The notes beneath the pieces are model-generated. The model was not told where the DNA came from and did no database searches. It saw nothing but the letters and a program-made list of their open reading frames with translations. A stretch of 64,000 nucleotides of DNA from Bifidobacterium breve (lineage in GTDB: Bacteria; Actinomycetota; Acidimicrobiia; Acidimicrobiales; Acidimicrobilacustridaceae). The position numbers and the translations under genes were made by a program. Shown here one piece after another: positions 1-64,000 of the stretch; position 1 is the first letter of the stretch; every line of letters begins with the position of its first letter. The stretch spans positions 1 through 64,000 of the forward strand of contig CAMCTY010000002.1 of the NCBI GenBank assembly GCA_945878725.1, given 5' to 3'.

Positions 1-1
1 C

Positions 2-970
2 AACGTCGCCGGTTGGCAAACCGCAATCATCGTGGGTCCGGTCATGGCCGGCTTTCTCTACATCGGCGCTCCGTCGTGGCCGTTCTACGCCTGCATGGTG
101 CTCGCCGGTCTTGGCGCCATCGCTATCCAGTTCGCCCGCCCACAACGCGGCCATGCCGACGCCGGCCCCCCATCCGTCGCTGGTCCCGCATCGGCTTCGC
201 TCGTTGCGCTCAGCGACGAGAGTCGCCCCGCTGAACTGCTTGACACCACCGGCGAGGCCTACGCCGCCGAGATCGGCAATCCCCGCGAGGTCGTTGGGGT
301 CGACGGAAGCACGACGTCCAACGCGCCCGACGATGTCCCCGCAAAGAGTCGCTGGCACGAAGCGTTCGAGGGCATCCGTGTCATTCGGGGCAATCCCATC
401 CTTCTCGGAGCGATCTCACTGGATCTATTTGCCGTCCTCTTCGGTGGCGCGGTTGCGCTGCTCCCCGCTATTGCCGAAAAGCGGTTGCATGTCGACGCCG
501 TCGGACTCGGTTGGCTCCGCGCCGCGGGAGGTATCGGTGCAGCCGTCGTAACTGTGTGGCTGAGCACCCGTCCACTGCGCCGTCACGTCGGTCCGATCCT
601 GTTCACCACGGTGGCGCTCTTCGGCATCTTCACGATCGTGCTCGGCCTCACGCACAGTTTCATGGTTGCCTTCATTGCGATGGTCCTACTCAGTGCTGCT
701 GATTCGGTGAGCATCTTCATTCGCTCCACACTTGTTCCCCTGGTGACGCCAAATGCTGCGCGTGGACGCGTCATGGCTGTCGAGGGTGTGTTCCTCGGCG
801 CATCAAACGAACTCGGTGCCTTCGAATCCGGCGTTCTCGGACAGATCATCGGGACGGCCGGTGCCGTCGTATTCGGCGGCATCGCAACACTCGGCGTCGT
901 CGGGATCTGGGTGATCTCGTTCCCACAACTCGCCCGCTTCGATCGATTCCCCGACCGACCCCCGGACTAA
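2..970 (+). CDS. MFS transporter, EntS/MFS_3-like exporter (5'-truncated by window edge)
   Basis: The reading frame is open from base 2, so the N-terminal half lies outside the window; 322 residues are visible. Several hydrophobic helices are separated by a hydrophilic stretch of about 70 residues, which fits the central cytoplasmic loop of a 12-helix major facilitator. After the loop comes a segment (FEGIRVIRGNPILLGAISLD) typical of the EntS-like MFS_3 group of drug or siderophore exporters. Substrate cannot be read from the sequence. The gene runs convergently into the MBL-fold hydrolase, with only 14 bp between the stop codons. Confidence 0.8.
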   Translation, partial: NVAGWQTAIIVGPVMAGFLYIGAPSWPFYACMVLAGLGAIAIQFARPQRGHADAGPPSVAGPASASLVALSDESRPAELLDTTGEAYAAEIGNPREVVGVDGSTTSNAPDDVPAKSRWHEAFEGIRVIRGNPILLGAISLDLFAVLFGGAVALLPAIAEKRLHVDAVGLGWLRAAGGIGAAVVTVWLSTRPLRRHVGPILFTTVALFGIFTIVLGLTHSFMVAFIAMVLLSAADSVSIFIRSTLVPLVTPNAARGRVMAVEGVFLGASNELGAFESGVLGQIIGTAGAVVFGGIATLGVVGIWVISFPQLARFDRFPDRPPD

Positions 971-984
971 CAGCTCTGTCAGCG

Positions 985-1872
985 TCAGGCCGACGTCCAT
1001 GTGCCGGCGAGCGTTTTGCCCGTCGCCCGACCTTCGGCGGCAAGCTTAAGTAGGTGCGCATGCACGCTGCGTTGCGCCATGGGCACGAGTTCCGGATCAA
1101 GCCCCACGTAGATCGTTTCCACGAGTGCGCTGATCTTCGCCGATCCGGCCGCGCTGAGCGCGGCGATCACATCGGCCTCGCGTTCGAGTCGATGGGCGAT
1201 GTACCAGTCGATGACGTGATCTGGGTCTTCGATCAATTGGCCGTGTCCCGGAGCAATCGACCGAAGCCGAAGCGCCCTGACTTTGGCCAGAGAGTCCAGA
1301 TAGGCCGCCATATTGCCGTCAGGGGGCTTGATAACCACGGTGGAGCCCTGCATGACGTGATCGCCCGAGAAAAGCATGCGCTCCTCCTCCAGCAGATAGC
1401 AGAGGTGGTTGGACGCATGGCCGGGCGTGTGCTGCGCAGTGAGCCGGAATTCGGTCGCTTCGATCTGCGCGCCCTGACCGATGCGCTTGTCGACCTTGAG
1501 CCCGTCGCGGTTGCCGAAGGCCAACACCTTTGCCCCCGTTGCGGCCTTGAGAGCTGCCGCACCAGGTGAGTGGTCGAGATGCGTATGAGTACACAAAATC
1601 CAGCGGATGCGATCGCCGCCACAACCGACAATTGCATCGATGTGCTCGGCCATGTCGGGACCGGGATCGATAACCGCGATCTCGTCGATGCCAACGAGAT
1701 AGGTGTTGGTTCCCGGGCCTGTCATCTTGCCCGGGTTCGGGGCGACGATCCGGCGCACCAGCGGGGACAGTGCGCGCGGCACGCCCGCAATCAGCGGCGG
1801 TGCCGTTTCGATCTTGTCTGCACCCTCAATGGATTCGTCGGCGGCGTTGCCGGCATTGCGCCCCTCAGTCAT
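985..1872 (-). CDS. MBL-fold metallo-hydrolase, LACTB2-like
   Basis: The 295-residue protein carries the zinc-binding motif THTHLDH (residues 95-101), a later metal-ligand His in TPGHASNH, GDH, and APGHG near the C-terminal third. This is the complete metallo-beta-lactamase fold. The C-terminal 60 residues look like the small winged-helix tail of LACTB2-type enzymes, which include single-strand-specific endoribonucleases. The ATG at 1872 was chosen because it overlaps the fxsA stop by 8 bp; a longer frame upstream would run through fxsA and encodes an unlikely Arg/Ser-rich peptide. It is probably co-transcribed with fxsA. Substrate is unknown. Confidence 0.85.
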   Translation of the reverse strand: MTEGRNAGNAADESIEGADKIETAPPLIAGVPRALSPLVRRIVAPNPGKMTGPGTNTYLVGIDEIAVIDPGPDMAEHIDAIVGCGGDRIRWILCTHTHLDHSPGAAALKAATGAKVLAFGNRDGLKVDKRIGQGAQIEATEFRLTAQHTPGHASNHLCYLLEEERMLFSGDHVMQGSTVVIKPPDGNMAAYLDSLAKVRALRLRSIAPGHGQLIEDPDHVIDWYIAHRLEREADVIAALSAAGSAKISALVETIYVGLDPELVPMAQRSVHAHLLKLAAEGRATGKTLAGTWTSA

Positions 1873-2347
1873 TTGCAGGGCCCAGCTCGATTGGCGCCGA
1901 TGGCTCCGTGCGTTTCGGCGTGACGTCGCCGATGTACTCGACGTCAACCACCGACGCGCGTGTGAACCTGCTGAACCCGGGAACGCGCATGGCCCCGGTC
2001 CATCGAGGGACCAGACGATTGCGCACAACGACACGGATCGGCGGAACGAGAAGGAGCAGACCCACAGTTCCGGTGACGAAACCGGGGACGATGCACAGGC
2101 AACCAGCAAGAAGTAGCAGTCCGCCGTCCACGACCTGGTTGGCAGGTACCTCTCCACGACCGGTGGTTTCCTGCATCCGCCGCATGACGCCAAGTCCCTC
2201 GCGCTTGACCAGCCACGCACCGAAGAGGCTCATTGCTCCGAGCAGTGCCAGCGCTGGGAGCCAACCGATCCAACCCGCCACCGTGACGAGCGCATACAAC
2301 TCAATCAGCGGCCCAATCACAAAGACGAAGAGCAGCACGAACATCAT
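1865..2347 (-). CDS. fxsA: FxsA family cytoplasmic-membrane protein
   Basis: The 160-residue protein begins with MMFVLLFVFVIGPLIELYAL. It has three to four hydrophobic segments, the family-typical P-x-x-E-x-Y near the start, and a central AWLVKREG block. FxsA overproduction in E. coli suppresses phage T7 exclusion by the F plasmid, but its normal role is unclear. The chosen start gives the usual family length; the longer frame upstream would add 44 non-hydrophobic residues running into the WhiB terminator. The gene overlaps the MBL hydrolase. Confidence 0.85.
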   Translation of the reverse strand: MMFVLLFVFVIGPLIELYALVTVAGWIGWLPALALLGAMSLFGAWLVKREGLGVMRRMQETTGRGEVPANQVVDGGLLLLAGCLCIVPGFVTGTVGLLLLVPPIRVVVRNRLVPRWTGAMRVPGFSRFTRASVVDVEYIGDVTPKRTEPSAPIELGPAND

Positions 2348-2419
2348 GAGGGTGATTCTATCTGCCGACTTCCAAATCTCCCGGGCGACCTGGCCACAGG
2401 CGTTTGGCGCAATGGCGGC

Positions 2420-2467
2420 AAAAAAACCCCAGCGCCGGACCGGGCGAGCCGATTCCGACGCTGGGTA
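2420..2467 (-). terminator. Rho-independent terminator after whiB
   Basis: On the minus strand a 12-bp stem (CCCAGCGTCGGA paired with TCCGGCGCTGGG, one G-U) with a 14-nt loop is followed by a run of seven T. It lies between the WhiB stop and the FxsA start, so whiB appears to be a separate transcription unit. Confidence 0.8.
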
Positions 2468-2524
2468 TGCAGCGAGCATTCGTCCCCCCGAACGAATGTC
2501 GCAGGCCTTGCGACTGACGAGGGA

Positions 2525-2788
2525 CTAACTCACCCGTTCCGTCAGGAGCGGTTTGCGCTCCATTTCGTTCAAACCACCCCAAATGCCATGGGGTTCGCGG
2601 ATCTCGATCGCATACTCGAGGCAATCCCGACGAACTCCACAATCGGAGCAGATCTCCTTGGCCCGGCTTTCCCGGTAGAGCTTGTCTTCTTTGCGTTCAA
2701 ACTGCGGCGGTGGAAAGAACACCACTGCCTGCGGTCCCCGGCATGCCGCCTTGAGCTGCCAGTTCTCTTCTACGGATTGTGCACTCAC
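2525..2788 (-). CDS. WhiB family iron-sulfur transcriptional regulator
   Basis: From the GTG at 2788 the protein has 87 residues. The four cluster-binding cysteines are at about positions 16, 47, 50 and 56 (C-x30-C-x2-C-x5-C), followed by GIWGG at 68-72 and a short basic tail. This is the full WhiB signature. WhiB proteins bind a [4Fe-4S] cluster and the principal sigma factor and are restricted to Actinobacteria and their phages. The GTG has a strong GGAGG Shine-Dalgarno 8-10 bases upstream; the upstream ATG extension looks non-coding. The length and motif resemble WhiB1/WhiB2-type members, but I cannot assign a subfamily. Confidence 0.92.
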   Translation of the reverse strand: MSAQSVEENWQLKAACRGPQAVVFFPPPQFERKEDKLYRESRAKEICSDCGVRRDCLEYAIEIREPHGIWGGLNEMERKPLLTERVS

Positions 2789-2863
2789 GGATACTCCGCC
2801 TCCCCTCTGCGGGGGACCGTACCCCTTCCGGCCGTCGCCAAGCAAGAAGAAATGCGACAAATG

Positions 2864-4213
2864 TCACTCTGCCGGAATGTCAGCTCCGGAACGGGGTGAA
2901 CGGTCCCGATAATCCTTGGCGCCGCCCTCTTCGGGCTCAACCTCGAGGACCAGACCATCGATGCCGATCACCCGGATTCGGTCAAGTTCCTCGATCGGCG
3001 TCGCCCGGTTTGTCGACGCCCGCCAGAGCGCTTCGCGGATCTGCACGACCCCGTCGGGATTGACCGCCGAAACGGCACGACCGATTTCACCGATCATCCA
3101 TTCGCGCCCGATTGTCGGTGTCGAGAAACGGGTTCGAACCATTGACGGCATGCCCCCGAGGAATGCCAGCAGTACCGAGGCCACGCCGACCAGCAGCGTG
3201 ACCCACGAAAGCGAGAGTCCGTCGAAGAGTGTGAATGAACCGATCACGTACAGAACCACGCCGGCACCGGTCCAGAACCTCGGGATACCGGTCTGGACGT
3301 CAATCGCAAACGCGATCATCGCTACAAAGATCAATGCCACGGCCCACCAGTTCGTCGGCAATACCGCAAGGCCATAGCCGGAGAGAATCAGCGACACCGC
3401 GCCGACAACACCGGCAACACCGACACCGGCGGTAAACAACTCAAAGATGATGAGCGCAAGGCCGATGGTGAGCAACAAATAGGAAACTGCCGGACTCGCA
3501 ACCGTGTGCATCAACTGTGCGACCAGCGAGATCTGCCCAAAGCGAACCTGCGTGAGCGGCTCCCGACGAGTTTCGCCATTTTCTGCTGTGATTTCCCGGG
3601 TTTTCACACCCGGTGAGTTCACGAGGTAATCGCCAACCGTCGGCGCATCGAGTGTCGTGATACCGAGATCCGCTGCTTCTTGATTACTCACGGTGCTGTC
3701 GATAAGCGGGGCCAGCCGGTTCATGTCGAGACCATCAATGAGTGGCTCGCCGGCGTTGCCGAGTCGCGTTCCCGGGGCCATGCCGACCTGTGCGGCTGCA
3801 CCGACGAACTGTGCGGCAGGTCCGGTGAAGCGCGAGCCCGACGGGCCGACCCAGACGCCGATGGGGACGGTCGAACTCTGCATCTGACGAAGAAGATCAC
3901 TGAGGACGGTGTCACTCACCACGACACCAGTGGAATTGACCTGAAGTACGAGCGAAAGAGCGCCTTCGTTCTCAGCCTTCGTGATCGATGACGAGATGAA
4001 ATCAGCAAGGACCGGATCAATGAGTCCGCTTACCTTGATGATGGAGACGAAGCCGGCGTCGTCGGCAATGGCTGTCGCGGCCGAGGTCACCCTGGCTTCG
4101 GGAGTTGAGGCCTCTTGGGCCATTGCACTTCCGGCTGAACCGAGAAGGCCGAGAGCAACACCTACGAGCGCCAGAACGGCGAGCACCGCACTGAACTTCG
4201 ACCGCTTGAGCAA
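2864..4213 (-). CDS. NfeD family membrane protein with ClpP-like domain (likely inactive protease)
   Basis: This 449-residue protein starts with TTG at 4213, with GGAGG 7 nt upstream. In order it has a signal peptide (to about residue 32), a ClpP-class domain (about 50-215), four to five membrane helices (about 240-370) and a C-terminal NfeD OB-fold domain. Long-form NfeD proteins pair with SPFH/stomatin proteins in membrane quality control. The nucleophile region reads GSRFTGPAA where active members have GARAASAG, so the catalytic Ser seems to be replaced by Gly, although MAPGT further on is conserved. No stomatin gene is adjacent. Confidence 0.85.
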   Translation of the reverse strand: MLKRSKFSAVLAVLALVGVALGLLGSAGSAMAQEASTPEARVTSAATAIADDAGFVSIIKVSGLIDPVLADFISSSITKAENEGALSLVLQVNSTGVVVSDTVLSDLLRQMQSSTVPIGVWVGPSGSRFTGPAAQFVGAAAQVGMAPGTRLGNAGEPLIDGLDMNRLAPLIDSTVSNQEAADLGITTLDAPTVGDYLVNSPGVKTREITAENGETRREPLTQVRFGQISLVAQLMHTVASPAVSYLLLTIGLALIIFELFTAGVGVAGVVGAVSLILSGYGLAVLPTNWWAVALIFVAMIAFAIDVQTGIPRFWTGAGVVLYVIGSFTLFDGLSLSWVTLLVGVASVLLAFLGGMPSMVRTRFSTPTIGREWMIGEIGRAVSAVNPDGVVQIREALWRASTNRATPIEELDRIRVIGIDGLVLEVEPEEGGAKDYRDRSPRSGADIPAE

Positions 4214-4386
4214 GGCTCGCCTCCGGGAAAGGACATCCTGACCGGAGTGGATCAGGATTCGTAGGTCTCATCGTGGCCGCACCAGCCCTCATCAGCAAAA
4301 GCAGGGCACCGGAAGCTTCGGAAATCCCGATCCGCGACCCATGCCGCAGTTGGGCAGCCTCGGGCCGAACCGGTAGCCTCGGGATC

Positions 4387-4809
4387 GTGCCGAAAGTACT
4401 GCTGGCTACCGATGCCGACTGGATCCTCGACGAGGTCGACGCTGCATTGTCCGACGACGACACCACGGTGTTCCGCGTTCGACAAGGCATCGACGTCCTC
4501 CAGGCGATCGACCAACTCGAGCCCGATCTCGTGATTCTCGATGAGCAGATCGGCAACATGGGCGGTATTGCCACATGTATGGCGATCCGCAATGCCGAGG
4601 GCGTCGATCGCATCCCGATCACTGCCGTCATGCTTCTGCTCGATCGGGCGCACGATGTTTTTCTTGCTCGCCGTTGCGAGGCCGACGGATTCGTCGTCAA
4701 GCCCATCAATTCTCTGCGCCTTCGTCAGGCCGCGGTCGCACTGCTCGCCGGCGACGGTTACGAAGATTCGCTTGACCAGATCACCGGTCAACCCGCACCG
4801 GCTCTCTGA
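4387..4809 (+). CDS. Stand-alone response-regulator receiver domain protein
   Basis: From the GTG at 4387 the protein has 140 residues and is a single receiver (CheY-like) domain. An acidic patch lies near the start (TDAD), the phospho-acceptor Asp follows in LVILDEQI, and the conserved Lys is in FVVKP. There is no output domain, so it either signals by protein contact or acts as a phosphate sink. The upstream in-frame ATG at 4273 would add an Arg/Ser-rich peptide and is less likely. No kinase gene is adjacent, so the partner is unknown. Confidence 0.8.
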   Translation: MPKVLLATDADWILDEVDAALSDDDTTVFRVRQGIDVLQAIDQLEPDLVILDEQIGNMGGIATCMAIRNAEGVDRIPITAVMLLLDRAHDVFLARRCEADGFVVKPINSLRLRQAAVALLAGDGYEDSLDQITGQPAPAL

Positions 4810-4867
4810 GCGGTCGGTTCGCCGAGCCTGACCATCCCGAGGGTCCGGCCCTTATGCGCTCGGCCGA

Positions 4868-4896
4868 TCATTTCGTAGGCCGGTCATTTCGTAGGC
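4868..4896. repeat. Tandem 13-bp direct repeat upstream of tRNA-Pro
   Basis: TCATTTCGTAGGC occurs at 4868-4880 and again at 4884-4896, a 16-bp period close to the expected tRNA promoter. Its function is unknown; it could be slippage or an upstream promoter element. Confidence 0.6.
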
Positions 4897-4927
4897 ATGG
4901 GAGGCGTCCGGTAGAGTCTTCTCTTTA

Positions 4928-5004
<77 letters not shown>

Positions 5005-5010
5005 CCAACT

Positions 5011-5044
5011 AAACGAGCCCCGACCAATGGTCGGGGCTCGTTTT
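5011..5044. terminator. Terminator of tRNA-Pro, probably shared with the RHS operon
   Basis: An AACGAGCCCCGACC / GGTCGGGGCTCGTT stem with a 3-nt loop is followed by TTTTCGTTTT on the plus strand. It sits between the tRNA and the convergent RHS stop and may work in both directions. Confidence 0.85.
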
Positions 5045-5057
5045 CGTTTTCCAACGA

Positions 5058-8000
5058 TTACATGAAGGCCGCCCTCAAGGCTGATTCGTTGTCAATTTTT
5101 GACAAGTTCAGGAAGTTGCCAGAATCTCTGGAAACAGAACCGGGCTTAAACGAACTCGCTCCCTCACCGATACCGTCGAGAGAGCTTGACCTGGCCATGA
5201 TTGCCCTAATTCCTGCAGGGTCGCCTTGTTTGCCCACTGACTTCGCTACGGGCCCGTAGTCAATCAAACTCATCCGATCGAGCTCTGAGGAAGTAGTCCG
5301 CTCCGACGGGGCATACGACGACCGGGCCTGGGCCGACGGAGGTCGGGCCTGGGCGCCGTTGACATTCCCACCCGATTTATTCTGCGCCTTCGCCCATTGC
5401 ACGCGTCCCGCGATGCCGCCGCCAAGTGCGCCAGCAAGGATCGAAATTCCCAATCGAGCCGCCGAGAACTCGGTCTGACCCGTGACTAGGTATTCGATTC
5501 CGTGAGACAAACCAGCCACCGCGGCACCCGCTACGGCTCCGACAAGCACGCCGACCATTGCGCTTCTCGTAAACGCTCCAGCCAATGCGCCGACGGCAAA
5601 TGAAGCAAGGCCAGTGAGGCCATTGATGAGCCAGTTCTCGGATTCGTTACCCGATGGGTCGCTGAAGTTGACCGGATCCTGATTCGCATAGTCATAGCCA
5701 TTGGCCGAACCACCGACTTTTGGATCAAGTTGAGCGAAGCGCCCCAGCGCAGGGATGTACACACGCGCCCCCATGAGCTGGTACGGGGTCTTCAGCATTT
5801 CCGACTCGTTGCCCGTTGCTGCCTCCCACGTGGTGTTGGGAAGGCCGGCCTGTGGTGCATTCGGTGTCGTGAGCACTTGACCGTAAGGGTCGAAGACCTG
5901 AGCGGCGCCCTGGACTACGCCGGCATCATCAGTGGTGAAAAACAGATCCTGGTTCAGCGCAGTGAATTGCCAGCGGGCAATGCCGCCGGCAACCAATGGC
6001 TTGGTTACGTTGACTCCACCGGGCAGCGAGTACTGCAACGCGTATGGCTTTGAATCGGCGTTGAGTAGCACTCCGGTCGATGAGTATCGAATAGTGCCAG
6101 CATCGCTTCCACCAGTAGTGGTCTTGGTGATGACCCCACCAGCGAAATCTCGTTCATAGTTGACCGTGATGGCGCCATCGGTGGCCGAGATCACGTTGTT
6201 GGCCTTGTCGTAGGTAAACGTGTCGGGACCAACGGTGAGGGCATTGCCCTGCGCGTCATAGGTGATTCCTGCCGATGCCGCCGGATCCGTTGTCGACGTG
6301 AGTTGTGATGCCTTGTTGTAGTTGTAGGTGTAGTCGCCACTCGCTGCACCGTTCGTCGTCACTTTTTGTGTCAGACGGTTCGATGCATCATCGAACGTCC
6401 ATGCCCATGTCTTGGCCACTGGCACAAGACCCGCAGACACCGTCGTTGCCGACAACCGACCGTTTGCATCGTGGGTATACGAGAACGTTGACGAGCCAGA
6501 CGGGGCAGTGAGCGTCTCGCCTGAGATGTTGCCGCCTGCCGAGGTCTCGCGAGAGTTGGAGAACGCGCCTGAGGGAGTTGTCCACGAATTCGCCACCACG
6601 CGGTTCGCATCGTTGTACGTGTTGGAAACGGTCACACCATTGCCGTAAGAAACGGATCTCACCGTCGCATCCGGGTTGTAGGCGAAGGTGACCTGCGTCT
6701 TGCCGTCGATAGCACTCGACGACAGCCATCCCTTTGAGTCGAACGTATTCGTGGTGATGACTGGCGCTGCACCGGGTGCGGTCAGCGTCGTTGATGCCGT
6801 GTTGCCCGTACGGGTGTCATAGGTATAGCGAGTCTCAATTCCATATCGATCAACCGAACGCACGGTCCGACCGGCGAGATCGATTTCGACTCGCGTCGTT
6901 GTCGTCGTCGTGCCAACCGTTTCGGTGGACTCCATCAGAAGTGGGTTTCCGTCGACGGCGAAATCGTTCACCGTCTTGTAGGTGCTTCCCATGCCGATTA
7001 GTTCGACAGATTTCGTCTGGCCAGCAAGACCGAATGTGCTGCACGTGAGGACGCCGCCAGGCAACTGTGTCGCAACAATGTCACCGGATACATCGAACCA
7101 TTGGGTTGTCGTGGGGCCTTCACCGCCGTCGGTTCCGGGAGCGATCGTGGTCTTCGCACCGCCGCCCTGGATCGCAGCTTTTGCTCCGGGGCACGACGAC
7201 TTCGCCGATTCCTTGTCGCCCCAGTACGTGTAGTTGTAGGACGCTCCGGTGGCACTGGTGACCGCCGTCTGGCGATTCCAACCGCCCTTACCCGCGCTGC
7301 CACCTTCGTACGCGAACGTCATCCGCGAACCCGCTTGGTTTACGCGGGACGACACGCGGCCTGAAGCAGGCTCAAGGTAAGAGGACTTCGAGACGTTCTC
7401 CACAACCGCATTAACGACATTGGGGTCCGTAGCTTTCGTCGTCGTCACGTAGCCATAGCCAGGACGAAGCGCCGACACTGGAATGGATGTTGAAACGCCA
7501 CCGGTGTCGGGGCCAGACCACGACACATCCATTGACGCATTCGATGTTGTTGCTGACAGATCGATTCGGATCTGATTCGCACCCTTGCCAAGCGGCAACG
7601 CGTCGCACGCGCCGTCAACACACAGGATGTTGTTGATTCGGACCTTCGCAGTGTCATTGCCGGAAGTGACCTTGTAGATACCGGCCGTCGCAACATCAAT
7701 CGCTCCGGTCATGAGGCCCGACCAGCCGCCCTTGTTACCGGCCGGCGACTTGTCCCAGTTCACAAGCAACGAGGGAGCAAGAGTTCCGTTCAAAATTGGA
7801 CCGAGTTCCTGGATTCCGTTGACGCCAGTGCCATCAGCGCTTGGCCAATACGTGACGTCGAGACCCTTCATGGCAACGCCATTGGGCGCATCAACGAACG
7901 ACTGGTCGTACTCGCGCACCATCGATTGAGCCTCGTTCGGAGAGGCCTTCGACGGGCCCCACGACTGAACCAGATTGCCGCCTTCGTAACGATTGATGGT

Positions 8001-9566
8001 GGTGAGTCCGGAGTAGTCGGTCGACGAAAGCAGGTGCCCGGACGCGAAATCCCAAGTGTTCCGGAGCTCATAACCAGCGGCGTTAGTAGCGGAAACCGTG
8101 AAGAAGGTCGTCGGGTCGAATACGACCGAGAGGATCCGCCCACCGAAACAGGAATCTGAGACCGAGGTGGAACTCGAACTCGAGTACTCGTAGGAACGGA
8201 CGCAACGCGTGGCGCCGGCAGCGCTGGCCGGTTCGGTCATCGTGGAAACTTTGCCTTCGGGTGTGTAGGCAATGTCGGACCAGAACTGCGCGTCATCGAC
8301 ACCAATCAAGTCCGACGCAGCCGCAGATGCGACCAGCGGCGAACGGGTGCGGGCCACACGGCCGGCACCGTCATAGGCAATGTCGAGAACGCTCGCGCCA
8401 TCGCCCTTGGCTTCAGGAAAGTCCACAAGGCGGCCGATAGTTGGTTCCTGGCCGGCGACATTGACGTACTGGATCGCCGAGGTCGAACCATCCCAGAATT
8501 TCACCTGGCACAACATGCCGGCGGGAGCAGCGACGAAGCCGGTTTGCGGCTTCGGGCATGAACCTCCGCCGTAAACGAATGTGATCTCACGACCTGACAC
8601 CGGATCGGAGACCGACTGAATCCGACCTCCCGACCATTTCTGGCCCAGCATCGGATTGTCCTTGCCGGAGATGCTCGAAAGGTAAGCCATGCCGGTATCA
8701 CCCTCGAGGGCGAACACCGCCGTGGCACTCTTTGTTGTCACCGAGAACGTCCCGTCGGCGTTCTTGATCAACACCGGCGCCAAGCCGTTCGCGTTCACGT
8801 CCCCTGAACCAAGTTGCACCGGGTTGAACGTGCCCCCGTCAGCTTCGCGGTAGTTCGCAACCGAACCATTGGTACTGGTCAGACCGACGCTGCCGTCAGC
8901 CCAGACGTTGAGTCGCTGATACGGGAAACTTGATGCCGCCTGCAGGCTCCAACCAGCGGGCATGCCGACCTCGTCAGGGTTGGAAGGCTGGTACTGAAGA
9001 CCGAAGCCAACCGCGCCCGGAAGCGCTCCCATCGAATGGGACGACCATGCCAGGGAAACTTCACCCGACGACAAAGCGACATTCACGCCTCCGGTCGAAT
9101 CAAACTGCTGTACCTCGGACATCTGCAGATCGACCATGAACGAGCCACCGACGGGGTTCTGACCCGCGCTTGTGGCTTTCCAGGCGTAGACATTGCCCTG
9201 CTGTAACCCTGCGCCTAGCGGCACTGTCGTGCTGCTGCCGGTCTCGGCGTAGGTCTTCGTTCCGAACACCGATTTTCCGTCGCTCAGGTCAGAGAGCGTG
9301 AACGTCCATGGCCCCGAACCGTCGGGGACCGACAGGGTCGGCGACAACGATGTCGAAACCCATGATGTCGGCGTGACGACCGAGCCGAAGTACATCGGGA
9401 CGCGCATCCCTGTCGCTGATCCCGCGGGCAGCGCCGCAAGTGTCGTCGGGTCGCCAGCACCTGCGGCCGCCGAACGGTCGTTCGACGGTGACGACGAGCA
9501 GGAAGTGGCGACCAGAGCGATCGAGACGGTCAATGCAACAACGGAGAGAATGAATGAGCGACGCAT
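5058..9566 (-). CDS. RHS/YD-repeat lipoprotein with PA14 domain, copy 1
   Basis: This 1502-residue protein has a signal peptide ending in a lipobox (VATSC), so it is likely lipid-anchored at the cell surface. In order it has a beta-rich N-terminal region (about 50-560), a PA14-like module (about 568-720, starting GLDVTYWPS), RHS/YD repeats (about 770-1270) and the RHS core end motif (LGRFAQLDP near 1277, then [16 protein letters not shown]). A tail of about 195 residues starts with a glycine/alanine-rich hydrophobic stretch and ends in a Ser-rich region with no toxin motif I recognise. It lies 51 bp downstream of a paralogue. No candidate immunity gene follows before the tRNA-Pro terminator. 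Confidence 0.88.
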
Positions 9567-9617
9567 GGCGCAGAATGTAGCCGACGAATCAACACTGTTG
9601 ACATCACGGGGGTTGAT

Positions 9618-12600
9618 TTAGCCGGCCGCTCCGATGCCCTTGAAGGCATAGTTCCAATAGAGGCTGTCGACGCCCTTCCAACTGCGTACAAACGACGACT
9701 GCTGGCCGATCTTGTAGGTCGACTTCTCGAACAACTTGGTGACTGCAGCAAGCCGAGCGTTGGTGGCAAACGTCTTGTCGGCGGCCTTCAGAATCGTCTC
9801 GCCGGCCACCGAGCCTTCGATCGAGCCCGCCTTCAGCAACGCCGCGGCGCGGTTGAGACTCTTTGCGTTCTTCGCCACGAACATCGTCGACAACTTGCCG
9901 GCGTCATCGGCGGCACCGAGGGCCTTGGCCGACTTCAACGCCTTGGTCCACTGCGTGCGACCTCCGATGCCACCCAGAACACCGCTCATAAGCGCCGAGA
10001 TACCCATCTGCTTGAGCGAGAACTCGGTGTCCTTCTTGAGTCCGTACTTTTCCCAGGCGTAAATGGCCGCGTACGACGCTGCGCCGATCAGCGCATTGAT
10101 CGCTGCAGCAACCATGAAACCCGCCGCCGGAGTGGCGAAAATCGAAACGGCCATCGACACGATCCCCACAACGATTGTCGGCAACCAGTCCATAAATGAT
10201 TGACCGGATGGGTCGGTGATGTTGACCGGATCCTGATTTGCATAGTCGTATCCGTTCGCCCCACCACCCACCTTGGGGTCAAGTTGGGTGAAACGTCCGA
10301 GGGCCGGGATGTACACACGGGCGCCCATCATCACGTAGGTCGTTTCGAGTGCCTGGCTCTCGTTGCCGGTCACTCCCTGCCATCCAAGATCGGGTGATGC
10401 GGCGTCAGTCGCCGCCGGCTCGGTGAGTAGTTGGCCGAACGGGTCGTAGATCTGCACAGCACCGATCTGGATTCCAGCGTCATCAGTGGCGAAGAACCGA
10501 TCGCCGTCGATGCTCGAGAATTCCCAACGCGTAGTTCCTGCGCCTCCCAACATTCTGGTGAACACCGCACCGCCGGGGAGCCCTTGAACTTGGGACAGGG
10601 CTCGGCCGTCGGCATCAAGCATGATTCCGTTCAGTCCGTAGCGAATCGTGCCGGCGCTCGGTCCTCCCGTTGTGGTCTTTGCGACGATCGCACCGGAGAT
10701 ATCACGTTGGTACGCGATGTTGACGATTCCGTCGGTCGCACTGGACAGTCGATCGAACGCGTCGTAGGTGAACGAATCAGGTCCGACTTTGGTGGCGTTG
10801 CCACGAACGTCGTACTCAAGTCCGGCGGAAGCCGACGGGTCGGTGGTGGCAACAAGTCGATCGGCTTTGTCATAGCTATAGGTGTAATCAGCGGTGACCG
10901 CTCCTGACTCGGCAACTCGTTGCGAGAGGCGGTTCGAATTCGCGTCGAACGAATAGGACCATTCCTTCGCCGTGGGCACCAGACCTGCTGACACGGTGGC
11001 TTTCGAAAGATGATGGCCGGCGTCATGGGTGAACACGAACGAGGAACTCTTTCCGCCGGCCGTGAACGAAGTACCCGAGACGTTGTTCGCTGAGGAAATC
11101 TGCATGGTGTTGGCCCAGGCCTGACCACCAGGCCCGGCCCACGACATGGAGTTCAAACGGTTCGACGGGTCGTAGCCGTTCGTCGCAGTAACGCCATTGC
11201 CGTACGTGATGGACGCTGCGGTTCCGTCGTAGTTCATCACGAGTGATGCCACGGTTCGACCATCGACGGCAACGGAACGCAACCAGCCGCGTTGGTCGTA
11301 CGTGTTCGAAACGACACTCGGGGCCGAACCCGGAGCGATGGTCGTGATCGTTGCCGCTTCGCCCGTGCGAGCGTCGTACGTAGTGAAGGATTCGATTCCG
11401 AAGCGATCGATCGCCCGCACCGCCCGCCCGAGTAGGTCAACTTCGACGCGGGTTGTTGAGATGTCGGATCCAACAGTCGAGGTCTGCAGGGTGACGAGCG
11501 GATTGCCGTCAACCGCATACTCGGTGGTTTCGATCATTGGTTGACCCATACCGAGCAACTCGACCTTTACGGCGCGACCGGCGCTGTCGTAGGAGGTGCA
11601 CATCGTGCCACCGTTGCTCAATGACAGTGCTGCGAGTCTTCCTGCGTTATCGACCCACTGTGTCGTTGCCGGACCTGCACCACCATCAGGACCAGGACTA
11701 GTGGTGGTCTTCGCTGCGCCACCTTGATTCGCCGATGTGGCGCCCGGGCAAGAGGGTTTCGCCGATTCCTTATCGCCCCAATAGCTGTAGGTGTAACTGT
11801 TCCCGCCAGGCGAGGTCGACGAGACCTGACGTCCCCATCCGCCCTTTCCGTTCTTGCCGGTTTCGTAGCTGAGCGTGGTCTTTGCCCCCGCCTGTGTGGT
11901 ACGCGAAGTCACCAGCCCGGTTGCGGGATTGTCATAGGACGTGTTCGAGATGCTTTCGGCGTTCGCATTCTGAACCGTCGGGTCGATCACCTTCGTGGTC
12001 GACGCGTAACCGTATTGAGGCCGAAGGCGATCGACAGGAATGGCTCTCTCGCCGGCACCAGCATCGGGGCCACTCCACACCAGGTCCATCGATGCCTGCG
12101 CAGACTCCGTGGAGACGTCGATACGAATTGCCTGAATGCCGGGTTCAAGTCGCAGATTCAGACACCCATCATCAACGCACAGGATGTTGTTTACGCGCAG
12201 TCGAGCCGTCGAGTTGTTGGACTTGAACGAATAGGTACCCGCCGTGTCGATCTGTAAACCACCGGTCATGATCGCGGCCCATGCGCCATCGTTACCTGCT
12301 GGCGATCGGTCCCAATTCACCGTGAGTCCGCCGACCGTCTGCCCATCAAGTCGCGGCCCGAGCTCCTGGATGCCATTCACGCCCAAGTTGGATGTCGATG
12401 GCCAGTAGGTGACATCAAGGCCCTTCATGTCGATGCCTTCAGGTGCAGACGCGAACGACTTGTCGTACTGGCGGATCGAGGCCTGCGATTCGGCGATTGA
12501 GCCCTTCGTCGGACCCCTTGTCTCGACTAGTTGGCCGCCTTCGTAACGGCGGGTTGTGAGCAAGCCGTTGTAATCCTGTTCCTGCAACAACTGACCGGAA

Positions 12601-14123
12601 GGAAGATCCCAGACCCTTCGGGCCTCCTGACCTGCCGAGTTCGTGGTGACCAACGGGAAGAATGTCGTCGGATCGAACAGCACTGATGCGACCTGCGCGC
12701 CGAAACACGAATCGAACGCCGTGGTGTACGTGTAGCTCTCGTAGGAATAGGAGCGGGTGCAACGGACATCTCCCGCAAATGCCGCCGATTCGGTGACCGA
12801 CACCACCCTGCCCTCCGCGTCGTATTTCACGGCGGTCCAGAATTGAGCGTCATCGACTCCGATCACATTCGACGCCGCCGCCGAGGCCACGAGCGGTGAA
12901 CGAAGTGCCGCAATGTGGCCGACGTCGTCATACGCGAAATCGGTGACCAGCGCTCCCGATCCTCCCGCTTCCGGGAAGTCCGTGATCCGTCCGATGCTCG
13001 GCCCATCCGATGCCGTTTGCACGTACGACACCGCCGACGTTGACCCGTCCCAGAACTTCGCGCCGCAGATCATGTCCTTTGGCGCGGCAACGAATCCGGA
13101 TGCTGTCTTCGGGCAGTTACCCCCGCCATAGATCAATTCGATCTTGCGACCCGACACAGGATCGGAGATCGAGGTAATCCGACCGTTAGTCGATTCTTGG
13201 GCAAGAACCGGTTTGTCCCCGGCGTTCACGCTGACGAGTTCCGCATGCTTCCCGTCGGCCGATGGTTTGAACACCGACGTCGAGTCCTTGGTGGTCACCG
13301 TGTAGTTGCCTTGACCATCACGGATGAGAACCGGCGAGAGGCCGTTGGTGTTCAAGGATCCACCGGAGAGTTGTACCGGGATGAAGGATCCCGCGACCCC
13401 TTCGCGATACGTCGAGATCAATCCGTTGTCGGTAACCAGACTCAGGCTCTTGTCACCATTGAACCGAATGCGCTGATACTGGCTCGATGATGCAACTTGC
13501 AAGCTCCAACCCTTGGGCACGCCTGGATCTTCGGTGTTCGAGCCCTGAAAGGCGAGACCGAAGCCGACCTTGCCCGCAACTGCACTCATCGCGTGGGATG
13601 ACCATGAATACGAAGCCTCGCCCGATGAAAGATTCACCGTCAGGCCACCGACAGAATCGGTCTCTTGTGATTCGCCCATCTGCACGTCGACCATGAAGGT
13701 GCCGCCGACCTGCTGTCGGTCGGAACTGGTCGCCGTCCACACGTAGGTGCGTCCTTGAATGAGTCCGGCAGCAACCGGGATGCGAGAACTCGATCCGGTC
13801 TCGGTGTAGGTGCGCGTCGGGAAATCGCCCGTCCCCCCACTCAGGTCGTCGAGCGTGAATGTCCAGGCTCCCGTCCCGCCTGGGACCACCAGCGTGGGCG
13901 ACAACGACGTTGAGACCCAGGTCGAGGGAGTGATGTCCGTGCCGTAGTAGGCAGGGACGAGTTGGCCGCCGCCACGAGATGCTGGCAAGGGGCCGAGTGC
14001 GGTTGGGTCACCGGCGGAACCAGCGGCAGAGCGATTCGCCGCCGGCGTGGACGAACACGCACTCGCAAGAAGCGCGATGCTCAGCCCAACGGCGGTGAAC
14101 AGAAGGGCAGAACGGCGCATCAT
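9618..14123 (-). CDS. RHS/YD-repeat lipoprotein with PA14 domain, copy 2
   Basis: This 1501-residue protein is collinear with the adjacent copy throughout: lipobox (LASAC), beta-rich N-terminus, PA14-like module near 568-720, RHS repeats, and core motif LGRFTQLDP near 1276 followed by [16 protein letters not shown]. The tails share a hydrophobic segment and a block EFS-x4-GIS-x-L then GR-x-QW-x-KA; the last 100 or so residues then differ completely, being Ala/Lys-rich here. It begins ATG-ATG at 14123, 19 bp after the upstream lipoprotein stop, so the three genes probably form one operon. Its role could be surface adhesion, sugar binding or a polymorphic-toxin-like effector; none is proven. 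Confidence 0.88.
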   Translation of the reverse strand: MMRRSALLFTAVGLSIALLASACSSTPAANRSAAGSAGDPTALGPLPASRGGGQLVPAYYGTDITPSTWVSTSLSPTLVVPGGTGAWTFTLDDLSGGTGDFPTRTYTETGSSSRIPVAAGLIQGRTYVWTATSSDRQQVGGTFMVDVQMGESQETDSVGGLTVNLSSGEASYSWSSHAMSAVAGKVGFGLAFQGSNTEDPGVPKGWSLQVASSSQYQRIRFNGDKSLSLVTDNGLISTYREGVAGSFIPVQLSGGSLNTNGLSPVLIRDGQGNYTVTTKDSTSVFKPSADGKHAELVSVNAGDKPVLAQESTNGRITSISDPVSGRKIELIYGGGNCPKTASGFVAAPKDMICGAKFWDGSTSAVSYVQTASDGPSIGRITDFPEAGGSGALVTDFAYDDVGHIAALRSPLVASAAASNVIGVDDAQFWTAVKYDAEGRVVSVTESAAFAGDVRCTRSYSYESYTYTTAFDSCFGAQVASVLFDPTTFFPLVTTNSAGQEARRVWDLPSGQLLQEQDYNGLLTTRRYEGGQLVETRGPTKGSIAESQASIRQYDKSFASAPEGIDMKGLDVTYWPSTSNLGVNGIQELGPRLDGQTVGGLTVNWDRSPAGNDGAWAAIMTGGLQIDTAGTYSFKSNNSTARLRVNNILCVDDGCLNLRLEPGIQAIRIDVSTESAQASMDLVWSGPDAGAGERAIPVDRLRPQYGYASTTKVIDPTVQNANAESISNTSYDNPATGLVTSRTTQAGAKTTLSYETGKNGKGGWGRQVSSTSPGGNSYTYSYWGDKESAKPSCPGATSANQGGAAKTTTSPGPDGGAGPATTQWVDNAGRLAALSLSNGGTMCTSYDSAGRAVKVELLGMGQPMIETTEYAVDGNPLVTLQTSTVGSDISTTRVEVDLLGRAVRAIDRFGIESFTTYDARTGEAATITTIAPGSAPSVVSNTYDQRGWLRSVAVDGRTVASLVMNYDGTAASITYGNGVTATNGYDPSNRLNSMSWAGPGGQAWANTMQISSANNVSGTSFTAGGKSSSFVFTHDAGHHLSKATVSAGLVPTAKEWSYSFDANSNRLSQRVAESGAVTADYTYSYDKADRLVATTDPSASAGLEYDVRGNATKVGPDSFTYDAFDRLSSATDGIVNIAYQRDISGAIVAKTTTGGPSAGTIRYGLNGIMLDADGRALSQVQGLPGGAVFTRMLGGAGTTRWEFSSIDGDRFFATDDAGIQIGAVQIYDPFGQLLTEPAATDAASPDLGWQGVTGNESQALETTYVMMGARVYIPALGRFTQLDPKVGGGANGYDYANQDPVNITDPSGQSFMDWLPTIVVGIVSMAVSIFATPAAGFMVAAAINALIGAASYAAIYAWEKYGLKKDTEFSLKQMGISALMSGVLGGIGGRTQWTKALKSAKALGAADDAGKLSTMFVAKNAKSLNRAAALLKAGSIEGSVAGETILKAADKTFATNARLAAVTKLFEKSTYKIGQQSSFVRSWKGVDSLYWNYAFKGIGAAG

Positions 14124-14142
14124 GAAGCGACGTGGGGCCCGA

Positions 14143-15300
14143 TCAGAAGTTCTTGATATTGACGGTCACGATGCGATCCGAATCTGAGTCATTCATGGTC
14201 GGCACATCGCACTTGTATGTCACTGCCGCCGAACGGGATTGAGGATTGCACTGCGACTGATTAACCCACTTCCCATCAACCAGAGCAACCTTGATCGTGA
14301 TGTCAACCGGCACACAAATGGCATCGGCCATGGAACCAGTCGGCTTGTAGTTGATGCAATACGAAGCAGACCACGACTGTTCATCGGAAGAGTTTGTTGA
14401 GCGGTAGCCGCCGACGAAAGCACGCGATCCCGTCGGAATCGACTCAATATTCTGCGATATCGCTACCGGATCAAGCAGGAATCCGCGGCCGGTCAACGGC
14501 GAAGCGGACAAGGTCATCGGCATACCGGTGTTGTTGTTGATCGTGATTCGCATCGGCTTGGTAAAGAAGGTGTAACGGGGGCGCATTTCCTTGCCGTCTG
14601 CCTGCCAGGAACCAGCATCCAGAGAACATCCGATGAACGATCCCTGCGTGTCACAGTTACCGCTGTTCGAGCCCGAACTCGGATTCGAGAATTCAGGTTG
14701 TGCGGCGGTCTGCTCGAGATTGAACGGGGAGAAATTGCTTTCCACCCAGAGACGATTGGTGGTTCCCTGCCAGATCTTGGCTGGCTGGAACTGCATTGCG
14801 CCGACGTCGGTGAACGGATCGGGGACCAATGTCCGGAACCCGTAAACGGATCCCTGGCCTTGGTTGCGGATCTCGCCGTAGTAACCAGTCATGTTCTGGC
14901 ACGGATACTGAGCTACGCCGCATGCGGCTTTATTGACAGTGAGCGGGACCTTACCGCCGAGCGTGTTCGGCGCCGAGAAACGCTCAGCCTTGTTGACCAG
15001 AACAAAACAGGTGACGATGTTTCGTACATACGTGAATCCCGACGCTCCTGCGTCGTCGCGAGGTGGTGCACAGAACTCGTTGAGATCGAGATCCATCGTC
15101 TTCTGGTAGTTGAGCCAGTTCTGCCATTCCGTCGAGTAGTCGGACTGGTTTGTGTAGCTAGCGGCGTTTCGGTCCGCTGATCCAGACGACGACCCGCATC
15201 CGGCGAAGAGCAGAGCCGAGGCCACAACTACGGCGGCGACTGCAGTCCTCGACCGGCCGAACCGACTTCTCATTTCCTGTAAACGCTGTTGACCTGACAT
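14143..15300 (-). CDS. Lipoprotein of unknown function upstream of the RHS pair
   Basis: A 385-residue protein with a basic N-terminus, a hydrophobic helix and lipobox FAGC. The mature part has several Cys and is rich in Asn, Ser and aromatic residues; I recognise no family. Just after the lipid-anchored Cys it has a Ser-rich stretch and DRNAAS, resembling the DRSAAAG and NRSAAG that follow the lipobox Cys of the two RHS proteins. The ATG at 15300 was chosen over a TTG two codons upstream; ATG 15273 is also possible. Its position first in the RHS operon suggests a shared surface assembly or export role. Confidence 0.75.
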   Translation of the reverse strand: MSGQQRLQEMRSRFGRSRTAVAAVVVASALLFAGCGSSSGSADRNAASYTNQSDYSTEWQNWLNYQKTMDLDLNEFCAPPRDDAGASGFTYVRNIVTCFVLVNKAERFSAPNTLGGKVPLTVNKAACGVAQYPCQNMTGYYGEIRNQGQGSVYGFRTLVPDPFTDVGAMQFQPAKIWQGTTNRLWVESNFSPFNLEQTAAQPEFSNPSSGSNSGNCDTQGSFIGCSLDAGSWQADGKEMRPRYTFFTKPMRITINNNTGMPMTLSASPLTGRGFLLDPVAISQNIESIPTGSRAFVGGYRSTNSSDEQSWSASYCINYKPTGSMADAICVPVDITIKVALVDGKWVNQSQCNPQSRSAAVTYKCDVPTMNDSDSDRIVTVNIKNF

Positions 15301-15348
15301 GGGCAAACCATAGCCCTGCAGGAACCCGCGATTGCAATCAGGTCGTGA

Positions 15349-16386
<1,038 letters not shown>

Positions 16387-16424
16387 CTAGGGCCGAGGGT
16401 GACCCGACCGCCAACGAGTATCGG

Positions 16425-16919
16425 TCAGTCGACGTAAACCGGGCCATCGGCAAGACCGAAGGCATCGTGAAGGGCGATAACAGCCCGCTCAACCTCAGCC
16501 TCGGCCACGACACAGCTCACCCGGATCGCCGATGTGGCGATCATCTCGATATTGATGTTGTTAGCGGCGAGTGTCTCGAAAACAGTCGCGGCAACTCCGG
16601 GATGCGATTTCATTCCGGCACCGACGACGCTCACCCGAGCGATGGCCGACTCGCCGCTGACGCGACTGGCGCCGAGTTCAGCGGCATGGTCGTTGCAGAT
16701 GGCAAGGGCCGATTCCAGTTCGCTGTGAGGAACTGTGAACGAGATGTCTGTCACACCGTGATCAGACGTGTTCTGCACGATGAGGTCCACGTTGATGTCG
16801 GAATCGGCGAGGGCGCGGAACATGCGCGCGGCGATACCGGGGCGATCGGCGACTCCCCCGATCGTGACCTTCGCTTCGTCGGCGTCGTGCACCACTGCCG
16901 AGACAATTGCCTGTTCCAT
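16425..16919 (-). CDS. lysC: Aspartate kinase beta subunit (internal in-frame start)
   Basis: An in-frame ATG at 16919 would give 164 residues holding only the two ACT regulatory domains. It is preceded by a near-perfect Shine-Dalgarno with 7-nt spacing. Internal initiation producing an alpha2-beta2 aspartokinase is established for Bacillus and Corynebacterium lysC. That it happens here is inferred from the ribosome-binding site and position. Confidence 0.75.
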   Translation of the reverse strand: MEQAIVSAVVHDADEAKVTIGGVADRPGIAARMFRALADSDINVDLIVQNTSDHGVTDISFTVPHSELESALAICNDHAAELGASRVSGESAIARVSVVGAGMKSHPGVAATVFETLAANNINIEMIATSAIRVSCVVAEAEVERAVIALHDAFGLADGPVYVD

Positions 16920-17657
16920 TGTGTTGTCCTCCTTGGTGACGATCGTGCCGGTCTCCCACGTGAACGCCGACCGCACATGAAGTTCGACGTCGTAATTGCG
17001 GGCGAACTCCACCGAACGCATGGCCGGCTTTGGGCAACCATTGGCCGTCATCTCGAGTAGTTCGTCGAAACTGATGCGGTCCATCCGCCGGGCGTCCTCG
17101 ACGACGCGCGGATCGCTGGTGAACACGCCCGTCACGTCGGTATAGAGCTCGCAGGATTGCGCTCCGAGCGCGTGCGCGAGAGCCACGGCAGTCGTGTCCG
17201 ATCCTCCGCGGCCAAGAAATGTGACATTGCGTTCTGGCGATACGCCCTGAGCGCCGCCCACAACCGCAACTCTTCCTGCGGCCAATGCCTCGACAATGCG
17301 GTCGGGCTTCACGTCGATGATCTTGGCGTTGCGATGAGTCGAGTCGGTGAGGAAACCAGCTTGCGAACCCGTGAACGATTCGGCCTCGATGCCGAGATCC
17401 GCGATGGCCATACACAGCAGAGCTGTGGCTTTGCGCTCGCCGGCGGTCACGAGCATGTCCATTTCGCGTCCGGGTCGTGTGTCCGAGACCTCACTTGCGA
17501 GCCGCAGCAGCTCGTCGGTTTCCTTGCCCATGGCCGAGATCACGACGACTACCTGGTTGCCCTTGCGAACGGTGCGCGCTACATGATCGGCCACAGCGCG
17601 CATGCGCTCGGGATCGCCTACGGACGTACCGCCAAATTTTTGGACCAGGAGTGCCAC
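16425..17657 (-). CDS. lysC: Aspartate kinase, alpha subunit
   Basis: The 410-residue protein starts with GTG and reads MALLVQKFGGTSVGDPERM, the amino-acid kinase signature. A kinase domain (about 1-245) is followed by two ACT domains (about 265-410) that bind feedback inhibitors. It phosphorylates aspartate as the first step to lysine, threonine and methionine. Length and architecture match the lysine/threonine-sensitive enzymes of Corynebacterium and Mycobacterium. The ACT part can also be translated separately from an internal start. lysC is divergent from a PPIase-like gene with about 60 bp between starts. Confidence 0.96.
   Translation of the reverse strand: MALLVQKFGGTSVGDPERMRAVADHVARTVRKGNQVVVVISAMGKETDELLRLASEVSDTRPGREMDMLVTAGERKATALLCMAIADLGIEAESFTGSQAGFLTDSTHRNAKIIDVKPDRIVEALAAGRVAVVGGAQGVSPERNVTFLGRGGSDTTAVALAHALGAQSCELYTDVTGVFTSDPRVVEDARRMDRISFDELLEMTANGCPKPAMRSVEFARNYDVELHVRSAFTWETGTIVTKEDNTMEQAIVSAVVHDADEAKVTIGGVADRPGIAARMFRALADSDINVDLIVQNTSDHGVTDISFTVPHSELESALAICNDHAAELGASRVSGESAIARVSVVGAGMKSHPGVAATVFETLAANNINIEMIATSAIRVSCVVAEAEVERAVIALHDAFGLADGPVYVD
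16927..16934 (-). promoter_or_regulatory. Internal ribosome-binding site for lysC beta subunit
   Basis: AAGGAGGA lies inside the lysC reading frame on the minus strand, 7 nt before the in-frame ATG at 16919. It is stronger than most gene-start sites in this window. Confidence 0.75.
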
Positions 17658-17717
17658 AGCCCGAAACGCTACCGGCCGTCAGGCCATCAGCCCGAATCAC
17701 TTGTAGGTTCTCGCCTA

Positions 17718-18578
17718 ATGGCTACGACTTCGAACCGCCGAAAACGAGAACAGGCTCGCGACCGCGCTAACAAGGCCAAGGCTTCCAACCAGGCCAAGAC
17801 CAAACAGCGCCAGCGCCTCGTGGCACTGGCGATCGTCCTTGTCGTTGTGCTCTCGACGTTCGGAGCATTCTTCGGTTCCAGGCAGTCGGAATCGTCTAAG
17901 TCGTCGACGACCTCAACGACCGCAAAGACGTCAGCAACAACGATCGCCAGAACAGGCATAACGCCGGCCGAGATCGAACCCGGAGCATCGATCTCGGGAC
18001 CGACCGTCTGCCCGGCCGAAGATGGCTCATCGGCGCGGACAACGATGTTCGCCGAGGCCCCTCCCACATGCATCGACCCGACCTTCTTTTACATCGCCAC
18101 CATTGAGACCACCGAGGGCCCTCTCAGTATCCAGCTCAACCCAGTCACGGCTCCGGTGACGGTGAACGCGTTCGTTGTTCTCGCCCGCTACCACTATTAC
18201 GACGGGCAACCGATCACCTCGATCCTTCCCCGTCAGTCGTTTGGATTCGGAAACGATTTCACCGGCCCGACCAAGGACACCGCTCCGGGGTTCACAATTC
18301 CCGACGAACCGAGTGCGCAGGGTCGGGTTCCGTCGCCGGGGGCGATCGCCATGACGACCACTCCCGGAAGCTCCGGCACGAACCGCGGCAGCATCCTGAT
18401 TGCGACCTTCGAAAAAGCTCCTGCCATTGACCCAAAGGTGGCGACATTCGGATTGATGCTCGATGGCGAAAAGACCCTGAATGCAATCAATGCATTGGCC
18501 AGCGAAAGTGGCGAACCAACCGCACTCGTCACCATCACGTCGATCAGTATCCGGAAGAGTTCACCGATTCCGAGATAG
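17718..18578 (+). CDS. Membrane-anchored cyclophilin-type PPIase-like protein
   Basis: This 286-residue protein has a basic Lys/Arg/Gln-rich cytoplasmic N-terminus (1-35), one transmembrane helix (about 36-54), a Ser/Thr-rich linker and an extracytoplasmic cyclophilin-like domain (about 125-286). Cyclophilin landmarks are visible (TTEGPLSIQL, TVNAFVVLARYHYYDG, GAIAMTTTPG, NRGSILIAT). However, where catalytic members have FHRVIPGF this protein has ITSILPRQSFGF, so the active-site Arg is missing. It may be a non-catalytic folding factor. An FKBP gene follows 55 bp downstream on the same strand. Confidence 0.8.
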   Translation: MATTSNRRKREQARDRANKAKASNQAKTKQRQRLVALAIVLVVVLSTFGAFFGSRQSESSKSSTTSTTAKTSATTIARTGITPAEIEPGASISGPTVCPAEDGSSARTTMFAEAPPTCIDPTFFYIATIETTEGPLSIQLNPVTAPVTVNAFVVLARYHYYDGQPITSILPRQSFGFGNDFTGPTKDTAPGFTIPDEPSAQGRVPSPGAIAMTTTPGSSGTNRGSILIATFEKAPAIDPKVATFGLMLDGEKTLNAINALASESGEPTALVTITSISIRKSSPIPR

Positions 18579-18633
18579 CCAACTGAGGCCGCGTTCAGAT
18601 CCCGGGCCAAAGCGTTGCTAGCGTCCCATCCCG

Positions 18634-19311
18634 ATGGGAACCTCAAAGCGTGAACGCCAGAAAATCGGACACAAGGCCCGCCTCACGGCCGAGCATGCAG
18701 CGCAGGCGCGCTACGAGCGGAGGCGAAAGATCGGCCTCGGGGCTCTTGCGGCCGCCGGAACCGTCGTTGTAATCGGCCTGTTCGTAGTCCTGAGTGACAC
18801 CACGTCGACTGACACCACGGCCGTCACGACGTCCACGACTTCCACGACGTTCAGCCCGCCATCGACCCAGGTTCCCGGCGCTTCTGCCCTCGGCAAGGAC
18901 TGTGTTGCTTTGGCCGATCCGCTTCCGGCCGGCGCACCTGCCGTTCCCGTTCCCGTCGGGCCACCGCCCACGAGTCTCATCATCGAGAATCTCGTCACCG
19001 GAACTGGCACCGCCGTCGTCGCCACCGACACCGTGACGGTCAATTACATCGGAGTCTCGTGCTCGACAGGCAAGATCTTTGACTCATCGTGGTCGCGCAA
19101 CGAGCCCGCTACCTTCCCCCTCGATCAGGTCATTCCGGGGTGGACGCAAGGTTTGGTCGGCATGCAGCCCGGAGGCGAGAGGCTTCTGGTCATCCCGCCC
19201 GCACTTGGTTACGGATCGAACGGTCAGGGAAGCATCGCTCCCGACGAGACGCTCATATTTGTTGTCGACCTGATCTCGGTGACACCGTCGCCGGCCAAGA
19301 CCACGCCTTGA
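18634..19311 (+). CDS. Membrane-anchored FKBP-type peptidyl-prolyl isomerase
   Basis: This 225-residue protein has a basic N-terminus, a transmembrane helix (about 35-52), a Thr-rich linker and a C-terminal FKBP domain. It shows VTVNYIGV, GKIFDSSW, PLDQVIPGWTQGLVGM and the late LGYGSNGQG, the family's substrate-pocket segments. It would accelerate proline isomerisation in exported proteins. It follows the cyclophilin-like gene, so the two probably serve the same extracytoplasmic folding role. Confidence 0.9.
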   Translation: MGTSKRERQKIGHKARLTAEHAAQARYERRRKIGLGALAAAGTVVVIGLFVVLSDTTSTDTTAVTTSTTSTTFSPPSTQVPGASALGKDCVALADPLPAGAPAVPVPVGPPPTSLIIENLVTGTGTAVVATDTVTVNYIGVSCSTGKIFDSSWSRNEPATFPLDQVIPGWTQGLVGMQPGGERLLVIPPALGYGSNGQGSIAPDETLIFVVDLISVTPSPAKTTP

Positions 19312-19318
19312 TCTTCCG

Positions 19319-19999
19319 CTAGGGCGAAGGCCGAGGCAGCGAACCGATCGAACTGATCGAACCTGCGAGGTGCACCACCGGCGTTCCGACTCCGGCCTTT
19401 CGCCATGAGCCCGACGCGGGATCGTCAAGGACGATCGCCGTTCGTTCGGGCAGTTCGACGACGAACACATCTTTTGATGCAAGGTCGATCGTGCGCCGCA
19501 CCTTGTCCGGAGACCACTGGTCGGAGCGGGCTACGACAGCGACACCAGAAAGCAAACCCAATCCGATTGTGAACGCACCGCCGCGCGTATCGACCATCGG
19601 ATCACAGATGACATCGGCGCCAGCGCCACTTCCGATGAGCGCTGCGCCATCAGCCCAGGCCGCGGTCAGCGCATCGAGGAACGGCGTTCCGGCCAGAACC
19701 GACCGCATGTGCATCGGCGAGACACCAGTGAGATAGATCAGTTTTGCCGAAGCGATCGCATCGATGTTCTCCGACCGAAGGGCATCCGGCCGTGTGTAGA
19801 CAGGAACTTCCCGCGTCGCCACACCAAGTGATGCAAACCAGTCGGTGGCTTGCGCCACATTCTTCGCTGGGTTCTCGTAGGCCCAACCTGTAGCCAGAAT
19901 CGCCACTTCGGTCGCGCCCACCGCCGCCAGCACCTCGGCGTCGAAATCACACCCGTCGGCGAATTCGCCACCGCCAACCAACACCAATGGTCCGGTCAT
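19319..19999 (-). CDS. Peptidase S51/cyanophycinase-like protein (nucleophile apparently lost)
   Basis: This 226-residue protein begins MTGPLVLVGGGEF and has the class-I glutaminase-like fold pattern of S51 peptidases (ATEVAILATG; IYLTGVSPMHMRSVL). At the nucleophile elbow, where active enzymes have GTSAGA, it reads GSGAGADVI, so the expected Ser is Gly. It may bind rather than cleave acidic dipeptides or polymers. Its ATG overlaps the stop of the upstream methyltransferase-like gene by 4 bp, so the two are translationally coupled. Confidence 0.7.
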   Translation of the reverse strand: MTGPLVLVGGGEFADGCDFDAEVLAAVGATEVAILATGWAYENPAKNVAQATDWFASLGVATREVPVYTRPDALRSENIDAIASAKLIYLTGVSPMHMRSVLAGTPFLDALTAAWADGAALIGSGAGADVICDPMVDTRGGAFTIGLGLLSGVAVVARSDQWSPDKVRRTIDLASKDVFVVELPERTAIVLDDPASGSWRKAGVGTPVVHLAGSISSIGSLPRPSP

Positions 20000-20559
20000 T
20001 TTGTTGCCTCCGTCGGTCTACTTTGCGAATTGTCATTTCTGGTTTCGTCTACATCCAGGTGCGGAACATTCTGCGGTTTGCGGACGATCGCCCGAATGCT
20101 CACCGCATGTCGCAGGGGATAGATCCGGGTGGGTATTGAGAAACGTTCGATCGTGTCGATGAGAAACCCTCCCGACCTGACAACTGCGGCAACGTCACGC
20201 CCGAGGTGGAATCCGCGCACCGACCGTGTTCTCGACCATGCCGAGGTTGCGATCGCCGCCAGAAGATTGGGAGGGTCGATGGTCTCAACGATCAACGCGC
20301 AGCCCTCGGGCCGAAGCAACCGCTCGATCCCTCGGATGGCGGCTGCGAGATCAGGGAAGCGAATCAATTGGCCGACGGAGACGATCGCATCGAACCGAGC
20401 CGCCACGTCCGCGTCAGCCATTGCCTCAAGGAGAATCGCACGAGCGTCCGGATCATCTAGGTCGAGGACCTCGCCGCCGGAACCCGCCACCAGCTGTCCG
20501 TGACGACGGGCAAATTCGTTTTCGACCCTGACGGGAAACCGACGGGTCCTGTTGGTCAT
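19996..20559 (-). CDS. SAM-dependent methyltransferase-like protein
   Basis: A 187-residue protein from the ATG at 20559. It shows the later strands of a class I methyltransferase fold: EVLDLDDPDAR, then FDAIVSVGQLIRFPDL and IERLLRPEGCALIVETI. The usual glycine-rich SAM loop is weak (VAGSGGEVLDLD, with little sequence ahead of it), so it may be a shortened member. It overlaps the S51-like gene by 4 bp. Substrate is unknown. Confidence 0.6.
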   Translation of the reverse strand: MTNRTRRFPVRVENEFARRHGQLVAGSGGEVLDLDDPDARAILLEAMADADVAARFDAIVSVGQLIRFPDLAAAIRGIERLLRPEGCALIVETIDPPNLLAAIATSAWSRTRSVRGFHLGRDVAAVVRSGGFLIDTIERFSIPTRIYPLRHAVSIRAIVRKPQNVPHLDVDETRNDNSQSRPTEATK

Positions 20560-20733
20560 CGAGGGCGCCGGAAAAACCACATTCCCACGCTACCTAAGGA
20601 GACCGGAGGCGCTGACCGACGGATGAGACCATCGCCATATGGCGATCCGGTGGAATCTGGAACCTACCCGGCGGTAACCTCACGTCTCCCTGCCCGACCC
20701 GATTGCGTGTCGGCACATTTGAGAGGTCGCACC

Positions 20734-21588
20734 ATGGCAATTTCACGAATCGGTATCGTCGGCTCCGGGATCATGGGTTCCGGCATCGCAGAGGTCGCCG
20801 CCACAACCGGGCACGAGGTTGTCCTCCGCTCCCGTTCGCTCGAAAGCGCGCAGGCGATGGTGGCCGGACTCGAGAAGTCGCTCGCCCGTCAGGTCGAGAA
20901 GGGTCGCCGCGAGCAAGCTGCTGCCGACGCCGCCCTCGCTCGTGTGACCGCCACCGCCGATCTCGCCGATCTCGCCGGCTGTGATCTCGTTCTCGAATCT
21001 GTGGTCGAGGATCTCGACATCAAGCTCGCCCTCTTCCGCGAACTCGATGCGATCTGCGGACCGGACACCATCATCGCTACCAACACGTCAACCCTTCCCG
21101 TTGTCGAGATGGCCATGGTTACGAACCGACCGGGCAAGGTCTGCGGCGTCCACTTCTTCAATCCGGCGCCGGCCATGAGCCTCGTCGAGATCATTCGCCC
21201 GATCACCGCCGACGAGGAAACCATCGCATCGGTGAAGGCATTTGCGGAAGCCTGCGGAAAGCAGGCCGTCGAAGTCGCCGATCGTGCCGGCTTCATCGTG
21301 AACGCGTTGCTGTTCCCGTATCTCAACAACGCCGTTCGTCTTCTTGAGAACGGCGTGGCCAGCCGCGACGACATCGACACCGCCATGAAGGGCGGCTGCA
21401 ACTTCCCCATGGGGCCGCTTGCCCTGCTCGATCTCGTCGGTCTCGACACGTCCGTCTCGATTCTCGACGCGTTGTACGACGAGTTCCGCGATCCGAACTT
21501 CGCTCCGGTGCCGCGTCTGCGACGCATGGTCACCGCCGGACACCTCGGCCGGAAATCCGGCCAGGGCTTCTTCGACTACCGGAAGTAA
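20734..21588 (+). CDS. 3-hydroxybutyryl-CoA dehydrogenase
   Basis: The 284-residue protein starts MAISRIGIVGSGIMGSGIAE, an NAD-binding GxGxxG loop. It has GVHFFNPAPAM, which contains the catalytic His region, and the C-terminal GRKSGQGFFDYRK typical of Hbd/PaaH-type enzymes. It oxidises (S)-3-hydroxybutyryl-CoA, or works in reverse to make it from acetoacetyl-CoA. In this window it can link the thiolase product to crotonyl-CoA for Ccr. aat follows after 8 bp. Confidence 0.93.
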   Translation: MAISRIGIVGSGIMGSGIAEVAATTGHEVVLRSRSLESAQAMVAGLEKSLARQVEKGRREQAAADAALARVTATADLADLAGCDLVLESVVEDLDIKLALFRELDAICGPDTIIATNTSTLPVVEMAMVTNRPGKVCGVHFFNPAPAMSLVEIIRPITADEETIASVKAFAEACGKQAVEVADRAGFIVNALLFPYLNNAVRLLENGVASRDDIDTAMKGGCNFPMGPLALLDLVGLDTSVSILDALYDEFRDPNFAPVPRLRRMVTAGHLGRKSGQGFFDYRK

Positions 21589-21596
21589 GTCGGTAC

Positions 21597-22286
21597 TTGC
21601 CGGACGTACCGATCGAGCCAGAGCCCACCGACTGGGAACTGCCGCATCCTGCCAGTGCCGACGAAAACGGTCTGGTCGGCGTCGGCGCCGATCTCCTTCC
21701 CGGGACGCTGCTTCTCGCGTACCGATCTGGCCTTTTCCCGATGCCGTTGTCGGGTCACAGTCCGATTGGTTGGTGGTCGCCCGATCCGCGCGGCGTAATC
21801 CGGCTCGATCGTTTACGTCTTACGCGCTCACTGCGGCGATCGCTGAGCCGCTACGAGGTGCGGATCGATACCGCGTTCGAACAAGTCATGAGCGAGTGCG
21901 CCAGCCCGGATCGAGACGGCGGTTGGATCACCGACGAGATTCACGAGGCGTATACCGAACTCCATCGACTCGGCTGGGCCCACAGCGTTGAGGCCTGGAA
22001 TATCGAGTCCGGCGAACTTGTCGGTGGCCTCTATGGCGTCAACATCAACGGACTCTTCGCAGGGGAGTCCATGTTCCACCGGGAGCCTGATGCATCGAAG
22101 GTCGCCCTCGTCGGACTGGTCGGGGAATTGCAGCGGATCGGGGCCGTACTGCTTGACATCCAGTGGCTCACGCCTCATCTCGAGACACTCGGCGCCGAGG
22201 AGATCCCGCGGCGGGACTACCTACAGAATCTGGAAATTGCGCTCTCCACAGGCGTCAAAACCTTTGGGGAATCGGTGTCATCGTGA
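21597..22286 (+). CDS. aat: Leucyl/phenylalanyl-tRNA-protein transferase
   Basis: The 229-residue protein has the family signatures GLVGVGADL, YRSGLFPM, WWSPDPRGV, ITDEIHEAYTELHRLGWAHS and the catalytic-core run LYGVNINGLFAGESMFHRE. It transfers Leu or Phe from tRNA to N-terminal Arg/Lys of proteins destined for ClpS/ClpAP. The start is TTG at 21597; no ATG or GTG fits before the first conserved block. It is part of a plus-strand run hbd-aat-ecm. Confidence 0.95.
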   Translation: MPDVPIEPEPTDWELPHPASADENGLVGVGADLLPGTLLLAYRSGLFPMPLSGHSPIGWWSPDPRGVIRLDRLRLTRSLRRSLSRYEVRIDTAFEQVMSECASPDRDGGWITDEIHEAYTELHRLGWAHSVEAWNIESGELVGGLYGVNINGLFAGESMFHREPDASKVALVGLVGELQRIGAVLLDIQWLTPHLETLGAEEIPRRDYLQNLEIALSTGVKTFGESVSS

Positions 22287-22319
22287 CAGCGGATGCCCAA
22301 GTGAGGAACGATTAGAGAC

Positions 22320-24299
22320 ATGAACGCAGCCGGCGAACAAAGCGAAGCACCCCGCGAGCGCGATCGACCATGGATGATGCGCACCTACTCGGGTCATTCA
22401 ACGGCAAAAGCCTCGAACGTCCTTTACCGAACAAACCTCGCCAAGGGGCAAACAGGACTGTCAATCGCGTTCGACCTCCCGACACAGACCGGATACGACT
22501 CCGACGATCCGCGTGCCCGCGGCGAAGTGGGCAAAGTTGGCGTCCCCGTCGCAAACATCGGCCACATGCACCAGCTGCTTGAAGGCATCGAAGTCGCCGG
22601 CATGAACACATCGATGACGATCAACGCGACCGCAGCGTGGCTTCTTGCTCTCTATGTCGCGCACGCCGAGGACAAAGGCGTCGCTACCGCCGAACTGCGG
22701 GGCACCACGCAGAACGACATCGTGAAGGAGTACCTGTCGCGCGGCACGTACATCTTCCCTCCAGAACCTTCGCGGCGATTGATCGTCGACATGGTCGCCT
22801 GGTGTTCCGAGAACATTCCGGCATGGAATCCAATGAACGTGTGCAGCTATCACCTTCAAGAAGCCGGCGCGACTCCCGTTCAGGAAATTGCGTACTCGCT
22901 CGCAACAGCAATTGACGTTCTCGACGCAGTTCGCGATTCCGGTCAAGTCCCCGCCGAACGCATGCCTGCTGTCGCTGCATCCATCTCGTTCTTCGTGAAC
23001 TCCGGAATCCGGTTCGTCGAAGAAGTGTGCAAGATGCGAGCGTTCACCCGACTTTGGGATGAGATCACGCTTGAGCGTTACGGCATCACCGATCCGAAGG
23101 CGCGTCGCTTCCGCTATGGCGTTCAGGTCAACTCACTCGGACTCACCGAAGCGCAACCTGAGAACAATGTCCAACGCATCGTTCTCGAGATGCTCGGTGT
23201 GACGCTCTCCAAAGATGCACGGACTCGTTCCCTGCAGCTTCCCGCATGGAACGAGGCCCTTGGGCTTCCGCGTCCGTGGGATCAGCAATGGTCGCTGCGC
23301 ATGCAGCAAGTACTCGCCTACGAAAGCGATCTGCTCGATTACGACGACATCTTTGCCGGATCGCATGTCATCGAAGGTCTGACTGACGAGATCGCGACTG
23401 CCGCCCGGGCCGAACTCGACGATGTGCTCGCCCACGGCGGAGCCTTCGCCGCAATCGAAGAACTCAAGGGTCGCCTCGTCTCGTCCAACACCGAACGAGT
23501 GCGCAGGATTGAATCCGGCGAACAAGTTGTCGTCGGCGTGAACCGATTCACCGAATCGGCAGATTCGCCGCTGGCCGGCGACGAGAACATCCTTCGCGTG
23601 GATCCGGCGCTCGAAGCTGAAACCCTCGCCGAGCTCGACGCGTGGCGAGCCTCCCGCGACAACGATGCCGTCGAATCCGCTCTTGTGGAGTTGCGACGTG
23701 TCGCCGGCTCCGGAGAAAACGTCATGCCCGCCACGATTGCGCTCGCCCATGCAGGTGGCACAACCGGCGAATGGGCCAACGCCTTGCGCGAATCATTTGG
23801 TGAATACCGAGCGCCAACCGGCGTCGGAGCAGCTATCGGAGTTGGAACCTTGCCCGAAGATCTGCGCGCTGTCGCCGCCCGCGTGAAATCGCTTCCCGGC
23901 GGACCGCCGCGCCTGCTCGTGGGCAAACCCGGTCTGGACGGACATTCAAATGGCGCCGAACAGATCGCGGTCGCCGCTCGCGATTCCGGCATGGAAGTCA
24001 TCTACCAAGGCATCCGGCTCACGCCCGAACAGATCGCGGCGGTTGCGCGCGACGAGGACGTCGATGTTGTCGGACTCTCGATTTTGTCGGGCAGCCATCT
24101 CGAACTCGTGCCCGATGTCGTCGACCGTCTGCGGGCCGAGGGAGTCACCTGTCCGGTCATCGTCGGCGGAATCATCCCCGAGGATGACCGACCCCGCCTT
24201 CTGGCCGCCGGTGTCGCTCGGGTCTACACGCCCAAAGATTTTGAAATCGGCCGAATCATGGCCGACATTGTCGACCTCGTCATCGCCACTCGCGCATAA
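22320..24299 (+). CDS. ecm: Ethylmalonyl-CoA mutase (MeaA-type B12 mutase)
   Basis: This 659-residue single-chain enzyme has a mutase barrel (about 15-510; RTYSGHSTAKASN, GLSIAFDLPTQTGYDSD, NVCSYHLQEAGATP) followed by the cobalamin domain. The B12 motif D540-x-H542-x-x-G545 is intact, followed by GLSILSG and VGGIIPEDD. The stretch HSNGAEQI and YQGIRLTPEQI matches MeaA/Ecm rather than methylmalonyl-CoA mutase, which has HDRGAKVI at this point. It converts (2R)-ethylmalonyl-CoA to methylsuccinyl-CoA. It is convergent with the CoA-transferase gene, with 26 bp between stops. Confidence 0.88.
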   Translation: MNAAGEQSEAPRERDRPWMMRTYSGHSTAKASNVLYRTNLAKGQTGLSIAFDLPTQTGYDSDDPRARGEVGKVGVPVANIGHMHQLLEGIEVAGMNTSMTINATAAWLLALYVAHAEDKGVATAELRGTTQNDIVKEYLSRGTYIFPPEPSRRLIVDMVAWCSENIPAWNPMNVCSYHLQEAGATPVQEIAYSLATAIDVLDAVRDSGQVPAERMPAVAASISFFVNSGIRFVEEVCKMRAFTRLWDEITLERYGITDPKARRFRYGVQVNSLGLTEAQPENNVQRIVLEMLGVTLSKDARTRSLQLPAWNEALGLPRPWDQQWSLRMQQVLAYESDLLDYDDIFAGSHVIEGLTDEIATAARAELDDVLAHGGAFAAIEELKGRLVSSNTERVRRIESGEQVVVGVNRFTESADSPLAGDENILRVDPALEAETLAELDAWRASRDNDAVESALVELRRVAGSGENVMPATIALAHAGGTTGEWANALRESFGEYRAPTGVGAAIGVGTLPEDLRAVAARVKSLPGGPPRLLVGKPGLDGHSNGAEQIAVAARDSGMEVIYQGIRLTPEQIAAVARDEDVDVVGLSILSGSHLELVPDVVDRLRAEGVTCPVIVGGIIPEDDRPRLLAAGVARVYTPKDFEIGRIMADIVDLVIATRA

Positions 24300-24325
24300 C
24301 TCCGTCGGCTCAAGCTTTTGTGGGC

Positions 24326-25477
24326 CTAACGGGAATCGCGGGCCTGCTGCTCGAGAATCTCAAGTTCGTCGAGGATTTCCTGAGTGTCCGCACCGAGACC
24401 GCGGGCGGCGAACCGCACGCCGCCCGGAGTCTGCGACAACCGCGCAATCACGTTCTGCATAGCAACGCCATCGACATCGATGATCGCCGAGCGTTCAGCC
24501 AGATGCGGATCAGCCGCGACATCGGCCATGGAGTACACCGCGGCCGCCGCCACCTCCGCCCGTTCGGCCTCGGCCAGAACTTCATCGAGCGTTCGCTGAG
24601 CTACCCAGTCACCAACAAGAACGTCGATTAGTTCCCGATTCGCAACCCGGGCATCGAACCCCGCAAAACGCGGATCGTCGGGATAACCAACCAGTGCCAT
24701 CAGTCGCTGCGCGACGCTTTCGGCCGTTGTCGAAATCGCGATCCACTTTCCGTCGATGCAGCGATAGGTGTTTCTCGGTACCGAGTACGGAATGCCTGAT
24801 CCGAGTCGAGGCTGCTCGTAACCGGTCAGGGCAAATGCCGAGACGAGCGGACCCATCAGATGCAACATCGACTCGAGCAGATTGACATCAACCACCTGCC
24901 CGATGCCCGAGTGCACAGCAACCATTGTCGCGAATGCCGCAACGACGGCCGTGGCCTCATCGGTCAGTGCAATGGGAGGCAACAACGGGGCGCCGTCGGG
25001 TTCACCGTTCACGTTCGCGAATCCCGACATGGCTTCAGCCAACGTGGCGAAACCAGGCCGAGCAGCGTAGGGGCCGGTCTGCCCGAATCCGGTAACCCTT
25101 GTGATCACCAATTTCGGATTCGAGGCGATGAGTTCGTCGGGTTCCAGACCCAGCGCTTCGAGTTTTCCGGGCCTGAAGTTTTCGACGAGAACATCGGCGG
25201 TGTCGATCAGTCGACGCAGGATCTCGAGACCTGATTCGGTTTTGAGATCCAACACGATGCTTCGCTTGCCGCGCCCCGCGAGTTTCCAAAACAAAGAGAC
25301 GTCGTCGGAAGGATCCCGCCATCCCATCGATCGAGCCGTGTCGCCCGAACCAGGACGTTCCACCTTGATGACGTCGGCACCGAAATCGGCCAACTGCCGT
25401 GCGCATCCAGGCCCAGCGAGAACAGTCGAGATGTCAATGACCCGCAGGTCAGCCAGCGGCGTTGGGGCCGAGGCCAT
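24326..25477 (-). CDS. CaiB/BaiF family (type III) CoA-transferase
   Basis: The 383-residue protein has the family start LADLRVIDISTVLAGPGCARQ, GADVIKVE, GRGKRSIVLDL, and ADVLVENFRPG. VDVNLLES sits in the active-site helix, where many members carry Asp and this one carries Glu. It would move CoA between acids or isomerise acyl-CoAs, as in racemase-like members. Its start is 17 bp after the epsilon-like carboxylase subunit, so it is probably co-transcribed with the carboxylase genes. The substrate could be a C4/C5 acid of the same pathway; this is inferred from position only. Confidence 0.85.
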   Translation of the reverse strand: MASAPTPLADLRVIDISTVLAGPGCARQLADFGADVIKVERPGSGDTARSMGWRDPSDDVSLFWKLAGRGKRSIVLDLKTESGLEILRRLIDTADVLVENFRPGKLEALGLEPDELIASNPKLVITRVTGFGQTGPYAARPGFATLAEAMSGFANVNGEPDGAPLLPPIALTDEATAVVAAFATMVAVHSGIGQVVDVNLLESMLHLMGPLVSAFALTGYEQPRLGSGIPYSVPRNTYRCIDGKWIAISTTAESVAQRLMALVGYPDDPRFAGFDARVANRELIDVLVGDWVAQRTLDEVLAEAERAEVAAAAVYSMADVAADPHLAERSAIIDVDGVAMQNVIARLSQTPGGVRFAARGLGADTQEILDELEILEQQARDSR

Positions 25478-25494
25478 GAGAGGTGGCTCTGGTC

Positions 25495-25686
25495 TCAGGG
25501 ACGCGAGCGTCGGGTCGGCACTGGGCGAGACCACCAGCGCCCCGAGAAGCGCCAGCGCGACTCGGGGGTGGGCTCGGCAAGCAGTACTGCCCGCGGTCGC
25601 GTGACCTCGATGGCTGCCGCGATAGCGACAGCTTCCTCGAGCGTCGGTTCCGGCGTGACAAGCACCCTCGGTGCCGCTTCGCTCAC
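25495..25686 (-). CDS. Acyl-CoA carboxylase epsilon-like subunit
   Basis: A 63-residue protein whose ATG overlaps the carboxyltransferase stop by 4 bp. It has a short beta-strand [20 protein letters not shown], then a proline-rich linker and [10 protein letters not shown]. Tryptophan- and arginine-rich tails of this kind are seen in the epsilon subunits that stabilise actinobacterial AccA/AccD complexes. Identification rests on length, position and the W/R motif. Without a profile search it remains a strong guess. Confidence 0.65.
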
Positions 25687-27239
25687 AGCGGGATGTTTCC
25701 GTGCTTGCGGTGCGGCAGCTCTTCGCGCTTCGACTTCAGCATCTCAAGACCGGCGATGACCTTGATACGGGTCTCGGCGGGATCGATGACATCGTCGATG
25801 AAACCGCGCTCGGCCGCGACATAAGGGTTGGCGAAACGTTCGGTGTAGTCGTCGATGAGTTCGGCGCGACGCGCAACCGGATCGGCGGCATTCTGAAGTT
25901 CACGCTTGTAAAGGATCTCGACTGCACCCTGCGGACCCATGACGGCGAGTTCGGCCGAAGGCCAAGCGAACGCAAGATCGGCACCGATCGACTTGGAGTT
26001 CATAACAACGTAGGCGCCGCCGTAGGCCTTACGCGTGATGATCTGAATACGAGGAACCGTCGCTTCACAGAAGGCGTAGAGCAACTTGGCGCCATGACGG
26101 ATGATGCCGCCGTATTCCTGATCAACGCCAGGAAGGAAACCGGGAACATCGACGAACGTCACGAGCGGGATGTTGAACGCATCGCACGTGCGCACGAAAC
26201 GAGCACCCTTTTCGGCCGACTCGATGTCGAGCACGCCGGCAAGAACCATCGGCTGGTTGCCCACGATGCCGACGGTGGCGCCATTCATTCGGGCGAAACC
26301 ACACACGATGGATCCGGCCCAGCGCGGGAAGTATTCGAAGAAGTCACCATCATCGACAACCGATGCAATGACCTTCTTCATGTCATACGGAATGTTGGGG
26401 CTTGCCGGCATGATCTCGACAAGTTCCGGGCAAAGACGCTGAGGATCATCGTCGGTCGGCATGAGCGGCGGCGTCTCAAGGTTGTTCGACGGCAGGAACG
26501 AGAACAGGTACTTGACGTCGTCGAGACAGGTCTTCTCATCGGGGGATACGAACGTGGCGACACCGGACTTACTGGCGTGGCTCTTGGCGCCACCCAGTTC
26601 TTCAAGCGTCACTTCTTCGCCGGTCACGGTCTTTACGACGTCAGGACCGGTGATGAACATGTGCGAGGTTTCGTCGACCATGAAGATGAAGTCGGTCATG
26701 GCCGGGCTGTAGACCGCACCACCGGCGCATGGGCCGAGGATGACAGAGATCTGCGGGGTAACGCCGGAAGCGAGAACATTGCGATGGAAGATGCCGCCGT
26801 AGCTGGCGAGCGACACGACACCTTCCTGGATGCGAGCGCCGGCACCATCGTTGAGGCCGATTAGCGGAGCGCCGACCGAGAGTGCGAGGTCCATGACCTT
26901 GTGAATCTTCTCGGCGAACACCTCGCCGAGAGCGCCACCGAACACGGTGAAGTCCTGCGAGAACACAAAGACCTTGCGGCCGTCGATCGTTCCCCAACCG
27001 GTGACAACACCGTCGGTGTAGGGGCGCTCTTCGATGCCACTCTCATGTGCACGATGGCGAGCCAGCATGTCGAGCTCATGGAACGACCCCTCGTCGAGCA
27101 GATAGTCGATCCGCTCGCGGGCGAGAAGTTTCCCCTTCGAGTGCTGGCGCTCGACAGAACGCTCCGAACCGGCGTGGAGGGCTTCTTCTTTGCGCCGAGC
27201 CAGATCGGCGAGGCGTTCAGTCATGGGATGTTCCGACAT
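25683..27239 (-). CDS. Acyl-CoA carboxylase carboxyltransferase (beta) subunit, propionyl-CoA carboxylase type
   Basis: This 518-residue protein has the two crotonase-like halves of acyl-CoA carboxyltransferases. They are visible in [43 protein letters not shown], and in the C-terminal half [17 protein letters not shown] and [11 protein letters not shown]. It moves CO2 from biotin to propionyl- or acetyl-CoA. The biotinylated alpha subunit is not in the window. It heads a minus-strand operon with the epsilon-like subunit and the CoA-transferase, and is divergent from tatA. Confidence 0.94.
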
Positions 27240-27374
27240 GGGCCCAACTCTACCGATATGCCGAAGGGCAGCCGGAACGCCGGTGGCGAGCCTTGCCCGG
27301 ATCTTGGGCCTACCATTGGCAAATAAGTCCGCAGGCCTGCGGAATCGCTCTATCTACTTCAGGAGAACCCCGCC

Positions 27375-27551
27375 ATGAACGAATGGTTGATTGTCGGAAT
27401 CATTGTCGCCCTCATCTTCGGCGGATCCCAGCTCCCGAAGCTTGCCCGCTCCCTCGGCTCAGCGAAGGGCGAGTTCGAGAAGGGCCTCAAAGACGGCGAG
27501 GCCAAGTCCGGCAAGGCCGACGAGCCGAAGGCCGAATCCACCGAATCCTGA
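27375..27551 (+). CDS. tatA: Sec-independent translocase protein TatA/E
   Basis: This small gene encodes 58 residues. It starts MNEWLIVGIIVALIFGGSQL, with one transmembrane helix, followed by the amphipathic helix PKLARSLGSAKGEFEKG and a Lys/Glu-rich acidic tail. The F-G-x-x-x-L-P hinge is clear. AGGAG lies 9 nt before the ATG. It forms the pore-building part of the twin-arginine pathway; at least one likely Tat substrate lies 1.2 kb away. No tatC is in the window. Confidence 0.92.
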   Translation: MNEWLIVGIIVALIFGGSQLPKLARSLGSAKGEFEKGLKDGEAKSGKADEPKAESTES

Positions 27552-27596
27552 GCACCCAGCTCACCAGATCGTCGAACTGACCGGCCTCAGGGTCGG

Positions 27597-28475
27597 TCAG
27601 TTTCGCGTATGAGCCAACTTCTCGACCCGCTCGACGAGGCGGGGCGCATCAATCCGTTCCGCAAACGACGCCAGTGCATCGGTCGGTCCCGTCCAGAACA
27701 GCTCGTCGATGTTTTCCATCGTCGGCGCCGCATAGTCGATCGTGGCTACCCGTCGGAAAAGCATCGCCAGCTCGCGCTGGTCGGCGAGAGTTGCTGCGAG
27801 TTTCGCCGCGCCGCGCACAGTGACATCCCAATCAGCAGCATCGTCGGGGATGTTTTCGATATGGCCGTAGCGGGCCAGAACGGTTGACGCCGACTTTGCT
27901 CCCCACCCGGCTAGGCCGGGGAATCCGTCGGCGCTGTCGCCCATGAGTCCGAGGTAATCGGGAATGGATTCGGGGGGAACCCCGAACTTCTCGATCACGC
28001 CATCGTGATCGATCATGAGTCCCTTGCGGCGATCGAACTGCACGACGCGCGTTCCGACAACGCACTGCCCGAGATCTTTGTCTGGCGTACAGATGATGAC
28101 GCGCTCGACGCGCTCGTCAGCCGCCGCTATCACCGACGCCGCCCCCATTGCGTCGTCGGCCTCGTGTTCAACCATCCGGAACACCTTGAATCCGACCGCT
28201 TCGAGCACGTCCTCAAGCAGCCAGAACTGATCAAGCAACACCGGTTCGGTTCCCTCGCCAGTCTTGTAGCCGTCGTAGAGATCGTTGCGAAATGATTGGA
28301 CCACATGATCGGTTGCTATCCCGACATGAGTCGCGCCTTCCTTGAGTAATCCGAGCATCGACATGACCACACCGCGTGTCGCCGCCACCTCGAGCCCGTC
28401 GGAGTTAATGCGGGACGGCAGTGCGAAATGATGACGGAAGAGTTCGTAGGTTCCGTCGACCAGATGGATCTGCAT
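27597..28475 (-). CDS. 5'-3' exonuclease (PolI N-terminal/FEN-like)
   Basis: From the ATG at 28475 the 292-residue protein starts MQIHLVDGTYELFRHHF. It has the acidic metal site (EHEADDAMG; CTPDKDLGQ) of PIN-like 5' nucleases and the DNA-binding helix-hairpin-helix GLMGDSADGFPGLAGWGAKSA. It would remove RNA primers or flaps, like the N-terminal domain of DNA polymerase I. The longer frame upstream overlaps the divergent PqqD-like gene's promoter and was not used. Confidence 0.92.
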   Translation of the reverse strand: MQIHLVDGTYELFRHHFALPSRINSDGLEVAATRGVVMSMLGLLKEGATHVGIATDHVVQSFRNDLYDGYKTGEGTEPVLLDQFWLLEDVLEAVGFKVFRMVEHEADDAMGAASVIAAADERVERVIICTPDKDLGQCVVGTRVVQFDRRKGLMIDHDGVIEKFGVPPESIPDYLGLMGDSADGFPGLAGWGAKSASTVLARYGHIENIPDDAADWDVTVRGAAKLAATLADQRELAMLFRRVATIDYAAPTMENIDELFWTGPTDALASFAERIDAPRLVERVEKLAHTRN

Positions 28476-28591
28476 GTCCAAGCCTCCCACTTCGGCGACC
28501 GCCGGGCTGCCGGTCAGATCGACCAGAAACAGAATTTCTTGCCCACTCAGGGTTTCCATGCTGGACTCTGCGAAACCCAAGGAGCCTTTCA

Positions 28592-29389
28592 ATGCCGAAT
28601 CCCGAAGCCCGCAATGATCTCGTAATCACCGATCGTCCCGGTGGCGCAGACACTGGCGTTCTGGTTTACGACCCGAAGACCGACACCGGCCATGTTCTCG
28701 ACGGCACTGCCGCACTCGTGCTCGCCGCCTGCGACGGCACCCGCGATCTTGCCGAACTCGCTGAACATGTTGAGGCTCGCTCCGAGAACTTCTCCGACAA
28801 GCTTTCCGTCGACGTGGCGCTTCAGCAGTTGAACGATGCCGGCTTGCTCGCCGCGCCGCTCCCGACGTCGTCCGGGCTCTCACGACGCAAGATGATTCGC
28901 ACAATGGCGATCGGGGCTGCCGGCATCGCGGCGCTTCCGCTTATCGAGTCGATCTCCAACGCCCGTCTGGCTGATGCACAACCGGCGCTCGTCATCGACC
29001 CAAAGACGGCTTCGACCACCCCCGGTGTTCCGGTGGCCATCACCCTCACCGCCCAGAACGTCTCCAGCCCGGCCGATCTTGTGTTTTGGCCGGTGGCACA
29101 GCCCTCCAACGGCACGGTCACGATCATCGGAGACGTGGCGACTTACACGCCGAACGCCGGCTTTATCGGGACGGACTCGTTCCCCTACACCGGCGGCGAG
29201 TGCGTCGTGGCCATCGGCAACATTCCATACCCACCCCCCTCCTTGATCTGTCCTATCGGCGAGTTCGTCTACAACGGAGCCACTCCGGATCTTGTCACCA
29301 TCGAGGTGGCCGCAGCCCCCGAGACCACCACGACTTCGACGAGCACAACCGCCGCAGTCCTGCCGACGGCGCCCACGTTCACCGGCTGA
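28592..29389 (+). CDS. PqqD-like domain, Tat signal and Ig-like domain fusion protein
   Basis: This 265-residue protein has an unusual order of parts. Residues 20-90 match a PqqD-like winged helix (GVLVYDPKTDTGHVLDGTA, CDGTRDLAELAEHV, LQQLNDAGLL), the fold used as RiPP recognition element. Residues 97-120 are a Tat-type signal (SRRKM then AIGAAGIAALPL) lying in mid-protein. Residues 130-240 look like a Big_9/cadherin-like Ig fold (YTPNAGFIGTDSFPYT) with two Cys. A Thr-rich linker and PTAPTFTG end the chain. The ATG has AAGGAG 8 nt upstream. A 2OG-Fe(II) oxygenase starts 13 bp downstream. Confidence 0.8.
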   Translation: MPNPEARNDLVITDRPGGADTGVLVYDPKTDTGHVLDGTAALVLAACDGTRDLAELAEHVEARSENFSDKLSVDVALQQLNDAGLLAAPLPTSSGLSRRKMIRTMAIGAAGIAALPLIESISNARLADAQPALVIDPKTASTTPGVPVAITLTAQNVSSPADLVFWPVAQPSNGTVTIIGDVATYTPNAGFIGTDSFPYTGGECVVAIGNIPYPPPSLICPIGEFVYNGATPDLVTIEVAAAPETTTTSTSTTAAVLPTAPTFTG

Positions 29390-29402
29390 TCGACGTCACC
29401 TG

Positions 29403-30074
29403 ATGGATGACGCCGATCGCGCCGCTCTCGCCCAACTGGCGCGAGACCATCGGAATCGATCTCTTGAACAAGCAGAGGTTTTGCCCTCTCCTTATGTGAA
29501 GGTCAACGGGTTCCTTCCACAAGCCGATCACGACGAACTCTTCAAGGCGATCGTTGCGGCTGAATCCGAGTACGTCTCCAACGCCATGGACGGCCGTCGG
29601 GCTCTCGTGCTGTATCCCGCTCCTGCGATTGCGGAATTATTTGCTGCTCAAATTCTGCGAGTTGCGCCGAGTCTTGTGGAGCCACTCGGGTTTCGCACGG
29701 AGGATCTTGTTGCGCCAACCGCACGCGATCTCGCCGTCACCGCGAGCGGACACGGCGACTTCTTTGGCCCCCATCGCGACGACACTGGCCCGCTCGCCAC
29801 TCCCGAAACCCAGGCCCGGCGGGTAAGCCTCGCTTTCCATCTCAATTCCGTACCCAAACGCTTTGAGGGCGGCGAGTTACGCCTGTACGACTATCGGGTC
29901 TTCAACGACGAGTCAGTCCCGGCCAACACGTTCGCAGCTCTTGAACCCGAGGACAACACCCTCATCGCGTTCTTGTCGAGCACGCGCCACGATGTTGCGA
30001 GTGTGCGGTTTGAGGACAACGCGTTCGCAGGCCGGCGCTTTTCGATAACCGGGAGTTTCTCGATCCCGAGCTGA
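29403..30074 (+). CDS. 2OG-Fe(II) oxygenase, prolyl-hydroxylase-like
   Basis: The 223-residue protein has the iron-binding triad H124-x-D126 (GPHRDD) and H196 (TRHD), and the 2-oxoglutarate-binding Arg in GRRFSITG near residue 212. FEGGELRLYD is the typical core strand. This is the SM-20/prolyl 4-hydroxylase type fold. It follows the PqqD/Tat protein by 13 bp, suggesting that the neighbour or its tail is the substrate. The real substrate is not shown by the sequence. Confidence 0.87.
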   Translation: MDDADRAALAQLARDHRNRSLEQAEVLPSPYVKVNGFLPQADHDELFKAIVAAESEYVSNAMDGRRALVLYPAPAIAELFAAQILRVAPSLVEPLGFRTEDLVAPTARDLAVTASGHGDFFGPHRDDTGPLATPETQARRVSLAFHLNSVPKRFEGGELRLYDYRVFNDESVPANTFAALEPEDNTLIAFLSSTRHDVASVRFEDNAFAGRRFSITGSFSIPS

Positions 30075-30131
30075 CGTTGGCCAGCGTGGCAAGAACCCGG
30101 CTCGGGTTCCCGGCCGACTTAGGCTCGGATC

Positions 30132-30914
30132 ATGACTGATCAGGCGGCACGTCTCAAGAATCTTCGCAACTGGAACCTCGGAGTCGGGGTGTTGCATCTC
30201 ATTCAGGGCGTCGTGATCCTTGCGATCAGCGCATCGTTCTCAATCGCGGTTGTGGCCATCGTGCAGACCGGACCTCCGGGAGCACCGGGTTCGCTCGACG
30301 GATTCCAGAAGTTCTTCGATTTCAGTTTCCCCATCGCCATCGCGGCGTTCTTATTCCTCGCGGCCGGTGACCATCTGCTGATGACGGTTCCCCGTATCCG
30401 CAACTGGTACGAGGCCAACTTGCTCGAAGGCCGCAACTACGCACGATGGATCGAATACTCCGTAAGCGCGTCGATCATGATGCTGCTCATCGGCCTGCTC
30501 ACCGGCATCAACAACCTGTACGCGATGATCGGGATCTTCGGAGTCAATGCCGCCATGATCCTGTTCGGGCTTGTCATGGAGCAGGTCAACCGCGATCGCG
30601 AGAACGTGAACTGGTGGCCGTTCATCCTCGGCTGCGTCGTCGGAATTGTTCCGTGGATTGCCGTGACCATTTCGCTCATCACCGCAACCGTTTACGACCA
30701 ACCCGATGGCGACGGCGTACCGGTTTTCGTCTACTTCATCTACGTCTCGCTCTTCCTGCTCTTCAACTGCTTCGCACTTAACCAGTGGCTGCAGTACCGC
30801 AATAAGGGCAAGTTCTCCGATTATCTCTATGGCGAAAAGGTGTACCTCGTGCTCAGCCTTGTGGCGAAGAGCGCACTCGCCTGGCAGATCTTCGCCGGCA
30901 CTCTGTCTAGCTAG
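30132..30914 (+). CDS. Heliorhodopsin
   Basis: A 260-residue, seven-helix protein. It closely matches the family landmarks: RWIEYSVSASIMM with the counterion Glu at 108, FGVNAAMILFG, GIVPWI, SLFLLFNCFALNQWLQY, and SLVAKSALAWQIFAGTL with the retinal Schiff-base Lys at 246. Heliorhodopsins have an inverted topology (N-terminus inside), a slow photocycle and no known ion pumping. The gene follows the oxygenase by 57 bp on the same strand. It converges on an ATP-grasp gene, whose stop it overlaps by 4 bp. Confidence 0.96.
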   Translation: MTDQAARLKNLRNWNLGVGVLHLIQGVVILAISASFSIAVVAIVQTGPPGAPGSLDGFQKFFDFSFPIAIAAFLFLAAGDHLLMTVPRIRNWYEANLLEGRNYARWIEYSVSASIMMLLIGLLTGINNLYAMIGIFGVNAAMILFGLVMEQVNRDRENVNWWPFILGCVVGIVPWIAVTISLITATVYDQPDGDGVPVFVYFIYVSLFLLFNCFALNQWLQYRNKGKFSDYLYGEKVYLVLSLVAKSALAWQIFAGTLSS

Positions 30915-31828
30915 AGACGCCGGACGGCAGCGTCGACGAATCGTTGCGCCGAGCCCGGATCGACTTCAAAGAAGAAACTCGGCTCGGCGAGCTCGGCCTC
31001 GAGAAGGGCGGGAGTGTCATCATCGAGTCGAACGATGTCGTAGCGGCCATAGAGCAATTCGTCGGAAGACCCAAGCCAACCTCGCTCGATTGCAATTTGG
31101 CGCACCGCTGAATGCGCCTGCAGCACCAGCGATCTTTCGTCCTCGGCCAGCACTGCAGGTGTGATCACTTCGCGGTACTCGCCTCCCTTGAGCTGACCCT
31201 CGTCACCCAACAGCGGGCCCTTGCGAAACGAATGCGAGATCGAGCCGTCGAACACAACTGTTCCGATCTCACCCGAAGAATCGACTGACTCCGCGAACGG
31301 TTGGATCATCACGGTGAGGTTCTCGGCGAGTATCTGCACCCCGAGATTGAGAGCCGCCGGAGACCCCGTCACGAAACGGCCGGTTAAACGACTACCCGCG
31401 GATGTCACCGGCTTCACGATGACCATGGCCGAGGGATTTGTGTCCAACGCTCGTTCGAGTTCATCCGCATCATCGGCATAGGTGGTCGGAACAACCGCAA
31501 CATCACGGATCGCGAGTTCGGCCAAATAATGCTTGTCGAGATTCCACGCGATGAGTGAGGCCGAATTGTGGAAGTTCGCCAGTGCGGACCGATCGCGAAG
31601 CCATTGCATGAATTCGGCAAGTCGCTTCGGGTAATTCCACGGGCTGCGCACGATCACGAGATCGAACGACTCCCAGTCGACCGACGCGTCCTCCCATGGC
31701 ACGTAATGACACGACACCCCAGCACCGAGGAACGCTGAGTCCTGAAGCTCACGATCTGGATCACCGTGCACCATTGCTGTTTCTGCCGTCGTCACAAGAG
31801 CAATGCGCGGCGACCCGATGTCGGTCAC
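30911..31828 (-). CDS. ATP-grasp domain protein of unknown substrate
   Basis: From the GTG at 31828 the protein has 305 residues. It shows an N-terminal Rossmann-like part (PRIALVTTAE; FDLVIVRSPWNYP), the ATP-grasp nucleotide site (MVIVKPVTSAGSRLTGRF) and the metal-binding end YDIVRLDDDTPALLEAELAEPSFFF. Members ligate an amine to a carboxylate, as in glutathione synthase. The GTG overlaps the SnoaL-like stop by 4 bp (GTGA), which decided the start; ATG 31849 is an alternative. It converges on the heliorhodopsin gene. Confidence 0.8.
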   Translation of the reverse strand: MTDIGSPRIALVTTAETAMVHGDPDRELQDSAFLGAGVSCHYVPWEDASVDWESFDLVIVRSPWNYPKRLAEFMQWLRDRSALANFHNSASLIAWNLDKHYLAELAIRDVAVVPTTYADDADELERALDTNPSAMVIVKPVTSAGSRLTGRFVTGSPAALNLGVQILAENLTVMIQPFAESVDSSGEIGTVVFDGSISHSFRKGPLLGDEGQLKGGEYREVITPAVLAEDERSLVLQAHSAVRQIAIERGWLGSSDELLYGRYDIVRLDDDTPALLEAELAEPSFFFEVDPGSAQRFVDAAVRRL

Positions 31829-32355
31829 TTCTCCCAGAACGGTGCCCATGTGGGCCAGGACTCGGGAACAGTGCCTCGACCGTCGTGATTTTCGGGCCAG
31901 TTTGCCGGCGCCTGCGAGAGGGGATTGGTCGCAGCTTGCTCGCCAAACCAGAGTTCGTGAATCCGGCGCACGAAGTACCACGTTCCCTCGCGCCGTTCAT
32001 ACGTGTCCCGATAGAGGATCGCCTGGTGAATCCAGCGATCGCCGTCTTGGATCTGCCCGTGGCAGTAGACCGAACCGATCGCGTGATCCGCGTCGAGTAG
32101 ATCGATCGCGTGAGTTCCTACGTTCAGAATCGACACACCGATACCGCTCAACGATTCCGCGAACGACTCGCGCAGCGCCACGCGCCCGAACGTGTCACGA
32201 CCAACCCTCACGTCGTCAACGAACAGCCCGACGAGCATGTCGAGATCGCGAGAATCGACGGCCACCGCATAGTGGGCGGCCAGTTGTCGGATCTGTTCGT
32301 GGGCCCAGAGTTTCTCGACCGCATCGCCGGGGACACCGGTCTCGTTCTGTGACAT
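31825..32355 (-). CDS. SnoaL-like / NTF2-fold protein
   Basis: A 176-residue protein with the alpha+beta barrel pattern of NTF2-like enzymes. An N-terminal helix (EQIRQLAAHYAVAVDSRDLDML) is followed by GLFVDDVRVG, and later HCHGQI-like strand VYCHGQIQDGDRW and YERREGTWYFVRR. Such proteins include small dehydratases and isomerases and carrier-like binders. It is coupled to the ATP-grasp gene. ATG 32355 is used instead of a longer start. Confidence 0.75.
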   Translation of the reverse strand: MSQNETGVPGDAVEKLWAHEQIRQLAAHYAVAVDSRDLDMLVGLFVDDVRVGRDTFGRVALRESFAESLSGIGVSILNVGTHAIDLLDADHAIGSVYCHGQIQDGDRWIHQAILYRDTYERREGTWYFVRRIHELWFGEQAATNPLSQAPANWPENHDGRGTVPESWPTWAPFWEK

Positions 32356-32417
32356 GACGACAAAGGTAGATGGCACTGATCCGGGTCACCGGAATTCCAG
32401 GGTCGTAACCTCTGCGA

Positions 32418-33395
32418 ATGGCTTCCGATCCGGTTCCGCGACCTACCTCGCCCGTTTTTGCCGACGGGTCGATCTCACTTCGCCTCTACCCACACAATGA
32501 ACTCGCGGCAACGGCCATCGTTGACCAGCTCTGCGAGCAGGCTTCTCTCGGCGTCGAGTCCGGTTTCGACGGCGTCATGACCTCCGAACATCACGGCGGA
32601 TTCGCCGGATACCTTCCGAATCCACTCCAAGTCACTGGGTTCCAACTCGCATCGATGTCAACCGGATGGGCGGCTGCGTGTCCCGTCCTCCTTCCGCTCC
32701 GGCCCGTGACCTTGCTCGCCGAAGAGGTTGCCTGGCTCGACGCGCGGTTCCCGGGGCGTGTCGGCATCGGTGTCGCTCCGGGTGCACTGGCCCTCGACTT
32801 CGATGCGATGGGCGTCGACCAATCCGACGCGATGCCGTTGTTCCGAGCCGGACTTCCGAAACTCGTCGACATGCTGGCCGGGCGCGATCTCGGGGTCGTC
32901 GAAGGCGATCGGGCTCTCAGCGCGTGTGTCGACTCCCCTATACCCGTCATCAGCACAGCGATGAGTCCGCCTGCGGTTCGACGCGCCGCGGCAGCCGGAG
33001 CAGGCGTGCTGTACGACGGCGGGTCAGTGCTCACCCGCCAACGCGAACTTTCCGATGCCTACGTCGAAGCCGGTGGCACCGGGCCGCGCATTCTCATCCG
33101 ACGCGTGTGGCTCGGAGCGCCTCCGAGCGAGGCGTTCACCGCACAGTTCGACGTCTACCGCAGCTACACAAGCGACGCCGCCCTCGAACATTGGCGTAGC
33201 GACGGATGGATCTGCACCCATGATCCCGAGGCTCTGGCCCGTGAACTCGCCGACTCGCTCAACCAGTCCGCGGCGACATGCCTCAATCTGCGTCTCCATG
33301 CTCCCGGGATCGCCGCCGAGACGATCCGCGACCAAATCGCGTTGCTCGGTCGCGAAGTACTGCCTCTCCTGAGAGAGATGCTCAGCCCGGCCTGA
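32418..33395 (+). CDS. LLM-class flavin-dependent oxidoreductase
   Basis: The 325-residue protein has the bacterial-luciferase-like TIM-barrel pattern: GFDGVMTSEHHGGFAGYLPNP, then LRPVTLLAEEVAWLDARFPGRVGIGVAPG, and a C-terminal helical region. Members use reduced FMN or F420 to oxidise diverse substrates. Which cofactor is used cannot be judged. It is convergent with the ABC transporter, overlapping its stop by 14 bp. Confidence 0.85.
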   Translation: MASDPVPRPTSPVFADGSISLRLYPHNELAATAIVDQLCEQASLGVESGFDGVMTSEHHGGFAGYLPNPLQVTGFQLASMSTGWAAACPVLLPLRPVTLLAEEVAWLDARFPGRVGIGVAPGALALDFDAMGVDQSDAMPLFRAGLPKLVDMLAGRDLGVVEGDRALSACVDSPIPVISTAMSPPAVRRAAAAGAGVLYDGGSVLTRQRELSDAYVEAGGTGPRILIRRVWLGAPPSEAFTAQFDVYRSYTSDAALEHWRSDGWICTHDPEALARELADSLNQSAATCLNLRLHAPGIAAETIRDQIALLGREVLPLLREMLSPA

Positions 33396-35268
33396 CCGTT
33401 CCTTCGAGATCCCCGCGCACAAGCGTGCGATAGAGCTCGGAATACAACCCGTCGCTCGACACAAGTTGTTCATGACGACCGCGCTCGACGATGCGGCCGC
33501 CATCGAGCACAAGGATCTGATCGGCATTGGTGATCGTCGAGAGTCGGTGGGCAATCACGAGCGCCGTGCGACCCGCAAGAGCAACAGCCAACGCCTGCTG
33601 CACGAGCGATTCATTCTCCGAGTCGAGGTGACTCGTCGCCTCGTCGAGGATCACGATCGCAGGATCCTTTACGAGCACTCGGGCGATCGCCAGACGTTGC
33701 TTCTCACCACCGGAGAGGCGATGGCCGCGTTCGCCGACGACCGTGTTGTAATCATCGGGAAGTGATGCGATGACGTCGTGGATCTGGGCGGCCTTGCACG
33801 CAGCAACTAGTTCCGCGTCGGTAGCCCCGGGACGGGCATACCGGAGATTCGACGCAACTGTGTCGTGAAAGAGATGCGGGTCCTGAGAGACAACGCCGAC
33901 CGCAGCGCGCAGCGAATCGAGCGTGAGGTCGCGCACATCGTGACCATCGATCCGCAACACCCCTTCGGTCACGTCATAAAGACGCGGAACGAGCGAACTG
34001 AGAGTGGTCTTTCCTGCGCCCGACGGACCGACAAGTGCGATCAGCTGACCCGGTTCGATCATCACGTCAACATCGTGAAGCACTTCGGCGCCCGGTCCGT
34101 CGTCGACAGAGCCGCTCAATCCGATCTCCAATGACGCGAGCGAAACCTCTTTGCCAGAGGGATAGCGGAAGGTCACATGATCGAACTGAATCTCACCTCG
34201 GGGTGACGCAAGCTCAACAGCGTCATCAGCATCGATCAATGGGTTGGCGAGATCGAGAACTTCGAACACCCGGTCGAAGGAAACCAGCGCCGTCATGATG
34301 TCAACGCGGGCACTCGACAGAGCGGTGAGGGGCTCGTAAATGCGGGTGATCAACGCGGCGAGGGCGACAAGTGTGCCCAGCGTGATGGTGTCGGAGATGA
34401 CGAGCTGTCCACCCAACCAATAGACCAAGGCAGTTCCGACCGCGCCCACAAGTCCGAGAGCAATCAGGAATGTCCGGCTGTACATCGCGCTCTTGATGCC
34501 AATGTCGCGCACACGGCCGGCTCGCTCAGAGAATTCGGCTGATTCCTTTTTGTGACTCCCGAAAAGCTTCACGAGAAGTGCGCCGGAGACGTTGAAACGC
34601 TCCGTCATCTGCGTGTTCAGGACGGAGTTGAGATCAAATCCCTCACGGGTGATGCCGGAGAGACGACGCCCAACGCGCTTAGCCGGAATGATGAACACCG
34701 GAAGCACGATCAGGCCGAGAAGGGTGAGTCGCCATTCGAGAAGAAGCATCGCGGTGAGCGTGGTCGCAAGCACGATCACGTTCGAAACAACTGAGCCGAG
34801 TGTGGTTGTGACTGCGCGCTGGGCCCCGATCACGTCGTTGTTCATGCGGCTCATAAGCGCACCGGTCTGGGTGCGAGTGAAGAAACCGATGGGCATCGAC
34901 TGAACGTGATCGAACAATCTGACGCGCAGGTCGTAGATCAATCCCTCACCGATACGAGAGGAGTGCAGTCGCTCGAAGAAGGCGAGTCCGGCGTTCGTCA
35001 CCGCCGCCGCCACGACGATCGCGGCAAGCAGGTGGAGCAGACCACGATTCCCTTCGGGAATCGCCTTATCGATGATCTGTCGGAACAAAAGCGCAGGCGC
35101 AAGACCGAGAAGAGCTTGGGCAACGATCACCAGAACGAACAGAACGATCGCTTTGCGATAGGGGCGGGCGAATGAGAGGACCCGCATAACAGTGCGGCGA
35201 CCGATGTTGGCGCTAGCGACCTCATCGCGGTTGCTGGCCATCATCATGTGAAGTGAGCTCGGCATCAT
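33382..35268 (-). CDS. ABC transporter, fused permease/ATP-binding protein
   Basis: This 628-residue protein has six transmembrane helices (about 30-330; type I exporter fold, including GALMSRMNNDV) and a nucleotide-binding domain (about 350-620). The ATPase shows Walker A GPSGAGKTT, Q-loop VVSQDPHLFHDT, signature LSGGEKQR, Walker B AIVILDEAT and the H-loop IAHRLST. It resembles lipid/drug half-exporters that act as homo- or heterodimers; no partner gene is adjacent. The start is ATG 35268, with nearby alternatives. Confidence 0.93.
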   Translation of the reverse strand: MMPSSLHMMMASNRDEVASANIGRRTVMRVLSFARPYRKAIVLFVLVIVAQALLGLAPALLFRQIIDKAIPEGNRGLLHLLAAIVVAAAVTNAGLAFFERLHSSRIGEGLIYDLRVRLFDHVQSMPIGFFTRTQTGALMSRMNNDVIGAQRAVTTTLGSVVSNVIVLATTLTAMLLLEWRLTLLGLIVLPVFIIPAKRVGRRLSGITREGFDLNSVLNTQMTERFNVSGALLVKLFGSHKKESAEFSERAGRVRDIGIKSAMYSRTFLIALGLVGAVGTALVYWLGGQLVISDTITLGTLVALAALITRIYEPLTALSSARVDIMTALVSFDRVFEVLDLANPLIDADDAVELASPRGEIQFDHVTFRYPSGKEVSLASLEIGLSGSVDDGPGAEVLHDVDVMIEPGQLIALVGPSGAGKTTLSSLVPRLYDVTEGVLRIDGHDVRDLTLDSLRAAVGVVSQDPHLFHDTVASNLRYARPGATDAELVAACKAAQIHDVIASLPDDYNTVVGERGHRLSGGEKQRLAIARVLVKDPAIVILDEATSHLDSENESLVQQALAVALAGRTALVIAHRLSTITNADQILVLDGGRIVERGRHEQLVSSDGLYSELYRTLVRGDLEGTVRPG

Positions 35269-35331
35269 GGTGGGGTCAGGCTACGGCCCGAGCGGAGGGT
35301 CCCCTCCCAGCGGGTGCTCCGAAAAACGAAA

Positions 35332-35355
35332 AACCGGCGCCCGAGGGCGCCGGTT
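35332..35355 (-). terminator. Terminator after tRNA-Ser(CGA)
   Basis: On the minus strand an ACCGGCGCC stem with a short loop is followed by TTTTTCGTTTTTC (35321-35331). It lies just after the tRNA's CCA end. Confidence 0.85.
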
Positions 35356-35358
35356 CCG

Positions 35359-35448
35359 TGGCGGAAAGTGAGGGATTTGAACCCTCGGAGACCGCAAAGC
35401 CTCAACGGTTTTCGAGACCGTCCCATTCGTCCGCTCTGGCAACTTTCC
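35359..35448 (-). tRNA. tRNA-Ser(CGA)
   Basis: A 90-nt class II tRNA with a long variable arm. Acceptor GGAAAGT pairs with ACTTTCC, followed by discriminator G and encoded CCA. Anticodon stem ACGGT/ACCGT holds loop CTCGAAA, so the anticodon is CGA (serine). Confidence 0.96.
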
Positions 35449-35556
35449 ACCTTGGACACTAGCGGCGGCGTCCTTCGGCCGGCCAATGGCCCATCGGAAG
35501 AAGTCACAGAATGCTGAGGGATCGCCCGGGGAAACTCTCCCGCCTCCGAACCTCGA

Positions 35557-36027
35557 CTAGCGCAGTCCTGCGAAGTACGACGACAGCAATTCTCCGCATT
35601 CATCCGCCCGAACGTCGGCCGTCGTCGTGAATTCGTGATTGAGCCGGGGATCACTGCCGAGTTGGTACAGCGATCCGCACGCTCCGTTCTCCAGACTCCG
35701 TGCGCCGAACACGAGGTGCCCGATCCGCGCGTTCACCATTGCCCCTGCGCACATCGCGCATGGTTCGAGTGTCACGAACACAGTCGCGTTCTCGAGTCGC
35801 CAGGACCCGATCGCATCGGCGGCGTCGCGGATGGCAAGAAGCTCGGCGTGCGCCGTCGGGTCCTGCGATTGTTCGCGCTCATTGTGCCGGCGGGCGACGA
35901 CCACGCCGTCGATCACCACCACCGCACCGATCGGGACCTCGCCCGACTCGCCTGCGGCACGGGCTTCTTCGAGAGCAAGGCCCATGCAATCGGCCATGAA
36001 CTGGGCTTCGTGGGGTCCGGTCACCAT
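35557..36027 (-). CDS. tadA: tRNA-specific adenosine deaminase
   Basis: The 156-residue zinc deaminase has the HAE motif (PTAHAELLAIRDAA) and the PCxxC motif (EPCAMCAGAM), plus the TadA-typical GACGSLY loop. It converts the wobble adenosine of tRNA-Arg(ACG) to inosine. It sits between two tRNA-Ser genes on the same strand. Confidence 0.95.
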   Translation of the reverse strand: MVTGPHEAQFMADCMGLALEEARAAGESGEVPIGAVVVIDGVVVARRHNEREQSQDPTAHAELLAIRDAADAIGSWRLENATVFVTLEPCAMCAGAMVNARIGHLVFGARSLENGACGSLYQLGSDPRLNHEFTTTADVRADECGELLSSYFAGLR

Positions 36028-36041
36028 GACCGGACCCTACG

Positions 36042-36129
36042 TGGCGGAGGGAGTGGGATTCGAACCCACGGTGAGTTACCCCACACACGCTTTCCAAGCG
36101 TGCCGATTCGGCCGCTCTCGCACCCCTCC
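36042..36129 (-). tRNA. tRNA-Ser(GGA)
   Basis: An 88-nt class II tRNA. Acceptor GGAGGGG pairs with TCCCTCC (one G-U), followed by discriminator G and CCA. Anticodon stem CACGC/GCGTG holds loop TTGGAAA, so the anticodon is GGA (serine). It has a long variable arm. Confidence 0.96.
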
Positions 36130-36187
36130 AGGGGATCGTCCGCACTGCGCCGGACGATGAACCGAGTCGACAGGGTATCGTCTCTGT

Positions 36188-36325
36188 CGACCCGCTCCCG
36201 CGTGTGGCGGTCGGGTCCTGTGCAATTGGAACTTGTGAATCGGGTCAGGGCCGGAAGGCAGCAGCCCTCAGCAGGAACTCCGATGTGCCGCAGGTCGCCT
36301 GACCGTCACACGGGGGAGCGGGTCC
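36188..36325 (+). ncRNA. ffs: Signal recognition particle RNA (small bacterial type)
   Basis: The conserved SRP domain IV core (GGTCAGGGCCGGAAGGCAGC followed by AGCCCT) lies near 36243-36270. Terminal stems GACCCGCTCCC at 36189 and GGGAGCGGGTC ending at 36324 pair perfectly and fix the ends within a few bases. It binds Ffh and targets nascent membrane proteins to FtsY. The ffs-dnaX order is common in bacteria. Confidence 0.93.
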
Positions 36326-36396
36326 TTTCGCGCCCCATACCGCCTTCCCCCCCTTCGTGACTGCGGGTGTCGGGGCCTGTCGGTAGGCTCGGTCCA

Positions 36397-38424
36397 ATGG
36401 CCTATCAGTCGCTCTACCGTCGCTATCGCCCCCGCCGCTTCAGCGAAGTGCGTGGTCAGGAGCATCTGGTCTCGGCCCTTCGTAATGCCGTCCGCGACGA
36501 GCGCGTCGGCCACGCCTATCTGCTCTCCGGGCCCCGCGGAACCGGCAAGACCTCCACCGCCCGCATCCTCGCCAAGGTCCTCAATTGCGAGAACACCATC
36601 GAGGGTGAACCGTGCTGTGAATGCGCTTCGTGCCTCTCGATCGAAGCGGGGACCAGCTTCGACGTCCACGAACTCGATGCCGCATCGAACAACGGCGTGG
36701 ACGCGATCCGGGAACTCATCGCCAAGGCGTCTCTCGGAACCCCCGGCCGCACCAAGGTGTACATCCTCGATGAGGTCCACATGCTTTCGACCGCGGCATC
36801 GAACGCGTTGTTGAAGACACTCGAAGAACCTCCTGAACACGTTGTCTTCGTGCTCGCAACGACCGATCCGCAGAAGGTGCTGCCCACGATCCGTAGCCGC
36901 ACCCAGCATTTCGAGGTCAACCTTCTCTCCGCCGACGACCTTCGCGGCCTCGTTGAGTACGTGGTCGGCGATGCCGGGCTCGATCTTTCTCCCGAGGGTT
37001 ACGCCTACGTGCTCCGCGCCGGAGCCGGCTCTGCCCGCGACACGCTCAGCGCGCTCGATCGGGTCGTCGCAGCCGGCGGCGTTCCCGACTCAGTCGATGC
37101 CGTCGACGAACTTGTCGAGGCTCTGTGCGATCGCGATACCGGTCGCGCCCTCGTCGCTGTCGACGCCGCGCTCTCACGCGGCCGCAATCCCCGTGTTCTC
37201 GGCGAATCACTCATCGCCCGGTTGCGCGACATTTTCCTCGCGTCAATGAACGCCGATCTCTCCCGCCTTACCGAGGCCGACAAAGAACGCGTCACCGACC
37301 AAGCGTTGCGTCTGACTGCCCCCGGGGCCACCCGTGCTCTTGAGTTGTTGGGCGAAGCATTCGTCGGAATTCAAGACGCGCTTGATCCCCGAATCCCGCT
37401 CGAGGTTGCGCTCGTGCGCCTCACCCGGATCGATGCCGACACCTCACTCGGCGCTCTCGCCGAGCGGATCACCCGCCTCGAAAACGGTGCTCCCCGTTCG
37501 TCCTCGTCATCAACTGGATCATCAGCCCGACCCGCTGCGTCATCGCCTGCGCCTGCTCAGCCTGCTGCCAAGGCTGCTGCTCCAGTGGCCGAGTCTGGCC
37601 TTGACGACGACGATCCCGAGTACGACCCCGACGCCGACTTCGATTCCGCAGCACCGATCGATCCTCAACCATCTGGCGGTGGGTCGCGCCCGGCCGATTC
37701 AGCCCGTCAGGTTCTGCGCGATCGCACGAAACCAACTGGTGCCGAGCGACCGCCGCCCCGTCCGACGACACCCCGCCCGACGACACCCGGACAATCCACG
37801 ACCAGGCCATCAGCGCCAGCACGCCCGGGATCACCGAAGCCGACCGCTCCCGTCGCCGACGCACCGGCCAACACCGAAGCGCCTGCGGCTGACGATCACG
37901 CTGCTCCCGCCGACACGCCTGCTGCCCCGGCGGCGGCTCCAGCTCCGATGCCAGCGATGTCGACCTCCACCGGCGTCACGCCCACGCTCGACCAACTTGC
38001 CGCGGCCTGGACCGACACGATCCTCGCCGCCCTCCCCCAACGTCCCCGAGTGCGTTTCGCCGGCGGCCAGTGGACCCAAATCGATGGCGACACTGCCGTG
38101 TTCGGACTCCCCAATGCCACGCACGCCCAGCGTTGTGAGGAATGCCGCTCCGATGTCGAAGCGGCCCTCGCCGCCAACTTTGGTCTCCCCGTTCCGGTGC
38201 GACTCGTCATCGACACCAGCGCTCCCGATCCGTCGGCACAACGCGGTGCCGCCCCACGCGGTCGCGTGGCCCAAGCCGCCGCCGAACCCACTCAGGTCGA
38301 CGACGAGATCCACCATTCGGAGGTCGAGGATCTTGCCGACGCCCACGACATCGGATCCAACGGCGCCGATCGCATCGCAGCACTTTTCCCCGGGGCCGAA
38401 CTTCTCGACGGCGACGCTGGATAA
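36397..38424 (+). CDS. dnaX: DNA polymerase III subunit gamma/tau
   Basis: From the ATG at 36397 the protein has 675 residues. It starts MAYQSLYRRYRPRRFSEVRG and has Walker A GPRGTGKTS, a Cys4 zinc module (NC-x9-CCECASC), ILDEVHML (Walker B) and sensor motifs in PTIRSRTQHFEV. The AAA+ clamp-loader part takes about 370 residues. It is followed by a Pro/Ala-rich linker and a tau-like C-terminal domain. It heads a plus-strand run with ybaB and recR, the usual linkage. Confidence 0.97.
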   Translation: MAYQSLYRRYRPRRFSEVRGQEHLVSALRNAVRDERVGHAYLLSGPRGTGKTSTARILAKVLNCENTIEGEPCCECASCLSIEAGTSFDVHELDAASNNGVDAIRELIAKASLGTPGRTKVYILDEVHMLSTAASNALLKTLEEPPEHVVFVLATTDPQKVLPTIRSRTQHFEVNLLSADDLRGLVEYVVGDAGLDLSPEGYAYVLRAGAGSARDTLSALDRVVAAGGVPDSVDAVDELVEALCDRDTGRALVAVDAALSRGRNPRVLGESLIARLRDIFLASMNADLSRLTEADKERVTDQALRLTAPGATRALELLGEAFVGIQDALDPRIPLEVALVRLTRIDADTSLGALAERITRLENGAPRSSSSSTGSSARPAASSPAPAQPAAKAAAPVAESGLDDDDPEYDPDADFDSAAPIDPQPSGGGSRPADSARQVLRDRTKPTGAERPPPRPTTPRPTTPGQSTTRPSAPARPGSPKPTAPVADAPANTEAPAADDHAAPADTPAAPAAAPAPMPAMSTSTGVTPTLDQLAAAWTDTILAALPQRPRVRFAGGQWTQIDGDTAVFGLPNATHAQRCEECRSDVEAALAANFGLPVPVRLVIDTSAPDPSAQRGAAPRGRVAQAAAEPTQVDDEIHHSEVEDLADAHDIGSNGADRIAALFPGAELLDGDAG

Positions 38425-38496
38425 GTCGCCGTTCGGCGGCGCCCCACCGCCAGAATCACCTGCACATAACTTCCCCTCACGCTTCCGGAGCCTTTC

Positions 38497-38877
38497 ATGT
38501 CCGATCAGTTCGATCTCAGTTCAATCCTTTCCCAGGCGATGCAGATGCAAGAGCAGTTCGCTGAAGCCCAGGCCGATGCAGCGAACGCCGTCGTAACCGG
38601 AAGCGCCGGTGGCGGTGCTGTAAAGATCACGATCACTGGATCGATCCAGATTCTCGATGTGACGATCAGTCCCGAGGCTGTCGATCCGGCTGATGTCGAA
38701 ATGCTCGAGGATCTCGTCAGGGCCGCTCTCATCGATGCCATCACGCAGGTCGATCAACTTCAGCAGGCTTCAATGGGTTCGATCGATCTCGGTGCGCTCG
38801 GCGGCCTTGCCGGATTCGGTAGCGATACCGACTTTGTGGAAACCATCGCCATCGACGAAGGGCCCGAACGTTCGTGA
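38497..38877 (+). CDS. YbaB/EbfC nucleoid-associated protein
   Basis: The 126-residue protein is in the standard dnaX-ybaB-recR position. It has the YbaB pattern: [17 protein letters not shown] helix, [20 protein letters not shown] strand and [17 protein letters not shown] helix. EbfC proteins bind DNA as dimers. The stop overlaps the recR GTG by 4 bp. The C-terminal 30 residues are an acidic extension rich in Gly and Asp. Confidence 0.92.
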
Positions 38878-39476
38878 GCGTTTACGCCGGTCCCGTTCAG
38901 GACCTCATCGACGAACTCGGACGCCTTCCCGGCGTTGGCCCCAAATCGGCACAACGCATCGCGTTCCACATGCTCAAGCTCCCGACCGCCGATGCACTCC
39001 GTCTCGCCAACGCAATTGCAATCGTGAAAGAGCGCGTCAGTTTCTGCCAGACATGCTTCAACATCGCCGAGGGGAGCGAGTGCGGCATCTGCGCCGACAC
39101 CCGTCGCGAAACCAACATTGTGTGCGTCGTCGAGGAACCCCGCGACATCGTGTCGGTTGAGAAGACAGGTGAATTCAGAGGTCGCTATCACGTCCTTCAG
39201 GGAGCCATCAGCCCCATCGAGGGCATCGGCCCGGACCAGTTGCGGGTCAAAGAACTGCTTATCCGCATCGAACCCGAAGGCATCACTGAAGTGATCCTCT
39301 GCACCAATCCCAACATCGAAGGCGAAGCGACCGCCATGTATCTCGGTCGATTGCTCAAGCCACTGGGGTTGACCGTTACGCGGATCGCCAGCGGGCTACC
39401 TGTCGGCGGCGATCTTGAATACGCCGACGAACTCACGCTCGGACGGGCTCTTGAAGGCCGGCGGGAAGTCAACTGA
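38874..39476 (+). CDS. recR: Recombination protein RecR
   Basis: The 200-residue protein has the helix-hairpin-helix start ([17 protein letters not shown]), the Cys4 zinc finger C-x2-C-x8-C-x2-C and the Toprim domain ([27 protein letters not shown]). It works with RecO to load RecA at gaps. Its GTG start overlaps ybaB. Confidence 0.97.
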
Positions 39477-39507
39477 ACGTCGGTTCAGCCCGCACGTGCC
39501 GTGCACA

Positions 39508-39550
39508 AACATGAAAGAGCCCGGGCCTGAGGCCCGGGCTCTTTCATGTT
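39508..39550. terminator. Bidirectional terminator between recR and thiolase
   Basis: A perfect 20-bp inverted repeat (39508-39527 with 39531-39550) has only a TGA loop. The stem has a GAAAGAGCCCGGGCC core, and its ends carry A/T tracts on both sides. It lies between the convergent recR and thiolase stops. Confidence 0.85.
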
Positions 39551-39568
39551 CAGATCACAACAACGATT

Positions 39569-40750
39569 TCAGTACGTCTCGAGAAGGATCGCGTCGCCCT
39601 GACCGCCGCCGCCACAAAGTGCGGCTGCACCCTTGCCGCCACCACGACGGTTCAGTTCGTTGAGCAGATGCAACGCAACACGCGTTCCCGACATGCCGAT
39701 CGGATGACCGAGAGCGATCGCGCCACCATTCACGTTGGTGATGTCGGAGTTGATTCCGAGCGTCGCCATCGAAGCGACACCAACGGCGGCAAACGCTTCG
39801 TTGAGCTCGAACAAGTCGAGATCGCCAACGCTCATCCCGGCACGGGCAAGTGCCAGGTTGATCGCCGTTGCCGGCTGATTGAGGAGCGACGCATCGGGGC
39901 CGGCGACTTGGCCGTACCCAATGATGCGACCAAGGGGCTTGATGCCGAGACGCTCGGCCGCCGCTTCGGAAGCGACGATGACAGCCGCGCCGCCGTCGGA
40001 GATCTGCGATGCATTACCAGCGGTGATGTTGCCAGCCTTGTCGAATGCCGGACGAAGCGCACCGAGCGAATCGAGTGTCGTCTCGACGCGGACCCCTTCA
40101 TCGATGCTGAAGATTTTCGGGTCACCCTTGCGCTGCGGAATCTCGACGGGAACGATCTCGTCGGCGAAGAGACCAGCGGCCTGCGCGGCAGCAGCACGCG
40201 CATGCGAGATTGCGGCGAGTTCGTCCTGTGAGGCGCGATCAAGACCGGCGGTTGCGGCGTACTTCTCGGTGCCGGCACCCATGGCCAACTGATCGATTGC
40301 GCAGAAAAGTCCGTCGAACATCATCGAGTCGATGATCTTGCCATCGCCCATACGCAGACCCGCTCGTGCACCCGGCATCAGGTACGGCGCGTTGGTCATG
40401 GATTCCATGCCGCCGGCCACAACGATGTCGGCTTCGCCCGCTTGGATGTAGAGATCGGCGAGATGGATGGCATTGAGTCCCGAGAGGCAGACCTTGTTGA
40501 CGGTGGTCGCCGGAACCGACATCGGGATACCGGCTTTAAACGCGGCCTGACGAGCCGTCATCTGACCGGCGCCGCCGAGCAGAACCTGCCCCATGAACAC
40601 GTAGTCGATCTGCTCGGGGGTTAGACCGGCACGCGAAAGCGCGGCCTTGATTGCGATTGCTCCGAGGTCCGTGGCTTCAAAACCAGCCAGAGAACCGGAC
40701 AACTTGCCGATGGGCGTACGAGCGCCCGAGAGAATGACTGATCCAGCCAT
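39569..40750 (-). CDS. phaA: Acetyl-CoA C-acetyltransferase (thiolase)
   Basis: The 393-residue protein starts MAGSVILSGARTPIGKLSGS. It has the nucleophile Cys in NKVCLSGLNAIHLA, the NEAFA motif (ELNEAFAAVGV) with GHPIGMSGTR, and the C-terminal catalytic Cys in AALCGGGGQGDA. It condenses two acetyl-CoA to acetoacetyl-CoA or runs the reverse. It is divergent from ccr, with a shared 147-bp promoter region. That placement suggests it feeds the ethylmalonyl-CoA route. Confidence 0.93.
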   Translation of the reverse strand: MAGSVILSGARTPIGKLSGSLAGFEATDLGAIAIKAALSRAGLTPEQIDYVFMGQVLLGGAGQMTARQAAFKAGIPMSVPATTVNKVCLSGLNAIHLADLYIQAGEADIVVAGGMESMTNAPYLMPGARAGLRMGDGKIIDSMMFDGLFCAIDQLAMGAGTEKYAATAGLDRASQDELAAISHARAAAAQAAGLFADEIVPVEIPQRKGDPKIFSIDEGVRVETTLDSLGALRPAFDKAGNITAGNASQISDGGAAVIVASEAAAERLGIKPLGRIIGYGQVAGPDASLLNQPATAINLALARAGMSVGDLDLFELNEAFAAVGVASMATLGINSDITNVNGGAIALGHPIGMSGTRVALHLLNELNRRGGGKGAAALCGGGGQGDAILLETY

Positions 40751-40860
40751 GGACTTCCTCCACACAGGTAGTTCGAGCCGATCGGGACCTCGGCTCCGTC
40801 ACGGTGACGGTCCGGTTGACCACTGGGCTCGGCGGGACGCGAATGCCCCGTCCGTAAAGT

Positions 40861-40874
40861 TTACCCATGGGTAA
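40861..40874. promoter_or_regulatory. Palindrome in the phaA-ccr intergenic region, candidate operator
   Basis: TTACCCATGGGTAA is a perfect 14-bp inverted repeat. It lies 24 bp before the ccr ATG and within the only promoter region shared by the divergent thiolase gene. Regulators of the TetR or GntR type often use such sites; the protein is not known. Confidence 0.5.
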
Positions 40875-40897
40875 CCCAGCCCACTACCGTGCGCATC

Positions 40898-42238
40898 ATG
40901 CAGAAAATCCTTGAGGCCATCCAGAACGGCGCTTCCGGTGCCGAACTCGCCGCCATACCCCTGCCCGATTCCTACCGGGCCGTCGTCGTCCGCAAAGAAG
41001 AGCAGACGATGTTCGAAGGCATGGAGTCCGAAGACAAAGACCCGCGCCAGTCTCTCCACATACAGGACATCGAGCTTCCCGAGCTGGCCCCCGATGAGGC
41101 GATCGTCGCCGTCATGGCCAGTTCGATCAACTTCAACACAGTCTGGAGCGCGATCTTCGAGCCCCTTTCGACCTTCGGGTTCCTGACGCGACTCGGACGC
41201 GAGAGCTACTGGGGAGCGCGTCACGATCAGGATTTCCACGCCGTCGGCTCCGACGGCGCCGGCGTCGTGCTGCGCGTCGGTTCGGCTGTGCGTAAATGGG
41301 CCCCGGGCGATCGCGTCGTCATCCACTGCAACCATGTCGATGACCAGGACCCGTCGAGTCACAACGACTCCATGATCGGCGACAACCAGCGCATCTGGGG
41401 TTTCGAAACCAACTACGGCGGTCTCGCCGAACTGACCATCGTCAAGGCCAACCAGTTGATGCCCAAGCCCGCGCATCTCTCGTGGGAAGAAGCTGCGGTC
41501 AACGCGCTGTGCAACTCCACCAGCTATCGCATGCTCGTCAGCCCCAATGCCGCACCGATGAAGCAAGGCGATGCCGTTCTTGTATGGGGCGCATCCGGCG
41601 GTCTCGGTGGTTACGCAATGCAGTACGTGCTCAATGGTGGTGGCACGCCGGTCGGTGTCGTCTCATCGCCCGAAAAGGTCGCGCTGCTCAACGAACTCGG
41701 TGTCGAGCACGTCATCAACCGTCGCGAGGCCAATTACAAGTTCTGGTCCGATGAGACGACTCAGGACGAAAGTGAATGGCGTCGCCTCGGTAAGGACATT
41801 CGCTCGATGATCGGACGCGACGTCGACATCGTGTTCGAACATCCCGGCCGTCAAACGTTCGGCGCATCGGTCTTCGCAGCCGCACGCGGTGGCACGATCG
41901 TCACCTGCGCTGCCACCAGCGGATTCAAGATCGAATACGACAACCGTCATCTCTGGATGAAGCTCAAGCGCATCGTGGGTTCGCACTTCGCGAACTACGC
42001 CGAAGCCTCGGCCGCAAACGATCTCATTCGCGCCGGAAAGGTCCAGCCGATCCTCTCCGCCGTCTATTCGATGAACGACACCGGCGAGGCCGCCTACCAG
42101 GTTCACAAGAATCTTCATGAGGGCAAGATCGGCGTCTTGTGTCTCGCTCCGACCGAAGGCCTTGGCATCGACGATCCGGAATTCCGCGAGCAGGTCGGCG
42201 AAGACCGAATCACCCTTTTCCGCCGCCACGGGGCATAG
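40898..42238 (+). CDS. ccr: Crotonyl-CoA carboxylase/reductase
   Basis: The 446-residue medium-chain reductase shows the CO2-binding residues known for Ccr at equivalent places: Asn80 (SSINFNTVW), Phe169-Glu170 (IWGFETNYGG) and His363 (SHFANYAEA). The NADPH loop is WGASGGLGGYA. It reduces crotonyl-CoA and adds CO2 to form (2S)-ethylmalonyl-CoA. The ATG at 40898 was chosen over a GTG three codons upstream. The epimerase gene follows at 42294. Confidence 0.95.
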   Translation: MQKILEAIQNGASGAELAAIPLPDSYRAVVVRKEEQTMFEGMESEDKDPRQSLHIQDIELPELAPDEAIVAVMASSINFNTVWSAIFEPLSTFGFLTRLGRESYWGARHDQDFHAVGSDGAGVVLRVGSAVRKWAPGDRVVIHCNHVDDQDPSSHNDSMIGDNQRIWGFETNYGGLAELTIVKANQLMPKPAHLSWEEAAVNALCNSTSYRMLVSPNAAPMKQGDAVLVWGASGGLGGYAMQYVLNGGGTPVGVVSSPEKVALLNELGVEHVINRREANYKFWSDETTQDESEWRRLGKDIRSMIGRDVDIVFEHPGRQTFGASVFAAARGGTIVTCAATSGFKIEYDNRHLWMKLKRIVGSHFANYAEASAANDLIRAGKVQPILSAVYSMNDTGEAAYQVHKNLHEGKIGVLCLAPTEGLGIDDPEFREQVGEDRITLFRRHGA

Positions 42239-42293
42239 TCGTTACATGTCCATTTCCGTTCGACGCCCCGGCGATGACGAACCAGGAGTTCAG

Positions 42294-42725
42294 ATGAGCG
42301 AATCAGCTGCCAACACGAAGCCCCTTCTCACCGAGATCGATCACATTGCGATTGCAGTGCCAGATCTCGGTGCTGCCATCGACTACTACCGCGACACCTT
42401 CGGCGCAGTCGTTGATCATCGCGAGGTTGTCGAAAGCGATGGCGTTGAAGAGGTCCTCCTTAAGGTCGCCGAAAGTTACGTTCAGCTCCTCACTCCCACC
42501 CGCGACGATTCGACTGTTGCCAAGTGGCTCGCCAATCGCGGCGGTCCTGGCATCCACCATGTCGGTTACCGGGTCGATGATTGCGCCGAAGCTCTTGCCG
42601 CGGTGAAGGCTCAGGGATTCCGCGTGCTAGACGACGCTCCCCGGCCGGGCTCACGCGGCACAACCGTTGCGTTCATCCATCCGAAGGATGCCCTCGGAAC
42701 CCTGATTGAGCTCGTTCAGGAATAA
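42294..42725 (+). CDS. epi: Ethylmalonyl-CoA/methylmalonyl-CoA epimerase
   Basis: The 143-residue VOC-fold protein has IDHIAIAVPDLGAAIDYYRD, RGGPGIHHVGYRVDD and a C-terminal LIELVQ, all typical of methylmalonyl-CoA epimerases, with metal ligands His (DHIA), Gln (VQLL), His (HHVG) and Glu (LIEL). AGGAG lies 6 nt before the ATG at 42294; the in-frame ATG at 42246 is weaker. It supplies the (2R)-ethylmalonyl-CoA used by the mutase at 22-24 kb. Confidence 0.92.
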   Translation: MSESAANTKPLLTEIDHIAIAVPDLGAAIDYYRDTFGAVVDHREVVESDGVEEVLLKVAESYVQLLTPTRDDSTVAKWLANRGGPGIHHVGYRVDDCAEALAAVKAQGFRVLDDAPRPGSRGTTVAFIHPKDALGTLIELVQE

Positions 42726-42732
42726 CTGACGT

Positions 42733-43275
42733 TCAGCAGTTGGCCTTGGACCATTCCAAGATTTTCGCTTCGGCAGAAGCCAGCGCTGCCCCATTGGGAT
42801 AACCGTCAAGCTTTGCAATCGCGTCGGGATAGCCCGTCGACGATTCCATCGTGCGACTGACGAACTCGGCGTAATCCCGCTCCATGCTCAGCGGTTCGCG
42901 AAGCGGCGTCGGCAGTGTGTCGCGGACGGCGTCGAGGACGCTGACGGAAAGATTCGCGTCGACCAGAACCCTCTGACGTTCGTTGACCCAACTGGAGCTG
43001 TTCGCGGGGCGGAGATCGGACGGCAGGAGCCGCTGACTCAGCAGCTCGCACGCGCTTGAAGGCGGGTCGACCGGCTTGTCCGGGTTGGGAGGCGGAGTCT
43101 CGATCGTCGTGGTCGAGGTCTCGGCGCCGGGAACTGCGGTTGCCGGCGCGGCTGTCCCCCGAGCCGTGGTCGTCGAAGACGTTGACGCCGGCGATGACCC
43201 GCAGGCGGCGAGGACCACGAGAAGGATCGCGACCGGGAGGATCCGTTTCAACGGTGAATATCCGCGTTGTCCCAT
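42733..43275 (-). CDS. Secreted lipoprotein, unknown function
   Basis: The 180-residue protein has a basic N-terminus and a hydrophobic helix ending in a lipobox (LAAC). A Ser/Thr/Pro-rich linker follows, then a folded part with Cys76 region (SACELL) and a final Cys. I recognise no family. It lies between the epimerase and xseA, convergent with the former and divergent from the latter. Confidence 0.75.
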   Translation of the reverse strand: MGQRGYSPLKRILPVAILLVVLAACGSSPASTSSTTTARGTAAPATAVPGAETSTTTIETPPPNPDKPVDPPSSACELLSQRLLPSDLRPANSSSWVNERQRVLVDANLSVSVLDAVRDTLPTPLREPLSMERDYAEFVSRTMESSTGYPDAIAKLDGYPNGAALASAEAKILEWSKANC

Positions 43276-43317
43276 CTCGTGACTCTATGTGCGCGTTCTC
43301 CCGCTACCGTGCCGCCC

Positions 43318-44571
43318 ATGGCGGACAACGGCTACACAGTCAGCGAACTTCTCACCAGCGCCCGCGACGCCATCAACGATCGGCTTGGCGGGCCAGTGTG
43401 GGTCGAAGGTGAGATCTCGGGGTTCAAGAAGGGTCGCAACAACCACACCTTCTTCAACCTCGTCGAGAAAGACGAGTCCAACACCGTCATCGCGCAGCTT
43501 TCAGTCGCCCTCTGGGCCGGGAACAAGTCCAAGGTCAATGGGCGATTCAAGGACGTAGGCCCGATCCGCATGGACGATGGCGTGCGCGTGCGGATCATCG
43601 GACCGCTCGAACTCTGGGTTCCCGGCGGCCGCATCCAGCTCTCGATGCAGGACATTGATCCGGAGTTCACACTCGAACTCATCGCTTCCGAGCGCGATCG
43701 CGTTCTCCAGACGTTGCGGGCCGAGGGCCTGTTCGATCGAAATCGTCAACTACCAATGCCATCCGTGCCCTTACGAATCGGATTGGTCACAGCAACCGAA
43801 AGCGCCGCCGAAGCCGACTTCCTCAAGACTCTCGCCGATAGCGGCCTCAACTGGGACGTCGTGTTCGCCGATTCGCGCGTCCAAGGAATCGGCGCGGAGA
43901 GAACTGTCGCGGCGGCGTTGCGAACCGTTGCCGCCCAGGGTGTCGATCTGATCGCGCTCGTGCGGGGCGGAGGGGCCCGAACTGATCTGGCCACGTTCGA
44001 CCATGAGCTGATTGCCAGAACCATTGCGGGACTCGACGTCCCCGTATTCACCGGCATCGGCCACGAGATCGACACGAGCGTCGCTGACCTTGTCGCTTTC
44101 GCATCACACAAGACGCCGACCGCATGCGCTTCCGCAATCGCCGATCTTGCCCTCGAGGCCGTGAACCGAGCCGAACTTGCATGGCAGGAAATCACGATGG
44201 CTCTCAACGCCACTCTCGACGACGAAAGTGAACGCCTATCAAGACGAGCGCACCGAGCGACGTCCGCCACCCGGAACCGTCTCGTCATTGAGGATCATCG
44301 CCTCCAGGGGTTCGGCGATCGGGTTCGCCGCAGCGCAGCCGGCGCGGTTCGCCACTCCGGATCACAACTTGATCTGATCGAAGCGCGAGTTCGAGCCCTT
44401 GATCCGGCCCGGGCCCTCGCCAGGGGTTGGTCGATCACACGATCTGCGGCCGGTACCGTCGTCCGCAGTGTGAATGACATCGAGCCGGGCGGGATTCTTC
44501 TCACGACCGTTGCTGATGGCACCATTTCCAGCATCGTCTCCGATGCGCCAACCGACAAGGACAATTCCTGA
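43318..44571 (+). CDS. xseA: Exodeoxyribonuclease VII large subunit
   Basis: The 417-residue protein starts MADNGYTVSELLTSARDAIN. It has the N-terminal OB-fold (VWVEGEISGFKKGRNNHTFF), the catalytic-domain motif GLVTATESAAEADFLKTL, and ALVRGGGARTDLATFDHE followed by GIGHEIDTSVADLVA. The coiled-coil C-terminal region binds XseB. It degrades single-stranded DNA. Its TGA overlaps the xseB ATG by one base. Confidence 0.96.
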   Translation: MADNGYTVSELLTSARDAINDRLGGPVWVEGEISGFKKGRNNHTFFNLVEKDESNTVIAQLSVALWAGNKSKVNGRFKDVGPIRMDDGVRVRIIGPLELWVPGGRIQLSMQDIDPEFTLELIASERDRVLQTLRAEGLFDRNRQLPMPSVPLRIGLVTATESAAEADFLKTLADSGLNWDVVFADSRVQGIGAERTVAAALRTVAAQGVDLIALVRGGGARTDLATFDHELIARTIAGLDVPVFTGIGHEIDTSVADLVAFASHKTPTACASAIADLALEAVNRAELAWQEITMALNATLDDESERLSRRAHRATSATRNRLVIEDHRLQGFGDRVRRSAAGAVRHSGSQLDLIEARVRALDPARALARGWSITRSAAGTVVRSVNDIEPGGILLTTVADGTISSIVSDAPTDKDNS

Positions 44572-44822
44572 TGGCAGCCAAAGCAAAGCCTGCTGAAGAA
44601 ATCGGCTACGCAGACGCGGTTTCCGAACTCGAGGAAATCCTCGCCGAACTGGAAGCTGACGATGTCGACGTCGACCGTCTGGCTGATCGCGTTCGCCGCG
44701 CCGCCGATCTCATCGAGCTGTGCCGAGGCCGACTCACCGATGCACGAGTCGAGATCACCCGCATCGTTGCCGATCTCGAGACTCTTGAATCCGACGAGAT
44801 CCTCGACGCGGAAGACGAGTGA
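44571..44822 (+). CDS. xseB: Exodeoxyribonuclease VII small subunit
   Basis: The 83-residue, mostly helical protein has the family core GYADAVSELEEILAELEAD followed by DRVRRAADLIELCRGRL. It binds the long coiled coil of XseA. Start and stop overlap xseA and the polyprenyl synthase gene, so the three are translationally coupled. Confidence 0.95.
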   Translation: MAAKAKPAEEIGYADAVSELEEILAELEADDVDVDRLADRVRRAADLIELCRGRLTDARVEITRIVADLETLESDEILDAEDE

Positions 44823-45886
44823 CACGATCCACTCCGCCTGAAGTCCCCCCGGCGCTGGCCGTAGTCGCGGCGCCAGTAGAAGCGCGCCTGCGTGACGTCC
44901 TCACTACCGAGTCTGCGCGATGGGTCAAGGTCGATCCTGATCTTGCGCAACCGCTCGACGTTCTCACCCGTTTCGTGCTGACCGGCGGCAAACGTTTACG
45001 GCCGGCCTTCTGTCATTGGGCCTTCATCGGTGCGGGCGGTGCCGCCGACGATCAATCTGTTCTCGATACCGGCGCCGCGTTCGAACTCCTTCACGCCTTC
45101 GCCCTTATCCATGACGACGTGATGGATGGTTCTGCGCGAAGGCGCGGTGAACCCACTGTCCACATCTCGTTCGAAGAGATCCATGACGCACCCGAATGGC
45201 ACGGCGAACCGCGGCGGTTCGGCGAGGGAATCGCCATTCTGATCGGCGACCTTGCCGAGGTGTTTGCCGACAGGCTCATGACGGGAGCGAATTCCGAGGC
45301 CTTCGGCATCTGGAACGAACTCAAGATCGAACTCAACATCGGGCAGTACCTCGATGTGCTCGGAACAGCACGCGGATCGGTCAACCTTGAAACTGCTCGT
45401 CGCATCGCCCAATACAAGTCGGGCAAATACACGATCGAGCGTCCGCTTCATCTCGGGGTAGCACTCCTTGGACGCCTCGATGAATTCCTCATGCCACTCT
45501 CTCGCTACGGCGCTCCGCTCGGCGAAGCCTTCCAACTCCGCGATGACATCCTCGGAACGTTTGGTGATTCATCGCTCACCGGAAAACCCGTCGGTGACGA
45601 TCTCCGCGAGGGCAAACCCACCCCGCTTCTTTCGATCGCCGAGCAACGCTCCACGCCACAACAACTCGCCGTCCTCCGCAAAATCGGAAATCCATCGCTC
45701 CGCCCCGACGACATCGTTGAGCTCCAGGCCATCTTCGAAGAAACCGGTGCACGAGCCGAGATCGAATCGGACATCAGCCTGCTCACAGCGCAAGCAATCT
45801 CGGCTCTCGACGACATCGCATTCGATGCTGAACCACTCAATGCGCTGAAGGAACTCGCGATCTACGTCGAGTCCCGCGACCGCTGA
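44819..45886 (+). CDS. Polyprenyl diphosphate synthase (GGPP-type)
   Basis: The 355-residue protein has the first aspartate motif DDVMD (ALIHDDVMDGS) and the second as DDILG in FQLRDDILGTFGD. KRLRP (TGGKRLRPAF) binds isopentenyl diphosphate. Residues before the first motif (LLHAF) suggest medium chains such as geranylgeranyl diphosphate, but length cannot be fixed by eye. The GTG start overlaps xseB by 4 bp. It may supply carotenoid or retinal precursors, which fits a genome with a rhodopsin, though no such genes are here. Confidence 0.9.
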   Translation: MTRSTPPEVPPALAVVAAPVEARLRDVLTTESARWVKVDPDLAQPLDVLTRFVLTGGKRLRPAFCHWAFIGAGGAADDQSVLDTGAAFELLHAFALIHDDVMDGSARRRGEPTVHISFEEIHDAPEWHGEPRRFGEGIAILIGDLAEVFADRLMTGANSEAFGIWNELKIELNIGQYLDVLGTARGSVNLETARRIAQYKSGKYTIERPLHLGVALLGRLDEFLMPLSRYGAPLGEAFQLRDDILGTFGDSSLTGKPVGDDLREGKPTPLLSIAEQRSTPQQLAVLRKIGNPSLRPDDIVELQAIFEETGARAEIESDISLLTAQAISALDDIAFDAEPLNALKELAIYVESRDR

Positions 45887-45887
45887 T

Positions 45888-46553
45888 CTACGTCGCCGCC
45901 TGCGGCACGAACGACGCAACCGCTTCAGCCAGCGACAACTCGATCACGCCGATGTCCGCAGCAACTGCTGCTAACCAGTCTGGCCGTATGCGTGCGCTCA
46001 CAACAATCGGATTTTCGAGTTCCGAATCCTCGAGAACGAAGCGCACATAGTCGAGCGCGTAGTCAGCCGGCCGCACGTCGCGGCTCAGTTCAAGAAGCGC
46101 GAATGGATCCGGCGTTTGCGAACCCACCGCCGGAAGCGCGTCGACATAAGGCGATGGGGGCTGCGGGCCGCCACCAGCGATCCCCGATCCGTCGGCAAGC
46201 ACAATGCCGCGGACGATTGACGAGCGGGCCCCGGCGACAAGCAGCGCGACCCACGCGCCCAAACCCCGTCCAACGATGGTTAGGTCACCGTACGCAGCGA
46301 TAACGGCATCGACATCAGCCATCAGTGCCTCGGGCATGTAGCCGCCACCCACCGGAACATCCGACTCACCATGACCGGTGAAATCGAGAGCGAGGACAGG
46401 CCCCGTCCATGCGTCGGTCCAGAACGGGCGATCCATCGGCGAGTGCTCGCCGAGACCATGAAGCAGCAAAAGTGGCTGCCCTTCACCTTCGGCGAGTGTG
46501 TGAAGTGCGAGACGCAACGCGCCTGACGAAAGAAACTCGGTGCGCCGACTCAT
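45888..46553 (-). CDS. Alpha/beta hydrolase-fold protein, nucleophile missing
   Basis: The 221-residue protein has the oxyanion region LLLLHGLGEH and the GHGESD turn of the fold. The nucleophile elbow, usually G-x-S-x-G, reads GRGLGA, so the Ser is Gly. It is probably not a hydrolase and may be a binding or regulatory partner. The ATG overlaps the stop of the upstream intact hydrolase by 4 bp. It is convergent with the prenyl synthase, leaving one base between stops. Confidence 0.78.
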   Translation of the reverse strand: MSRRTEFLSSGALRLALHTLAEGEGQPLLLLHGLGEHSPMDRPFWTDAWTGPVLALDFTGHGESDVPVGGGYMPEALMADVDAVIAAYGDLTIVGRGLGAWVALLVAGARSSIVRGIVLADGSGIAGGGPQPPSPYVDALPAVGSQTPDPFALLELSRDVRPADYALDYVRFVLEDSELENPIVVSARIRPDWLAAVAADIGVIELSLAEAVASFVPQAAT

Positions 46554-47476
46554 TTGAATGGCTCCAGGAATTCGAGAACGAGATCGGCGATGTAACGCGG
46601 TTGTTCGATGTGCAGGAAGTGTCCGATGTCGTCGCAGTACTCAAGCCGACCGCCGGGCGGCAGAAATGGGGCGATGTCTTCGCGTCGACTCTTCCAACCC
46701 ATCGGATCGTCCTGCACCCCAGACAGCACCCCGAGGAACGGCATCTCGAGTGCAGCGAGATGTTCCATCGACCAACCTGGCCGCCACGGACCGAAGCCGC
46801 CGAGGTGGAGAACCGGATCGATCTTCCAGCGCCATCCGAGATCGTCGTGTCGAGCTCCGACGGTCACGAGGTACTCAAGCCATTCACCCGTCAGCCGCGG
46901 GTTCATCGGCTGGCGTCGGCCGGCGAGTCCCTCGATCGTGTCGGGGCGACGCTCGAGTTCGTTGCGTCGACGCCGACGGTCGAGGAAAGCACCAAGATCG
47001 GCCCGGCGCATCCGACGTCGTTCCCGATCGTTCACATCCGGCGATGAGAACTGCGACGGGAGCCCGTCAAGATTCACGAACGCCTTGGCCAGTGATGGTC
47101 GTCCGTCGAGCAAGTCGAGCAACTGCCCGCCACCCTTCGAGTGACCGAGCATCACGACCGGCTTGTCGGAAAGGGCAGTGAGTGCGGCGAGGTGATCGCG
47201 CACATCAGCGGCCCAGCTGTAGAGATGCGCGTGATCGGAGTCGCCGTGGCCACGTGCATCCCATGCCACAACACGCCATCCGCCATCGGCGAGCATGGGA
47301 GCGAAGACATCGAATGTGCGGGAGAAGTCGAATCCACCGTGGATGGCGGCGATCATCGGAGCGTCGGCGTCGCCCCATTCGTTCACGGCAAGTCGGAGTC
47401 CACTGCTGTCGACATGACTTGTCCTGTCCGGCGGTCGAGCCCCCGGGAAGCTGCGCATCTGATCATTGTCCGGCAC
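46550..47476 (-). CDS. Alpha/beta hydrolase
   Basis: The 308-residue protein has HGGFDFSRTFD, the turn DARGHGDSD, an intact nucleophile elbow GHSKGG and the late catalytic His region DIGHFLHIE. Substrate is unknown. The start is GTG 47476; ATG 47458 is an alternative and neither has a clear ribosome site. It is coupled to the degenerate paralogue downstream and divergent from the Fur-family gene. Confidence 0.88.
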   Translation of the reverse strand: MPDNDQMRSFPGARPPDRTSHVDSSGLRLAVNEWGDADAPMIAAIHGGFDFSRTFDVFAPMLADGGWRVVAWDARGHGDSDHAHLYSWAADVRDHLAALTALSDKPVVMLGHSKGGGQLLDLLDGRPSLAKAFVNLDGLPSQFSSPDVNDRERRRMRRADLGAFLDRRRRRNELERRPDTIEGLAGRRQPMNPRLTGEWLEYLVTVGARHDDLGWRWKIDPVLHLGGFGPWRPGWSMEHLAALEMPFLGVLSGVQDDPMGWKSRREDIAPFLPPGGRLEYCDDIGHFLHIEQPRYIADLVLEFLEPFK

Positions 47477-47524
47477 GAATTGGCAGCCTAGGCCCGACTT
47501 TCCACCGGCCTACACTTCGTTGCG

Positions 47525-47980
47525 ATGAATGCCTCACCCGCCGAACTCCACCGGACCGCCGGCGAACGTCTCCAGAGCGACGGGCAGCGGTACACGTCCA
47601 ACCGGCGGGCATTGGTTGAGGCTCTTGCGGTTGCCGACCGACCCGTCTCCGTCACCGATCTCCTCGATCTGACCAGCGGACTCGCCCAAAGTTCCGCGTA
47701 TCGCAACCTTGCGATCCTCGAAGAAGCAGGTGTTGTGCACCGGTTCGTGACCTCCGATGACACCGCTCGTTACGAGCTCTCTGAGGACCTCACGGGACAT
47801 CATCACCATCTGATCTGCTCGAAATGCGGCAATGTCGTCGATATCAACGTGCCGGCTGCGATCGAAGAGGGCGTGAGCAAACTCGCCATCGACATCGGGG
47901 CTGCACACGGCTACACGATCGAACATCACCAACTCGATTTGGTCGGTACCTGCGGCAACTGCTCGACTCCCACCCGCTGA
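47525..47980 (+). CDS. Fur family transcriptional regulator
   Basis: The 151-residue protein has the winged-helix part (QRYTSNRRALVEALAVADRP; SSAYRNLAILEEAGVVHRF) and the dimerisation part with metal ligands HHHHLICSKCG and C-terminal CGNC. The four Cys form the structural zinc site. Fur-family members sense iron, zinc or peroxide; the sensing specificity cannot be assigned from the visible residues. The prfC gene starts 17 bp later. Confidence 0.92.
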   Translation: MNASPAELHRTAGERLQSDGQRYTSNRRALVEALAVADRPVSVTDLLDLTSGLAQSSAYRNLAILEEAGVVHRFVTSDDTARYELSEDLTGHHHHLICSKCGNVVDINVPAAIEEGVSKLAIDIGAAHGYTIEHHQLDLVGTCGNCSTPTR

Positions 47981-47997
47981 CCGGTACCCTCGCTGCC

Positions 47998-49584
47998 ATG
48001 GGCATTCCCGCAGACGAGGCTTCGCGACGGCGCACATTCGCGATCATCAGCCATCCGGATGCGGGCAAAACCACGCTCACCGAGAAGTTCCTCCTCTACG
48101 GCGGCGCACTTTCGAGTGAAGCCGGCTCGGTCAAAGCCCGTTCCGGTCGACGATCGGCCACATCGGACTGGATGGCGCTTGAGCAGCAGCGCGGCATCTC
48201 GATCACGTCGACGGTTCTGCAGTTTCCTTACCGGGACTGCGTGATCAACCTTCTCGACACTCCCGGTCACCGCGATTTCTCCGAGGACACGTATCGCGTT
48301 CTCGCCGCTGCTGACGCCGCCGTCATGGTCCTTGACGCGGCTAAGGGGATCGAACCGCAGACCCTCAAGCTCTTCGATGTCTGTCGCCAACGGGAACTTC
48401 CGCTTCTCACGTTTATCAACAAATGGGATCGCCCCGGTTACGACGCTCTCGAGTTACTTGACCAGATTGAGAAGCAGATCGATCTCGTCGTCACACCTGT
48501 CACGTGGCCCGTCGGTATCGCCGGTGACTTCCGAGGCGTCGTTGATCGACGCGACGGGCTCTTCACGCGGTTCACGCGTGTCGCCCGAGGTGCCACCGAA
48601 GCACCGGAAGAGATCGTCGATCCCGAACGCGCAGCCGCCGATGAGGGCGCAGCGTGGGAGGCCGCGCAAAACGAAATCCGACTACTCGATGAGGTCGGTG
48701 CCGACGTCGACCGTGAACTTTTCCTCGGTGCGCAATCGACACCGGCCTTCTTCGGTTCGGCTCTCACGAACTTCGGTGTCCGCAAACTCCTCGACGCAGT
48801 TGTCGATCTCGTTCCGTCCCCCGGCGCCCGACCCGATACCAGTGGCGACTACCGAGGGCTCGACGATCCGTTCTCCGGTTTTGTGTTCAAGGTCCAAGCC
48901 AACATGGACCCATCGCACCGCGATCGAATCGCCTTCATGCGCGTGTGTTCCGGCAAGTTCGAGCGCGGCATGGTCATCACCCACGGAACGACTGGCAAGC
49001 CCTTCGCCACGAAGTACGCCCATCAGGTGTTTGGTTCCGAACGCGAAACCATCGACGAAGCATTTCCTGGTGACATCGTCGGCCTTGTCAATGCAACAGA
49101 GGTTCGCGTCGGCGACACACTCTGGCTCGATACCCCCGTGCAGTTCCCGGCGATCCCAAGTTTCGCACCCGAGTATTTCTCGGTGGCACGCGTGCGCGAC
49201 ACCGGACGCTTCAAGCAGTTCCGGCGCGGCATTGCCCAACTCGACGAAGAAGGCGTGGTGCAGGTTCTACGCGATGCCGATCAGGGTGATCAGGCCCCGG
49301 TGCTCGCTGCGGTCGGGCCGATGCAGTTCGACGTCGCCGTCTACCGACTTGAGAACGAGTTCGGTGCACCTGTCGACCTTTCACCTACTAACTACAAGGT
49401 CGCCCGCCGCACCGATCAACCCAGTGCCGATGCATTGCGCGGCATGAGGGGTGTCCGGGTTCTTCAACGGGCGGACGGTACTCTCATGGCGTTGTTCGAA
49501 AGCCAGTACTGGCTCGAACGCCTTGAGGGCGACAACCCCGATCTGGTGCTCGAGCGGCTCGTCGCCGAGGGAAGCATCGGCTAA
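47998..49584 (+). CDS. prfC: Peptide chain release factor 3
   Basis: The 528-residue GTPase starts after a short leader with RRRTFAIISHPDAGKTTLTEK (P-loop) and shows the switch RGISITSTVLQF, DTPGHRDFSEDTYR and NKWD. Domain II and III motifs (VFKVQANMDPSHRDRIAFM; QFDVAVYRLENEFG) are typical of RF3, which recycles RF1 and RF2 after termination. The long frame upstream overlaps the Fur gene and is not used. ATG 47998 matches the usual length. Confidence 0.95.
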   Translation: MGIPADEASRRRTFAIISHPDAGKTTLTEKFLLYGGALSSEAGSVKARSGRRSATSDWMALEQQRGISITSTVLQFPYRDCVINLLDTPGHRDFSEDTYRVLAAADAAVMVLDAAKGIEPQTLKLFDVCRQRELPLLTFINKWDRPGYDALELLDQIEKQIDLVVTPVTWPVGIAGDFRGVVDRRDGLFTRFTRVARGATEAPEEIVDPERAAADEGAAWEAAQNEIRLLDEVGADVDRELFLGAQSTPAFFGSALTNFGVRKLLDAVVDLVPSPGARPDTSGDYRGLDDPFSGFVFKVQANMDPSHRDRIAFMRVCSGKFERGMVITHGTTGKPFATKYAHQVFGSERETIDEAFPGDIVGLVNATEVRVGDTLWLDTPVQFPAIPSFAPEYFSVARVRDTGRFKQFRRGIAQLDEEGVVQVLRDADQGDQAPVLAAVGPMQFDVAVYRLENEFGAPVDLSPTNYKVARRTDQPSADALRGMRGVRVLQRADGTLMALFESQYWLERLEGDNPDLVLERLVAEGSIG

Positions 49585-49625
49585 CCGCGGGTCGATCCAC
49601 TTTTCGCATCAGAATCGAGCGTCAC

Positions 49626-51155
49626 ATGCAGCACGCGAACAATCCGCCGCGATCACCTTGGAAAGTTCTCCTGATCGCTCTGGCCGGCGTGTTTGTGCTC
49701 ACTGGTGGAATCGCCTTCGTTTCCCGTGACTCCTCGTCGACAAACTCCGACAACGCATCGGAATCGACCGAGACCAAAGCCACCGCCAAGGAAACCACAA
49801 CCACGACGAAGTACGAGGGCTGGGTGGATCCCGCATCCTCGGGTCAGATGTGGAGTTCCAAAGTCCCCGGTGTGCTCACTTTTCGCGGCAACCCCACGCG
49901 CACCTACTACGGCATGGGCCCCGTTCCGACTAATCCGAAAATTCTGTGGACCTATCCGCAGAGCGGCGGCATGTGCGGCACCTCGAGTGACGGTGGCGGC
50001 AAGCAAACCTGGTGCGGCAGCGGTTGGACCGGCCAGCCGAATGTCTACGAGCAGAACGGCAAGACGATCGTTTCGTTCGGGGCGTACGACTATTCCGTCC
50101 ACTGGCTTGATTACCTGACCGGCACGAACCTGCTCTCCCCGTTCAAGACGGGCGACATCATCAAGGGAACGGTCACGACCGATCCCGACGGCTACCCGCT
50201 CACTTACAGCGGGTCCCGTGACAACTACTTCCACATCATCGCCACCGACCGCGGCCCTGCCCCTTTCGAACTCTGGAGACTTTCGGCCTACGACGGTGTG
50301 CAGCAGGTGTGGAATGACGATTGGGACAGCTCGCCTTTGATCATCGACGACTACCTGTTCGAAGGCGGCGAGAACAGCTGGTTCTACATCATCAAGCTCA
50401 ACCGCGGCTACGACGCTGCCGGCAAGGTCACCATCAACCCGCAGGTCGTGTTCAAGACACCGAGCTGGGATCAGGAGCTTTGGAACACGGTGAGTGATCA
50501 CCAGTTCTCGATCGAGAACTCCGTCGCCATCTCGGGCAACACCGTCTACTTCGGCAACTCGGCTGGACTCATTCAGGGCTGGGATATCAGCGGCCTCAAA
50601 GAGGGCAAGACCCCGACCCGCAGCTTCCGATTCTGGACCGGTGACGACACCGACGCCTCCGTGGTGATCGACAAGGACGGATTCCTCTACGTCGGCGCCG
50701 AATACGAAAACCGCAATGCTCGTTCCACGCAGGTCGGGCAGATCATGAAGCTCGATCCGCGTAAACCCGATAATCCCCTCGTGTGGTCGGTCAAGGACCA
50801 AGGCGGTGGAAAGGCCGGCGTCTGGGGCACCTTGGCCCTTGCCAATGGCGTTGTCTATGCCGATACCAATACCGGCCGAGTCCTTGGTATTGACCAGATG
50901 ACCGGGCAGATTCTCTGGGAAAAGAAGCTCGGATCCCAGACCTGGCAGTCCCCCGTGGTCGTCGACAACACGCTCATCGTCGGCGATTGCCAGGGGAACC
51001 TCAATGCCTGGGATGTTTCCAACCCCATGATCGATCCGCCCCTCAAATGGACCGTGAAACTCAACGGTTGCATCGAGGCCACCCCGACCGTTTGGAAGGG
51101 CCGAATTTTCGTCGCTACCCGCGGCGGGCAGCTCTACGCACTCGGCGATCAGTAA
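49626..51155 (+). CDS. Membrane-anchored PQQ-like beta-propeller protein
   Basis: The 509-residue protein has a single N-terminal transmembrane helix (VLLIALAGVFVLTGGIAFV), a Ser/Thr/Glu-rich linker and a large extracytoplasmic region. That region shows repeated tryptophan-containing blades (ILWTYPQSGG; GQILWEKKLGSQTWQSP; GRIFVATRGGQLYALGD) of the outer-membrane-BamB/PQQ type propeller. No PQQ ligand is implied. It may be a structural or binding protein. It lies 152 bp upstream of the pyrophosphatase. Confidence 0.82.
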   Translation: MQHANNPPRSPWKVLLIALAGVFVLTGGIAFVSRDSSSTNSDNASESTETKATAKETTTTTKYEGWVDPASSGQMWSSKVPGVLTFRGNPTRTYYGMGPVPTNPKILWTYPQSGGMCGTSSDGGGKQTWCGSGWTGQPNVYEQNGKTIVSFGAYDYSVHWLDYLTGTNLLSPFKTGDIIKGTVTTDPDGYPLTYSGSRDNYFHIIATDRGPAPFELWRLSAYDGVQQVWNDDWDSSPLIIDDYLFEGGENSWFYIIKLNRGYDAAGKVTINPQVVFKTPSWDQELWNTVSDHQFSIENSVAISGNTVYFGNSAGLIQGWDISGLKEGKTPTRSFRFWTGDDTDASVVIDKDGFLYVGAEYENRNARSTQVGQIMKLDPRKPDNPLVWSVKDQGGGKAGVWGTLALANGVVYADTNTGRVLGIDQMTGQILWEKKLGSQTWQSPVVVDNTLIVGDCQGNLNAWDVSNPMIDPPLKWTVKLNGCIEATPTVWKGRIFVATRGGQLYALGDQ

Positions 51156-51171
51156 CCGATCGCCCCGCAGA

Positions 51172-51285
51172 TCCCCTGCCGGGGGCCGGTTCTCGCACCG
51201 GCATCAAACCGCGGGGTAATCTGCCCCGCTCGTGTGAACCATTTGGTGCGCGCGCATATTCGAACGTTTCCGGCATTTCAGCCGG
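51172..51285 (+). promoter_or_regulatory. Structured leader of the pyrophosphatase gene
   Basis: Within the 152 bp before the ATG there are consecutive inverted repeats: a CCCC/GGGG stem at 51172-51184, GCCGGT/ACCGGC at 51185-51202, GCGGGG/CCCCGC at 51211-51229 and CCGGC/GCCGG at 51270-51285. The first could terminate the upstream gene. A regulatory role is only a suggestion. Confidence 0.35.
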
Positions 51286-51307
51286 ATCCAAGAACAGGAC
51301 GGATTCG

Positions 51308-53815
51308 ATGAACCAGGTCTTTGCCGCCGAAGGTGGCTACCAGGCGTTCACGCTTTCCGGCAGCGAGTGGGGATGGCTCATCTTCGCTGCCGCCGTAGCC
51401 GTGATTGCTCTCATTCTTGGCGTGATCCTCATGCGGGGCGTTCTCGCACAGGAGCAGGGCACCGAGAAGATGCAGGAGATTGCCGGCGCCATCCAGGAGG
51501 GTGCGCTCGCCTATCTCAAGCGTCAGTTCCGGACAATCGGAATGATCGTGATCCCGCTCGCCGCCGTGGTGTTCTTCACCTCGACCGCGATCAACAAGAA
51601 CCCGACGTTGGAGAACCCCTTCGCCGGCGCTGAGGTCATGACCTTCGTGCAGTCGGGCACCTTCCGTACCCTGGCCTTCCTCGTCGGCTGCGTGTTCTCG
51701 GCCTCGATCGGCTTCTTCGGCATGTGGCTGGCCGTACGCGGCAACGTCCGCACCGCCGCCGCCGCCCGCCGCAGCGATTTCAACGCCGCCCTCAAGGTGG
51801 CATTCCGCACCGGTGGCGTCGCCGGTCTGCTCACTGCCGGTCTCGGCCTGCTGGGCACCGTCGTCATCGTCATGATCTTCCAGAACACGGCCACGTCGAT
51901 CCTCATCGGCTTCGGTTTTGGTGGATCGCTCCTCGCGCTGTTCCTGCGCGTCGGTGGCGGCATCTTCACGAAGGCCGCCGATGTTGGCGCCGACCTCGTG
52001 GGCAAGATCGAAGCGGGCATTCCCGAAGACGATCCCCGCAACCCCGCCACCATCGCCGACAACGTGGGCGACAACGTGGGCGACTGCGCCGGCATGGCCT
52101 CCGATCTCTTCGAGAGTTTCGCCGTCACCATCGTGGCGTCGATCATCCTCGGCGTTTCGGCATTCCACGCCGTCGGACTCAACAACGCCGAGGCCGCCAA
52201 GGGCCTCATCTTTCCGCTGGCCGTCGTGGCCATCGGCCTTCTCGCCTCGATGATCGGCATCTTCGCCGTTAAGGGTCGTCAGGGTGAGACCGACGCTCTC
52301 GCCGCCATCAACCGTGGCATCTACGTCGCTCAAGCGCTTGCCATCATCGGCGCCGCTGGCGTGGCATTCCTGTATGTCGGCAATCCCGAAGGCGCCACGC
52401 TCTCGAACCTCGGTGCCCGTCTCTTCGGCGCCATCGTGACCGGCGTCGTGCTCGGTTTCGCCGCATCGAAGATCACGCAGTACTTCACCTCCACCACGAC
52501 CAAGCCGGTGCAGGAAATCGCAAAGGCCGCACGTACTGGCCCCGCCACCACCGTGCTTGAAGGCATCTCGTCGGGTCTTGAATCCGCCGTCTGGGCCCTC
52601 ATCGCCATTGCAGTGGCCATCGGCGCAGCCCTGGTGCTCGGCGGCGGCAACATCGCCTTCTCGCTCTACCTCGTTGCCCTCACCGGCATCGGCATGCTGG
52701 CCACCACCGGCATCATCGTGGCCGAGGACACCTTCGGCCCCGTGGCCGACAATGCCGCGGGCATTGCCGAAATGGCTGGCGAGTTCGAGGGTGAACCCGA
52801 GCGCATCATGGTTGCCCTTGATGCAGTCGGCAACACCACGAAGGCCGTCACCAAGGGCTTCGCTATCGGTTCGGCCGTCATCGCCGCCGTGGCGCTGTTC
52901 GCCTCGTACGCCGAGACGATCGCCAAGGCAACCTTCAGCGTCACCGAGGTGATCGAGGCCGAACTCGACGGCACGCTCGCCTCGCTCGTCAAGATCAACG
53001 TCGCCGATCCGAAGACTTTCATCGGCCTTCTCATCGGTGGCTCGGTTGCGTTCCTCTTCTCGTCGCTTGCCATCCGTGCGGTCTCCCGTACCGCCGGCAC
53101 CGTTGTTGAGGAAGTTCGCCGCCAGTTCCGCGAGAAGCCCGGAATCATGGATTACACCGAGCGTCCCGATTACGGACCGGTCATCGACATCTGCACCACG
53201 GCCTCGTTGCGCGAACTCACAACGCCGGCCCTGCTTGCGGTGCTCACCCCAGCGATCATCGGTTTCGGTCTCGATTACTACGCCCTTGGCGCTTTCCTGG
53301 CCGCGGCGATCGTGACCGGTCAGCTCATGGCCAACTTCCTGTCCAACGCCGGTGGCGCATGGGACAACGCGAAGAAGTACATCGAAGATGGCAACGAAGG
53401 TGGCAAGGGTTCGGAAACCCACAAGGCCGCCGTCATCGGCGACACCGTCGGCGATCCTTTCAAGGACACCGCCGGTCCGGCCCTGAACCCGCTCATCAAG
53501 GTTATGAACCTCGTTGCGCTTCTCATCCTTCCCGCCATCATCGAGCTCCGCGACAACAATGTCCGGTTCGTCATCGCAGGTGCCGCACTGCTCGTGGTTC
53601 TCGGCGCAGTGATCATCTCCAAGCGTCAGGGAAGCTCGAACATTGAGCCCGCCTCGGCCGCCATCGATGACGCCCAGGCCGCCGCCACTATGGCCGGCGA
53701 TCGCAATGCGACTCTTCGTCAGGCCATCGATCTTTGGATCGCTGACCTCGACGGTGACGAGGGTGACCTCGTTGACCAATTGCGTGCCGTCAGGGCCTCA
53801 CTGCCTCAGGGCTGA
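51308..53815 (+). CDS. hppA: Membrane-bound proton-pumping pyrophosphatase, K+-independent type
   Basis: The 835-residue protein has about 16 membrane helices and the catalytic runs [20 protein letters not shown] (near 250) and [20 protein letters not shown] (near 720). GNTTKA holds a Lys at the position where K+-dependent enzymes have Ala, so it should be K+-independent. It hydrolyses PPi to pump protons. ATG 51308 was chosen because a longer frame upstream runs inside the propeller gene. The extra length over typical 660-800 residue enzymes lies mainly at the C-terminus, which has a Lys/Ala tail of about 60 residues ([10 protein letters not shown] onward). Confidence 0.96.
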
Positions 53816-53853
53816 GTCCCGGTCTGATCGCTTCTGCGATCACTACGAACATG

Positions 53854-53884
53854 CGAAGGCCCCGACATTGCGTCGGGGCCTTCG
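53854..53884. terminator. Bidirectional terminator between hppA and small membrane protein
   Basis: CGAAGGCCCCGAC and GTCGGGGCCTTCG form a perfect 13-bp stem with a 5-nt loop between convergent stops. Short T/A runs flank it. Confidence 0.8.
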
Positions 53885-53906
53885 TCGTTCTCCAGTTCGG
53901 CGCTGC

Positions 53907-54341
53907 TCAGGCCGAAGCCGTGCCCTCAAGCACAGGAGCGTTCACCATGTCGGTGCGGCGGAAGGCCCGACGAACGAGCAGCGCGTTGACGGCAACACCC
54001 GCCACCATGCCGATCACGATCGGATGCGTGGCGAGACTGGCCCCGAGACCACCGATGATGACCGGGACGAACCAGAGCCAGAAGAACCGGTACCAGGGCC
54101 GTGTGCGCTGGTAGGCAGCGAAACCTACGGCGAGTTGAGCGTCGGCTTCGGTCTCTTGCGGACGACCGATACGCACGAGGCGACGAATCTGGCGCCGCTC
54201 GGATTTGTCGGTTGCATTCCAACGATTGGCGAAATCTGGATCGACGGACGATGCCTTGGAAACCTTTGCCGGCTTAACCGGTTTGGAGGACTTGAGCATT
54301 TTGCCCGTGTTGCCGGAATTGGAATTGGAAGTGGAAGCCAT
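53907..54341 (-). CDS. Small membrane protein, DUF3043-like
   Basis: The 144-residue protein has a Lys/Ser/Asn-rich basic N-terminus (1-60), a helix with QIRRLVRIGRPQET and a C-terminal pair of transmembrane helices (RFFWLWFVPVIIGGLGASL; PIVIGMVAGVAVNALL). The pattern resembles DUF3043 actinobacterial proteins, though this is by eye. It lies between hppA and amt on the minus strand. Function is unknown. Confidence 0.65.
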   Translation of the reverse strand: MASTSNSNSGNTGKMLKSSKPVKPAKVSKASSVDPDFANRWNATDKSERRQIRRLVRIGRPQETEADAQLAVGFAAYQRTRPWYRFFWLWFVPVIIGGLGASLATHPIVIGMVAGVAVNALLVRRAFRRTDMVNAPVLEGTASA

Positions 54342-54445
54342 GTGCGCACCCTGCCCGACAATCTCACGACATACAACCCTTTCGGCCCTTTGGTCACACG
54401 ACGTTCACACTTCGACGTTCACATCGCGCGACCCGAGCCCACACG

Positions 54446-54485
54446 CGAAACGACCCGGCGGAGCGAACTCCACCGGGCCGTTTCG
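54446..54485 (-). terminator. Terminator after amt
   Basis: An inverted repeat (CGAAACG-x-CCCGG-TGGAG paired with CTCCG-CCGGG-x-CGTTTCG) with a tetraloop lies 34 bp past the amt stop on the minus strand. Confidence 0.65.
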
Positions 54486-54518
54486 TCCGGACCGAGATCC
54501 GAAGCAACTACACAACTC

Positions 54519-56108
54519 CTACTCGGAGGTGACGAGGCTCTCGTGCGTTCCCGAGAAGTCCGGGTAAGCGAGGATGCCCATTTCGGGGACGTCGAGGCCA
54601 GCGACCTCTTCTTCGGCATCGCTGCGGATGCCGCCCTTGGTGAGTGCGTTCTGGATCTTGAAGAAGGCGAACGCAACGCCCAGGATCACCGTGCAGAGCA
54701 CAACCATGCCGGCGAGCTGCGAGAGCAACTGACCGCCACCGTTGCCGCCGTAGAAGAACCCGGTGACACCATCAGCGACACCGTCGGTCAACGACGTGGT
54801 CGTGCCGTTCCAGCCGATACCGGCGCCGCCGGCATCGATGCCGTACTTGCCGTTGGCGAAGAGGCCGACAGCCAGCACGCCGAGCAGACCACAAACTCCG
54901 TGGACCGAGATGGCGCCTACCGGATCGTCGATCTTGAGCTTGCGTTCGATGAAGAACACCGCTTCGATCACGACAATGCCAGCGAAGATACCCAGGCCTG
55001 CTGCGACCATGGGATCAACGAAGGCACAAGGGGCCGTGATGATCACGAGGCCGGCCAGCATGCCGTTGGCCATCATGGCCGGGTCAGGCTTGCCCGTACG
55101 CTTCCAGATCCAGAGCATTGCGGTGAAGCCACCGAAGGCACCGGCGAGGGCGGTGTTGAGTGCCACCACGCCGATCTGCGGATCGCTCGAAGCGAAGGTG
55201 GATGCGGCGTTGAAGCCGAACCAACCGAACAGCAGGATCAGAGTGCCGAGCATGGCCATCGGAATGTGATGGCCCGGAAGGGCACGAGGAGTTCCGTCCT
55301 TGCTGAACTTCCCGATACGAGGCCCGAGAACGATCGCACCGGCCAGAGCAGCCATACCACCAGCGGCGTGAACGACACCGGAACCGGCGAAGTCGACATA
55401 GCCGTTACCCCAGTTCATGGAGTTGCCGAGCTTGGCGAGGAATCCGCCACCCCAGGTCCATGCACCAAACAGCGGGTAGTAGATGGCGCCGCAGAAGAGG
55501 CCCCACACGACGAACGACTTGAACTTCCAGCGCTCGGCCATCGAACCCGTCGGGATCGTGGCGGTGGTGTCCATGAAGGCCACCATGTACAGGAAGAACG
55601 CAGATGCTGCGCCCGAGTAGGCGAGATCGGCACCGTTGAACCAGGTACCGCCCCAGCCACCCTGCCAGAGGAAGACCCAGTCGCCACTGCCCAGAAGGGC
55701 TCCACCGACTGCGTGGTCCAAGCCATAGTCGTAACCCGGCAGCAGGTAGCTATAGCCACCGAACATCAGCGGGAAGCCGACAAGGAAGAAACCAACGAAG
55801 CCAAGGAAGAAAATGGCGAGGTTGGTGCTGATGACATGCGCTGCGTGCTTGGCACGACAGAATCCGGTTTCGACAAGTGCGAAACCGGCCTGCATGAAGA
55901 TAACGAGTGCAGCACCGATCACGATCCAGACGAGGTTGCCCGACCGAATGGCGTGATCAGCGGTTTTGGCGACGGTCTCGAGATCGGCAACTGGTGCCGC
56001 GGTGTCGAGGGCCGTTGTTTCAGCGGTCTGCGCGAACGCAGTTCCGGCCATCACGAACAAGGTCGTGCCGGCCGCTGCAGCACCGGCGAGGATTCGTTTG
56101 GCGTTCAT
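54519..56108 (-). CDS. amt: Ammonium transporter
   Basis: The 529-residue protein has a signal peptide followed by 11 predicted membrane helices. Amt landmarks are present: FMQAGFALVETGFCRAKHAAHV, the pore His in FAGSGVVHAAGG and the later helix VHGVCGLLGVLAVG. It conducts ammonium. The ATG at 56108 overlaps the glnK stop by 4 bp, the classical glnK-amt pairing, so GlnK probably blocks Amt when nitrogen is plentiful. Confidence 0.96.
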   Translation of the reverse strand: MNAKRILAGAAAAGTTLFVMAGTAFAQTAETTALDTAAPVADLETVAKTADHAIRSGNLVWIVIGAALVIFMQAGFALVETGFCRAKHAAHVISTNLAIFFLGFVGFFLVGFPLMFGGYSYLLPGYDYGLDHAVGGALLGSGDWVFLWQGGWGGTWFNGADLAYSGAASAFFLYMVAFMDTTATIPTGSMAERWKFKSFVVWGLFCGAIYYPLFGAWTWGGGFLAKLGNSMNWGNGYVDFAGSGVVHAAGGMAALAGAIVLGPRIGKFSKDGTPRALPGHHIPMAMLGTLILLFGWFGFNAASTFASSDPQIGVVALNTALAGAFGGFTAMLWIWKRTGKPDPAMMANGMLAGLVIITAPCAFVDPMVAAGLGIFAGIVVIEAVFFIERKLKIDDPVGAISVHGVCGLLGVLAVGLFANGKYGIDAGGAGIGWNGTTTSLTDGVADGVTGFFYGGNGGGQLLSQLAGMVVLCTVILGVAFAFFKIQNALTKGGIRSDAEEEVAGLDVPEMGILAYPDFSGTHESLVTSE

Positions 56109-56446
56109 AGTGCTTCTCCATCTCGTTCGCCGGTACGAATTCGCACCATGGTTGTTACGGCAGTGACCCAGATCTTGCCGTCACCGATCTTGTCGGTCCG
56201 GGCCGCGTTCATGATTGTGTCGACGACTGATTCGACATCAGCCTCGTTGCACAGAACCTCGACCTTGACCTTGGGAAGAAGGTCCACCTTGTACTCAGCA
56301 CCGCGGTAGGTCTCTGTGTGACCTCCCTGTCGACCGAAGCCTTTGACTTCGTCGACCGTCATGCCCTGCATGCCGATGCCTTTCAATGCGTCCTTCACCT
56401 CCTCGAGCTTGTGCGGTTTAATCACCGCAGTCACAAGATTCACCAT
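56105..56446 (-). CDS. glnK: PII nitrogen regulatory protein
   Basis: The 113-residue protein has the start MVNLVTAVIKPHKLEEV, the T-loop GRQGGHTETYRGAEYKVDLLPK (shown here in part), with the modifiable Tyr at about position 51, and IGDGKIWV. It senses ATP/ADP and 2-oxoglutarate. GGAGG lies 5-9 nt before the ATG. The GAAGCC/GGCTTC hairpin lies in its leader. Confidence 0.96.
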   Translation of the reverse strand: MVNLVTAVIKPHKLEEVKDALKGIGMQGMTVDEVKGFGRQGGHTETYRGAEYKVDLLPKVKVEVLCNEADVESVVDTIMNAARTDKIGDGKIWVTAVTTMVRIRTGERDGEAL

Positions 56447-56461
56447 CGTTCCTCCTCGTTC

Positions 56462-56477
56462 GAAGCCCGCAGGCTTC
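56462..56477 (-). promoter_or_regulatory. Hairpin in the glnK leader
   Basis: GAAGCC-CGCA-GGCTTC lies 15-30 nt upstream of the glnK start. It could be an operator or an RNA hairpin; nothing in the sequence identifies a regulator. Confidence 0.3.
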
Positions 56478-56631
56478 AGCTGACATAACGGGGGGAACAA
56501 CCACGCTGTCGCTCCCACGTCACCGACCGATCCGGCCGCTTGACGCATGCATGACAGTAGAGAGGCCCGATTTCTCGCCGGTGTTCGGACTGTTACGCCA
56601 ATTCGTCACTTTTCTGACGTAAGTCTGACAA

Positions 56632-58005
56632 TCAGTCGGAAACAGGCGGAGCCGAAACCTCGGGAAAGGTGAGCGTGAATACCGCTCCACCATCAGGGTG
56701 ATTGGAGACGGAGACCGCGCCTCCATGCGCCTTCGCTGTCTGATCAACGATGGCAAGACCGAGTCCGGAACCCGGCTTCGATCGATCCGACGCCGAGCGA
56801 TAGAAGCGATCAAACACGTGGCTCTGATCTTCGGGGGCAACACCCGGCCCTCTGTCGCGCACGGTGATCGTGCCGGGGGAGACGACGACGTCAATCGCCA
56901 ACGGAGCCTCGCTGAACTTCGCGGCATTGTCGACGAGGTTGCTGATCGCGCGCGCTAGATCGCGGGGTCGACCCACGATCGTCGAGGGACTCGAGGCGAG
57001 TGTGATCTCGCGACCTGTTCGACGACGCGCTCGCTCGACGATGCGCAACGTCAACTGATCGACTGCTACCAGTTCTTCAGGTTCGTCATCGAACGTGTCG
57101 GTTGCGAGTTGCACGAGTTCATCGACCAGCGCGCCAAGCTCACGCGTCTCGGACTCGAGATCGTCGAGGATGGTCCTGCGGGTCTCTTCAGAGAGTTCCG
57201 GATAGCGCTGCAACGTCTCGACGTTGGTTCGTAGGCTCGTAAGCGGCGTGCGCAGTTCGTGACCAGCATCCTGCACAAGTTGCTGTTGTTGATCGCGTGA
57301 CTGTCCGAGCGCCGCCAGCATTGTCGAGAAGGCACGTGCGAGTCGTCCTGGCTCGTCATTACCCGCTGATGGAACATCGACATCGAGCCGACCTGTGGTC
57401 GCCACCTCTTCGGCGGCGTCCGTCAGTTGCTCGAGCGGCTTCGTGGCCTTGCGCGCGATAAGCCAACCGACGAGGGCACTCGCTGCAGCCGCAAGGACAA
57501 CAATGATCACAAGCCACAGACGAAGCGACGCGAGAACTCGATTCGTCTCGCCGTAGTCGCGAGCAACCTGAACAGCCCCGTTCGGATCGAGACCGACTGT
57601 TTCGACCCTGAAGACTTTGTTTCCCACGCGAACTGTTCGGGTCTGCGAACCGACACCGGTGGCCGCGATTCTCTTGTCGCGATCATTAATCGGCAGCAGC
57701 ACCGATCCTGTTCCGAACCCGAATTCACCTCTGGGGTTGACGCACTGAATCTGAATTCCCTCATCAAACTCGTTGTTCAGTTCGGGTGTTCGCGACCGAG
57801 TCCGAGCGGTGGAGGTCGCGCCGCACAAGGCGGCGGCCTGACGACCGCCGGGATCTTGGAACCGGCGGGCGGTGGTTTTGAGCGACTGATCAACTTCGGA
57901 TCGCACGCGTTGATCTGTCGCCACATATGTGGTCACGGCGACGAAGATGGCTGTCGCTCCGGTAAGCGCCGCCATGGCGATCGCGATTCGGGCCCTAAGC
58001 GTCAT
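56632..58005 (-). CDS. Sensor histidine kinase, MprB/BaeS-like
   Basis: From the ATG at 58005 the protein has 457 residues. It has two transmembrane helices (about 6-28 and 157-180) around a sensor region, a HAMP domain, the H-box (DAGHELRTPLTSLRTNVETL) and ATP-binding boxes SNLVDNAAKFS, DRGPGV and GSGLGLAIVDQ. Its ATG overlaps the response-regulator stop by 4 bp. This two-component pair has an unknown signal. Confidence 0.92.
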   Translation of the reverse strand: MTLRARIAIAMAALTGATAIFVAVTTYVATDQRVRSEVDQSLKTTARRFQDPGGRQAAALCGATSTARTRSRTPELNNEFDEGIQIQCVNPRGEFGFGTGSVLLPINDRDKRIAATGVGSQTRTVRVGNKVFRVETVGLDPNGAVQVARDYGETNRVLASLRLWLVIIVVLAAAASALVGWLIARKATKPLEQLTDAAEEVATTGRLDVDVPSAGNDEPGRLARAFSTMLAALGQSRDQQQQLVQDAGHELRTPLTSLRTNVETLQRYPELSEETRRTILDDLESETRELGALVDELVQLATDTFDDEPEELVAVDQLTLRIVERARRRTGREITLASSPSTIVGRPRDLARAISNLVDNAAKFSEAPLAIDVVVSPGTITVRDRGPGVAPEDQSHVFDRFYRSASDRSKPGSGLGLAIVDQTAKAHGGAVSVSNHPDGGAVFTLTFPEVSAPPVSD

Positions 58006-58685
58006 GACGCGCGCAAGGAGTAGCCAACTCCGCGGACGGTCTGGATGAGTCGGCTCTCGCCGGCCTCTTCGGTTTTCCGGCGCAGGTACCCGATGTACAC
58101 CGCGAGCGCTTTGGACTCCGGCCCGAAGTCGTAACCCCAAATCTGGTCGTAGATGTTGGAGTGCGAAAGAACGACGCCGTGGTTGAGGGCGAGAAGTTCA
58201 AGCAGATCAAATTCAGTCTTCGTTAGTTCCATCTCGCGCTCAGCCCGCCACGCCCGACGGGCTGCTGTGTCGATCACGAGATCGTCGACTCGGATCTCGA
58301 CGGCGGTTTCGGGATCAGGGGCTGTGCGGCGCAACAATGCGCGCAGGCGCGCCAGCAACTCGTCGAGCGAGAACGGCTTGGCGAGATAATCGTCAGCGCC
58401 GGCGTCGAGCCCGGAGACCCGGTCGGCCACTTCCGTGCGAGCCGTCAGGACAAGGATCGGGAACTTCACACCTGAGGACCGCAGACGACGGCACACGGTC
58501 AGCCCGTCGACGTTAGGCATCCCCAGATCGAGGATCAGGAGGTCAACGCCTTCGCGTCCCGCCGCTTCGAGGGCGGCGGACCCATCGGATACGGCCTCGA
58601 CCTCGTAGCCCTCGAGTTCGAGCGCCCTCGTGACCGATTCGCGTACGGCTCGGTCGTCTTCGGCAATGACCAATCGTGCTCCCAT
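58002..58685 (-). CDS. Response regulator, MprA/OmpR-like
   Basis: The 227-residue protein has a receiver domain (acidic D10-D11, phosphoacceptor D53 in LLILDLGMP, Lys in LAKPF) and a C-terminal winged-helix DNA-binding domain ending YLRRKTEEAGESRLIQTVRGVGY. It is transcriptionally first in the kinase pair and divergent from the FKBP lipoprotein gene, which it could regulate. Confidence 0.94.
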   Translation of the reverse strand: MGARLVIAEDDRAVRESVTRALELEGYEVEAVSDGSAALEAAGREGVDLLILDLGMPNVDGLTVCRRLRSSGVKFPILVLTARTEVADRVSGLDAGADDYLAKPFSLDELLARLRALLRRTAPDPETAVEIRVDDLVIDTAARRAWRAEREMELTKTEFDLLELLALNHGVVLSHSNIYDQIWGYDFGPESKALAVYIGYLRRKTEEAGESRLIQTVRGVGYSLRAS

Positions 58686-58835
58686 GCACCCTTCCTATCC
58701 CCTCGTGGTGAGACCCGGGTAAGTGCCCTTGTGAGTGGCGCTTTCGTGGCGCCGTTCTCGACGTCCAGAGACTCTCATCATTTCCTTACCGAGACCGTTG
58801 ATACTTGCCTCCCATCCCGCTCTAAGGTCATCCAA

Positions 58836-59801
58836 ATGAAATCCCATTCCCCCCTCACCAACCGTCGCTCCCGCTGGGTAAAGACCGGGGCCATCGCCCT
58901 GTGTTTCGCCGTCATCCCCGCCCTGGCGCTCACCGCCTGTGGCGATTCGGAAAGCGATTCGTCCACTTCGTCGACCATGTCGACCGTTGTGAAGACCAGC
59001 TCCCTCGGCAAGGTCAAGGTCTCCGGACCGCTCGACGAAAAGCCGACAATCGATTTCAAGCCAGCCTTCGCCGGCGAGAAGGACGAGTTCAGGATCATCG
59101 AGGCCGGCACCGGTCCGGAGGTGGCCTCAGGTGACCGCGTCACGGTCAACTACGTCGCCGTGGGTGGCTCCGATGGTGCAGAACTCGACACCACCTGGGG
59201 CGCAGCGCCTCAGAAGATCACGGTTGGAACAAGCGCCGTGCTGCCGATCATTGACGAAGCCATCATCGGGCAACCGGTCGGAACTCGCGTCCTTGTCTCG
59301 ACCGATTCGACCGAGGCCAACGGCCAATGGCTCCTCTTCGTGTTCGACATCGTCGACGCCAAGAAGCTTCCGGCCAGCGCCGAGGGTGAAGCCGTCGCGC
59401 CCCTGCCGAACATGCCCGCCGTGACCATTGAGAATGGCGTCCCCACGATCGCCAAGCCCACCGGTGACGCCTCCACGACATTGGTCGTCTCGGTACTCAT
59501 CAAGGGCACCGGCCCCGTCGTGGCCGCCGGCCAAACCGTTTCCATGCAGTACACCGGCATCGTGTGGGCAACTGGCACCGTGTTCGACTCGTCTTGGACC
59601 TCAGGTGCCGTCGACTTCCCCATCGGTAGCGGTCAGGTAATCGCCGGCTTCGATGAGGGAATCGTTGGCCAAACTGTCGGCTCGCGAGTCCTCGTCGCCA
59701 TTCCGCCGGACAAGGGCTACGGGGCTGAGGGCAACGCGCAGGCCGGCATCGCCGGAACTGACACCCTCGTATTCGTCGTCGACATCCTCGACGCCTACTG
59801 A
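58836..59801 (+). CDS. Lipoprotein with two FKBP-like domains
   Basis: The 321-residue protein has a signal peptide with lipobox (LTAC). A degenerate FKBP-like unit (about 75-185; VTVNYVAVGG but poor pocket residues) is followed by a clearer FKBP unit (about 220-320; VSMQYTGIVWATGTVFDSSW, VIAGFDEGIVGQ, GYGAEG). It would help fold exported proteins. It is divergent from the two-component pair, and a cell-envelope stress connection is possible. Confidence 0.85.
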   Translation: MKSHSPLTNRRSRWVKTGAIALCFAVIPALALTACGDSESDSSTSSTMSTVVKTSSLGKVKVSGPLDEKPTIDFKPAFAGEKDEFRIIEAGTGPEVASGDRVTVNYVAVGGSDGAELDTTWGAAPQKITVGTSAVLPIIDEAIIGQPVGTRVLVSTDSTEANGQWLLFVFDIVDAKKLPASAEGEAVAPLPNMPAVTIENGVPTIAKPTGDASTTLVVSVLIKGTGPVVAAGQTVSMQYTGIVWATGTVFDSSWTSGAVDFPIGSGQVIAGFDEGIVGQTVGSRVLVAIPPDKGYGAEGNAQAGIAGTDTLVFVVDILDAY

Positions 59802-59838
59802 ACCGACATCGGTTTCAACGCCGGCCTGACGGCCCCGG

Positions 59839-60768
59839 TTAGAGACCCGGGTAACCGCTCATCAGGCTTGGCATCAACGGTGATCCTGCACCCCCGGCCG
59901 GTTTGGTCGGGGGTGCCGTGATTTCAGCGGCGTGCGCGGCAACTGACTCCGGTGTCATTTCTCTGTCCGTGAATCCGTCGTTCACCGCGAAATCGACGCG
60001 GGCCACGTGGCCGGCTCCAACCGCAAAGCACTCGCCTGTCACTTCGCACGACGGGTGAGCGAGCCACGCCACGACCGGCGCGACCTTGCGGGGATGAAGC
60101 CATTCGGCGAGTTCATCGCTCCACGGAATTGGACCGAACCCGGTGCCCAGACGCGTCTTGGCGTAAGGAGCAATGACGTTGACGGCGATGCCGCAGGCTT
60201 CACCCTCACCGGCCATGGCAATCGTGAGACCAATCACACCGGCTTTCGCCATTGAGTACACGGTGCTGTTCGGGAACCCGCCGTAGCCCGCACCAGAGGA
60301 AACGTTGATGATGCGACCGCCGCCCTTCGCCTCCATGACGCGCCACGCGGGACGACTCACATTGAGCGTGCCGAGCAGTTGTGTGGACACCACGGTCGCC
60401 ACGTGCTCGTCGGGGAAATTCGCGAACGGCTGCATGCGAACCTGGCCGGCATTGTTGATCACGATGTCGACTGTTCCAAACGCATCGACTGCGGTTGCGA
60501 TGATTGCGGCACCACCCTCGGCCGTCGCAACGCTGTCGTAGTTGGCCACGGCTTCGCCACCGGCGGCGATGATCTCGGCAACGACCTCGTCAGCGGGATT
60601 GGCCACGGGGGCCAAAGCGGTGTCGTCGGTATCGCTGATTCCGACGCCGTAATCGTTGACCACGACCTTGGCTCCTCGAGCCGCAAGGAGGAGCGCATAC
60701 TCGCGGCCGAGTCCCCTTCCTGCTCCCGTGATGACCACAACTGACCCGTCGAATCGGAGTTCTTCCAT
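59839..60768 (-). CDS. Short-chain dehydrogenase/reductase, MFE-2-like
   Basis: The 309-residue protein starts MEELRFDGSVVVITGAGRGL, with the NAD-binding TGAGRGLGREYALLLA, NNAG (INNAGQVRM), and the catalytic S-Y-K pattern (NVSSGAGYGG; YSMAKAG). The region NDYGVG and the 30-residue C-terminal tail resemble the 3-hydroxyacyl-CoA dehydrogenase unit of peroxisomal multifunctional enzymes. The substrate is not certain. Confidence 0.87.
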   Translation of the reverse strand: MEELRFDGSVVVITGAGRGLGREYALLLAARGAKVVVNDYGVGISDTDDTALAPVANPADEVVAEIIAAGGEAVANYDSVATAEGGAAIIATAVDAFGTVDIVINNAGQVRMQPFANFPDEHVATVVSTQLLGTLNVSRPAWRVMEAKGGGRIINVSSGAGYGGFPNSTVYSMAKAGVIGLTIAMAGEGEACGIAVNVIAPYAKTRLGTGFGPIPWSDELAEWLHPRKVAPVVAWLAHPSCEVTGECFAVGAGHVARVDFAVNDGFTDREMTPESVAAHAAEITAPPTKPAGGAGSPLMPSLMSGYPGL

Positions 60769-60842
60769 GGGGAGAGTCTGGCGCAAAGCGGGGGGCTCCC
60801 CCTCGTCTACACTCGTCCTTTCGCCCGGCCTCGGCCGGTCAC

Positions 60843-60919
60843 GGGGCTGTAGCTCAGTTGGCTAGAGCACCTGCTTTGCAAGCAGGGGGTCGTGGGTTCG
60901 ATTCCCATCAGCTCCACCA
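60843..60919 (+). tRNA. tRNA-Ala(TGC)
   Basis: A 77-nt cloverleaf. GGGGCTG pairs with CAGCTCC (one G-U), followed by A and encoded CCA. Anticodon stem CCTGC/GCAGG with loop TTTGCAA gives anticodon TGC (alanine). A partial copy of its 3' two-thirds lies 1.1 kb downstream. Confidence 0.97.
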
Positions 60920-60926
60920 TCTACCC

Positions 60927-60958
60927 GGAAAGGCCCCGCCACTCGGCGGGGCCTTTCC
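60927..60958 (+). terminator. Terminator of tRNA-Ala
   Basis: GGAAAGGCCCCGCC and GGCGGGGCCTTTCC form a 14-bp stem with a 4-nt loop, just after the tRNA. Confidence 0.85.
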
Positions 60959-61084
60959 TATGAATCCGTGCGCACTCTCCCTCTCGACTACGTGCCTAAT
61001 TCGTTTTAATGACTAACAAGCAATTACGGTGAGAAATCCACACGAAACGGCGCCCGTAAAAATTCGCATGAGGAGACCGAGCCA

Positions 61085-62041
61085 ATGATTCGCAGAACAT
61101 CCACCATCGCCCTTTTGACTTCCATCGCGATTGCAGTTGCTTCGTTCTTGGCCGTTGGCTCTTCCACGCCGGCAACGGCAACATCCGCGAGCGCGATTTA
61201 CTGGGCGAACTACAACAACGACACGATTGGTACGGCAGGCATTGATGGCTCATCGCCGAACCAAACACTCATCACTTTCGGAGTTCAATCGTCGCGGGCT
61301 ATGGCCGTTGATGCGAATCACCTCTACTGGGTAAACGTGAATGGATCAATCGGCCGCGCAGACCTCGACGGCACGAACGTGAATTCGACGTTCATCTCCA
61401 CTGGTGGAACCTTCGTTTCAGGCGTTGCTGTCGATGCGAACTACGTCTACTGGGCCGATAGTGGAACAATCGGGCGTGCCGATCTTGACGGAACAAACTC
61501 AGTTACGAACTTCACACAGGACGTAGGTGCATACGGCATCGCGGTGAATGCGACTCACCTTTACTGGACTAACGCAGACAACGGCACCGTCGGGCGAGCC
61601 AACCTTGATGGAACGAACGCAGTGCAGAACTTAGTGAGTGGAGGCAACAGTCTCTATGGAATTGCTCTTTCAGCTACCCACATCTACTGGGCCAACTACA
61701 GCGGCGGAACTATTGGGCGCGCAAACCTTGACGGCACCGGCGACGACCAGAGCTTCATCACCGGCATAAGCATGCCTGCTGGCGTTGCGACTGACGCATC
61801 CCATGTGTATTGGGCGAGCGACGGATCAGGGTCCATTGGCGTCGCTGATCTTGATGGCAGCATCGACAATCTTGCTCTCGTAACGGGAGCGCTCGGCCCC
61901 GCCGGCATCGCGGTGTACACCTCTGCGTCGCCTTCGACAACCACAACGACAACATCGGTATCAACATCAACAACTGTTGTCTCAACGAGTAGCACAACGA
62001 CAGCGAGTGGCGACCCCATCGCTCCAACGTTCGCCGGCTAA
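61085..62041 (+). CDS. Secreted protein with six YWTD-like propeller repeats and a Thr-rich tail
   Basis: The 318-residue protein has a signal peptide (RRTSTIALLTSIAIAVASF, possible twin Arg, cleavage near residue 35). Six repeats of about 42 residues follow, each with a Y-W-A/T/V-N/D/S core then TIGRADLDGTN-like turns, typical of LDL-receptor class B propellers. The tail is Thr/Ser-rich and ends PIAPTFAG. GAGGAG lies 8-13 nt before the ATG. The DNA is visibly lower in G+C than its flanks. The stop codon lies inside a tRNA-Ala-like remnant. Confidence 0.82.
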   Translation: MIRRTSTIALLTSIAIAVASFLAVGSSTPATATSASAIYWANYNNDTIGTAGIDGSSPNQTLITFGVQSSRAMAVDANHLYWVNVNGSIGRADLDGTNVNSTFISTGGTFVSGVAVDANYVYWADSGTIGRADLDGTNSVTNFTQDVGAYGIAVNATHLYWTNADNGTVGRANLDGTNAVQNLVSGGNSLYGIALSATHIYWANYSGGTIGRANLDGTGDDQSFITGISMPAGVATDASHVYWASDGSGSIGVADLDGSIDNLALVTGALGPAGIAVYTSASPSTTTTTTSVSTSTTVVSTSSTTTASGDPIAPTFAG

Positions 62042-62086
62042 GCACCTGCTTTGCACGCAGGGAGCGTGGGTTCGATTCCCATCAGC
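62036..62086 (+). repeat. tRNA-Ala 3'-fragment remnant (possible att scar)
   Basis: The 51-bp stretch matches the D-loop to T-arm of the tRNA-Ala at 60843-60919. Exact matches cover 62041-62055 (15 bp) and 62065-62086 (22 bp), with small indels between. The last 7 bases and CCA of the acceptor are not preserved. It contains the stop codons of both flanking genes. Confidence 0.75.
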
Positions 62087-62918
62087 GACGACGCCAAAAG
62101 CCATCGGTTGCGAAACTCATCAAGTAACGCTCGCACCATGGATCCCGCTCAAAATCTTCGCTGCCCTCAAAAAAGTCGACGAGAGCTTCCCATGGCCCGG
62201 GGCCCCAGTTCGGAAGCACCGGATGTCCGTTGATGTTCGAATCCTCGACGATTACGTAACTTCCGGAAGTCACCATCGGGGCAAACGCTTCCAGTTCCCC
62301 CCGGACGTGAGACGCCGTGTGATCGGAATCGAGAAACACCATGACGACGTCGTCTGGAGTGATCTGATCGCGCACCGCGCTGATGATCTCCTCGCTCGTC
62401 GACGAGCCCAGCAGATACTCAATGCGTGGATGCACTGGGGGATTTCCGTGACGTTCGACATCCAGGGAGATCACCCGACCCGTACCGATGAGATCGAAGA
62501 GCGACGCGAAGTACAGCGCTGATCCTCCCCGATTGGTGCCGCATTCGATGAACACTGTCGGACGGACTTTCCAGATCAGTTCTTGGTAGACCCACAGATC
62601 AAGCGGCAGCTTGAGCAACTGATGGCCCAACCAATGTGTGTCCTCCCATGTGCTGCTGCGATGGTCGTACCACATGCGATGAAATGCATCCGCCAATGCC
62701 CGTTGATCATCGCCGCTCCATTGAATCGGTGATCGGTCCTCTGGTACCGCCGGAACAGACTCCGCGAGGAGAGTGGCTGGCGTCGTGTCGATGAGCTTGC
62801 CAGTCCGACGAGTAAAAACGGATCGATCCGATCTCACAACATTGGCGAGCGCAGACTCAAGTTCGACAATCCGCTTTCGCAAAATTTCGACTTCTGATGG
62901 CGGTGTAATTAGCGGCAT
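62082..62918 (-). CDS. CmcI-like SAM-dependent methyltransferase (rhamnosyl O-methyltransferase family)
   Basis: The 278-residue protein starts with a short coiled-coil-like helix (VEILRKRIVELESAL). Then come RPTVFIECGTNRGGSALYFA, the SAM-binding loop, DDVVMVFLDSDHTASHV with metal-binding DSDH, and VIVEDSNING. This matches the cephalosporin hydroxylase/CmcI-like methyltransferases that methylate sugars. The stop lies in the tRNA remnant, so part of the C-terminus could have been changed by the insertion. Its acceptor is unknown. Confidence 0.85.
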   Translation of the reverse strand: MPLITPPSEVEILRKRIVELESALANVVRSDRSVFTRRTGKLIDTTPATLLAESVPAVPEDRSPIQWSGDDQRALADAFHRMWYDHRSSTWEDTHWLGHQLLKLPLDLWVYQELIWKVRPTVFIECGTNRGGSALYFASLFDLIGTGRVISLDVERHGNPPVHPRIEYLLGSSTSEEIISAVRDQITPDDVVMVFLDSDHTASHVRGELEAFAPMVTSGSYVIVEDSNINGHPVLPNWGPGPWEALVDFFEGSEDFERDPWCERYLMSFATDGFWRRR

Positions 62919-62991
62919 AGCCGGACAGTACCCGCCGGGCAGATTGAGGCCGAGGATCGACTGCTGTCAACGCTTGAACTAAATCGTGACC

Positions 62992-63025
62992 GAGGTGCGG
63001 TGAACCGGTCAGTTCACCGCACCTC
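62992..63025 (-). terminator. Terminator after the alcohol dehydrogenase
   Basis: A perfect 14-bp stem (GAGGTGCGGTGAAC with GTTCACCGCACCTC) with a 6-nt loop lies 6 bp beyond the stop. No long T tract is present, so it may be only partly effective. Confidence 0.65.
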
Positions 63026-63031
63026 TACAAG

Positions 63032-64000
63032 TCACGGGTAAAGAATGACGCCGCGGATGTTCTTTCCGTCGCGCATGTCCTGGTAGCCCTCGTTGATCTG
63101 ATCGAGGGTGTACGTCTTGGTCACCATGGTGTCGAGATCAAGCTGACCCTTGCGATACAACTCCGCGAGTCGCGGGATGTCGGAACGCGGGTTGGCTGAT
63201 CCGAACAACGAACCGACAACCTGCTTCTCCGAAAGCGTGAGATCAATCATCGGGATGTTGTTGCTGGTCTCGGTCCAGGGATGAATGTTGGTGACAACGA
63301 TGCGGCCACGCTTGGCAGTGATCGCCATGATCTGCGCCATCATGTTTCCGTCGCCAACGCCCATCGTGAGGATGACCTTGTTGCACATGCGGCCCCAAGT
63401 CTCCTGCTGGATCAGTTCAAACGCTTCCTCGACGTTGTTTGCCGTATGGGTTGCACCGAACTTCTGAGCCGTCTCCCGCTTGAACTCGACGGGGTCAATG
63501 GCGAAGATGCGCTCTGCGCCGGCAAGACGGGCGCCCTGCACGGCCGCCGAACCAAGTCCACCGACACCGATGACGGCAACGTTGTCGCCGGGCTTCACCT
63601 CGGCCGCGTACACAGCTGATCCCCAACCCGTCGTTGCACCGCAACCGAGAAGGCAGAGTTTGTCGAGCGGAAGATCCTCAAGAACCTTGACTGCCGACCA
63701 CTCGTGGACAACGCAGTGATAAGCGAACGTTCCGAGACCGGCCATAACGAGTGCATCCTCGCCACGAGCACGGATACGTGAGGAACCGTCGAGCATGCGG
63801 CCACTCATGATGAGATGACCGTTGTCGCACAGGTTGGAATGACCCTCGGAACACGACGGGCACTGCCCACAGGCCGCCACGAACGAGTAAACGACGTGGT
63901 CGCCGACCTTGAAGTTGCGCACATCGGGACCTACCGCTTCGACGATGCCGGCACCTTCGTGGCCGGCGATCCACGGGTAGCCGCCATGCGGCATGTCACC
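63032..64000 (-). CDS. Zinc-dependent alcohol dehydrogenase, class III/NDMA-dependent-like (5'-truncated)
   Basis: The frame remains open to the window end, so the first residues are missing; 322 residues are seen. It has the zinc-associated GHEGAGIVEAVG, four structural Cys (CGQCPSCSEGHSNLC) and the NAD-binding loop GVGGLGSAAVQGARLAGAER. It resembles nicotinoprotein or mycothiol-linked alcohol dehydrogenases of Actinobacteria. A substrate is not identified. Confidence 0.88.
   Translation of the reverse strand, partial: GDMPHGGYPWIAGHEGAGIVEAVGPDVRNFKVGDHVVYSFVAACGQCPSCSEGHSNLCDNGHLIMSGRMLDGSSRIRARGEDALVMAGLGTFAYHCVVHEWSAVKVLEDLPLDKLCLLGCGATTGWGSAVYAAEVKPGDNVAVIGVGGLGSAAVQGARLAGAERIFAIDPVEFKRETAQKFGATHTANNVEEAFELIQQETWGRMCNKVILTMGVGDGNMMAQIMAITAKRGRIVVTNIHPWTETSNNIPMIDLTLSEKQVVGSLFGSANPRSDIPRLAELYRKGQLDLDTMVTKTYTLDQINEGYQDMRDGKNIRGVILYP

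Follow-up and report, generated by a model that had tools for sequence, protein, structure and literature searches.

The window analysed here, a stretch of DNA of 64,000 nucleotides from an uncultured actinobacterium, contains three adjacent genes on the plus strand: P1 (28592..29389; 265 aa), P2 (29403..30074; 223 aa) and a heliorhodopsin gene (HeR; 30132..30914; 260 aa). The intergenic gaps are 13 bp (P1-P2) and 57 bp (P2-HeR), in agreement with the coordinates of an earlier note made from the sequence. The domain descriptions given in that note are also borne out: the first gene encodes a PqqD-like protein with a mid-chain Tat signal and an Ig-like domain (PF05402, a Tat motif recognised by eye, and Big_9), the second an H-x-D...H oxygenase (PF13640) and the third a heliorhodopsin (PF18761 E 2.9e-90; NF038020 E 1.3e-86). 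Upstream lies a 5'-3' exonuclease-like gene on the minus strand (27597..28478; PF02739 E 1.4e-29), a fixed neighbour by synteny, and on the 3' side of HeR, again by synteny, a minus-strand ATP-grasp gene resembling D-cycloserine synthetase genes (30911..31849; NF058666 E 3.3e-62, below the cut-off). A TatA/Hcf106-family gene of 58 aa (27375..27551, plus strand; PF02416 E 2.1e-11) is found near P1, and also in a genus genome without P1 and P2.

Domains of P1 and P2

An SD-like AAGGAG (28579-28584, plus strand) stands before the P1 start at 28592, and the copy in genome G226, which is 90-93% identical depending on the aligner, has the same start. Residues 24-86 (28661..28849, plus strand) correspond to a PqqD domain, a winged helix similar to RiPP recognition elements (RREs), with a Pfam score above the cut-off (PF05402 E 1e-5, 26.2 bits against 23.4); residues 1-93 scanned alone gave E 9.8e-7 and 29.5 bits. 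The earlier note's PqqD fold is matched in the topology of a medium-confidence model (beta-beta-beta-helix-helix-helix, pLDDT blocks of about 63-77), but a Foldseek search with the whole P1 model returned no PqqD among the best 50 matches listed, the titles of which were mostly antibodies, phage collar proteins, cohesins and adhesins, so the assignment is unconfirmed by structure search. A profile search of solved structures with the PqqD part was weak, yielding 5sxy at E 0.71 only. The first domain of P1 is assigned to PqqD on a modest score, its fold being backed by sequence and by model topology.

The Tat signal, SRRKMIRTMAIGAAGIAALPLIESISNARLADA (28880..28978, plus strand), sits between the PqqD and Ig domains. 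Its motif runs from SRRKMIRTMAIGAAG to LADA-QP, with a probable cleavage between ADA and QP. Judged by eye, P1 has the features of a Tat substrate (S-R-R-x motif, hydrophobic stretch and AxA site), and the RR of the motif is invariant in an alignment of 13 PqqD-Tat proteins. The Big_9 Ig-like domain (residues 134-200; 28991..29191, plus strand; PF17963 E 2.1e-8) is modelled with pLDDT blocks of 83-93, and the Foldseek matches listed agree with an Ig-like domain. The part of P1 after the predicted cleavage site contains 18 prolines in 136 residues, with no Pro repeat, and includes a Thr/Pro-rich tail ending in PTFTG-stop (29372..29389, plus strand), which belongs to a set of P-x-[FY]-T-G-stop termini encoded across the genome. 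We dropped the view of the PxFTG end as a private target of P2, since many other proteins bear the motif and it is also found in genus genomes that lack P2. No description of a C-terminal PxFTG tag was found among the matches listed in open-licence PMC papers.

P2 is a prolyl-4-hydroxylase-like 2OG-Fe(II) oxygenase (PF13640 E 1.2e-11). Its iron triad, H124 (29772-29774), D126 (29778-29780) and H196 (29988-29990), all on the plus strand, is invariant in 11 aligned sequences, P2 included. The best match of its profile to solved structures was 6t8m, a Dictyostelium PHD (1.9e-13), followed by 4iw3, PHD2 entries, the prolyl 4-hydroxylase 6iuq and Tpa1. The nearest folds to the P2 model (mean pLDDT 90.6) among the matches listed were 4j25 (P. 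putida P4H), 6t8m, Tpa1 and PHD2; against the double-stranded beta-helix of P4H/PHD structures, E was 6.4e-11 and TM about 0.6, and an algal P4H with a (Ser-Pro)5 peptide stood at row 50. P2 thus resembles prolyl hydroxylases in both profile and fold, and peptidyl-proline hydroxylation is its predicted activity. The nearest solved bacterial relative among the matches listed, 4iw3, was crystallised with EF-Tu, so P2 may have a substrate other than P1. A scan of viral contigs with P2 gave one weak locus.

Distribution within and beyond the genus

The trio, whose recurrence in related genomes the earlier note had named as a check on its proposal, recurs in part: it is found in four of 21 genus genomes, HeR is present in all 21, and elsewhere (G057, G084, G239 and G322) the pair and HeR are on different contigs. 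P2 was not found in the other 17 genus genomes, several of which are less than 90% complete. P1 and P2 are both present at the site in four genomes and both absent in 13, in which HeR abuts the exonuclease gene; four are unreadable. The neighbourhood is syntenic across the genus where readable, so the persistence of gene order says little. On a tree of the flanking genes, the four genomes with the trio lie at scattered positions, P1/P2 show greater divergence than the flanks in all four compared pairs carrying them, and G302, a trio genome, groups with G053 and G299, both without the cassette; a single recent gain is therefore unsupported. Ancestral presence followed by losses and transfer into the same site would both fit the distribution.

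P2-type places were sought at E<1e-20 in 296 genomes of the order, and PqqD-Tat genes were searched by profile in samples of the order. A PqqD-Tat place is found no more than 2 kb away from six of the eight strong P2-type places, a count that leans on related loci (G000/G226, G239 twice and G057 twice). The same eight places were recovered with P2 alone as the query. With P1 alone, the count is four of eight instead of six; P1 alone missed the G239 PqqD-Tat genes, one of which, seen beside the G239 2OG gene, was included in the profile. The two places without a near PqqD-Tat gene are in G084, where the contig begins inside a PTQA-repeat reading frame and the PqqD-Tat and 2OG genes are on separate contigs, and in G044, within a YcaO+TfuA cluster. 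HeR is on another contig in four of the six linked places, and was not found in G318. In G322, a 680-aa protein with a P2-type domain has as its neighbour a PqqD-Tat protein whose tail is (PA)n; in G318, a similar protein is immediately preceded by a (PA)n tail that is cut by the contig end, so that the PqqD part is not on the contig. In a Kouleothrix-assigned bin, a PqqD-Tat protein with a Thr/Pro-rich tail adjoins an HprK_rel_A-like + 2OG fusion. PqqD-Tat and P2-type prolyl-hydroxylase-like genes thus co-occur in other genera and in this bin, and the link between P1 and P2 looks real from these comparisons. The exported part of PqqD-Tat proteins next to a 2OG gene has a median of 13% Pro (n=9) versus 7% (n=18) in the others (Mann-Whitney p 8e-4, relatedness ignored). 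PqqD-Tat genes with no P2-type neighbour in the stretch seen lie beside glycosyltransferase fusions (G226 C42, G180 C18/C64), and further ones encode Gly-, Cys- or Lys-rich tails; some of the contigs are short. Docking cannot, therefore, be specific to oxygenases.

Several of these clusters are accompanied by glycosyltransferases from families that include hydroxyproline-acting enzymes in eukaryotes. HPAT (PF23452) matches lie above the cut-off beside the clusters of G322 (9.7e-8) and G084 (1.4e-6) and just under it in G057 (23.6 bits against 23.9), and the HPAT gene of G239 is on a different contig from its PqqD-Tat/2OG pairs. Nucleotid_trans (PF03407) is found beside clusters in G322 and G057, and GlcNAc (PF11397) in G057, G084, G239 and G322. 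HPAT was detected in two of the 296 order genomes, both with P2-type and PqqD-Tat genes, and PF11397 in 4/10 genomes with P2-type enzymes versus 1/38 others. The relatives' modules combine long (PA)n, (APT)n or PT-rich tails with such transferases, related at family level, so the product there is probably a hydroxyproline-rich glycoprotein. HPAT or PF11397, taken as the mark of a hydroxyproline-glycoprotein cluster, is present in G057, G084, G239 and G322, and neither was found in the genome of the window (G000). The evidence for a glycoprotein thus comes from relatives only, P1 itself having no Pro repeat, and the prediction here is for hydroxylation with no such glycosylation.

Proposed modification before export and its alternatives

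On balance, we favour the view that P1 and P2 form a two-gene protein-modification and export unit, with PqqD-docked prolyl hydroxylation before Tat export. Its basis (domains, conservation, co-location, promoter-like element and fold resemblance) is read from the sequence. As to the course of events, we infer that the N-terminal PqqD domain would dock P1 to P2 in the cytoplasm, like an RRE built into the substrate, and that P2 would hydroxylate one or more prolines in the exportable part of P1. P1 would then leave through Tat, and signal peptidase would cut off PqqD together with the Tat signal, leaving the Ig domain, the Thr/Pro tail and the C-terminal PTFTG displayed outside. HeR would be a resident neighbour with no assigned part. 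Docking of the exported protein to the oxygenase had been proposed in the earlier note, and has gained independent support from the co-occurrence of PqqD-Tat and P2-type genes, with hydroxyproline-linked glycosyltransferases beside several of them; the docking step itself stays conditional.

Alternatively, the partner recruited by the PqqD domain of P1 might be a glycosyltransferase or a protein of HprK_rel_A type, and P2 might act not on proline but on Thr/Ser or the Ig domain. This seems unlikely. Of six tested proteins from the clusters, five, including two from G239, match TIGR04352 (HprK_rel_A), all below the cut-off (the G322 protein gave no match), and the glycosyltransferase fusions adjoin PqqD-Tat genes that have no 2OG neighbour, but no HprK-like match was obtained among the seven window genes scanned, the solved relatives of P2 are mostly prolyl hydroxylases and the cargo next to 2OG genes is richer in Pro. 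More doubtful still is a housekeeping target of P2, either EF-Tu or a ribosomal protein, with an incidental position beside P1. Judging from structure titles, the near folds of P2 include yeast Tpa1, an enzyme that modifies Rps23, and the P. putida P4H, whose structure was solved with EF-Tu, but the patchy occurrence of P2 in the genus (not found in 17 of 21 genomes, several of them less than 90% complete) would be odd for such a role, neither P1 nor P2 is seen without the other where the site is readable, and their partnership recurs elsewhere.

As for HeR, a -10-like TAGGCT lies 6 nt before its ATG (30120..30125, plus strand), and TAnnnT, a leaderless -10-like element, is found 6-7 nt before the ATG in all 17 readable genus HeR genes, including all four trio copies. 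A consensus scan of 27500-31900 gave one promoter-like and four terminator-like sites, about the same number as in shuffled sequences, with no plus-strand promoter before HeR. The conserved TAnnnT argues against a dependence of HeR on the upstream genes and is compatible with read-through. HeR is probably an independent neighbour, or bystander, that has a promoter-like element to itself; on the strength of synteny and of this element, we rejected a functional partnership as the leading view. A light-regulated operon, with P1, P2 and HeR co-transcribed and HeR controlling or sensing for the modification unit, is the least probable reading: the genes share a strand, have short gaps (P2-HeR about 32 bp in G302 and G313) and are kept in four genus genomes, the consensus scan placed no promoter before HeR, and published HeRs are described as acting on proteins encoded in the same operon, glutamine synthetase and photolyase among them (PMC9529153, PMC9769723), but HeR is in 21/21 genus genomes against 4/21 for P2, occupies the same site without P1/P2 in 13, carries its own TAnnnT in 17/17 and is on another contig from the pair in four genomes, and genus synteny lessens the weight of conserved order. 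The light or retinal sensing that the earlier note had linked to the unit finds no support in this distribution or in the promoter-like element, and its operon including HeR is unconfirmed.

Comparison with known systems

RRE systems rely on a winged helix of PqqD type to deliver a ribosomally made product to the enzyme that modifies it (PMC7470986). The RRE of RiPP pathways is on the enzyme or stand-alone and binds a short leader, whereas the PqqD domain of P1 is fused to the proposed substrate, a Tat-exported protein. A short precursor whose leader is cut off after modification is typical of RiPP pathways; P1 is a 265-aa exported Ig protein, the gaps within the trio measure 13 and 57 bp, and reading frames of at least 60 aa were listed. 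RRE-glycosyltransferase fusions are mentioned as possible new clusters in PMC7470986, the main text of which does not contain the words 'hydroxylase' or '2-oxoglutarate'. The HPr-rel-A system, recognised by TIGR04353 above the cut-off together with a TIGR04352 kinase, is similar in that P1 matches TIGR04353 (27 bits, cut-off 35) and related clusters match TIGR04352, all below curated cut-offs, one related cluster also having an NTP_transf_5 gene. It differs in that PqqD is here fused to the Tat cargo, with a prolyl-hydroxylase-like partner, and no such kinase was found among the seven window genes scanned.

Prolyl hydroxylation is best known from plants and animals, and hydroxyproline-glycoprotein chemistry mainly from plants and protists. 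In the relatives, the predicted succession of steps, from Pro repeats through a P4H-type enzyme to transferases of the HPAT, Nucleotid_trans and GlcNAc families, resembles that outlined for plant hydroxyproline-rich glycoproteins (P4H, HPAT, RRA/XEG113) and for protist Skp1 glycosylation (PMC8012813, PMC8724618), whereas the predicted system here is bacterial, cytoplasmic, PqqD-guided and Tat-exported, with transferase homology at the family level. More tentatively, and somewhat short of what we would call probable, PqqD-Tat proteins could represent a bacterial counterpart of the plant extensin pathway: through a built-in PqqD docking domain, a Pro-rich substrate would be presented first to a prolyl hydroxylase in the cytoplasm and next to glycosyltransferases of HPAT, Nucleotid_trans and GlcNAc type that act on hydroxyproline, and the completed glycoprotein would leave through Tat, P1-P2 being a minimal version whose protein also has a C-terminal PxFTG sorting tag.

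HeR adjoins a same-strand enzyme gene here, as in heliorhodopsin operons (glutamine synthetase, photolyase, ABC transporter), but has its own promoter-like element. The ten HeR neighbour groups listed in PMC11109279 include neither PqqD nor a 2OG oxygenase, the words 'PqqD' and 'oxygenase' are absent from the main text of PMC8612252, and no description of a P1-P2-type system was found among the matches listed in open-licence PMC papers. The function of HeR should not be read from neighbours that come and go. P1 and P2, for their part, constitute a simple two-gene system for testing. If the proposal is true, an RRE-type docking domain would lie inside a large exported substrate and be tied to prolyl hydroxylation before Tat export, and hydroxyproline-glycoprotein chemistry may have a bacterial form with a clear gene set.

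Heliorhodopsin beside the P1–P2 pair

In the 2.26 Mb draft genome from which the window comes (G000), P1 (28592-29389, plus strand) combines a PqqD domain (PF05402, 1e-5, above the cut-off), a mid-chain twin-arginine signal, a Big_9 Ig domain and a Thr/Pro-rich tail, and is followed on the same strand by P2, a 2OG-Fe(II) oxygenase (29403-30074; PF13640, 1.2e-11), and P3, a heliorhodopsin (HeR, 30132-30914; PF18761, 2.9e-90). Gene calls and domain matches agree exactly with the three plus-strand genes and the spacing described in the earlier note. A convergent D-cycloserine-synthetase-like ATP-grasp gene (30911-31849; 210 bits, below the 360-bit cut-off) lies 3' of HeR and is conserved in the readable loci of the genus.

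Within the family, six of 37 genomes have genes related to P2 (P2-type), four of them among the 21 genomes of the genus (G000, G226, G302, G313), and the order P1-P2-HeR is kept in all four. P2 was not found genome-wide in the other 17 genus genomes, several of which are incomplete; the genome-wide search for P1 covered five genus genomes, those in the order samples. HeR is present in 21/21 genus genomes and 83/298 genomes of the order. P1/P2 occupy the junction between a 5'-3' exonuclease-like gene and HeR in 4 of 21 genus genomes (the exonuclease being off the contig in G313), and HeR directly adjoins the exonuclease gene without P1/P2 in 13, including G310 (HeR split over two contigs) and G311 (HeR without its first 44 residues there). 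The junction is unreadable in G180, G298, G305 and G306.

The persistence of P1/P2 next to HeR provides no independent evidence of shared function, since the flanking genes are syntenic in the genus wherever they can be read. P1 and P2 diverge faster than their flanks (G302-G313 identity: HeR 88%, P1 62%, P2 60%; G000-G302: HeR 73%, P1 41-44%, P2 36%), and the four trio genomes are scattered on a tree of flanking genes. A TAnnnT element, at the spacing of a leaderless start, lies 6-7 nt 5' of the HeR ATG (nearest in-frame ATG) in all 17 genus HeR genes with a readable start, those of the four trios among them. By contrast, 13/52 gene starts called in the window and 0.27% of random window positions have such an element at 5-8 nt. 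Two HeR genes were readable outside the genus, one with the element (G265) and one without it (G322). With this element in every readable genus copy, HeR is probably transcribable without P1/P2. Read-through from P2 may also occur: the P2-HeR gap is only about 32 bp in G302 and G313, and a scan for the -35/-10 consensus found no site for HeR. HeR lies on contigs other than that of the pair or 2OG gene in G057, G084, G239, G322 and G044; G318 gave no HeR match. The proposed link to light is not supported: HeR is present in every genus genome, P2 in four, and HeR has its own promoter-like element.

Proposed docking and hydroxylation before export

In a profile search of 296 order genomes, genes with the P1-like N-terminal module (PqqD-Tat) were found at 11 places in 8 genomes (E<1e-25) and P2-type genes at 8 places in 6 genomes (E<1e-20), most matched proteins also being profile members, so that E-values are partly so by construction. 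Six of the eight P2-type places have one of the 11 PqqD-Tat places no more than 2 kb away; these loci are related and represent fewer than six independent events. The chance of a random place falling so close is about 1e-4 or less, by arithmetic for genomes of about 3 Mb. P2 alone as query recovered the same eight places, and P1 alone the partners in G000, G226 and G057 (four of the eight places), missing those of G239, where one PqqD-Tat gene was seen beside its 2OG gene. The two P2-type places without such a partner are in G084 and G044. The 2OG contig of G084 begins inside a PTQA-repeat frame, just before HprK_rel_A-like and 2OG genes, and its PqqD-Tat gene lies at the end of a different contig. 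The P2-type gene of G044 sits in a YcaO (8e-78) and TfuA (3e-44) cluster. Four further P2 places with weaker scores (E 1e-7 to 1e-12; G236, G153, G122, G205) had no PqqD-Tat match nearby.

Outside this sample, the pair is present in G322, where the P2-type domain belongs to a 680-aa protein with no match to its N-terminal part, and the G318 contig breaks inside a (PA)n...SPRYTG tail directly 5' of a similar protein. One further pair, its 2OG domain fused to an HprK_rel_A-like part, was found with one peptide pattern in public genome contigs (83 stretches, 30 loci), in a Kouleothrix-assigned bin (L136) of the Chloroflexota. No description of the PqqD-Tat/2OG arrangement was found among the matches listed in open-licence literature.

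P2 resembles prolyl hydroxylases. H124, D126 and H196 are invariant in a profile of 11 P2-type domains, which retrieves prolyl hydroxylases first from the PDB (6t8m, 1.9e-13, then 4iw3, PHD2, 6iuq and Tpa1), and the P2 model (mean pLDDT 90.6) is nearest in fold to P. putida P4H (4j25), Dictyostelium PHD (6t8m), Tpa1 and PHD2 (TM ~0.6). An alignment of thirteen PqqD-Tat proteins spans PqqD, the RR pair, which is invariant, and, beyond the Tat core, a motif resembling P-x-[IV]-x-[ST]-[IV]; the exported parts vary, some being Ig, others (PA)n or (APT)n, and others rich in Gly, Cys or Lys. The fold prediction suggested earlier for P1 gave a model of mean pLDDT 68.6, with a well-modelled Ig part and the expected strand/helix order in the PqqD part. 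The proline content of the exported part has a median of 13% in nine PqqD-Tat proteins beside 2OG genes and of 7% in 18 that lack such a neighbour (p 8e-4, with no correction for relatedness).

By analogy with RREs, the PqqD domain of P1 would hold P2, which, judging from its fold and the proline-rich cargo of its relatives, would hydroxylate proline in the exportable part of P1; Tat would then export the modified protein, and the PqqD-Tat part would be cut off at ADA|QP. The idea of docking before export is supported in outline, and its putative chemistry is now better defined.

The N-terminal module extends beyond the 2OG partnership: several phyla have PqqD-Tat proteins whose exported parts are rich in Cys, Gly, Thr/Pro or Lys (L142, L144 in Okeania, L145, L148 in Anaerolineae, Chloroflexi, and L158 in Planctomycetota). 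In G226 and G180, PqqD-Tat paralogues adjoin large glycosyltransferase family 2 and family 25 fusions (L070:2925-5465, L071:1435-3471), perhaps a second modification route; no 2OG gene was seen beside them. TatA/Hcf106-family genes (PF02416; window 27375-27551, L080:4342-4506, L089:9770-9979) lie close to the P1 locus and to one PqqD-Tat cluster of G239, but also occur in G053, where P1/P2 are absent from the site. The P2-type gene of G044, which encodes a prolyl-hydroxylase-like enzyme, adjoins TfuA, YcaO and a 106-aa protein without a Pfam match (L081:7975-11615); the locus is a candidate RiPP cluster.

Glycosyltransferase neighbours

The neighbours in several clusters point to hydroxyproline. 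HPAT (PF23452) matches were found in the clusters of G322 (L106, 9.7e-8), G084 (L078, 1.4e-6) and, at 23.6 bits, just under the 23.9 cut-off, G057 (L076); Nucleotid_trans (PF03407), a family that covers GT77, in L106 (7.8e-21) and L076 (1.6e-16); and GlcNAc (PF11397), which covers a Skp1-type enzyme, at up to 3e-57. O-FucT matches were below the cut-off. According to two papers, plant HPAT arabinosylates hydroxyproline, RRA/XEG113 (GT77) lengthen the chain, and the glycan on Skp1 hydroxyproline in protists is started by a GlcNAc transferase (PMC8012813, PMC8724618). HPAT was found in 2/296 order genomes: in G084 it belongs to the cluster, and in G239 it lies on a different contig, next to PF11397 matches. 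These two genomes also have P2-type and PqqD-Tat genes; this search did not return the borderline domain of G057. Four of the 10 genomes that have P2-type enzymes (G322, G057, G084, G239) contain PF11397, versus one of 38 others (G018). None of the 12 genus genomes tested, G000 among them, gave a PF11397 match, and the sugar step is thus unsupported in the genus of the window.

The C-terminal end of P1

P1 ends in PTFTG (29372-29389). At the DNA level, matches to P-x-[FY]-T-G-stop outnumber those to the reversed control in all eight genomes tested (G000 20/1, G226 31/3, G302 19/1, G313 21/3, G180 36/2, G322 30/3, G053 11/4, G155 14/3), and across 84 order genomes a clear excess was seen only in the two family members sampled and G005 (17/1). 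Besides window P1, 19 more places in G000 (e.g. L211-L223) carry the tag, on large, probably secreted proteins. In the fetched stretches of G000 and the window, 19 in-frame ends were read, including three on stop-to-stop frames 18-33 codons long. A Pfam scan of 10 tagged proteins gave Beta_helix in one, Chlam_PMP repeats in four (one below the cut-off) and ubiquitin-like domains in two. The latter form a tandem pair (contig C14, L219:2391-3086 and 3109-3801) whose first ~75 residues match the ubiquitin family (PF00240; 3.5e-28 and 7.6e-31); the extensions that follow end in PNFTG and PGFTG. The choice-of-anchor Q domain, present in both tagged proteins tested with NCBIfam, suggests that the PxFTG-type end is a sorting or anchoring signal, possibly an unnamed one of the window's family and of G005; P1 would be one member of a tagged surface set.
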